In this document: positions 1 to 25,905 of the stretch, in pieces
Numbering within the stretch: the first letter of the stretch is position 1
How the letters are laid out: every line of letters begins with the position of its first letter
IMG/VR virus record: IMGVR_UViG_3300012351_000321
Span: 1-25,905 of that record
Origin: a virus
DNA length: 25,905 nt
Reading direction: 5' to 3' (one strand)
Notes under the pieces: model-generated
What the model saw: the letters and a program-made list of their open reading frames with translations, nothing else
Databases searched by the model: none
What the model was told of the DNA's origin: nothing
Program-made: the position numbers and the translations under genes

Positions 1-939
1 AGTAACTACCGTAGTGTTAGGCTGAATAGGTAGAATATTAAAAGCATGAGTATGGTGAACATCACAGACGTAAATATTACCTTCAACATCTGCTAGACTC
101 CACATTTCTAATCTATTATTATCTTCTATGTTATACTCTGTGTCAAATCCTATATACTTAGGAATACTTGTAGGTTGCATATTTATATTCATATATGGTG
201 TTTCTACAGGCCATTCACCTCTTACAAATCTACCAAACTTTATAAAATCTAATACAGTAGCTCTATATAAAGTTGGATTCTTAAATAGAGAAGCTATATG
301 AATTACTGGGTATATATTCTTTAAAACTCCTTCAGGTTCATCTCTTATAGGATGGTAGTAAGAGTCAAATCCTAATATCTGTGTATTAATATACCCACTA
401 TCTACTCCCAATACCCAACCTCTCCAATCTGTTATTCCGTTATTAACTCCTTCTAAATTTGTTAGAGCATATAGAGAGATCCCACCCATAGAAAGGATGT
501 AGGTGTTACTGTCAGGGATATTAAGATAATTCTCTGTACAATGCTTAATTGCATCTTTAAGCATAGTAGGAGTAATTCCATTCACAGTCTTATTACTATT
601 AATATTAGGTAAATCATTCTTTCCATGTGGTCTACACTTTATAATATTAGCTCTTGATACTTGAGAGTATGGAATTTTAGTATAAGGAAAAAACTCATCC
701 TGTAACCATTTTCCACTAGGACCTATTAGAGGCTGAGGCCTTACACTTTCTGTAACTTCTAACTTCTTTCCACCTTTATATAGATATCCTGTTATCTTTC
801 TACCTTCCTCTTCATGTTCTCCTGGAGCTTGAGCTACTATACATACTTGTGAATCTTTAACGTAATAGTCAGGAGTTATATAAGATGATAAACTATACAG
901 AGGACAAGGCTTACAAGAATCAGGTTTAGGTATAAACAT
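1..939 (-). CDS. Uracil-DNA glycosylase-like domain fused to DNA polymerase (exonuclease start), C-terminus outside window
   Basis: The reading frame is open to the window edge; 313 residues are visible. Residues 1-215 look like a family-4-type uracil-DNA glycosylase. CKPC is at 9-12, AQAPGEHE at 36-43, PLIGPSG at 70-76, NIIKCRPH at 98-105, AIKHC at 130-134 and YHP at 195-197. Cys9, Cys12, Cys102 and Cys134 occupy the four positions that hold the 4Fe-4S cluster in that family. From residue 261, YIGFDTEYN looks like motif I (DxE) of a DnaQ/PolA 3'-5' proofreading exonuclease. A polymerase body therefore probably follows beyond position 1; phage SPO1 DNA polymerase is a known precedent for a UDG-like N-terminus. 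Start chosen at ATG 939, with AAGGAAG just upstream. The motif-1 residue before APG is Gln rather than the Glu of canonical family 4, so glycosylase activity is uncertain. The polymerase assignment is inference from the exonuclease motif. Confidence 0.75.
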   Translation of the reverse strand, partial: MFIPKPDSCKPCPLYSLSSYITPDYYVKDSQVCIVAQAPGEHEEEGRKITGYLYKGGKKLEVTESVRPQPLIGPSGKWLQDEFFPYTKIPYSQVSRANIIKCRPHGKNDLPNINSNKTVNGITPTMLKDAIKHCTENYLNIPDSNTYILSMGGISLYALTNLEGVNNGITDWRGWVLGVDSGYINTQILGFDSYYHPIRDEPEGVLKNIYPVIHIASLFKNPTLYRATVLDFIKFGRFVRGEWPVETPYMNINMQPTSIPKYIGFDTEYNIEDNNRLEMWSLADVEGNIYVCDVHHTHAFNILPIQPNTTVVT

Positions 940-986
940 ATCTTCCTTAGAGCTAAGTTCACATCCTTAGCTCTTTATACAGTTAT

Positions 987-1220
987 TTATATGAGTTTAT
1001 CTATCCTACAGCATTCCTTTGCTATGATCATCTCAATACTCTGTACTAAGACTAACGCTTCTCCTTTTGTCTTACATGTAGCTTTTATTAAAGCTGTTAG
1101 TACGGCTGACACTATTAGATTTACAGGTTCTTTATGTCCAGCTAACAGTACAGCCTTTGTCAAATCTAGCATATCTGCAAACATATTATCTATTCTTGAT
1201 TGAACCTCTTCTTTAGTCAT
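987..1220 (-). CDS. Small hypothetical protein (77 aa)
   Basis: The protein is mostly helical, with an acidic N-terminal third (MTKEEVQSRIDNMFADMLDL) and a hydrophobic centre around residues 30-48 (VNLIVSAVLTALIKATC). The helix is amphipathic rather than a clear membrane span. It starts directly after the stop of the 193-aa gene upstream, with AAAGGGA as ribosome binding site, so it belongs to the replication operon and is followed by the UDG-polymerase gene. No family is recognised. Its position between a replication-associated protein and the polymerase suggests a minor replication partner, but nothing in the sequence proves that. Confidence 0.6.
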   Translation of the reverse strand: MTKEEVQSRIDNMFADMLDLTKAVLLAGHKEPVNLIVSAVLTALIKATCKTKGEALVLVQSIEMIIAKECCRIDKLI

Positions 1221-1802
1221 CTACATTCCCTTTAAATTACCTAAAAAGTTCCCTCCATTCTTACTTAATGAAATATACATATAGTACATCCCTTGTTGTA
1301 CACATAGTAATACATCTTTAGTTCCTAAAGGAGATCTATCTAACTTACTAAAGTAAAGTTTACTAAACTTTGCCCAATTATCATTACTAAAGTCATTACT
1401 CCTTGGATGTATTACATTTCCTTCTTGATCTCTTTTGTAACGTATATCAGGAGAGATATCAAAGGAGAATCTCCCTTTCTTTCCACCATTTACAGGATCT
1501 ACTACTCCTGATACGTTATATACTAACCTACCACTAGGAGATACATCTCCTTTTTCTGTATCTCCTTCTACATACCTCTTCCTTAGAGTTAAAGATAACC
1601 CACTTTCTGTTTTATCCCACTTATACTGTCCAGCAGGAAGAGAGAGATTCTCTTCTAGAGCTTTAGTATGTTCAGGAGTTAATGAGAAGTCTTCTGCAAA
1701 GATATCTTCATTTCCATTAGATCCTTGAGTGGTAAAGGGATTCTCTGGAGCTTCTAATTCTACACTCTCTTCACTATTGAATAAGTCTTGTACATTAGAC
1801 AT
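1221..1802 (-). CDS. Hypothetical replication-module protein (193 aa), possible ssDNA-binding analogue
   Basis: The first 50 residues are acidic and low in complexity (SEESVELEAPENP; EDIFAEDFSL). A compact region follows, rich in beta-strand patterns, at about 55-190: GQYKWDKTESGLSLTLRKRY, then GRLVYNVSGVV and KGRFSFDISPDIRYK, ending in a Gly-rich tail (KNGGNFLGNLKGM). The gene lies between the ERF recombinase block and the polymerase, where phages commonly put a single-stranded DNA-binding protein. I do not see a definite OB-fold signature, and the acidic tail is at the N-terminus rather than the usual C-terminus, so the SSB role is only inference. It overlaps the preceding gene by 8 bp, implying coupled translation. 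Confidence 0.7.
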   Translation of the reverse strand: MSNVQDLFNSEESVELEAPENPFTTQGSNGNEDIFAEDFSLTPEHTKALEENLSLPAGQYKWDKTESGLSLTLRKRYVEGDTEKGDVSPSGRLVYNVSGVVDPVNGGKKGRFSFDISPDIRYKRDQEGNVIHPRSNDFSNDNWAKFSKLYFSKLDRSPLGTKDVLLCVQQGMYYMYISLSKNGGNFLGNLKGM

Positions 1803-2268
1803 CTTCTATATCCTTTATATTCGTAGGTAGAGTGATGGTAGATTCTAGAGTTCTTAACACAAACCTTGGTAAATCTCTATCTGAGAGATTCTTTAAAAAC
1901 CTTCTAAACTGTGCTCCATCATAGTCTAGAAACATTAAATGGTTAACACACCATTCTAAAGCATCCTTATGAGAGAAGTCTATTTTTACTACACTTCTTT
2001 CTTTTATTCCATTAAACACCTCCTTTCCTTCTTCTTTATTTCTATTATATATCTCTAAAGCTTTACTACGTATTGTATCTTCTAACCTTTCTATACTTTC
2101 CTCTACATAATTTAACTTATCAGTAAGAACCTTAGTACTTTCTGTAAAAGCCTGTTTTCTTTCTATATATACATTAGCACATTCATTTCTATATATACGT
2201 AATTCATTTAACTGCTTTAAATCTTCTTTTAACTCTTGCTTTTCTAACTCTGTAAGTCTACTTTCCAC
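1795..2268 (-). CDS. Coiled-coil phage protein next to ERF recombinase (157 aa)
   Basis: Residues 1-70 form a long charged helix with heptad-like Leu spacing (LTELEKQELKEDLKQLNELR; YVEESIERLEDTIRSKALEIY). A small C-terminal domain follows: FNGIKERSVVKIDF, then DALEWCVNHLMFLDYD and TLESTITLPTNI. This layout matches a frequent but functionally uncharacterised phage protein found beside ERF or SSB genes, in which a variable coiled coil leads into a domain with an 'ALEWA..H' helix. The start is GTG at 2268, overlapping the ERF stop by 11 bp. A role in recombination or nuclease inhibition is plausible from context only. Confidence 0.7.
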   Translation of the reverse strand: MESRLTELEKQELKEDLKQLNELRIYRNECANVYIERKQAFTESTKVLTDKLNYVEESIERLEDTIRSKALEIYNRNKEEGKEVFNGIKERSVVKIDFSHKDALEWCVNHLMFLDYDGAQFRRFLKNLSDRDLPRFVLRTLESTITLPTNIKDIEDV

Positions 2269-2983
2269 TCCTATTCCTCTCTATATATTCATATAATCTA
2301 GAAATAATTACAACACCATTATTCCATGTTATTTTCTCTAAAGAGTCTACTTTCTGTCCTTTTAAGATATCCTCTAGAGTATACTCTGTTTTTTCTATTA
2401 ACTCTGAAAGCTTATTAATTTGTTCTTGAGTGATATATTCTGGGTTTCTTTCTATTACCTCTTCCTCAGAGTCTATATCTCCTGTAGTGATCCCAAATGC
2501 ATTTCTAAAAGCATATCTAGCACAATACATTAACCTTCCTGTTATATACTTCTCCTTTGTCATTGCTGCAGTCATTTCATTCATATCTATAGGAACTCTA
2601 AAAGGAGTACTTCTACTATGCCCACGTATATGATATATAACACATGCAGCCTCTACATATTTCTCCTCTGTAATAGATTGGATACTATAAGAAAGGTTAT
2701 ATTTCGTTAGAATAGGTCTTACTTGATTTACTATAGATTCTATAGGTGCATAGGAGTATAAATAACCTGACTTTCCATATACCTTCTTTGTCTTTTTAAT
2801 AATAGGACACTCACTCTGAAATCCTGTCATAGCTATATTAAATTCTTCCTCTGCTACTTCTAATCTCCACTCCCTTCTCATTGCTAGTAGCTTCTCTAAA
2901 GCTTCTACTGGTACATTCTTATCTATAGCTTGTGAGATTAAAAGGTCTACCTGGTTATCTTTAAGAGCTGGTAGATTCTCCAT
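2258..2983 (-). CDS. erf: ERF-family single-strand annealing protein
   Basis: ERF proteins anneal complementary single strands during phage recombination and genome circularisation. The N-terminal half carries the family pattern: an initial helix (RREWRLEVAEEEFNIAMTGF), then CPIIKKTKKVYGKSGYLYSY, then APIESIVNQVRPILTKYNLSY, a strand-rich part (EAACVIYHIRGHSR) and the helix around TGRLMYCARYAFRNAFGI followed by acidic DIDSEEE. The length (241 aa) fits the family. An ATG 12 bp upstream (2995) would add MVCV, but the ATG at 2983 overlaps the stop of the 50-aa gene as TAATG, so I favour 2983 with coupled translation. The C-terminal quarter (about 180-241) is less conserved and may bind partners. 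Confidence 0.85.
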   Translation of the reverse strand: MENLPALKDNQVDLLISQAIDKNVPVEALEKLLAMRREWRLEVAEEEFNIAMTGFQSECPIIKKTKKVYGKSGYLYSYAPIESIVNQVRPILTKYNLSYSIQSITEEKYVEAACVIYHIRGHSRSTPFRVPIDMNEMTAAMTKEKYITGRLMYCARYAFRNAFGITTGDIDSEEEVIERNPEYITQEQINKLSELIEKTEYTLEDILKGQKVDSLEKITWNNGVVIISRLYEYIERNRSGK

Positions 2984-3135
2984 TACGCATACCATTTATG
3001 ATAAGAATCATATGCTATAGATATCTCTGGGTCGTTTATATAAGCTAAAAGTAAATCATCTAACGCTACATGTCTATTTTCTGTATCTAAGTCTTTAACT
3101 TCTTCAAAAGCTTCTAGTAACTCTTTCTTAGTCAT
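2983..3135 (-). CDS. Small acidic protein upstream of erf (50 aa)
   Basis: This short frame starts at ATG 3135, one base after the stop of the winged-helix gene, with GAGGAAG as ribosome binding site. It ends in TAATG, shared with the erf start. The product is acidic and helical (MTKKELLEAFEEVKDLDTEN at the N-terminus, HKWYA at the C-terminus). No family is recognised. Tight coupling on both sides makes it very likely to be translated. The gene also settles the erf start. Confidence 0.65.
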   Translation of the reverse strand: MTKKELLEAFEEVKDLDTENRHVALDDLLLAYINDPEISIAYDSYHKWYA

Positions 3136-3136
3136 C

Positions 3137-3424
3137 CTATTTCTTCCTCTCTACTACTACACCTCTTATATACTCTTTCTTAAGAGGTAACTTGTTAAAT
3201 GTATAGAAATACTTTATACGTGTTTGTAAAATAGACTTCTTTCTCTTTACTACTCCTTTAAACATCAACCACTTAATATAAGAACTCACATCTCCGTTAT
3301 GTACATTACACATCCTTTCTATTGATCTTGGACTAATATAACTCCCTTCTCTACTGTATAAATAAACTATTATCCTATCCATATTACTTAAAGTCCAGAA
3401 CTTCTGTATTTTAATATCTCTCAT
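3137..3424 (-). CDS. Winged-helix DNA-binding protein (95 aa)
   Basis: The sequence reads as a winged helix-turn-helix. MDRIIVYLYSREGSYISP is helix 1 and turn; RSIERMCNVHNGDVSSYIKW gives helix 2 and the recognition helix; LMFKGVVKRKK leads into a beta wing around IKYFYTFNKL; the tail is basic (KKEYIRGVVVERKK). The arrangement resembles MarR/Rrf2-type or replication-initiator winged helices. In this block it could regulate the leftward operon or help load the replication machinery. The sequence cannot decide between these. It is followed after 1 bp by the 50-aa gene. Confidence 0.65.
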   Translation of the reverse strand: MRDIKIQKFWTLSNMDRIIVYLYSREGSYISPRSIERMCNVHNGDVSSYIKWLMFKGVVKRKKSILQTRIKYFYTFNKLPLKKEYIRGVVVERKK

Positions 3425-3465
3425 ATATACATACTTCTAAAGTAGACTTGAAAGTAAATAAAATA

Positions 3466-3570
3466 AAAGGTAGACATTCCAGAGGACTCTCATATTCCAT
3501 ACCCCCTGTATAGAATACAAGCAAGAATGTCTACCTTTCTAATACTCTAGGGGCTGGAATCTAGAGTATT
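3466..3570. repeat. Nested inverted repeats between two leftward genes
   Basis: A perfect 14-bp inverted repeat (AAAGGTAGACATTC at 3466-3479, complement at 3525-3538) encloses a 45-nt stretch. Inside it a second, 9-bp arm pair with one mismatch sits around CCCCT (about 3494-3516). Immediately to the right lies a separate perfect 10-bp hairpin (AATACTCTAG 3541-3550 / 3561-3570, 10-nt loop) that abuts the stop of the 143-aa gene. Neither hairpin is followed by a U-tract on the transcribed strand, so a classical terminator is unlikely. An RNA-processing site, a mRNA end protector or a cruciform-type protein or replication site fits better. Confidence 0.7.
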
Positions 3571-4000
3571 ATACTTCTACTAACATCTCATCAATAAGAG
3601 CTTCTACTAGTCCTACTTTATCATTACTTCCCATAAAGCTATGATAAGATACAGAATGCTTCACACATAACCTTTCAAGCTTATCTGCATCCATAGAAGT
3701 AAGAAATTCCCTAATCTTAGTCCTTGCAACTTCTTCTTTACTCCTTGGTGTCCTATCAGCTCTCTTACCTTCACAAGCTTCTAGTAATTCTTGTTCAATA
3801 TCCTGTACATGAGTATGAGCATTACAAAGCCTGATAAGGATCTTAGCCTTACGTTTCCATCCATATACTTGCTTACTAAAGGTATCAACAAGACTTTCCC
3901 GTACCTCTACAGGAGTGATATCCATATAATCTGTATAATCAAAGCCTGTAAGTTCACTTACTTTCTCCTCAACTCCATTTACAACAACACTCTCGTTCAT
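3569..4000 (-). CDS. Hypothetical protein with SAP-like C-terminus (143 aa)
   Basis: This is the first gene of the leftward operon, with AAAGGGA as ribosome binding site before ATG 4000 and a consensus promoter about 50 bp upstream. Residues 1-40 are acidic; 41-95 are helical and basic (KQVYGWKRKAKILIRLC; EGKRADRTPRSKEEVARTK). Residues 105-143 (ADKLERLCVKHSVSYHSF, then DKVGLVEALIDEML) resemble a SAP helix-extended-loop-helix fold, a small DNA-binding motif with the pattern L..LC..H.V...G....LV.AL. A DNA-binding early protein is a reasonable inference. Its third positions are slightly richer in G/C than those of its neighbours. Confidence 0.65.
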   Translation of the reverse strand: MNESVVVNGVEEKVSELTGFDYTDYMDITPVEVRESLVDTFSKQVYGWKRKAKILIRLCNAHTHVQDIEQELLEACEGKRADRTPRSKEEVARTKIREFLTSMDADKLERLCVKHSVSYHSFMGSNDKVGLVEALIDEMLVEV

Positions 4001-4055
4001 AATTTCCCTTTATATTTCTGTATTTTTATGCTACACTCTGTACTGATTATTTGTA

Positions 4056-4084
4056 ATTCTACCAGTGATAAAAAAGAATGTCAA
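4056..4084 (-). promoter_or_regulatory. Sigma70-type promoter for the leftward replication operon
   Basis: On the minus strand a perfect TTGACA (4079-4084) is followed by a 17-nt spacer and TAGAAT (4056-4061, 5 of 6 to consensus). Transcription should begin near 4049, giving a leader of about 50 nt before ATG 4000. This is the strongest leftward promoter I can see and probably serves all leftward genes to position 1. Confidence 0.8.
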
Positions 4085-4109
4085 CCATTTTTCACACAAA
4101 GGAGAAAAA

Positions 4110-4424
4110 ATGTTCCAGGAGGAGAAACATAAGACTTTCTACAAATTTATAAAGTTTCCAAGTTTTAAACCCAGTGACTACTTTTTATTTAAATCTATAA
4201 GAGACTACTTCTTTCCATACCATAAAGACTTATCAAATACAAGACAGGTATTTGTATTAAGTATGAGATTTTTATATTCTAAATGGAATGATCCTTCTTG
4301 TAGAGAGAGTATATTAAATTTAGCTGAGATTATAAATCATGAAGATCTTGATAGACAACTAGAAAGGGTAGAGTATAGAACTCTACAAGATATAATTAAA
4401 GATACAGAAATACAAAGACCTTAA
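4110..4424 (+). CDS. Hypothetical protein (104 aa), divergent from replication operon
   Basis: AAAGGAG lies 6 nt upstream of ATG 4110, so I prefer this start to an in-frame ATG at 4065 that lacks a ribosome site and would overlap the leftward promoter. The product is basic and aromatic at the N-terminus (KTFYKFIKFPSFKPSDYFLF, then DYFFPYHKD), then helical and acidic (SILNLAEIINHEDLDRQLER). No family is recognised. No clear plus-strand promoter is visible just upstream. It is the only gene between the leftward operon and the long non-coding leader region. Confidence 0.6.
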   Translation: MFQEEKHKTFYKFIKFPSFKPSDYFLFKSIRDYFFPYHKDLSNTRQVFVLSMRFLYSKWNDPSCRESILNLAEIINHEDLDRQLERVEYRTLQDIIKDTEIQRP

Positions 4425-4740
4425 GTAGAAATAAAATAGATGTTTTCTAAAATGAAATTCATAAAATTTCAGGACCTCAATCTCTACGTATACATAAGAG
4501 ATCTTTGTAAATATACTTATAAATAAAATATAACTTAATATAAAAGTAAATATATTCTTTCATAATATTAATAAAATATCTATTTATTTATAAAGTAATA
4601 AAATCTAAACTAATAACTATAATCTTATCTTACTCTTTCTTATCTTAAGAGTGAAGTATCTTTAATCTTAAATTGCAATAACTATGCCAGACTTTATAAC
4701 TAAATTAAAAATAAATATATAAAATTCTTCTCTATATTTA
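4425..4740. other. AT-rich non-coding stretch, possible replication origin or promoter upstream region
   Basis: About 315 bp without a convincing gene and markedly richer in A/T than the surroundings, with runs such as AAATATATAAAA. It contains short hairpins (TGAAATT/AATTTCA at about 4454-4472; ACTCTT/AAGAGT near 4631-4653). A weak promoter-like pair, TTGCAA 4673-4678 / TATAAC 4695-4700 with a 16-nt spacer, may be a second start site upstream of the main promoter. I see no convincing set of repeated initiator-binding sites, so origin function is only a possibility. Confidence 0.45.
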
Positions 4741-4769
4741 TTGACATATCTCCTCAGAGACGTTATATT
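4741..4769 (+). promoter_or_regulatory. Sigma70-type promoter of the structured leader
   Basis: TTGACA (4741-4746), a 17-nt spacer and TATATT (4764-4769). Initiation near 4776 would give a 5' leader of about 280 nt before the first gene at 5059. Base composition changes sharply here, from very AT-rich upstream to more GC in the transcribed leader. Confidence 0.8.
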
Positions 4770-4775
4770 CTCACT

Positions 4776-5006
4776 ATCCACTCACTATGTACTGTGAGCT
4801 GTCGGTTGGAGTCGAACATATCCCCTAGTTACTGTTTCTTTAGTAGAAGTTATTCTTTCTAGTCGATATGAAACTATACCTAGACTGTGTTATAGGATAG
4901 AATTTCATACCTAGATATAAGAAGTAAAAGCTACTAAAGCGACTGGTATATACAGTTTCTAGGCGATATCTCTTTTCATGTATGCGTATATGAGAAGAGT
5001 CCTGTT
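4776..5006 (+). ncRNA. Candidate structured leader RNA (about 230 nt)
   Basis: The transcript can form a long rod by complementary segments spaced in register: ATATC 4818-4822 with 4965-4969, CCTAG 4824-4828 with 4959-4963, ACTGT 4831-4835 with 4952-4956, CTTTAGTAG 4838-4846 with 4931-4939, TCTAG 4858-4862 with 4911-4915, TATGAAA 4867-4873 with 4903-4909, and CTAT/CCTA 4874-4882 with TAGG/ATAG 4893-4900 around one bulged A. AGTCG 4810-4814 can pair with CGACT 4940-4944, a possible pseudoknot. A CTCAC/GTGAG hairpin (4781-4798) precedes the rod. A 13-bp hairpin capped by UGCG, a UNCG-type tetraloop (4970-4999), follows with no gap. The word TTTCTAGNCGATAT occurs twice exactly 100 nt apart (4856, 4956). 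I cannot assign it to a known RNA class. The 3' limit given is the predicted ribozyme cleavage site. Confidence 0.6.
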
Positions 5007-5051
5007 TATAGGCATTGGTAGCCTATACTGAAGAGTTACCTCGAAACAGGA
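5000..5051 (+). ncRNA. Candidate type III hammerhead ribozyme overlapping a ribosome binding site
   Basis: All conserved hammerhead core positions are present in order. Stem III is UCCUGU 5000-5005 with ACAGGA 5046-5051. The cleavage triplet is GUU 5004-5006. Stem I is UAUAGGC 5007-5013 with GCCUAUA 5021-5027 (7 perfect bp, 7-nt loop). CUGAAGA 5028-5034 matches core CUGANGA. The conserved G10.1-C11.1 pair is G5035-C5042, and GAA 5043-5045 precedes A15.1 (5046), which pairs with U16.1 (5005). Spacing is exact, with no extra nucleotides at the three-way junction. The weak point is stem II, only one secure pair closing a 6-nt loop; a competing GAG/CUC helix would use core G8 and A9. Predicted cleavage is between 5006 and 5007. 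The 3' strand of stem III runs into AGGAG, the ribosome site for the gene at 5059. Confidence 0.65.
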
Positions 5052-5058
5052 GAAGTAT

Positions 5059-5304
5059 ATGTACGACTGTGAAGGAATAAAAATTGATATATCTCTTAGA
5101 TTAGGTATACCTTTTAATATGATAGAAGAGCTTTGGAATGTAGTATTAGACTCTAGAAAGGAAGAACTCTCACATAACTCTCTAAACTATGAAGAGTTGG
5201 AGACTCTATTTAGGTTAAATATGTGGATGCCACAGGATGCTTGGATAGACCCTAATGATCAATTATGGCATGAATGCATGCTTAACGATAGTTTATTTGA
5301 GTAA
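5059..5304 (+). CDS. Small acidic hypothetical protein (81 aa), first gene after the leader
   Basis: AGGAGAAG lies a few bases before ATG 5059 and overlaps the 3' arm of the candidate hammerhead. The protein is acidic, with a helical middle (GIPFNMIEELWNVVLDSRKE) and a Trp-rich end (LNMWMPQDAWIDPNDQLWHE). No family is recognised. Because it heads the rightward early operon and its ribosome site can be masked by stem III, its translation is the most likely to respond to ribozyme cleavage or refolding. A function cannot be given from sequence. Confidence 0.65.
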   Translation: MYDCEGIKIDISLRLGIPFNMIEELWNVVLDSRKEELSHNSLNYEELETLFRLNMWMPQDAWIDPNDQLWHECMLNDSLFE

Positions 5305-5322
5305 TACATAAAGGAGAAGTAA

Positions 5323-5487
5323 ATGCTGAGAGGAGATATGGTTTATAATGCAATGTTATTGCTTCTTAAAATTCCACATAAGGAGAGAGTAGAGATATTA
5401 AAAAAGTTCTGTCTAGTTTGTGGGCATTTATATATCAACTGCGACTGTTCTTCTACTACTGTGAAGGAAGAAAAAAATGTTAAATAG
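5323..5487 (+). CDS. Small Cys-rich protein, putative zinc-binding (54 aa)
   Basis: AAGGAGAAG precedes ATG 5323, and the stop overlaps the next start by 11 bp. The N-terminal half is a hydrophobic helix (MVYNAMLLLLKIPHKERVEI). The second half has CLVCGHLYINCDC, a CxxC...CxC pattern consistent with one zinc site, then a charged tail (VKEEKNVK). It is the first of five neighbouring genes with Cys-pair motifs. No family is recognised. Confidence 0.6.
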   Translation: MLRGDMVYNAMLLLLKIPHKERVEILKKFCLVCGHLYINCDCSSTTVKEEKNVK

Positions 5488-5974
5488 TCAAGAAGGTTTT
5501 GACTCTACTTTGTCTATGCCCGTGGATATCTTCCCTGTTGCAGAAATAGATTATAGAGAAATCTTCACAGAACTATCCTTCTTCACTGATCCACAGAAAG
5601 CAGAGATACGTACTAGAATTCATGATTATGAGTTAAATCCTAAATCTCGTACAGGAGGTTCAGCACTTAAAAAGGAAGTAGAGAAAGTAGCGTACTTTAA
5701 ATTTGGCTTGTTAGAGCATCTACAGTCTATAAAAGATATACTTCATCCAAAGGAGAGAAGTAGAACTTCTGTAAAGGAGGCAGAAGCTTTATCGGAACAA
5801 AGAAGTATTAATAACACTGCACAGACTTATAGAAAGGCATTTACAGACGAGAAGTTATTACGTGCATTCGCTACTACTATGTTAGGAGATGTCCAGGGGG
5901 ATTATACCTTCGAAGAGTTACCTGTTGTACTAGCTACTAAACAGATTACAGGGATACTTCAGTCTATCAGTTAA
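5477..5974 (+). CDS. Hypothetical early protein (165 aa)
   Basis: ATG 5477 lies within the end of the previous frame, with AAGGAAG 7 nt upstream, implying coupled translation. The protein is mixed helical: an acidic start, a basic middle (ELNPKSRTGGSALKKEVEKV) and a C-terminal helix pair (DEKLLRAFATTMLGDVQGDY, then EELPVVLATKQITGILQS). No membrane segment, signal peptide or metal motif is present. It is not recognised. It sits among small putative zinc proteins and may be a scaffold or host-takeover factor, but this is unsupported. Confidence 0.65.
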   Translation: MLNSQEGFDSTLSMPVDIFPVAEIDYREIFTELSFFTDPQKAEIRTRIHDYELNPKSRTGGSALKKEVEKVAYFKFGLLEHLQSIKDILHPKERSRTSVKEAEALSEQRSINNTAQTYRKAFTDEKLLRAFATTMLGDVQGDYTFEELPVVLATKQITGILQSIS

Positions 5975-6000
5975 CGTAAGTACATATAAAGGGGACATAT

Positions 6001-6327
6001 ATGTATAGCTATGATGATCTATTCACCTCTGTTCACGAAGTACACTCCGAACATATCCTGAATGAGGTAGTTATGTCACTCTATGAAGCTTCTAAAGTAT
6101 GTCCTAAAGGTATGCTCGTAGTCGGATATAACCCTCATGAAGTATGTGAAAGATGTGAAGTAGTGGAAGATTCTTTTATAGTTTACTTCAAATTACAACT
6201 TCTATTCAATGGAAAGTATACAAATTATATAAACCTGTGTGATTGTTGTTTAAATATAGTAGTCGAGTGTGAGAGAGAGTTCCAAGAGAAGAATGAAGTA
6301 GGATTCTCTACACATTCTATTGAGTAA
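6001..6327 (+). CDS. Hypothetical protein with two Cys pairs (108 aa)
   Basis: Two Cys clusters, CERC at about 49-52 and CDCC at about 80-83, are spaced like the two knuckles of a zinc ribbon and separated by a beta-type stretch (FIVYFKLQLLFNGKY). The N-terminus is acidic (MYSYDDLFTSVHEVHSEH). Translation starts behind a 21-nt leader word (5983-6003, containing AAAGGGG) that is repeated exactly before the SWIM gene. A zinc-dependent nucleic-acid or protein adaptor is likely by pattern only. Confidence 0.65.
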   Translation: MYSYDDLFTSVHEVHSEHILNEVVMSLYEASKVCPKGMLVVGYNPHEVCERCEVVEDSFIVYFKLQLLFNGKYTNYINLCDCCLNIVVECEREFQEKNEVGFSTHSIE

Positions 6328-6336
6328 CTTAAAGAT

Positions 6337-6372
6337 ACACCTCTCATGTATAGAAATATATGTGAGAGGTGT
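6337..6372 (+). other. 16-bp hairpin with GAAA tetraloop, no U-tract
   Basis: Arms 6337-6352 and 6357-6372 pair along their full length with two G-U pairs and are capped by GAAA, a GNRA tetraloop. The sequence after the stem (GTAATACTGTAATG) lacks the U-run of a Rho-independent terminator. It sits 9 bp after the stop at 6327 and 32 bp before ATG 6405. An RNase III type processing site or 3'-end protector is likelier. Confidence 0.7.
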
Positions 6373-6404
6373 GTAATACTGTAATGCATATAAAGGGGAC
6401 ATAT

Positions 6405-6755
6405 ATGCAGGATATATTAACAAGGTTAACAGTTAAACATATCCAAGAAGCTTATTATATACTATTAAATTCTCTTCTATCTAACCTAGAGTCTGTTAAA
6501 AGGTTAGATAGAGCATTTGATTTAGTGGTAAAGGATAGTAAATATAAAATAGAATATGTATCAGGGAGTCCTGTTACCTTTAAAGTTGTAAGCCCTAATG
6601 GAGAATATACAGTTATAAATAGCCAAAGACTATGTACTTGTCCTGATAATCAAATACTCTGTAAGCATAGATTAGCAGTATCTCTAATACTAAACGCTAT
6701 TAACCTACAGAAGAGAGATGGTATATCTATAGATGTGAAGGAGGTATTGAAATGA
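6405..6755 (+). CDS. SWIM-type zinc finger protein (116 aa)
   Basis: Residues 74-88 read CTCPDNQILCKH, the CxCx(n)CxH signature of SWIM zinc fingers, which mediate DNA or protein contacts. The following helix (RLAVSLILNAIN) is typical of the family. The N-terminal 50 residues are helical (LTRLTVKHIQEAYYILLNSL; SVKRLDRAFDLVV) and lead into strands (YKIEYVSGSPVTFKVVSPNG). The start is taken at ATG 6405 because the repeated 21-nt leader with AAAGGGG ends there; an in-frame ATG at 6369 falls inside the hairpin. Its stop overlaps the next start as ATGA. Confidence 0.75.
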   Translation: MQDILTRLTVKHIQEAYYILLNSLLSNLESVKRLDRAFDLVVKDSKYKIEYVSGSPVTFKVVSPNGEYTVINSQRLCTCPDNQILCKHRLAVSLILNAINLQKRDGISIDVKEVLK

Positions 6756-6931
6756 AAAATAGTGTGTCAATATCCTTTGTATGCCCTGAATGTGGGGAGC
6801 TGGTGAATAATATGTATACTATACCAACTAAGCACAAGTCGATATACAGGTGTATATGTACTAATTGTTATGCAGAGTTTTTAGTAACTTTTAGTATATC
6901 TATAGGTATAAAAGAAGAAGTAAGTACATGA
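6752..6931 (+). CDS. Zinc-ribbon miniprotein (59 aa)
   Basis: The frame shares ATGA with both neighbours (6752-6755 and 6928-6931) and has GGAGG upstream, so it is almost certainly translated in a coupled chain. Residues 11-14 are CPEC and 36-39 are CTNC, in a strand context (VSISFVCPECGEL; SIYRCICTNCYAEFLVTF), giving a canonical two-knuckle zinc ribbon. Proteins of this size in phages often modulate host transcription or translation. The partner is unknown here. Confidence 0.7.
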   Translation: MKNSVSISFVCPECGELVNNMYTIPTKHKSIYRCICTNCYAEFLVTFSISIGIKEEVST

Positions 6932-7287
6932 AATATACCTACAGATACTCTAGAGAACCTACTATTACTATATCATGGGTATGTCCTATATGTAGAGTTA
7001 AAACTACGATCACTCATGAAGGAGAGATATATCCTGAGAAATATATAACTACTTCTCAATTATGCTGTTGTGAAGCTCATACAAAGATATATGAAAGGAG
7101 AATTAAACAAGCTATAGCGTGGGCTAGAAACCAGAAGTTTAGTAGAGAGTATGTATCAAGAAGCCATTATAATAATTTCCATACTGAAGGAGGGAGTAAA
7201 TATAAAATGGTAGCTTCTGTACTAGCTAATCTGGGTGAATACTTCCCTTTTACTTCTGAAAGGAATAGTAAAAAGTCTACAAGCTAG
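6928..7287 (+). CDS. Putative zinc-binding protein (119 aa)
   Basis: CPIC at about residues 19-22 and CCCEAH at about 46-51 could form a Cys3His or Cys4 site within a strand-rich N-terminus (TITISWVCPICRVKTTITHE). The C-terminal half is basic and helical (KIYERRIKQAIAWARNQKFS; SRSHYNNFH). The layout parallels the 59-aa ribbon just upstream (strand, CPxC, strand, CxC), so the two may be diverged copies. The gene is coupled to the previous one by ATGA. Family not recognised. Confidence 0.65.
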   Translation: MKYTYRYSREPTITISWVCPICRVKTTITHEGEIYPEKYITTSQLCCCEAHTKIYERRIKQAIAWARNQKFSREYVSRSHYNNFHTEGGSKYKMVASVLANLGEYFPFTSERNSKKSTS

Positions 7288-7421
7288 AATTCCCCTCTGT
7301 ATGCCTCTGTAATGAGGGTAACATTTACAGAGGTGTCTACCCCTTCAGGAGGATATTAAATACACTGGTGGCCTCAGCAAGGGGATAGAAATTTAATCTA
7401 TTATGTAGAAGGGTTGAGAGT
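7288..7421 (+). other. Structured intergenic leader
   Basis: A perfect 9-bp hairpin, CCTCTGTAA 7304-7312 with 7325-7333, is followed by CCCCTT (7341-7346) complementary to AAGGGG (about 7379-7384). CCCTC near 7293 could instead pair with GAGGG near 7314, so two folds compete. No U-tract and no promoter are evident. It probably acts as an RNA processing or translation control region before the last gene of this set. Confidence 0.45.
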
Positions 7422-7739
7422 ATGAAAGAGAAAGTCCTTGGAGAATGGATTACTGCCCTGAAGAGTGGAATGTATACTCAACTCCGCAATCGTCTAGAAG
7501 ACAGAGAGAGAGATAATACTTACTGTTGTCTAGGAGTATTGAGTGTAGTGACTTCGCATAGGTCTCCTAGTGGACATCTGATGTATCCTGACTGTGATTT
7601 CTATTCTGATATCCCACCAGTATGTAGAGAAGAGGACTCTATACTCTGTATTCCTCTGAATGATGAAGGACCTCTGGATAACTACTCTCGTGTTGTATGG
7701 TTACTCGAGACAGCTCCGGAGTTATTCATTAGTGAGTAG
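7422..7739 (+). CDS. Conserved phage protein of unknown function (105 aa)
   Basis: The order of motifs, WITALKSGMYTQ then LRNRLEDRERDNTYCCLGVL, and a late LNDEGP near VVWLLE, matches a widespread small phage protein usually annotated only as hypothetical ('W..AL.SG.Y.Q....L......CCLGVLCD...LND.G.SF..IA..IE'). The paired Cys (CCLGVL) and Asn-Asp near the end are its hallmarks. The ribosome site is GGGTTGAGAG before ATG 7422. This is the last gene before the non-coding zone. Confidence 0.7.
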   Translation: MKEKVLGEWITALKSGMYTQLRNRLEDRERDNTYCCLGVLSVVTSHRSPSGHLMYPDCDFYSDIPPVCREEDSILCIPLNDEGPLDNYSRVVWLLETAPELFISE

Positions 7740-8154
7740 TATTACAGTAATACTCATTGAGTAGGAAGTGAGGTAGAGTATTGAGGCTTGAGGGCTATCC
7801 TACGATACAAGAGAACTAGAGAGGAAAGACTCTATATATCTATATATCATAGAGAGAGAATAGAAATGTGTTGAAGTGGAGTAATATACTGGGGGAGTAT
7901 GTAGAGTAGAGGTACCTCTACAATAGAGGTAGTAATTAAAGAAGGTATCTAATAGAACTTAATAGAACTATTAGATACCTCTAGAAAGTACAAGATCTAA
8001 TTAAACTCTACCTTTAAGGATCTCTCTAATAGATATAAGCTTGTCCAGGGAACCCATAGAGACCATATATCCCCCCTTACCCCCCCAGTACCACACACAT
8101 AACACATATATCTATACACACACATATATCTATACATACCTACTATAATTTTTT
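7740..8154. other. Non-coding zone between converging operons, rich in palindromes and C-tracts
   Basis: I find no convincing gene here. It holds AGTATTAC-A-GTAATACT (7738-7754) right at the end of the preceding gene. A 16-bp perfect palindrome, GTAGAGGTACCTCTAC, lies at 7906-7921. A 13-bp perfect hairpin has arms 7943-7955 / 7968-7980 and a 12-nt loop. C6-TTA-C7 lies near 8070-8086, an 18-bp tandem repeat at 8103-8138, and a T8 run near 8148-8155. Both flanking gene sets end here, so transcription may stop in it. However, none of the hairpins has the T-run directly after it. Pausing, origin or packaging-related functions are open alternatives. Confidence 0.55.
8103..8138. repeat. 18-bp tandem repeat, two copies
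   Basis: CACATATATCTATACACA (8103-8120) is followed directly by a copy differing at one position (8121-8138). The array lies just right of the C-tracts and left of the T8 run. Two copies only, so slippage or an iteron remnant are both possible. Confidence 0.75.
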
Positions 8155-8361
8155 TTATTCTAGTAGCTTATACTTCCTATCTCTAAACACAACAACCTGT
8201 GGAATACTTATACCATCTCTAGGAAGTAACTCTCCTTCTCTTAGATACTGCTCAGGTAACTTCTCATATCTCCATTCAACTACATTACAACTATGTTGCT
8301 GTCTAAAGTTCTCATACGCTTCTTCTAACACTTTATACCTTACCTTCCACTTACCTTTCAT
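8155..8361 (-). CDS. Small paralogue A of a tandem family (68 aa)
   Basis: The N-terminus MKGKWKVRYKVLEEAYENFR is a basic-to-acidic helix; the C-terminus is strand-rich (IPQVVVFRDRKYKLLE). It is the same length as the neighbouring gene and shares MKGKWK, a Cys near residue 25, a Pro before a hydrophobic strand, and the FR[DN][KR][KR]YK ending. It therefore arose by tandem duplication. Family not recognised. The last gene of the second leftward operon. Confidence 0.65.
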   Translation of the reverse strand: MKGKWKVRYKVLEEAYENFRQQHSCNVVEWRYEKLPEQYLREGELLPRDGISIPQVVVFRDRKYKLLE

Positions 8362-8376
8362 AACTACTAATCCTCT
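8344..8376 (-). repeat. 33-bp direct repeat, copy 1 (start region of paralogue A)
   Basis: Identical over 33 bp to 8556-8588. It covers the ribosome site, the start codon and the first codons of paralogue A plus the stop of paralogue B. It marks a 212-bp duplication unit. Confidence 0.85.
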
Positions 8377-8573
8377 ATAACCTTATATCTCTTATTTCTG
8401 AAGAGAATAATCTCTACAGGCAATCTATTAGAGTTAGGAAAGGTTCCTTCTACTAAAGCTTTAATAGATAACTCTAATCTTCCATACTTTAATATAACAC
8501 ATCCATAGTTCTTTCTATACCTCTCATAACTTGCTTCTAACTTCTTACACTTACTCTTCCACTTACCTTTCAT
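8367..8573 (-). CDS. Small paralogue B of a tandem family (68 aa)
   Basis: Closely parallels its 3' neighbour: MKGKWKSKCKKLEASYERYR at the start, LPVEIILFRNKRYKVIED at the end. The DNA around its start codon (8556-8588) is repeated perfectly around the neighbour's start (8344-8376), which shows how the copy arose. AGAGGATTAG precedes ATG 8573, and the start overlaps the end of the membrane gene upstream by 11 bp. No functional family recognised. Confidence 0.65.
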   Translation of the reverse strand: MKGKWKSKCKKLEASYERYRKNYGCVILKYGRLELSIKALVEGTFPNSNRLPVEIILFRNKRYKVIED

Positions 8574-8588
8574 AACTACTAATCCTCT
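8556..8588 (-). repeat. 33-bp direct repeat, copy 2 (start region of paralogue B)
   Basis: Perfect copy of 8344-8376, spanning the ribosome site and first codons of paralogue B and the end of the membrane-anchored gene. The third family member's end therefore uses the same junction. Confidence 0.85.
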
Positions 8589-8829
8589 TTAAATCTTTCC
8601 TATACCAGTACATACTACTTCTATAGTTCTTCATACTTACTAAGTACACCTTAGGTACATGTATTCCCTGTAACCTAGTAGACCAGTCTATACAGGTCTG
8701 TAACTCTTGAGTACACTGTATTCCACTATAAGGATCTTCCCGCTCATCTAGAAATGCTATAAGGAATAATATAGAAAAGATACCTATCCCATATCCTAAT
8801 AGAAATACACACACTTCATCCATTGACAT
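8563..8829 (-). CDS. Membrane-anchored member of the tandem family (88 aa)
   Basis: Residues 5-27 (VCVFLLGYGIGIFSILFLIA) form a single membrane span preceded by acidic residues; the rest is polar. The C-terminal part, IHVPKVYLVSMKNYR, parallels IPQVVVFRDRKYK and LPVEIILFRNKRYK in the two genes downstream, so it may be a third, diverged copy with a membrane anchor in front. The start could be ATG 8829 or the in-frame ATG two codons later. Function unknown. Confidence 0.6.
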   Translation of the reverse strand: MSMDEVCVFLLGYGIGIFSILFLIAFLDEREDPYSGIQCTQELQTCIDWSTRLQGIHVPKVYLVSMKNYRSSMYWYRKDLKRISSYER

Positions 8830-8880
8830 CTCTACTTATATATGCTAAAGTTAAGAAGTGCCATACAGGGTAGCCTCCTG

Positions 8881-8932
8881 GGAAGGAAAGATCTATATCT
8901 CTAATCTCTCCTGAGATATAGATCTTTCTTCC
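8881..8932. other. 20-bp intergenic hairpin, no U-tract
   Basis: AAAGATCTATATCTC (8887-8901) pairs perfectly with 8913-8927, extended by GGAAG/CTTCC after one bulged G; the loop is 11 nt. Neither strand has the U-run expected of a terminator after the stem. It separates the 48-aa gene from the membrane gene within the leftward operon and could define an RNA processing point. The remaining bases of 8830-8947 hold no gene I can support. Confidence 0.7.
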
Positions 8933-8947
8933 TTACCTTTAAAAATA

Positions 8948-9094
8948 CTACATAACCACTACAACCCTCTCTCCATTTGGATAAGTATCTAGATCTACCC
9001 CTTCTACATCTTCATCTTCATTAGTTACAACTCTTATATCTCCTTCTAATCTACGTAACTCTTCTAACCTATTTATAAGTTGAGATATCTTCAT
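8948..9094 (-). CDS. Small phage protein of the 'MKISELI...L' type (48 aa)
   Basis: The frame starts at ATG 9094, with GAGGAG 9 nt upstream inside the end of the previous gene. The order MKISQLINRLEELRR, then GDIRVVTNEDEDVEGV, ending in VVVVM, matches a common small phage protein: a short helix followed by 'gD..V' and a beta hairpin. Two further members occur in this operon (9101-9259 and 9931-10146). Function unknown for the type. Confidence 0.65.
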   Translation of the reverse strand: MKISQLINRLEELRRLEGDIRVVTNEDEDVEGVDLDTYPNGERVVVVM

Positions 9095-9100
9095 TACACA

Positions 9101-9259
9101 CTACTCCTCTACTTGTTGAATCCATACAATCTTACTTCCTGTTTCAATACCTACAATAACCTCTATAGTAAAAAGCCTTTCTCCATCTATAAATACTGGT
9201 ATATTTCCTTCTTGCATTTCTAGATCTTCTAGTTTACTAATAAACTCTGATAGTAGCAT
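9101..9259 (-). CDS. Small phage protein of the 'MKISELI...L' type, second member (52 aa)
   Basis: I place the start at ATG 9259 (MLLSEFISKLEDLEMQEG), where AAGGA lies upstream and the family pattern begins. A longer frame to 9307 would overlap the 50-aa gene and adds no family-like sequence. The second half (IPVFIDGERLFTIEVIVGIE, then VWIQQVEE) is a run of strands. It is coupled to the 48-aa gene downstream. Confidence 0.6.
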   Translation of the reverse strand: MLLSEFISKLEDLEMQEGNIPVFIDGERLFTIEVIVGIETGSKIVWIQQVEE

Positions 9260-9272
9260 TATATAATCCTTA

Positions 9273-9425
9273 TTACCTAGATTGAAACATCCTATACATA
9301 AGTACACTCACATTGATAAATAAATCCCACACATTTCTAGGATGTGTCTCTAATCCTACTCCTCTACATATGATTCTTAAATACTCCTTCCTCTTATTTT
9401 TACTAACCTTATCCTGAAGTTCCAT
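9273..9425 (-). CDS. Small basic hypothetical protein (50 aa)
   Basis: ATG 9425 lies 3 bp after the stop of the 108-aa gene, and the stop at 9273 leaves 13 bp to the next start. The product is basic (MELQDKVSKNKRKEYLRI), with one Cys and a hydrophobic C-terminal helix (WDLFINVSVLMYRMF). Too short and too plain for a family call. The close spacing is the main evidence that it is a gene. Confidence 0.5.
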   Translation of the reverse strand: MELQDKVSKNKRKEYLRIICRGVGLETHPRNVWDLFINVSVLMYRMFQSR

Positions 9426-9428
9426 ATC

Positions 9429-9755
9429 TTATACAACCTCACATACTAAACATAAAGTCTTCCCTTGCCTACTTTCCTCGACTACAGGTTTATCAAATAA
9501 CGTATTAACTCTTTTTGTAAAAAGCTTAGGCTGCTTCTGATGCTCATTTAACTCCTGAGCTATCTCTAAGTTATGCCTCTCACATAACCTAATAACACTA
9601 CATGTTACACCTGTATAGGTATACAACTTATAGTAATTTCTCTTACATGTTTCTAGTGTACTCATCTTTACATCCTCTATACCTTTAATGTAGTGTATTA
9701 AATCATTAAGGCTATAACCTTTTCCTTTAAATCTCTGGTACTCCTTTTTAACCAT
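9429..9755 (-). CDS. Hypothetical protein (108 aa)
   Basis: A basic N-terminus (MVKKEYQRFKGKGYSLNDLI) leads into helices with scattered Cys (ETCKRNYYKL; VTCSVIRLCERHNLEIAQEL). The last residues, LCLVCEVV, add a CxxC, so a zinc site using the Cys near residues 57-63 and this pair is conceivable. The stretch around SVIRLCERHNLEIAQ could be a helix-turn-helix. The start overlaps the zinc-finger gene upstream by 8 bp. Confidence 0.6.
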   Translation of the reverse strand: MVKKEYQRFKGKGYSLNDLIHYIKGIEDVKMSTLETCKRNYYKLYTYTGVTCSVIRLCERHNLEIAQELNEHQKQPKLFTKRVNTLFDKPVVEESRQGKTLCLVCEVV

Positions 9756-9921
9756 TCCTTACTTCCTTCTTAAATCCATTAACTGTATACTTAGGTACAA
9801 ATGTGGAAGAATGCTTATCTAACACATGCTCCTGTAGTTGATTTAAAGTGTAGCATATAAAACTACACGCATACCTATCACACTTAAATAAAGTATGTTT
9901 ATACCTCGTATCTTCTGACAT
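9748..9921 (-). CDS. C2H2 zinc-finger miniprotein (57 aa)
   Basis: Cys14-X4-Cys19-X12-His32-X4-His37 is a textbook C2H2 spacing, with Leu three positions before the first His and a KHTLFK lead-in resembling the usual Y/F-x-C start. ATG 9921 has an AGGGAGAA-type site upstream, and the stop overlaps the next start by 8 bp. C2H2 fingers are unusual in phages and bacteria. The single finger with a basic tail (NGFKKEVRNG) suggests DNA or protein binding. I judge the metal site likely and the target unknown. Confidence 0.65.
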   Translation of the reverse strand: MSEDTRYKHTLFKCDRYACSFICYTLNQLQEHVLDKHSSTFVPKYTVNGFKKEVRNG

Positions 9922-9930
9922 ATTCTCCCT

Positions 9931-10146
9931 TTACATAATAACGACACACTTCTCTTCTACAGCTTCTTCTAGTTGTTCCTCATTAACAACTACAGGATTC
10001 TCTATAGATAATATCTTTGCTAGAAGAATACTAGGAGTACCTAGTGTCCTATTTACTCTACCTGTATCATCTGCTCTATAGACTTTTAAATCTCCTTCAC
10101 TATCTACTATACTCTCTAACACTTGAATAACACTAGAAATATTCAT
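9931..10146 (-). CDS. Small phage protein of the 'MKISELI...L' type, third member (71 aa)
   Basis: MNISSVIQVLESIVDSEGDL, then KVYRADDTG, has the same helix, Gly-Asp and strand order as the proteins at 8948 and 9101, with a longer acidic tail (NEEQLEEAVEEKCVVIM). AGAGG lies upstream of ATG 10146. The recurrence of this type three times in 1.2 kb suggests duplication or repeated acquisition. Function unknown. Confidence 0.6.
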   Translation of the reverse strand: MNISSVIQVLESIVDSEGDLKVYRADDTGRVNRTLGTPSILLAKILSIENPVVVNEEQLEEAVEEKCVVIM

Positions 10147-10148
10147 AC

Positions 10149-10385
10149 TTAATACCTCTGTAATCTATTCTCCCATGCTTTTAGAATATCTAGAAGTACA
10201 TACCTTAGGGTAAATACACTTCTACCTACACTCCAGTCTAAAATAGAATTAAGTTGATCCTTTAACACCAAATCAGGATAACTACTATTACCCGGATCTT
10301 GACTTGATACAGTATCTTGAGCTTTTATCGTACTACTTTGAGGTGGATCAAAAGTAGCTGTAGTAAGTGTCTTTTGTAAGTCCAT
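10149..10385 (-). CDS. Hypothetical protein (78 aa)
   Basis: The first 35 residues are polar, Ser/Thr/Gln-rich and probably unstructured (TATFDPPQSSTIKAQDTVSS). The rest is an amphipathic helix pair (DLVLKDQLNSILDWSVGRSV; LRYVLLDILKAWENRLQRY). It lies between the sigma-like gene and the third small-family gene with 1-3 bp gaps. Could be an adaptor or an anti-sigma-type partner of its neighbour, but only proximity suggests that. Confidence 0.55.
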   Translation of the reverse strand: MDLQKTLTTATFDPPQSSTIKAQDTVSSQDPGNSSYPDLVLKDQLNSILDWSVGRSVFTLRYVLLDILKAWENRLQRY

Positions 10386-10386
10386 A

Positions 10387-10800
10387 CTAAAACTCTTCCC
10401 TTTCTCTTATCTCTGTAAATATTCTTCTTCTTCTCATATCTAACCCTACACTACTACTCTTATCTTGATCATACATAAACTTCAGTATACATATTCTATC
10501 ATTCTTAGGTATTCTCTTTAATATCTCTTGTACTTGTATCTTAGTATCAAAATCATATTCATATACAATTCTATCTATATTATTTTCTACTGTATCATTA
10601 TCCCTCTCTTTTATAGGAAAGAGACTCTTAACAGCGTCAAAGTATATAAACCTAAAAGAATTATGGTTCTTTGAAGTTCCATCTAGAGCTTTTAACAACA
10701 TATAAGAATGTAGATCCTCTATCTCTGGAGGAGACCAATTTCTACGGTGTAGAAACCTATAAATCCTTTTAGATAACTTTAAAATCTCTTCACTTTCCAT
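10387..10800 (-). CDS. Putative sigma-70-like / helix-turn-helix transcription factor (137 aa)
   Basis: Residues 5-45 (LSKRIYRFLHRRNWSPPEIE, then DLHSYMLLKALDG) resemble region 2 of small sigma factors, with the 'eDl.q...lkal' pattern. Residues 92-137 (ILKRIPKNDRICILKFMYDQ, then VGLDMRRRRIFTEIRERE) resemble region 4, where a turn and basic recognition helix bind the -35 element. The two parts are joined by an acidic linker. The protein is shorter than ECF sigma factors (about 170 aa) and lacks a clean -10 recognition motif. A phage late-gene activator or RinA/ArpU-type regulator are alternatives. It overlaps the gene upstream by 11 bp. Confidence 0.45.
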   Translation of the reverse strand: MESEEILKLSKRIYRFLHRRNWSPPEIEDLHSYMLLKALDGTSKNHNSFRFIYFDAVKSLFPIKERDNDTVENNIDRIVYEYDFDTKIQVQEILKRIPKNDRICILKFMYDQDKSSSVGLDMRRRRIFTEIREREEF

Positions 10801-11104
10801 TATCTAACACATCCTGTAGAAACACTAAAAACTTTCTAGTATTTCCATGAAACACATACTTATTAAGATAAACATAAACATGAGAGTCTATTCTAATACT
10901 CTCCTGAGTTAATATATCCTTAGCAATAGCAACCCATAACTCTTTAAGAATATACTTCTGGATAATTAAAGTTAACTTCCTTTTTATATACACCTTCTCC
11001 TTATCCTTTAAAGTTATCCAATATCCATAAAGATGAGACCAGAATATCAACCTCTCAAACTCATATAAAACCTTCTTCATTCCTAATACTGGATACTTTT
11101 GCAT
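10790..11104 (-). CDS. Hypothetical basic helical protein (104 aa)
   Basis: Rich in Lys, Tyr, Leu and Ile and mostly helical (MKKVLYEFERLIFWSHLYGY; KRKLTLIIQKYILKELWVAI). Hydrophobic faces are interrupted by charges, so it is not a membrane protein. It overlaps the sigma-like gene by 11 bp, implying coupled synthesis. Not recognised. Confidence 0.6.
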   Translation of the reverse strand: MQKYPVLGMKKVLYEFERLIFWSHLYGYWITLKDKEKVYIKRKLTLIIQKYILKELWVAIAKDILTQESIRIDSHVYVYLNKYVFHGNTRKFLVFLQDVLDNGK

Positions 11105-11109
11105 TTCTA

Positions 11110-11481
11110 TTACTCAGGAAGTTTAAATCTATTATGCTTTACTATATGTACAGTCCTTCCATCTACTTTCCATTTATCTTCTTCTACTCCTATTTCTTTA
11201 GAAAACTTATTTAACGTAATATCTCCTAGCATTCTGTATAAAGTATCCTCTAAAGGCTTTTCCACCTCTCTATACTTCTTTAGTCTCTCATATTTCTCAA
11301 TAGACCACTCAGAATACTCTCCTTCTCTCATAAAATCTGTACAGTCACATGTAAGTACTTGACATAAAATTCCATTACAGTCTGTATCGCTATGTAATAC
11401 TTCTCTATGATTACAGTTCAAACACACATCAGAAGCTTCTAATAACTCTAACTCTTCTTTAGTTATTTCCCTTATACTCAT
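11110..11481 (-). CDS. Zinc-binding phage protein (123 aa)
   Basis: The order CLNCNHREVLH, then DCNGILCQVLTCDCTDF at about residues 20-51, matches the widespread phage pattern 'C.hCgH....H......C....C.C..f', a compact zinc-binding fold. The rest is helical and charged (SEWSIEKYERLKKYREVEKP). An in-frame ATG at 11568 would extend the protein by 29 residues deep into the upstream gene. I prefer ATG 11481 (MSIREITKEELELLE) because AGAGGAAAG lies just before it and the overlap is then only 23 bp. Confidence 0.65.
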   Translation of the reverse strand: MSIREITKEELELLEASDVCLNCNHREVLHSDTDCNGILCQVLTCDCTDFMREGEYSEWSIEKYERLKKYREVEKPLEDTLYRMLGDITLNKFSKEIGVEEDKWKVDGRTVHIVKHNRFKLPE

Positions 11482-11647
11482 ACTTTCCTCTTCTATTTCC
11501 TGTTCTACGTAAGTAATTTCTATCCTTAGCCTTCTTATAAGACTCTGATCTATTGTCTGAAATAGCATATTTCTCTAAAATAGTATCTAGCAGATCATTT
11601 AGAAATACATCTCTACTTACTACTACAAAATTCTTTATAACATCCAT
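11459..11647 (-). CDS. Small basic protein, first gene of the second leftward operon (62 aa)
   Basis: AAGGAAG precedes ATG 11647. The N-terminal part is helical (VSRDVFLNDLLDTILEKYA); the last 30 residues are strongly basic (KKAKDRNYLRRTGNRRGKYE), suggesting nucleic-acid contact. It is divergent from the virion operon, and its start lies on the -35 of the rightward late promoter, so transcription of the two directions may interfere. Not recognised. Confidence 0.6.
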   Translation of the reverse strand: MDVIKNFVVVSRDVFLNDLLDTILEKYAISDNRSESYKKAKDRNYLRRTGNRRGKYEYKGNN

Positions 11648-11675
11648 TGACTTCCTTCTTTTTTATAAGTATAAT
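11647..11675 (+). promoter_or_regulatory. Sigma70-type promoter of the virion operon
   Basis: TTGACT (11647-11652), a 17-nt spacer and a perfect TATAAT (11670-11675). Initiation near 11682 gives a leader of about 127 nt before ATG 11809. It is the only strong rightward promoter I see before the head genes. Confidence 0.8.
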
Positions 11676-11808
11676 CTCTTATCAAGAACAAACTAAGAGA
11701 GAGTATAAACCAAAATTAAGAAAAATACAAGAAAATAATAAATAAATCATAATACTTATAGTCTAGAAGTAAGTATTTTATAAGTCTCTACTCATTATAG
11801 AGGAAAAT
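11676..11808. promoter_or_regulatory. Divergent intergenic region and late leader
   Basis: It is AT-rich. The rightward leader has a perfect 8-bp hairpin (AATACTTA 11751-11758 / 11770-11777) and a small hairpin CTCTA 11786-11790 / TAGAG 11798-11802 that covers the ribosome site GAGG before ATG 11809. On the minus strand a weak promoter-like pair, TTGTAT 11735-11740 / TATACT 11712-11717 with a 17-nt spacer, could serve the leftward operon. Confidence 0.5.
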
Positions 11809-12093
11809 ATGGACCTGAGTCAACTTTCTTATTCTCTTTTAGAAGAAGCTATTACTAAAGGAACTATTACGGTAGAAAATAGAGTTATAAATCTTACAGG
11901 TACTCAAATAATCTCTGTTCTTAAGTATATCTTAGATAAAAATATAGAAACTAAAAGAGAAGAAGAAATAAATATTCCTACAGAGATGTTTTCTTCCCCT
12001 TATAAGATAGAAGAAGAGTATGAAATAGACCCTATAAGTATTACTAATAGAATACTTGATAAGTATGGTAATTTAAAAGAAGGTAAAGAATAA
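11809..12093 (+). CDS. First virion-operon gene, possible terminase small subunit (94 aa)
   Basis: The protein is acidic and helical. MDLSQLSYSLLEEAITKGTI, then LTGTQIISVLKYILDKNIET, has the hydrophobic spacing of a helix-turn-helix followed by the 'LKYILDK' helix seen in small terminases. The tail is acidic (KIEEEYEIDPISITNRILDK). Its position ahead of the large terminase favours a packaging role, yet two other small genes intervene and the protein is shorter than typical small subunits. I hold the terminase role as a hypothesis only. Confidence 0.5.
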   Translation: MDLSQLSYSLLEEAITKGTITVENRVINLTGTQIISVLKYILDKNIETKREEEINIPTEMFSSPYKIEEEYEIDPISITNRILDKYGNLKEGKE

Positions 12094-12096
12094 AAG

Positions 12097-12297
12097 ATGA
12101 TAAGACTTCTTATAGACCTCACAGATTCAGGATTTAATGCTGATAGTTATAAAGTAGATGTTACCATAGAACTAGAAGGAAGAGCGTACTCTAAAGTTAC
12201 ATACATTCCTAAGACTATTTTTGTCTCTCAATTTGATGTTATATGGGATATAGCAGGACGTACTCTTTTAGATACAGTTAAAAGGAGTGTAGAGTAA
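12097..12297 (+). CDS. Small hypothetical protein (66 aa)
   Basis: A strand-rich small domain (MIRLLIDLTDSGFNADSYKV; VTIELEGRAYSKVTYIP) with a C-terminal helix (QFDVIWDIAGRTLLDTVK). It starts 3 bp after the preceding stop and ends directly before the next start. Not recognised; part of a three-gene cassette before the large terminase. Confidence 0.6.
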   Translation: MIRLLIDLTDSGFNADSYKVDVTIELEGRAYSKVTYIPKTIFVSQFDVIWDIAGRTLLDTVKRSVE

Positions 12298-12519
12298 ATG
12301 ACTGTATATTTCAATAAATTCAAAGGTATAGACAGAAATTTTATAACAGTAGGTATTAAGAATCCAGATATAGCTCTAGTTCATATTCTTACAGAAGAAG
12401 ATTTCTTAAAAATGGTAGACCAAGTTAAAAATAACCCTGCTGCATTTGTTATTCCTTTAGAACTACATACATACTGTGACCATGATAAAGGTTATTGTGC
12501 CAAGAATCGAGATGAATAA
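12298..12519 (+). CDS. Small hypothetical protein (73 aa)
   Basis: Starts the base after the preceding stop, with AAAGGAG about 11 nt upstream, and ends in TAATG shared with the terminase start. It has alternating strands and helices (YFNKFKGIDRNFITVGIKNP; LVHILTEEDFLKMVDQVKNN) and ends in HTYCDHDKGYC, a possible His/Cys metal site. No family recognised. The coupling suggests a product needed alongside the terminase. Confidence 0.6.
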   Translation: MTVYFNKFKGIDRNFITVGIKNPDIALVHILTEEDFLKMVDQVKNNPAAFVIPLELHTYCDHDKGYCAKNRDE

Positions 12520-14222
12520 TGTGGTCTTTACATAACCTCTTTCCTATATGTATAAAACCTACATGTCCATTATTTAACTCACGCCATATGCTCCCACATC
12601 AAGAAGAAATAGCTACTCAAATACTTACAGGAGATGAGAATTACATATACTGGCAAGGAGGTGTAGGAAGTGCTAAAACTATGCTCTATGCAGCACTAGC
12701 AGTAGCTTTAGCAATATCTATTCCAGAAAGTGAAGGTATTTTATTTAGAAAAGACCTAACAGATAATAATAAAACACTCTGGAAGTACTTTAAGAACTCC
12801 ATCAAAGCTGCATGTGAACAAAATATAATTAAAGGTAACTTTGATAAACTCTTTAGATTCAAACACCAAGGAGACTATAACGAATGCCACTTACCTAATG
12901 GATCTATCGTATACAGAGGTCAAACTAAATCCTGGACTGCATATATGGGACCTACATATGACTTTATAGTAGTCTCTGATGCAATGGAAAATAATAACTT
13001 TGGTGAAATCTTCCGTGGAGAAGGAGTAGTAGGTGGACTACAAAGTAGATTACGAGGGCAGCATGCTTCGTTCTTTAAACTACCTAACGGACAGTACAAA
13101 GATATGCGTAGATTCCTTATTGAAACTAACCCTCCTCCTAATATCAATGAATTACACACCTTATTCGGGAGAGAACCAGGAATACGAAATCTTACAACAA
13201 CTACTGACACATATACAGGAAAGTATATCACATATAGACACATTCAAACAACATCTGTGCAAAATGATCATAACCCATCCTCCTATGTATTAGAAATTGC
13301 CTCTACACATTCCAACCCAGATGACATACGTAGAATTCTAGAAGGTAAGACTGTTCCTTATTACGGTGGTATACGTGTAATAGAAACCTTCCATCCAGAA
13401 GTACATGTAGCTTCCTTTGAGACTGATATTGAACTCCCTCTATTTGTAGGTATAGATCCTGGATTTCAACATCCTGGTGTTACGTTTAGTCAAATTAAAA
13501 AGTGTGCATATAATAAAGATCACTACATAACTCTTTCAGAGATTACTAATCTGTACGATAAAACTACTTACGAACTAGCAGATTATAGAAACTCTGATCA
13601 ACTAGGAATCCTTCAACACCTACAGGACTTCTATCCTACATACTTTGATCTTGAAAGATATACACAAGTAAAGGAAATGTTAATAGAAAGATCAGGAGAT
13701 CCTACAGATATAGATTTCTCTATATTAGAAAATCACTTTACCAACATATACTTCTGTATAGATAAATCAGGAAATAACACAAGTAGAACTAATAAGGACT
13801 CAAAGAGTGATAGAAGTATCCTTCTTACAGAATACGGAATTAACACTAAGTTTAAAACAAACATAGGTCTTGAACAATCTTTAAATAGAGTACGTAAACT
13901 TCATAAAGAACTCTGTATATGTAACCTCCCTGCTAGAATGATAGATAAGAACTGTTACATGCTTATAGATGCATATAGTGGAGGGTATAGATATCCTAAG
14001 AAGAAAGATGGAACTCATGGGGATAAACCTGTAGAAGATCATAATTATGAAGATATATGTGATGGAGATAGATACTCTCTAGAAAACTTCTTATGGTCTA
14101 CATCCTATCTAGAGGATATAAAAATAGAAACTAAAAAGAAAACTCTGTATGAAGAACTATACGGAAGTAGTGGAAATCCTAAGTATCCTTGGTCTTGGAT
14201 GGGAGATATCTCACGTGGATAG
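12519..14222 (+). CDS. terL: Terminase large subunit (packaging ATPase-nuclease)
   Basis: The motor that pumps DNA into the prohead and cuts it. Walker A GGVGSAKT is at 47-54, followed by an ALAVALA helix. The Walker B strand is FIVVSDAME (149-157). A coupling-motif candidate, IETNPPP, lies at 201-207. The RNase H-like nuclease begins with LFVGIDPGFQHPG (308-320), Asp313 being the first catalytic acid; further acidic candidates are near 367-370. At 567 aa the length is normal. The usual Walker-B Asp-Glu is Asp-Ala here, so the catalytic Glu may be Glu157 or lie elsewhere. The start is TAATG-coupled at 12519; an in-frame ATG at residue 24 (MLPHQEE) is an alternative. It is followed by a small overlapping gene and the portal. 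Confidence 0.9.
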   Translation: MWSLHNLFPICIKPTCPLFNSRHMLPHQEEIATQILTGDENYIYWQGGVGSAKTMLYAALAVALAISIPESEGILFRKDLTDNNKTLWKYFKNSIKAACEQNIIKGNFDKLFRFKHQGDYNECHLPNGSIVYRGQTKSWTAYMGPTYDFIVVSDAMENNNFGEIFRGEGVVGGLQSRLRGQHASFFKLPNGQYKDMRRFLIETNPPPNINELHTLFGREPGIRNLTTTTDTYTGKYITYRHIQTTSVQNDHNPSSYVLEIASTHSNPDDIRRILEGKTVPYYGGIRVIETFHPEVHVASFETDIELPLFVGIDPGFQHPGVTFSQIKKCAYNKDHYITLSEITNLYDKTTYELADYRNSDQLGILQHLQDFYPTYFDLERYTQVKEMLIERSGDPTDIDFSILENHFTNIYFCIDKSGNNTSRTNKDSKSDRSILLTEYGINTKFKTNIGLEQSLNRVRKLHKELCICNLPARMIDKNCYMLIDAYSGGYRYPKKKDGTHGDKPVEDHNYEDICDGDRYSLENFLWSTSYLEDIKIETKKKTLYEELYGSSGNPKYPWSWMGDISRG

Positions 14223-14373
14223 TATTGACATTAGTAGATATAAAGAGTATGATTACATACTAACCTGTGTAGACTGTCTTCCTATTGCACAGGAAATGTA
14301 TAAAGACGCTCCTGATGATTATATAACGGTCGTAAAAGATATAAATCGGTGTGAAATAAATGCCCATAAGTAA
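14215..14373 (+). CDS. Small overlapping hypothetical protein between terL and portal (52 aa)
   Basis: I take GTG 14215, with GGGAGA upstream and only an 8-bp overlap with terL. An ATG at 14149 would add 22 residues but overlap terL by 74 bp. The chain (VDSIDISRYKEYDYILTCVD, then CLPIAQEMYKDAPDD) looks like a small alpha/beta fold with two Cys. Its end overlaps the portal start by 14 bp. Not recognised. Confidence 0.5.
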   Translation: MDSIDISRYKEYDYILTCVDCLPIAQEMYKDAPDDYITVVKDINRCEINAHK

Positions 14374-16213
14374 AGACGATGAGAAGTGGGTGTTAGACAT
14401 CCTTTTAGGACCACTAGAAGGAGTACGTAATAGACGTAAGTTTATAGAAAATGAATGGTTAGGAAATTACAGAGCCTGGAGAGGTTGGCCTACCTATAAC
14501 TACATGTTACCTCTATCAGATGGAGCTATTCATTACTTCATTCCTCACGCCCGTAGGACTATAGAGCGTGGTAACTCTAGAATTAAAAAACTCTTACTCC
14601 CTAGAAGTAAGTTCTTTCAAACCTTCCCAAGAGATATGTACAGCCATGAAAATGCTCAATATGTAGACTCATACTTAGACTTTATATATTCAGAAAAGAT
14701 AGAAAAGAATAGACTTATAGGCTCTTTAATAAGATCCTTACAACTCTATAACTTCTCTGTATTAGGAACTTCTATAAAAGTAACAAATGATGAAGTATGG
14801 CCTTATCAACAAGATATAGATCCTTTTTCCTTTTATATATTCCCTGATACTGCAGGAACAAGAGATGAAGCTCAAATTATCTTCCAAGATATAATTATCC
14901 CTTATCAAGTTTACTACAGCTTTGTAGATAGAGATGATCCTGAACATTCTCTGTACGACTACATTTCTAGTGATAAACTCCACACTCCTATATGGCCTTA
15001 CCATTTAATAGAACGTCTAGCATATGCTGGATTAAGTAGTCCATCAGACTTTATGCATGGTACTGGTAACTATAAACGTAAAACAGAAGAAGATTTAAAA
15101 AAGGAGAGTAAAGAATTTATAGACTCCTTTACTAAACGTAGTAATGCTTTCTTTCAAGGTAGTAAGGTATATTTTAGATTAGGAGGAAAGTGGTTCTATA
15201 CTGTAATATGTTACAATACTCAAGAACCATGTCTTGTAAGATTAGATGAAGAGGAGAATACTCCTTTATATCGCTGGGCTAATGAAAGACCTCTACCTGG
15301 AGAACTTTATACAAGTTCCTCTCAAATGGATGATATACGAACTCTACAAACTCTAGCTAATAATGCTTTAAGTCAAGTAGAAAGTAACAGAAGTGTAGTA
15401 GCTGAACCTCCTATAGCTAGAGATAGAAATCAAGCTACACGTACAGAGCAATATGTATATGGACCTAGAAGGATATGGGATGTAGAGGGAGATCCTAACA
15501 ATATATTTAAAACTATACAGATTCAAGATACTGGACCTGAGGGAATAAGAGCATTTCAAATATATTTAGGCTTAATGGATAGAGGAAATGGAGGAACTAT
15601 AGCAGAAGGTCAGCCTGGTAGAAATATGCCTAGAGCTGGATTTGCAGTGAATAACTTAGTTAACTTATCCCTAGCAGATACAGAAGATAGTGCTACATGT
15701 ATAGAAGAATCTCTACTAACTCCTGGTATAGGAGATATCTACCATGTAACTCTAGAATATATTCCTACTTCTCAACTCATAAAGATACCAGGAAAAGCTG
15801 GCAATCTTCCTAAAGTATTTAATAAACTAGACCTACGTGGTAACTACACCTTTAAATGGCAGTGTTCTCTAGAATTTAGAGATACTCAACAAGTAGCTGA
15901 CTCTTTAACGAAGTTACTAGAAATCTTAACTAATCCAGAAACTATTCAACTCTTACAAAGTCAAGGTAAACAAGTTAACTTTGCTTCTTTAATACAAACT
16001 CTCTTTATCTACTCAGTAGGAGAAGAAGGGTTAGATGATATAATTATAGATGCTCCACCTATGCAACCTATGCAGCCAGGTATGCAACAAGGTGGAATGC
16101 AAGGAGGTATGCAACCTCAACTCCAGGGTGGCGGACAAGGTAGTATACCTCCTCAGATACAACAAGCTTTACAATCTCTACAAGGTGGAGGGAATAAAGG
16201 AAATGTCCAGTAA
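14360..16213 (+). CDS. Portal protein
   Basis: Forms the dodecameric ring at the head vertex through which DNA passes. Supporting features: position directly after terL, length (617 aa), an N-terminal helical zone with many Arg (EGVRNRRKFIENEWLGNYRA; IPHARRTIERGNSRIKKLLL), a central domain with PYQQDIDPFSFYIFPD, and a long helix-rich part with DDIRTLQTLANNALSQVESN and ATRTEQYVYGP, typical of podovirus-style portals. The last 60 residues are Met/Gln/Gly-rich and repetitive (MQPMQPGMQQGGMQ), probably disordered. It probably contacts the scaffold and ejection proteins, which have similar composition. Confidence 0.85.
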   Translation: MPISKDDEKWVLDILLGPLEGVRNRRKFIENEWLGNYRAWRGWPTYNYMLPLSDGAIHYFIPHARRTIERGNSRIKKLLLPRSKFFQTFPRDMYSHENAQYVDSYLDFIYSEKIEKNRLIGSLIRSLQLYNFSVLGTSIKVTNDEVWPYQQDIDPFSFYIFPDTAGTRDEAQIIFQDIIIPYQVYYSFVDRDDPEHSLYDYISSDKLHTPIWPYHLIERLAYAGLSSPSDFMHGTGNYKRKTEEDLKKESKEFIDSFTKRSNAFFQGSKVYFRLGGKWFYTVICYNTQEPCLVRLDEEENTPLYRWANERPLPGELYTSSSQMDDIRTLQTLANNALSQVESNRSVVAEPPIARDRNQATRTEQYVYGPRRIWDVEGDPNNIFKTIQIQDTGPEGIRAFQIYLGLMDRGNGGTIAEGQPGRNMPRAGFAVNNLVNLSLADTEDSATCIEESLLTPGIGDIYHVTLEYIPTSQLIKIPGKAGNLPKVFNKLDLRGNYTFKWQCSLEFRDTQQVADSLTKLLEILTNPETIQLLQSQGKQVNFASLIQTLFIYSVGEEGLDDIIIDAPPMQPMQPGMQQGGMQGGMQPQLQGGGQGSIPPQIQQALQSLQGGGNKGNVQ

Positions 16214-16376
16214 TATGTCTAATGGAAAAGAAGCTATGAAAGCTAATAAAATACGTAAGTCTGCTACTTCTCATTCAGGAAGGAATAAGCAGAAAAAAGG
16301 AAGTATGGATAATAGTAGGAGTAAGACAAAGAATGTAAAGTTCCAGAAGAGTAATATGAGTGATACAGAGTTTTAA
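16203..16376 (+). CDS. Small highly basic protein (57 aa)
   Basis: ATG 16203 lies in the last codons of the portal gene (11-bp overlap), with AAAGG upstream. About a quarter of the residues are Lys or Arg, plus many Ser and Asn (ANKIRKSATSHSGRNKQKKG), with no hydrophobic core, so it is almost surely disordered and likely to bind nucleic acid. A packaged or head-assembly accessory is plausible. Not recognised. Confidence 0.55.
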   Translation: MSSNMSNGKEAMKANKIRKSATSHSGRNKQKKGSMDNSRSKTKNVKFQKSNMSDTEF

Positions 16377-16401
16377 TCTTTAAAGATAAGGAGATATAAA
16401 A

Positions 16402-16908
16402 ATGGGTATGCAACAGGAATCCTATGATGCTATAGCCCGTCCAGGTACTAATACAGGTTTAGGAACTGTATTCTGGCAGGCTCTACAAGCTGGAGTTAAA
16501 GCTGTATCTCCTACGAAATACATGCAGGACGCTAATATCCTCCATGATAAAGATCAACTCTTCCTTCCATGTAATACCGCTCCAGCAGCAGGTGCATATC
16601 CACTCTTTACAGTAATAGAAGGTATCTGGCAAGTAGATGCTGCACTTATCTACCAAGTAGCAGCAGGAACATCTATTACCTTTGATCTACTGTGGGCTGC
16701 TTCTGGAACTGCAATTGGAAGCGGTACTACACAACTTACTGGTACAATAGGTGGATCTACTGCTGGTAACAACTCTAAGTATGTCCTTGGAACTTTAATA
16801 GCTACTCCTACACAAGCTGGACCAGGACAGATTCTAGGAGTAAACGTAGGTGGTACAGTTACCTCCTTTATTGGAAATGTACAAGTTCATGTAAAGAGGA
16901 TTGCATAG
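16402..16908 (+). CDS. Putative head decoration / structural protein (168 aa)
   Basis: GGAGATATA precedes ATG 16402. The protein is rich in Gly, Thr, Ala and Val, with the alternating pattern of a beta-sandwich (LIYQVAAGTSITFDLLWAAS; TTQLTGTIGGSTAGNNSKYV; TVTSFIGNVQVHVKRIA). Few charges and no Cys clusters. Small all-beta proteins between portal and capsid genes commonly decorate the capsid. I infer a virion structural role but not the exact site. Confidence 0.6.
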   Translation: MGMQQESYDAIARPGTNTGLGTVFWQALQAGVKAVSPTKYMQDANILHDKDQLFLPCNTAPAAGAYPLFTVIEGIWQVDAALIYQVAAGTSITFDLLWAASGTAIGSGTTQLTGTIGGSTAGNNSKYVLGTLIATPTQAGPGQILGVNVGGTVTSFIGNVQVHVKRIA

Positions 16909-16909
16909 T

Positions 16910-17554
16910 ATGGCAGAAGAGACTGTAGAAAATGAAAGTGTAGAAGAAAGTAAACCTACCCTAGATGAAGCTAAGTTAAAGGAGCTTATAGGTCAAGGAT
17001 TAAAGGAAGGTTTCTCTGAACTTCAAAGGGGTACTCAACAGCAAAGTAATACAAATGTAAGAGAAGAGCCTAAAGATGTTTGGGATGAAATTTTAGAGCC
17101 TAGAATTAATAAGAAGACCTCTCAGGCTACTCTACGTGCTGATGCAGCAGAGGATAAGGTAGATTTCTACACTTCTGACTACTGGTTGAAGGAGATAGAT
17201 GAACTCCTACCTGGAGATTCTAATACAGAGGATGGAATTGTAGAGTTAAATAAAGCTAAGAAAGCAGTACGTGAGAAGCTAGAATCTACCTTCACTAACC
17301 TTCTAAAACAAGGTAGGGGTATTCCACGTACAGATATAGTTGACTTTGCTTTAGGTCAATATATAAAGGAAAGCAAAGGTACCTACACAGAAGGAATAAT
17401 TAAGAAAAGTTCCTTAAAGAAACAGAAGGAAGTAGAGAAAGCTCGTAGAGGAGTAGATATGTCTAGCGGTAACATTTCTAGTTTTACTCCTGAGCAACTT
17501 CATAAAATGCCACAGGATAAGATTAATGAAGAGTTTGGTTCTTTACTATTTTAG
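16910..17554 (+). CDS. Putative capsid scaffolding protein (214 aa)
   Basis: An acidic, highly helical protein between portal and major capsid genes, as expected of a scaffold: MAEETVENESVEESKPTLDE and EAKLKELIGQGLKEGFSELQ at the N-terminus, Gln-rich linker, then charged helices (SNTEDGIVELNKAKKAVREK). The end has a Lys-rich helix (LKKQKEVEKARRGVD) of the type that binds capsid. The start is ATG 16910, with AAAGAGGA before it; an upstream in-frame TTG at 16901 is less likely. A major capsid gene follows two genes later. Confidence 0.65.
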   Translation: MAEETVENESVEESKPTLDEAKLKELIGQGLKEGFSELQRGTQQQSNTNVREEPKDVWDEILEPRINKKTSQATLRADAAEDKVDFYTSDYWLKEIDELLPGDSNTEDGIVELNKAKKAVREKLESTFTNLLKQGRGIPRTDIVDFALGQYIKESKGTYTEGIIKKSSLKKQKEVEKARRGVDMSSGNISSFTPEQLHKMPQDKINEEFGSLLF

Positions 17555-17852
17555 TACATTTCTATTTACTTCTTTACTCTCTATCCCTGGAGAATCTCTT
17601 ACTCTGCAATGGAACTATCCTAAAGGTCTACCTATGCAGATAGAGAAGGTAAAGGAGGTAAAGTTTCATATCTACCGTCAAGATAACTGTGAAGGTCATT
17701 ACTTACTAAGAGGGATTGTATACTACCCTGCAGATACTTTTACAGACATATCATCTGAAAAAGGTAAAACATACTGTTACACTATAACAATAATACATGA
17801 AGGTAAAGAATCTCCTTATGGAGACTACATACGTGTAGAAGGAAAGGAGTAG
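17526..17852 (+). CDS. Secreted FN3-like protein 1 (108 aa)
   Basis: The N-terminus MKSLVLYYFSTFLFTSLLSI is a likely Sec signal, with a cleavage region near GES at 22-24. The rest looks like one fibronectin-III/Ig-like beta-sandwich: LTLQWNYP, FHIYRQDNC, TFTDISSEKGKTYCYTI and SPYGDYIRV. Two Cys about 29 residues apart could form a disulfide after export. The start overlaps the scaffold gene by 29 bp. It is a paralogue of the next gene. An exported phage domain in the head operon is odd; surface exclusion, adhesion or periplasmic roles are open. Confidence 0.65.
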   Translation: MKSLVLYYFSTFLFTSLLSIPGESLTLQWNYPKGLPMQIEKVKEVKFHIYRQDNCEGHYLLRGIVYYPADTFTDISSEKGKTYCYTITIIHEGKESPYGDYIRVEGKE

Positions 17853-17855
17853 AAT

Positions 17856-18194
17856 ATGAAGAAACTATACTATTTACTGCTCTTATCTTTAATTCCTATA
17901 AATGTGTACGCACTTGCAATAACTCTTCAGTGGGATTATACACAAAGTACTGACCCTGCAGTAGGCTTTCGTATGTACAGACAAGATTCCTGTGTAGGCT
18001 CTTTTACTCCTATAGGAGATATAGCCCTTCCTCTACAAGGCTTTACAGATGGTTCAGTTGTAGATGGAGTTATCTATTGCTACCAAACAACAGCTTTAGA
18101 CTCTTCAGGACTAGAATCTATACCTAGTAACACTGTACAAGCTCAAGCATCTCTTTCAATTTCACCTATAAATGATCTACAGGTTGTACCTTAA
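17856..18194 (+). CDS. Secreted FN3-like protein 2 (112 aa)
   Basis: A clear signal peptide (MKKLYYLLLLSLIPINVYAL; possible cleavage after VYA) precedes one FN3-like domain: ITLQWDYTQS, VGFRMYRQDSC, GFTDGSVVDGVIYCYQTTAL, then LESIPSNTV. TLQW, YRQD-C and YCY are shared with the gene before it, so the pair is a tandem duplication. AAAGGAG precedes ATG 17856, 3 bp after the previous stop. Export is strongly suggested. Whether the product ends on the virion or the host surface is unknown. Confidence 0.7.
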   Translation: MKKLYYLLLLSLIPINVYALAITLQWDYTQSTDPAVGFRMYRQDSCVGSFTPIGDIALPLQGFTDGSVVDGVIYCYQTTALDSSGLESIPSNTVQAQASLSISPINDLQVVP

Positions 18195-18327
18195 TAATAG
18201 GAGGAGATTTTACTAGCTTAAAGAGTTTAGAAATGTATACTAAAAGTGTGGTCTAAGAAGAGTATATATACCACACATATATACTCTTTTCTAATGTCTA
18301 CTAAGGTTTTACAAAGGAATTCTAGAG
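18195..18327 (+). promoter_or_regulatory. Structured leader of the major capsid gene
   Basis: An 11-bp perfect hairpin (AAGAGTATATA 18258-18268 / 18278-18288) has a 9-nt loop whose ACCACAC (18270-18276) is fully complementary to GTGTGGT (18246-18252). The two helices interleave, so they would form either a pseudoknot or two alternative folds. The short connecting loops make simultaneous formation hard. No classical U-run follows and I see no convincing promoter. AAAGGA lies before ATG 18328. It may set capsid expression apart from the genes upstream. Confidence 0.6.
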
Positions 18328-19653
18328 ATGGCTGATGTAATTAACAACTTCCAGTCCCTTGCCAATGATGCTCCTAATGTAATGATTACTAAGAGGATGT
18401 ATGAACTATCTGAAAGGAACTTAGCATTAGGTCAGTTTGCTGATGATAGAGAACTAGAAGCTTATATGTCTAAAACAATGCGTATTGTAAGGTATAACAG
18501 GTTTAACATTCCTAATGCTCAGCTAGTAGAAGGTGTACCCCCTGATTCTGTAGCACTTGGTTTCACTTTTGTAGATGTTACTCTTGAACAGTGGGGTATT
18601 GTAGCCCTTCTGACAGATGTAGGACTTGTAACTATTACTCACCCCATTCTACAAATAGCTATTGATAGGTGTTCCTTAGCCATTGCTGAACTTATGGAAA
18701 GAGAAATGGCTAATACTTTACTAAATACAGGTACTACTGTTATTTATGGAAATGCAGGAGTTACTACTAGAGCTTCTATAGTAAATAGTGGAAGTCCTAA
18801 AACTGACAGGTTAACTACTTCTACACTTGTAAGTGCTACAGCTCAACTACGTGCTTTAGGTGCTCCTGAATTTGAAGGTGGTCTCTATGGAGTAGTAGTC
18901 CAGCCACAACAAGAAGCTGATATGCTTCTCAGTGATACCGTATTTCAGAATAGTTCTAACTTTGCACGTGTACGTAAGTTAGAGAATGCTGAGATAGGTA
19001 TATACATGGGTGGACACTTTGTACGAGGTAACTTTCTACCTATATACCGTGGAGAAGCTGCTCCTGATAGCTCCGCTGCTACAAGTGTAAAGGCTAGAGC
19101 TACTGTTACAGATACAGGTGGAGCATTAGCAACAGGAAACTATCAAGTAGTAGTTGTAGCAAGAGATCTTACAAGTGATTATGAACGTAGAATCTCTCAG
19201 AACAGTGCTAACTTAGCTGTATCTGCATCTATTACCACAGGAAGTATTACAGTAACTACTCCTACTGCTGTTTCGTATTCATACGATATCTACCTCACAA
19301 GAGTAGGTGCTACTATACCTTTTAAATTAGTAAGTAGAGGACTTCCTAATACTTCTTATATCCTTACTACTCAGCCTGCAGGTACAGAGACTATAGCTCC
19401 TACTGCTCCTGCTAGTGGATTAGAGATATTCATGGCATGGATGTTAGGTAAGAATGCATTTGCACGTGTAAAGCTCAATGCAATGTCTATGCAGTCTTAT
19501 ATAACTCCTCCTGGAGCTTCCTATTCTAATCCTATTGCTCAAGGACGTAAAGTAGGTACTAAAACTATGTTTAAATGTGCTGTACAGGACCAGAACTTTA
19601 TGATTCGTATTGAAACTGTAAGTTCTATAGGAGCATTTCTACCTACTACTTAA
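18328..19653 (+). CDS. Major capsid protein, N4-gp56 family with an inserted Ig-like domain
   Basis: HK97-fold shell subunit. The N-terminal two-thirds has the N4-gp56 order: MYELSERNLALGQFADDREL, TMRIVRYNRFNIPNAQLVEG, then VPPDSV and LEQWGIVALLTDVGLVTITH, and a helix RCSLAIAELMEREMANTLLN. The P-domain end resumes after about residue 363 (GLEIFMAWMLGKNAFARVKL). Between them, roughly 247-362 is a Thr/Val/Ser-rich stretch with FN3/Ig character (TGNYQVVVVARDLTSDYERR; YSYDIYLTRVGATIPFKLVS), probably an insertion displayed on the capsid surface. Total length 441 aa. No protease gene is visible in the window, in line with N4-type heads. Confidence 0.85.
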   Translation: MADVINNFQSLANDAPNVMITKRMYELSERNLALGQFADDRELEAYMSKTMRIVRYNRFNIPNAQLVEGVPPDSVALGFTFVDVTLEQWGIVALLTDVGLVTITHPILQIAIDRCSLAIAELMEREMANTLLNTGTTVIYGNAGVTTRASIVNSGSPKTDRLTTSTLVSATAQLRALGAPEFEGGLYGVVVQPQQEADMLLSDTVFQNSSNFARVRKLENAEIGIYMGGHFVRGNFLPIYRGEAAPDSSAATSVKARATVTDTGGALATGNYQVVVVARDLTSDYERRISQNSANLAVSASITTGSITVTTPTAVSYSYDIYLTRVGATIPFKLVSRGLPNTSYILTTQPAGTETIAPTAPASGLEIFMAWMLGKNAFARVKLNAMSMQSYITPPGASYSNPIAQGRKVGTKTMFKCAVQDQNFMIRIETVSSIGAFLPTT

Positions 19654-19661
19654 GGAGAGAT

Positions 19662-19883
19662 ATGAAGTGTAGAGCGTTTCTAGCTAGTATAACTAAAAAA
19701 GCATTCTCTGATAAATTAGAGCTTTTATTTACAGGTTTTCCTGGTGGAGAGGAATGTAATATGTCTTTTCCCTCAGGTCAGTTCTCTGTAAATGTAAGTA
19801 GTCCAGACCTATTTAATACTCTTATACCTGGGAGTATGTATGAAATAGAGCTTCGTATTGTGGTGGATAGTAAAAATGCCTAG
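19662..19883 (+). CDS. Small hypothetical virion-operon protein (73 aa)
   Basis: GGAGAGAT lies before ATG 19662, 8 bp after the capsid stop. Strand-rich with two Cys (MKCRAFLASITKKAFSDKLE; LLFTGFPGGEECNMSFPSGQ) and a C-terminal strand (MYEIELRIVVDS). Length and position fit a head-completion or decoration protein, but no family pattern is seen. The stop overlaps the next start by 8 bp. Confidence 0.6.
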   Translation: MKCRAFLASITKKAFSDKLELLFTGFPGGEECNMSFPSGQFSVNVSSPDLFNTLIPGSMYEIELRIVVDSKNA

Positions 19884-20505
19884 TAAGAAACCTACTAAAC
19901 CTAAAAAGATCTTTGAGGAAGATCTATCTGTATTTGAAGGGATACAGAAAAGAGATGCTAAGGTAGTAGAAGTATCTCCTCAACAAGCTTTAGAAACTCT
20001 ATTAAAGCTTGGATTTAAAGTTTCTCCTCCTAGTACTGAGCAAGATATACAAGCTCATGAAGATACTATAAATCTTTTAGGAATAGTAGAACCTTCTAAG
20101 TCAGTAAAGAGTAGAAAGAGGAAGACTAAAGTAGAAGTACCTGAGAAGTTAAAAGGTACTCTATACTTTGGTCATAATCTTTCTAGTGGAACATATGGTC
20201 CAGGAGATATAGAGTTAGATATATCAGAGAAAGATTTATTTAACTCTTTATTAAAACAAGACCAGATGTGTATGCAACAATTTAGAGAACCTTTCCTTCC
20301 TAGAGCTAATAGGTGTTATATAATTAAAGAAGGAGCAGTAATTGCTAAGAGTAAATATAGAAAGGTAGAGGTATCAGAAGCAGCTTTTAACTCTTCTAAT
20401 GTATTTGAAGACTCATGTATTGGAGGAGTAGGAAATGCTGATTTAAGCAGAGAAAATATACCCATTCCACAATATATACCCTTTGGTAGAAATACGGGGT
20501 TTTAA
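19876..20505 (+). CDS. Hypothetical head-region protein (209 aa)
   Basis: The start is ATG 19876 (MPSKKPTKPKKIFEEDLSVF), overlapping the previous gene; an in-frame TTG at 19858 is less likely. The N-terminus is basic and Pro-rich. Residues 40-90 contain acidic helices (SPQQALETLLKLGFKVSP), then a KSRKRKTK stretch. The second half is mixed (LKGTLYFGHNLSSGTYGPGD; NRCYIIKEGAVIAKSKYRK) and ends in IPQYIPFGRNTGF. Not recognised. Its place after the capsid suggests a virion or assembly component. Confidence 0.6.
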   Translation: MPSKKPTKPKKIFEEDLSVFEGIQKRDAKVVEVSPQQALETLLKLGFKVSPPSTEQDIQAHEDTINLLGIVEPSKSVKSRKRKTKVEVPEKLKGTLYFGHNLSSGTYGPGDIELDISEKDLFNSLLKQDQMCMQQFREPFLPRANRCYIIKEGAVIAKSKYRKVEVSEAAFNSSNVFEDSCIGGVGNADLSRENIPIPQYIPFGRNTGF

Positions 20506-20529
20506 CTTTTATATATAAAGGAAGTACAA

Positions 20530-21129
20530 GTGAAGTATAAAGCTTTAGTAAGTAGATATCTCACAATGGCTGATGAAAATATACAAATTATAGTTAATGA
20601 TACAGATGACTTTACTTCCCTTAAAGATAGAGTATACAGTGCTTTAAAAGTATGCGATCAAAGAGCAAATACTCAGATGTATAGGTTATTTGAAGATACA
20701 GACCTTACTGATTCTTTAAGCCCTGAAGAGTTTATAGTAGCAGAACATGCTGCTAGTCTTATATACCCCTATTTAGATACTAGACCTATAAACTTAGGAG
20801 AAGGTACTGCTATAGAGTTTTCTAAGAATATGGCTTCAGGTGAAGTAGTAAAGTTATTCTTACATGAAGTAGATTCTTATGAAGATATAGAAAAAGCAAT
20901 AGAGAATATTTATAAGTTAATAGATGAGAGACTTGTAGAGACTAATAATAGAGAACTTGAGTGTATAGAGTATTTTAAAACTTTACCTATGGAACTTAAG
21001 GTAAAAGTAAGCATGATTCTTGATATTCTCTATGGAAGAAATATAATAGATAATGTAGTAAGTAGAATTCAAGAAGAAAATAGTAATGAGCTGCCAAATG
21101 GTGTACGTATTAAAAGGAATGAAGAATGA
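20530..21129 (+). CDS. Putative head-tail connector/adaptor (199 aa), unassigned
   Basis: GTG 20530 is the likely start, with AAAGGAAG 7 nt upstream. The protein is acidic and nearly all helical (DDFTSLKDRVYSALKVCDQR; EDTDLTDSLSPEEFIVAEHA; EDIEKAIENIYKLIDERLVE). Helical proteins of about 200 aa after the capsid gene are commonly the adaptor of podoviruses (compare T7 gp11-type). I see no diagnostic motif. The stop overlaps the next gene as ATGA. Confidence 0.55.
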   Translation: MKYKALVSRYLTMADENIQIIVNDTDDFTSLKDRVYSALKVCDQRANTQMYRLFEDTDLTDSLSPEEFIVAEHAASLIYPYLDTRPINLGEGTAIEFSKNMASGEVVKLFLHEVDSYEDIEKAIENIYKLIDERLVETNNRELECIEYFKTLPMELKVKVSMILDILYGRNIIDNVVSRIQEENSNELPNGVRIKRNEE

Positions 21130-21575
21130 TATATGAAGTAGATCTTTCTAAGAGTATATGGAGGTATTTATATCATGATATCTATGAGCGTATATATAGA
21201 ATAGCTATGGAGAATGATGGTAATGAAGCTGAGATTACAAACAGAATGTTACGTCTTGTAGCGAGAGATAGAACTTTATACTGTCTTGTAGAACTTAAAG
21301 AGTCTTCTATAGTCTCTCATGCTCTTGTAAATATCCTAGGAACAGTAGCTTATATAGAACAAGTAGAGGCTGAAAGAAAGAGAGACAATACCTTTGCACA
21401 AGATCTAGAAACTTACATATGTACGAGTATAAAAAAAGACCATCCAGATATTATAAAAATGGTACTTAATACTAAAAGGGAAGAATATAGAGGTCTAGAG
21501 CGTAAGTATGGATTCTCCATCGTACATATACTTATGCAGAAAGATATTAAATCTATACAAGAGAGTGTAGAATAA
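21126..21575 (+). CDS. Hypothetical protein with GNAT-like secondary pattern (149 aa)
   Basis: Coupled by ATGA to the previous gene and by a 1-bp overlap to the next. The order helix (NEAEITNRMLRLVARDR), strand (TLYCLVELKE), helix/strand (IVSHALVNILGTVAYIEQV), helix (DHPDIIKMVLNTKREEYRGL) and RKYGFSIVHILMQKDI is reminiscent of a degenerate GNAT fold, where 'E...yGF......M.K.' is the typical end. The acetyl-CoA loop (Q/RxxGxG/A) is not visible, so it is probably not an active acetyltransferase. A virion role is possible. Confidence 0.5.
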   Translation: MIYEVDLSKSIWRYLYHDIYERIYRIAMENDGNEAEITNRMLRLVARDRTLYCLVELKESSIVSHALVNILGTVAYIEQVEAERKRDNTFAQDLETYICTSIKKDHPDIIKMVLNTKREEYRGLERKYGFSIVHILMQKDIKSIQESVE

Positions 21576-22663
21576 TGGGTGGTTCAGGTGGTCTATTTGG
21601 TGGTGGAATAGCTGGTGGTATTACTAGTGGAAATGTTGGTGATATACTAGGTCAAGAAGGATTTGGACTTACAGGTACTAAGAATAATCAAACTACACAA
21701 GTTCAACTAGATCCTACTACTCAAGCTCTTAATACGTTAAGATACGGTAATTTATTAAACATGGGTGGAGCTGTAGGAGGATTTGAGAATCTTATACCTC
21801 AATACATGCAGAGTAGTCAATTCTCAGGAGATACTACTTCTTTAATAAATAATGCAATAAATTTAAGTGCTGTACCTGGTATGCAGCCTGGAGATTGGTT
21901 TAATCAAGCTTTAGGCTCTATAGATCCTACTGGTCAAATAGATAGATTAAATAGTCTTACAAATGCTAACTCTCAGAATTTAAGTAATACCTTACAAAGT
22001 GAACTTGGTCAAGGTGGAGGAATGTTAAATGCTACACTAGGACAGAACTTAGGAGCTTTACAGAATTTACAACCACAATTACTAGGTGCTGGTAATGATT
22101 ACTTCCATCAAATACTTGGTCCACAGATACAGAATCAGAATTCATTAATGGGTCTAGGAAGAAGTGGAGCTAATGAAGAAGCTCAGGCTAAAGGTGCAGC
22201 TAGTATATCATTACCTATTGCACAGTTAATGGCTCAACTTACTCAACAAGCTTATGGTCAGTATGGTAGTGGATTACAAAGTTTATATAACAATGCATAT
22301 TCAGGATACAATCAAGGTGCACAGAGTTTAATGGGTCAAAATCAACAAGCTCAGGCTGGATTAGGATCTCAGTATCTTTCTAATATATACGGAATAAATC
22401 AAGCATATCCTGGGGTGTCTACTGAGTTACAAAATGCAGCGTTAAGTAGAGGATTACAAGGAGTTAACGCTTCTGATTTACAGAGACAAGCCACATCAGG
22501 AACTTTACAGAATTTACTACAAGGATTTATAAGTGGAATGAATGCTACTCCTTATACTCCAGGTCCTACACAGAAAACATCTGGTACTGGAAATACTGGT
22601 ATAGTGACAAGTTATCTAGGTGGTAGTAGTGGTGGTGGTACTGCTGCAGCATTAGCAGGGTAG
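21575..22663 (+). CDS. Putative internal virion / DNA ejection protein (362 aa)
   Basis: Extremely rich in Gly, Gln, Asn, Ser and Leu, with few charges. It starts MGGSGGLFGGGIAGGITSGN and contains long amphipathic helical stretches (SLTNANSQNLSNTLQSELGQ; ALQNLQPQLLGAGNDYFHQ; ISLPIAQLMAQLTQQAYGQY). That composition and a place after the connector genes are typical of podovirus ejection proteins, which leave the head and form a channel through the envelope. No enzymatic motif is seen. The C-terminus is Gly-rich (GGSSGGGTAAALAG). Confidence 0.65.
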   Translation: MGGSGGLFGGGIAGGITSGNVGDILGQEGFGLTGTKNNQTTQVQLDPTTQALNTLRYGNLLNMGGAVGGFENLIPQYMQSSQFSGDTTSLINNAINLSAVPGMQPGDWFNQALGSIDPTGQIDRLNSLTNANSQNLSNTLQSELGQGGGMLNATLGQNLGALQNLQPQLLGAGNDYFHQILGPQIQNQNSLMGLGRSGANEEAQAKGAASISLPIAQLMAQLTQQAYGQYGSGLQSLYNNAYSGYNQGAQSLMGQNQQAQAGLGSQYLSNIYGINQAYPGVSTELQNAALSRGLQGVNASDLQRQATSGTLQNLLQGFISGMNATPYTPGPTQKTSGTGNTGIVTSYLGGSSGGGTAAALAG

Positions 22664-22672
22664 AGAGAATAT

Positions 22673-24772
22673 ATGCCTGGACTACAAAGTATAGACTCTG
22701 AGCTTGCTCCTCTTGTAGAAGGTAATGAGGCACTTACTGATAACTCTAGTATGCAGCCTATTTCTAGTTATCAAGGTGGAGGTGCTCCATATCCAACTGG
22801 AACTTCATCTAATATTCCTATCTCTTATCCAGGTATGCCTGAACCTTCTTCTGTAACTCCTAGTAGTGAAAGTAGTAAAGGTGTTCAATCTCAGATACAA
22901 GATATTCATAAACCTAGTATGGGGATGATGCTTTTATTAGGACTTCTAGATAAAAGTGGTAATGCAGTAAATCAATACAGACAAAGAGTCATGCAAGAAC
23001 AGATAGAACCTATTATTGGTAATATTAATATAGCATATAGGCAGGCTTTAAATGCAGGAGACTTTACAGGAGCACAGAAGTTAGTAAACCAATTAGGGCC
23101 ATTAACAAGATATAGTCCTAATGCAGCTAAGACTTATGAAGGTTTTACTAATGAAATAGCGAAGAGACAAGATAACGTTCAACAGAATAAGATTTTAATA
23201 AGTGGATTATTAACAAGTGGAAGAGTAAAGCAAGGTACTGCTGGTTATAGGTACTTCTCTGATCCTAATACTTTACTACAGGATAAAGATACAGTTCTTA
23301 AGGCTGTAGATATGTATGCTAATAACTCACAAGTAATAAACGGAGTACTTACAACTATTAACAAACAGACTGGAGAACCTGAGCAACAATATCCTCTTCC
23401 TGAAGCTACTAAGGCTGAGACTTTACCTAAGCCTACTCAAGATGCTATTATTGCAAAATTAGGTCCAGAATATGTACAAGAGTATGCTAGATTACAAACA
23501 TTAGTAACTACAGGAAAAGCTACTAATGGAGAGAGTCTAGCTTTTAATGCTATGAATAAGGCTATAAGTGGACAGGCTGGGTATAATGTAGGACTTAGTC
23601 AATTCCCAGTATCAGAGAGAACTAAGATGAATCTACCTCCTGGTTTAGAAGGTCAGATGTTATCTCCTGATGCTCAACCTCAAGGACCTCAAGGTAGTAC
23701 TCAGCCTCAAGGTAATATACAGAGTAAAGCACCACAAGGTAGAGTACAGAAAGGTGTACCACAACAAGGAAGTACACAGAATATAGCTCAACAAAGAGTT
23801 ATATTTGAAGCTAATGAGATGTTAAGGAATGGTGAGATATCTCAAGAGCAGCATGATAATATTCTTAGAAATAGAGGTGTAACAGTTAATCAACCTCAAG
23901 GTAGTATACCTCAAAGTCCATATCAACAAGCTAGACAAGCAGAAGCTCAGGCTAATATTCAAGAGACATATGGTAAAGAAACAGCTATAAATAAAGCACA
24001 GTATGAGAGTAGACCTCAAGAACAGTTAGTGGGATATAAGTTAGATGAGGATGGAAATTTACAGAGAAGTCCATCAGGAATGAGTAATGCTGAGTTAAAT
24101 AGAGGTGGATGGCATGCAGAAACATTTCCAGATGAACAGAGAAAGAGATTGGAGATATATCCTCAATTTAAGGGCATGTATGATCATGTAAAGGAAGAGG
24201 TTCTTACTAATCCTGTATTTAAGAATCCAGAGAAATATAGTGCCTGGTGGGATATAGCTAAGACGTACTTTCAACAAGGACTACCTATTCCTTTTACATC
24301 TATAACAGCAGGTGGTGGAGCGGTAGGAAGTGAAGATAGGCAGAGACTAAGTTCAGCTCTAGCAGTAATGGGACAGATGACTGAATTAATAGCTAATCCT
24401 AGTGGTAAAGATAATGCTAGTATTGCAGCTTTAAAGAACTATATTACAAGTCCTAATGCTAAGCCTAGTGGGATATTAAGTGCATTAGATAGTGTGTATG
24501 AGACTGAATTAGCAGGGATAAGGGGGATACTAGGGACTACTAAGGGGAGTGTATCTCCAGGTAGACCTAGTTCTACGGATATAAAGAGAGAAAGAGAATC
24601 TAGAACTCCTGGTTCTTCAATGGAAAGAAGGGATGTAACAGGAGGAGAAAGTGTAGAACCTCTGGGTGAGGGGAGTATAAGGAAGAAAAAAGGAAATGCA
24701 TTAGATATAGATAAGTTAGAAGGAGTGAAGGGTAGGTTGGATAGGAGTAAGTTTAAGGCTGTAGGTCCATGA
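22673..24772 (+). CDS. Putative internal virion / ejection protein (699 aa)
   Basis: The N-terminal 80 residues are Pro/Ser-rich and disordered. Around 82-96 a short hydrophobic stretch (MGMMLLLGLLDKSGNAVNQY) precedes helices. About 330-375 is a Gln/Pro/Gly low-complexity stretch built on variations of PQGxxQ (PQGPQGSTQPQGNIQ). The rest is helical (MSNAELNRGGWHAETFPDEQ; YSAWWDIAKTYFQQGLPIPF), and the last 80 residues are strongly charged (DIKRERESRTPGSSMERRD). No catalytic signature. Order and composition match ejection proteins encoded after the capsid genes. It starts 9 bp after the previous stop. Confidence 0.65.
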   Translation: MPGLQSIDSELAPLVEGNEALTDNSSMQPISSYQGGGAPYPTGTSSNIPISYPGMPEPSSVTPSSESSKGVQSQIQDIHKPSMGMMLLLGLLDKSGNAVNQYRQRVMQEQIEPIIGNINIAYRQALNAGDFTGAQKLVNQLGPLTRYSPNAAKTYEGFTNEIAKRQDNVQQNKILISGLLTSGRVKQGTAGYRYFSDPNTLLQDKDTVLKAVDMYANNSQVINGVLTTINKQTGEPEQQYPLPEATKAETLPKPTQDAIIAKLGPEYVQEYARLQTLVTTGKATNGESLAFNAMNKAISGQAGYNVGLSQFPVSERTKMNLPPGLEGQMLSPDAQPQGPQGSTQPQGNIQSKAPQGRVQKGVPQQGSTQNIAQQRVIFEANEMLRNGEISQEQHDNILRNRGVTVNQPQGSIPQSPYQQARQAEAQANIQETYGKETAINKAQYESRPQEQLVGYKLDEDGNLQRSPSGMSNAELNRGGWHAETFPDEQRKRLEIYPQFKGMYDHVKEEVLTNPVFKNPEKYSAWWDIAKTYFQQGLPIPFTSITAGGGAVGSEDRQRLSSALAVMGQMTELIANPSGKDNASIAALKNYITSPNAKPSGILSALDSVYETELAGIRGILGTTKGSVSPGRPSSTDIKRERESRTPGSSMERRDVTGGESVEPLGEGSIRKKKGNALDIDKLEGVKGRLDRSKFKAVGP

Positions 24773-25090
24773 GACCATTACCTGCACATCTGTACATCAA
24801 ATGGTCGAGACTACTATACATTTGTGTAGTAAGTGTTTGTCCTACAGTGTCAAGTAAAAAATGTAGGACTTATCCTACAAGAGGTGTAGGACAAATACTG
24901 ACTAGACAGATTTTCCACATCGAGTATAATGGTTTACCGGAGAGGATAGGATATGCGATATAAACCACAACGGGGTATGGGAGTGGTTTATATATAGGAC
25001 AGGTAGGGATTTTAGAACTAGGTCTACCTTTTATTTCTATATTTTACATTCTTATATTTATTAAGGTTAGAAAGTGTAGAGGGCAAGAAA
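24773..25090 (+). other. Structured non-coding interval inside the late operon
   Basis: About 320 bp with strong RNA folding potential. An 8-bp hairpin TACTATAC/GTGTAGTA lies near 24812-24831. Four complementary segments follow: TTTGTCCTACA 24836-24846, TGTAGGAC 24862-24869, TCCTACA 24873-24879 and TGTAGGACAAA 24885-24895. They allow two exclusive folds: 1 with 2 and 3 with 4, or 1 with 4 and 2 with 3. An 11-bp hairpin ATATAAACCAC 24958-24968 / 24983-24993 follows. A 64-aa frame from ATG 24769 crosses these structures; I doubt it is a gene. A hydrophobic frame at 24964-25098 lacks any usual start codon. Confidence 0.6.
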
Positions 25091-25210
25091 ATGAATAGGC
25101 TAGGAAATTTTATAGTAGATACTATTGAAGGGTTGATATATCTATTCTCATTTCTAGTAGGTGTAGGAATTCTTACAGCTTTTATATTACAGTGGCTAGG
25201 AAAGATGTAA
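25091..25210 (+). CDS. Single-span membrane miniprotein (39 aa)
   Basis: GAGGG lies about 8 nt before ATG 25091. The chain MNRLGNFIVDTIEGL, then IYLFSFLVGVGILTAFILQW and LGKM is one membrane span from about residue 15 to 35 with short polar ends. The stop overlaps the next ATG as TAATG. In the late operon a short holin-like or ejection-associated membrane peptide is plausible, but no lysis gene is seen nearby, so I do not call it a holin. Confidence 0.6.
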   Translation: MNRLGNFIVDTIEGLIYLFSFLVGVGILTAFILQWLGKM

Positions 25211-25389
25211 TGCAATACAGAGAAATAAATAAAGATCGCTACCATAGGGACTGTAAGGAGTTCTGTTATTGGAACTTTTCTATAGAAGACTGTATAGAGA
25301 TAAGGAAGAAGGCTTTCTACTATGATCCTTTGTTGTTATTAAGTAGTAAAGTGTTAGAGAAGTATATGGAAGAAAAAGATGCCTACTAA
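25210..25389 (+). CDS. Small hypothetical protein with Cys residues (59 aa)
   Basis: I start at ATG 25210, TAATG-coupled to the membrane gene, with AGGAAAG before it; an in-frame GTG at 25192 would overlap that gene more. The N-terminal half is charged with three Cys (DRYHRDCKEFCYWNFSIEDC). The C-terminal half is helical (YDPLLLLSSKVLEKYMEEKD). It overlaps the next gene by 11 bp. Not recognised. Confidence 0.55.
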   Translation: MQYREINKDRYHRDCKEFCYWNFSIEDCIEIRKKAFYYDPLLLLSSKVLEKYMEEKDAY

Positions 25390-25905
25390 AAGTTTTACAT
25401 ATGATGGTACTCCTTATTCTATGTATAGTAGGAGTGAGTTTACAGATGATGAGGCGTTTAATTCTCTAGATCAATACATGAGTACAGGTAAACAAAGCTT
25501 TGATCCTAGTAATGAAAAAAGTATAATGGTTCAACCAGGACAAGTAAGTTCTATAGGAGATATGGCTTCTCATACTAGAAGTATGTATGATCAATATATA
25601 GCAGCTCCTATTTCACAAGGTATACAAAGTATACAAAGTAATCCTACTGTACAAGGAATAGTAGGTCCTGGATTTACACCTCCTGAAGGAAGGAATGTAC
25701 AAACTGATACAGGCATAGAAACTAGAATGTATCCTAGTGAAAATGGAAGTGGTGTAAAAGCATTTGGTGATTATTTAAAGAATACTATTAATGATCCTGT
25801 AGCTATGATGTTAATGTTAGGTGGTGGACCTATGGGAAAAGCTACAGGAAGTGTAATGCAGAAACTAGCACCTACAGTTCTACAAGGAACTCTTAAAGCC
25901 TTTGG
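25379..25905 (+). CDS. Start of a large virion protein, C-terminus outside window
   Basis: The frame is open to the window edge; 175 residues are visible. The N-terminus MPTKSFTYDGTPYSMYSRSE, then FTDDEAFNSLDQYM, resembles the short N-terminal module of many large phage virion proteins ('F......Y.V..p....eeAf..l'). A polar Ser/Gln/Gly-rich linker follows, then a hydrophobic helix-prone segment (PVAMMLMLGGGPMGKATGSV). This suits the largest internal virion protein, often carrying a lytic transglycosylase or another enzyme further on, but the enzymatic part, if any, is not in view. Confidence 0.65.
   Translation, partial: MPTKSFTYDGTPYSMYSRSEFTDDEAFNSLDQYMSTGKQSFDPSNEKSIMVQPGQVSSIGDMASHTRSMYDQYIAAPISQGIQSIQSNPTVQGIVGPGFTPPEGRNVQTDTGIETRMYPSENGSGVKAFGDYLKNTINDPVAMMLMLGGGPMGKATGSVMQKLAPTVLQGTLKAF

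Follow-up and report, generated by a model that had tools for sequence, protein, structure and literature searches.

A predicted type III hammerhead ribozyme, clamped by a loop-loop pseudoknot, in phage leader RNAs

Hammerhead ribozymes cleave RNA to leave a 2',3'-cyclic phosphate end and a 5'-OH end. Type III hammerheads are described from viroids, satellites, bacteria and phage, and the available portion of Perreault 2011 calls their role in phage and bacterial genomes unclear, reports stem I-stem II pseudoknots in about 40% of its collection, prophage genes flanked by hammerheads and a C3-G8 to U3-A8 change in nature, and gives one case of a single-pair stem II, a type II construct that depended on its pseudoknot (PMC3088659). 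Extra pairs in stem I or stem II lowered activity in a construct of the same study. A pseudoknot form, credited to Weinberg 2015, has been crystallised (8YDC): A9/G12 and G10.1-C11.1 make up its entire stem II and lie under a pseudoknot of four Watson-Crick pairs with A:A and G:A ends, next to a helix IV hairpin and an A-rich linker, according to the accessible part of PMC11300833. In engineering, RiboJ carries a hammerhead before the ribosome binding site (RBS) together with an added 23-nt hairpin; it normalises the 5' UTR and, in the excerpt available of PMC7536230, is said to raise mRNA stability. The ribozyme class, its occurrence in phages, its pseudoknots and its use beside the RBS in engineering are already known.

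The locus described here lies in a virus record of 25,905 bases, the whole of which was analysed and is called the window. It encodes an Erf-like annealing protein, a major head protein and a terminase-like protein with 26% identity to one annotated large subunit, and shares 7,896 identical bases with IMG/VR contig 3300012349_000008. Because that contig (45,733 bases) begins and ends around window positions 7896-8085, the genome is probably circular or circularly permuted, at about 45.9 kb. Genes run on the minus strand before about 4000 and on the plus strand from 5059, with a long stretch between the two blocks; the features found there are collected in Table 1.

Table 1. Predicted features of the locus in the window and, in the last three rows, of a second RNA in relatives.
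Feature	Position	Strand	Evidence or remark
Conserved ORF in the long stretch between gene blocks	4065-4424	+	
Sigma-70-like promoter, TTGACA-17-TATATT	4741-4769	+	11/12 consensus matches
Structured leader RNA, common to two relatives (L027, G002)	4776-4999	+	fold z; three-sequence consensus
13-bp hairpin abutting the ribozyme on its 5' side	4970-4999	+	compensatory changes in stem
Putative type III hammerhead ribozyme	5000-5051	+	pairing scan, family alignment, covariation, held-out model
Stem III 5' strand, pairing with 5046-5051 (6 bp, counting U16.1-A15.1)	5000-5005	+	sequence, pairing scan, alignment
Cleavage triplet GUU (G5004-U5005-U5006); predicted cut 5006/5007	5004-5006	+	sequence, core register
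Stem-loop I: 7 bp (5007-5013 with 5021-5027), 7-nt loop AUUGGUA (5014-5020)	5007-5027	+	scan, relatives, covariation
GGU in loop I, predicted partner of ACC 5038-5040 (loop-loop pseudoknot)	5017-5019	+	covariation in relatives
Core CUGAAGA, C3 to A9	5028-5034	+	sequence; alignment A4
Stem II element: single pair G5035-C5042 (G10.1-C11.1), 6-nt loop UUACCU containing ACC 5038-5040	5035-5042	+	
GAA (G12, A13, A14; 5043-5045) and stem III 3' strand ACAGGA	5043-5051	+	
Shine-Dalgarno (SD) AGGAG, upstream of ATG 5059	5048-5052	+	four of five bases within stem III 3' strand
First operon gene, 81 aa	5059-5304	+	
Second insert RNA, L027	1931-2000	+	
Second insert RNA, L068 (G002)	335-404	-	
Second insert RNA, apparently also L073	about 893-992	-	

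By its sequence, 5000-5051 reads as a complete type III hammerhead ribozyme. The window has the core CUGANGA and GAA with A15.1 paired to U16.1, a NUH triplet adjoining stem I, a loop-closed stem I and an open stem III, and both stems covary in relatives. A preliminary description of this DNA had placed every conserved core element in exact register and the cut after 5006; sequence and scans confirmed the first, and the register of the core supports the second as the predicted site. These elements are shared with the type III hammerheads of viroids, satellites, bacteria and phage, while a stem II of one pair, a fixed 7-bp stem I, a 7-nt loop and a 3-bp loop-loop pair differ from what the text of Perreault 2011 describes (PMC3088659). 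A stem II of at least two pairs, a usual criterion for type III, is absent in the window, where it consists of G5035-C5042 only. This length is not strictly defining, since one pair sufficed in the active case of Perreault 2011 and is all that 8YDC has, in the parts of both sources considered (PMC3088659, PMC11300833). Like 8YDC, the window is predicted to have a pseudoknot that stands in for helix II above a one-pair stem II; unlike 8YDC, it makes three pairs with its own 7-nt stem I loop, and hairpin IV and the A-rich linker within helix I are absent, stem I being a plain 21-nt hairpin.

A pairing-aware scan that asked for CUGANGA, GAAA, a standard stem II closing pair and NUH, with at least 5 pairs in stem I and at least 4 in stem III, gave a single match in the window, at 5000-5051. 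The motif is short and the window is 26 kb long, which would leave room for a chance match; against this, the same scan found 0 matches in 300 first-order Markov shuffles (7.77 Mb), a family of such elements exists, and a model from which the window was withheld also recognises it. Chance is already refuted as an explanation, and its remaining probability is negligible. The preliminary description had proposed a covariance search with Rfam models. Rfam returned no hammerhead for the window at gathering thresholds or for 4900-5150 at E<=10; the covariance model from 42 relatives without the window gave 67 bits at 5000-5051 (E 1.6e-20, E-values being rough by the tool's own statement). Rfam likewise returned no hammerhead on 12 relative loci at gathering thresholds and on 12 at E<=2. 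Its silence says little, because at gathering thresholds it also misses a second hammerhead in L020 that has a 4-bp stem II. A similarity search of 50,697 phage records gave no match for the 1,071-bp region and, for the short element, only matches at E 6-8. A match in Purky (H2, L064) was rejected: it consists of core-like letters at a gene boundary and scored 11.6 bits with the family model (E 0.54, partial). Among 299 bacterial genomes, the family model was positive in one, the seed genome itself.

The family was gathered with three patterns. The first (core plus CAGGAG) fetched 21 viral stretches, of which 15 were full hammerheads; L007, L009, L012, L017, L019 and L023 were not and were dropped. 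The second fixed the loop bases (GGTA, ACC) and left stems I and III free, and 38 of its 41 stretches passed a looser pairing scan; L057 failed that scan, and L036 and L045 were set aside for an extra base in stem I. With this pattern five bacterial contigs were also found, one with the family geometry (L063, an Aliivibrio MAG), while L060 passed the looser scan only. The third pattern held constant GTC, the core, the letters of G10.1 and C11.1, GAAAC and the length of each loop, and imposed nothing on stem I or on the bases of the two loops. Of its 40 stretches, 36 had a perfect 7-bp stem I; L087, L089, L090 and L093 failed and were discarded. Together, the fetched loci gave 50 distinct elements with the family geometry, window included, selected by seven stem I pairs, a standard stem II closing pair and at least three stem III pairs. 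The stem II element had 8 nt in 48 of them, 7 nt in L005 and 9 nt in L010. An alignment of 43 elements (A4) left out these last two for their stem II length, and five with an identical 52-nt stretch. In A4 the core was invariant except for N7 in 43/43 sequences, the core having been a search condition. Stem I paired in 100% of cases by choice, because elements were chosen for seven pairs; the fair test of stem I is the third-pattern set, where it was left free. All 50 elements had a NUH triplet (GUC 34, GUU 9, AUC 6, CUC 1), although the searches themselves required U, not-G and the core.

As a separate observation, several genomes hold more than one hammerhead: L004, L006, L020, L047 and perhaps L053. 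The extra copies lie at L004 1456 +, L006 3402 +, L020 7239 + and L047 7230 -, some with other forms of stem II, and G016, a 195-kb contig, has three family-model matches within 1 kb (120389-121371 +). Such multiple hammerheads recall the prophage arrangements in the accessible portion of Perreault 2011 (PMC3088659).

The three pairs between loop I and loop II were predicted from the sequence of the window and could be followed through the family. The usual loops are AUUGGUA (loop I) and NNACCN (loop II), and in 48 elements the facing triplets were GGU/ACC (32), AGU/ACU (7), CGC/GCG (3), UGU/ACA (2), CGU/ACG (1) and GGC/GCC (1), with CGU/ACU unmatched in 2. Since second-pattern elements had GGTA and ACC fixed, the test rests on the third-pattern set: three Watson-Crick loop-loop pairs were present in 34 of the 36 rows with a 7-bp stem I, and in 15 of these 34 the triplets differed from GGU/ACC. 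The two rows that break one pair, L086 and L094, resemble each other upstream. Over the whole structure of A4, 96.9% of cells were paired, compared with 67.4% in shuffles and 34-49% when the structure was slid by 1-3 columns, and the covariation score was 0.765 compared with 0.178; neither value was reached in 500 shuffles. Two weaker measures gave smaller margins: 14 pairs changed on both sides vs 11.3 in shuffles (reached in 6/500), and 43 further pair types vs 38.8 (31/500). Within the pseudoknot, column pairs 18-41 and 20-39 changed on both sides in 11 and 4 sequences, respectively, and 19-40 was invariant.

The stem II element itself started with G and ended with C in 50/50 elements. A second pair was possible in 26 of the 50, the window not being among them, and within A4 it was paired in 25 sequences and unpaired in 18. 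The preliminary description had cautioned that so short a stem II could make activity slow or dependent on loop contacts or a ligand. Of this, a loop contact is predicted and covaries, which would explain how a one-pair stem II can work, so that slow activity or a ligand need not be assumed. The fixed 7-bp stem I may reflect a geometric limit that comes with a one-pair stem II, by analogy with the construct in which added stem I or stem II pairs lowered activity (PMC3088659, in the portion available).

The same data bear on whether 5000-5051 is an inactive, hammerhead-shaped RNA, a cluster of hairpins near the RBS that serves, for example, as a protein-binding operator. Such a reading gains from the minimum-energy fold, which favours a competing GAG/CUC hairpin that would draw G8 and A9 out of the core. 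Yet an operator would not need the catalytic bases, which the window keeps; the loop-loop pair covaries, and the NUH triplet is present in all 50 elements, within the search conditions given above. I consider an inactive RNA very improbable, and self-cleavage of 5000-5051, as judged from its sequence, very likely.

Upstream, promoter-like matches were not enriched in the region as a whole (7 found vs 9.0 expected from shuffles). A comparable TTGACA-17-CATAAT could be read in L027, and from the promoter in Table 1 transcription would start near 4776. The RNA from 4776 to 5006 folded with a z of -3.58, better than all 200 shuffles, and the leader consensus of the window, L027 and G002 reached -47.06 kcal/mol with 56 pairs, 18 of them with compensatory changes. 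The claim that the ribozyme stands at the start of an operon and releases upstream RNA is supported at the level of sequence, and this upstream RNA is a conserved structured leader; since its structure is conserved, cleavage would free a conserved RNA. The leader 4776-4999 is possibly a functional RNA itself.

One reading of these results is that the chief product of the ribozyme is the 3' end of a functional leader RNA (4776-5006), with the trimmed mRNA as a by-product. Conservation of the leader structure in three phages, with its compensatory pairs, argues for it, as does the slot after the leader, which persists in relatives where another RNA takes the place of the hammerhead (see below). 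Across 48 of the 50 leaders, however (two were too short; 40 shuffles each), the median z was -1.57 and only 11 reached -3 or lower, so a structured leader is a feature of the window's phage group and some others and not of the whole family. The position on the RBS side, in contrast, is retained across the family, and leader release as the main role is possible but doubtful. In the L004 group, the element is found within a lengthy intergenic region, the opposite strand of which carries terminase genes (small subunit in L004, large subunit in L018), and, in L004, it heads genes including an ATPase and an HNH endonuclease; a common structured leader was not found in seven sequences of this group. 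Separately, the 230 nt upstream of the hammerhead fold unusually well in L058, L031, L038, L040, L047 and L050 (z -5.5 to -9.4), and L058 shows a row of short perfect hairpins at about 970-1250 -, much of that stretch being an open frame.

Downstream, an SD-bearing start, counted if its ORF had at least 45 aa or ran off the contig, lay within 90 nt in 33 of the 50 elements, and in 29 of these 33 the start codon came 5-19 nt past stem III. The start assigned to L042, 82 nt away, is probably wrong: a nearer ATG follows ATAGGAG, with an ORF below the 45-aa limit. The first genes downstream were mostly small. Ten of them had no family in PHROGs, nor did the 219-aa first gene of L091, and the 81-aa protein of the window had no Pfam or PHROGs family.

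The preliminary description had proposed that stem III masks the RBS. This fits the window, where cleavage lowered the modelled cost of opening the SD (5.9 kcal/mol became 3.35 when the full leader was included, and 4.7 became 3.4 when 60 nt of leader were), but over the 33 elements the mean change was close to zero (-0.15 kcal/mol for the 12 in which the SD overlaps stem III, -0.09 for the 21 in which it does not). The modelled costs argue against masking as a function common to the family, although the test is weak because the folding program omits the tertiary fold; for the phage of the window, easier access to the SD would be a likely bonus.

A rival reading takes the element for a translation switch: before cleavage the SD would be buried in stem III, and the cut, which may be regulated, would make it accessible. 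In its favour are AGGAG within the stem III 3' strand of the window and the drop in opening cost there. Overlap was also seen in 9 of the 20 elements that were collected with no requirement for an SD, and these nine are not independent, because eight carry an identical CCUGU/ACAGG stem. Further support comes from the two relatives L027 and G002, which retain a CUG(U)/(A)CAGGAG clamp although the insert it encloses is a different one, and from L077, which clamps AUAGGAGU. On the other side, only 12 of 33 elements overlap, 10 of which also came from the pattern requiring CAGGAG, and the other 21 have none; the mean opening-cost change is near zero with or without overlap; and a fast ribozyme would leave no time for a switch. 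A switch as the role of the element is rather unlikely.

A clamp of this kind is known from another RNA. Mu-gpT-DE RNA (RF03012) has, like the window, a short clamp whose 3' strand CAGGAG precedes AUG, with no hammerhead core in the part of its alignment shown, and it matched 5000-5061 weakly (E 4.4, 11.7 bits vs gathering 49). A true Mu-gpT-DE RNA was observed at L021 285-337 - (56.5 bits), about 11 kb from the family hammerhead of L021; its clamp over the SD resembles stem III of the window.

The slot that the ribozyme occupies was then compared among relatives. L027 and G002, whose terminases are ~75% identical to the window's, are the two nearest with a readable leader; both keep the leader, its final hairpin and the CUGU...ACAGGAG clamp, and in neither was the hammerhead found. 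Their clamp encloses another conserved RNA, UAAUGUG-hairpin-GGUUCACAGUCC-AACACAGAUGA. Insert and clamp are identical between the two at 67 of 73 columns, and the leaders at 139 of 253. A comparable stretch in L073, closed by another outer stem (pairing drawn by hand), seems to be the same RNA. The consensus fold of the three copies was no help (covariation term +3.11), because the program misaligned L073. At E<=10, the one Rfam model to match the L027 region was that of an unrelated lncRNA (14.3 bits vs gathering 70, E 0.4); no homologue of the insert was found in 398 genomes of G008's phylum, and no convincing match in phage records. In a wider scan for the insert, L106 and L107 were rejected as resembling coding sequence, and L070 was judged a likely chance match.

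A more distant relative, L077 (45% identity in the leader-side protein), has a divergent hammerhead at 4057-4108 +, at an unchanged position in the leader and with an 8-bp clamp over AGGAG. Its core, UUGAUAA, carries U3 and A8 instead of C3 and G8, matching the natural change in the portion of Perreault 2011 available (PMC3088659), and its 10.1-11.1 pair is not standard. The held-out model gave it 19.4 bits (E 2.4e-6) in an unfiltered search of 301 bases only, and did not report it at default filters over six sources. Phage homologues in which the motif is not conserved had been named beforehand as evidence against a ribozyme. L027 and G002 are such homologues, but many other phages conserve the motif and L077 keeps a variant of it.

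Taken at its widest, the comparison would mean that the leader holds an interchangeable self-cleaving slot, filled by the hammerhead in the window, by the U3-A8 variant in L077 and by an undescribed class of self-cleaving ribozyme in L027 and G002; this is speculative, and I would regard it as improbable at present. The 81-aa protein had no significant match in L027, L068 (the G002 stretch) or L077. Since the leader is common to L027 and G002 and the first gene is not, the module would serve the message rather than one gene.

From the predicted fold, its covariation, the place beside the RBS and the conserved leader I infer cleavage, its timing, the start site and the effects on mRNA life and translation as follows. 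Transcription would begin near 4776 and pass through the structured leader and then the ribozyme, whose fold would be held by the 3-bp contact of loop I GGU with loop II ACC. The ribozyme would cut at the predicted site, probably while transcription continues, and release a leader RNA of ~231 nt with a 2',3'-cyclic phosphate end. The operon mRNA would be left with a 5'-OH and a stem-loop I cap, 52 nt before ATG 5059. The main effect would be a uniform, decay-resistant mRNA 5' end without the bulky leader, as in a natural RiboJ, with which the element shares its place in the 5' UTR ahead of the RBS; RiboJ is engineered, whereas the leader of the window is long and conserved (PMC7536230, in the excerpt available). 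This joint reading, a loop-loop clamped, self-cleaving type III hammerhead that trims the leader to give such an mRNA start, is probable as a whole. Trimming of the 5' end as the main role, taken alone, is moderately favoured, and the estimates for trimming, leader release and an SD switch overlap.

Searches of open literature brought up no description of a type III group in phage leaders that combines a stem II of this kind with a loop-loop clamp of 3 bp; that such elements were sighted before as single sequences is quite possible. The elements form a compact, recognisable group spread over many contigs of uncultured phages, steadily placed just 5' of the RBS and following one folding rule (7 bp in stem I, one or two pairs in stem II, a 3-bp clamp between the loops); Rfam models missed every member tested. 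With position and folding rule this well defined, the role of the group can be tested, both through mapping of 5' ends in metatranscriptomes and with simple reporters. In addition, the slot in which relatives have swapped the hammerhead for another RNA is a place to look for a new ribozyme.
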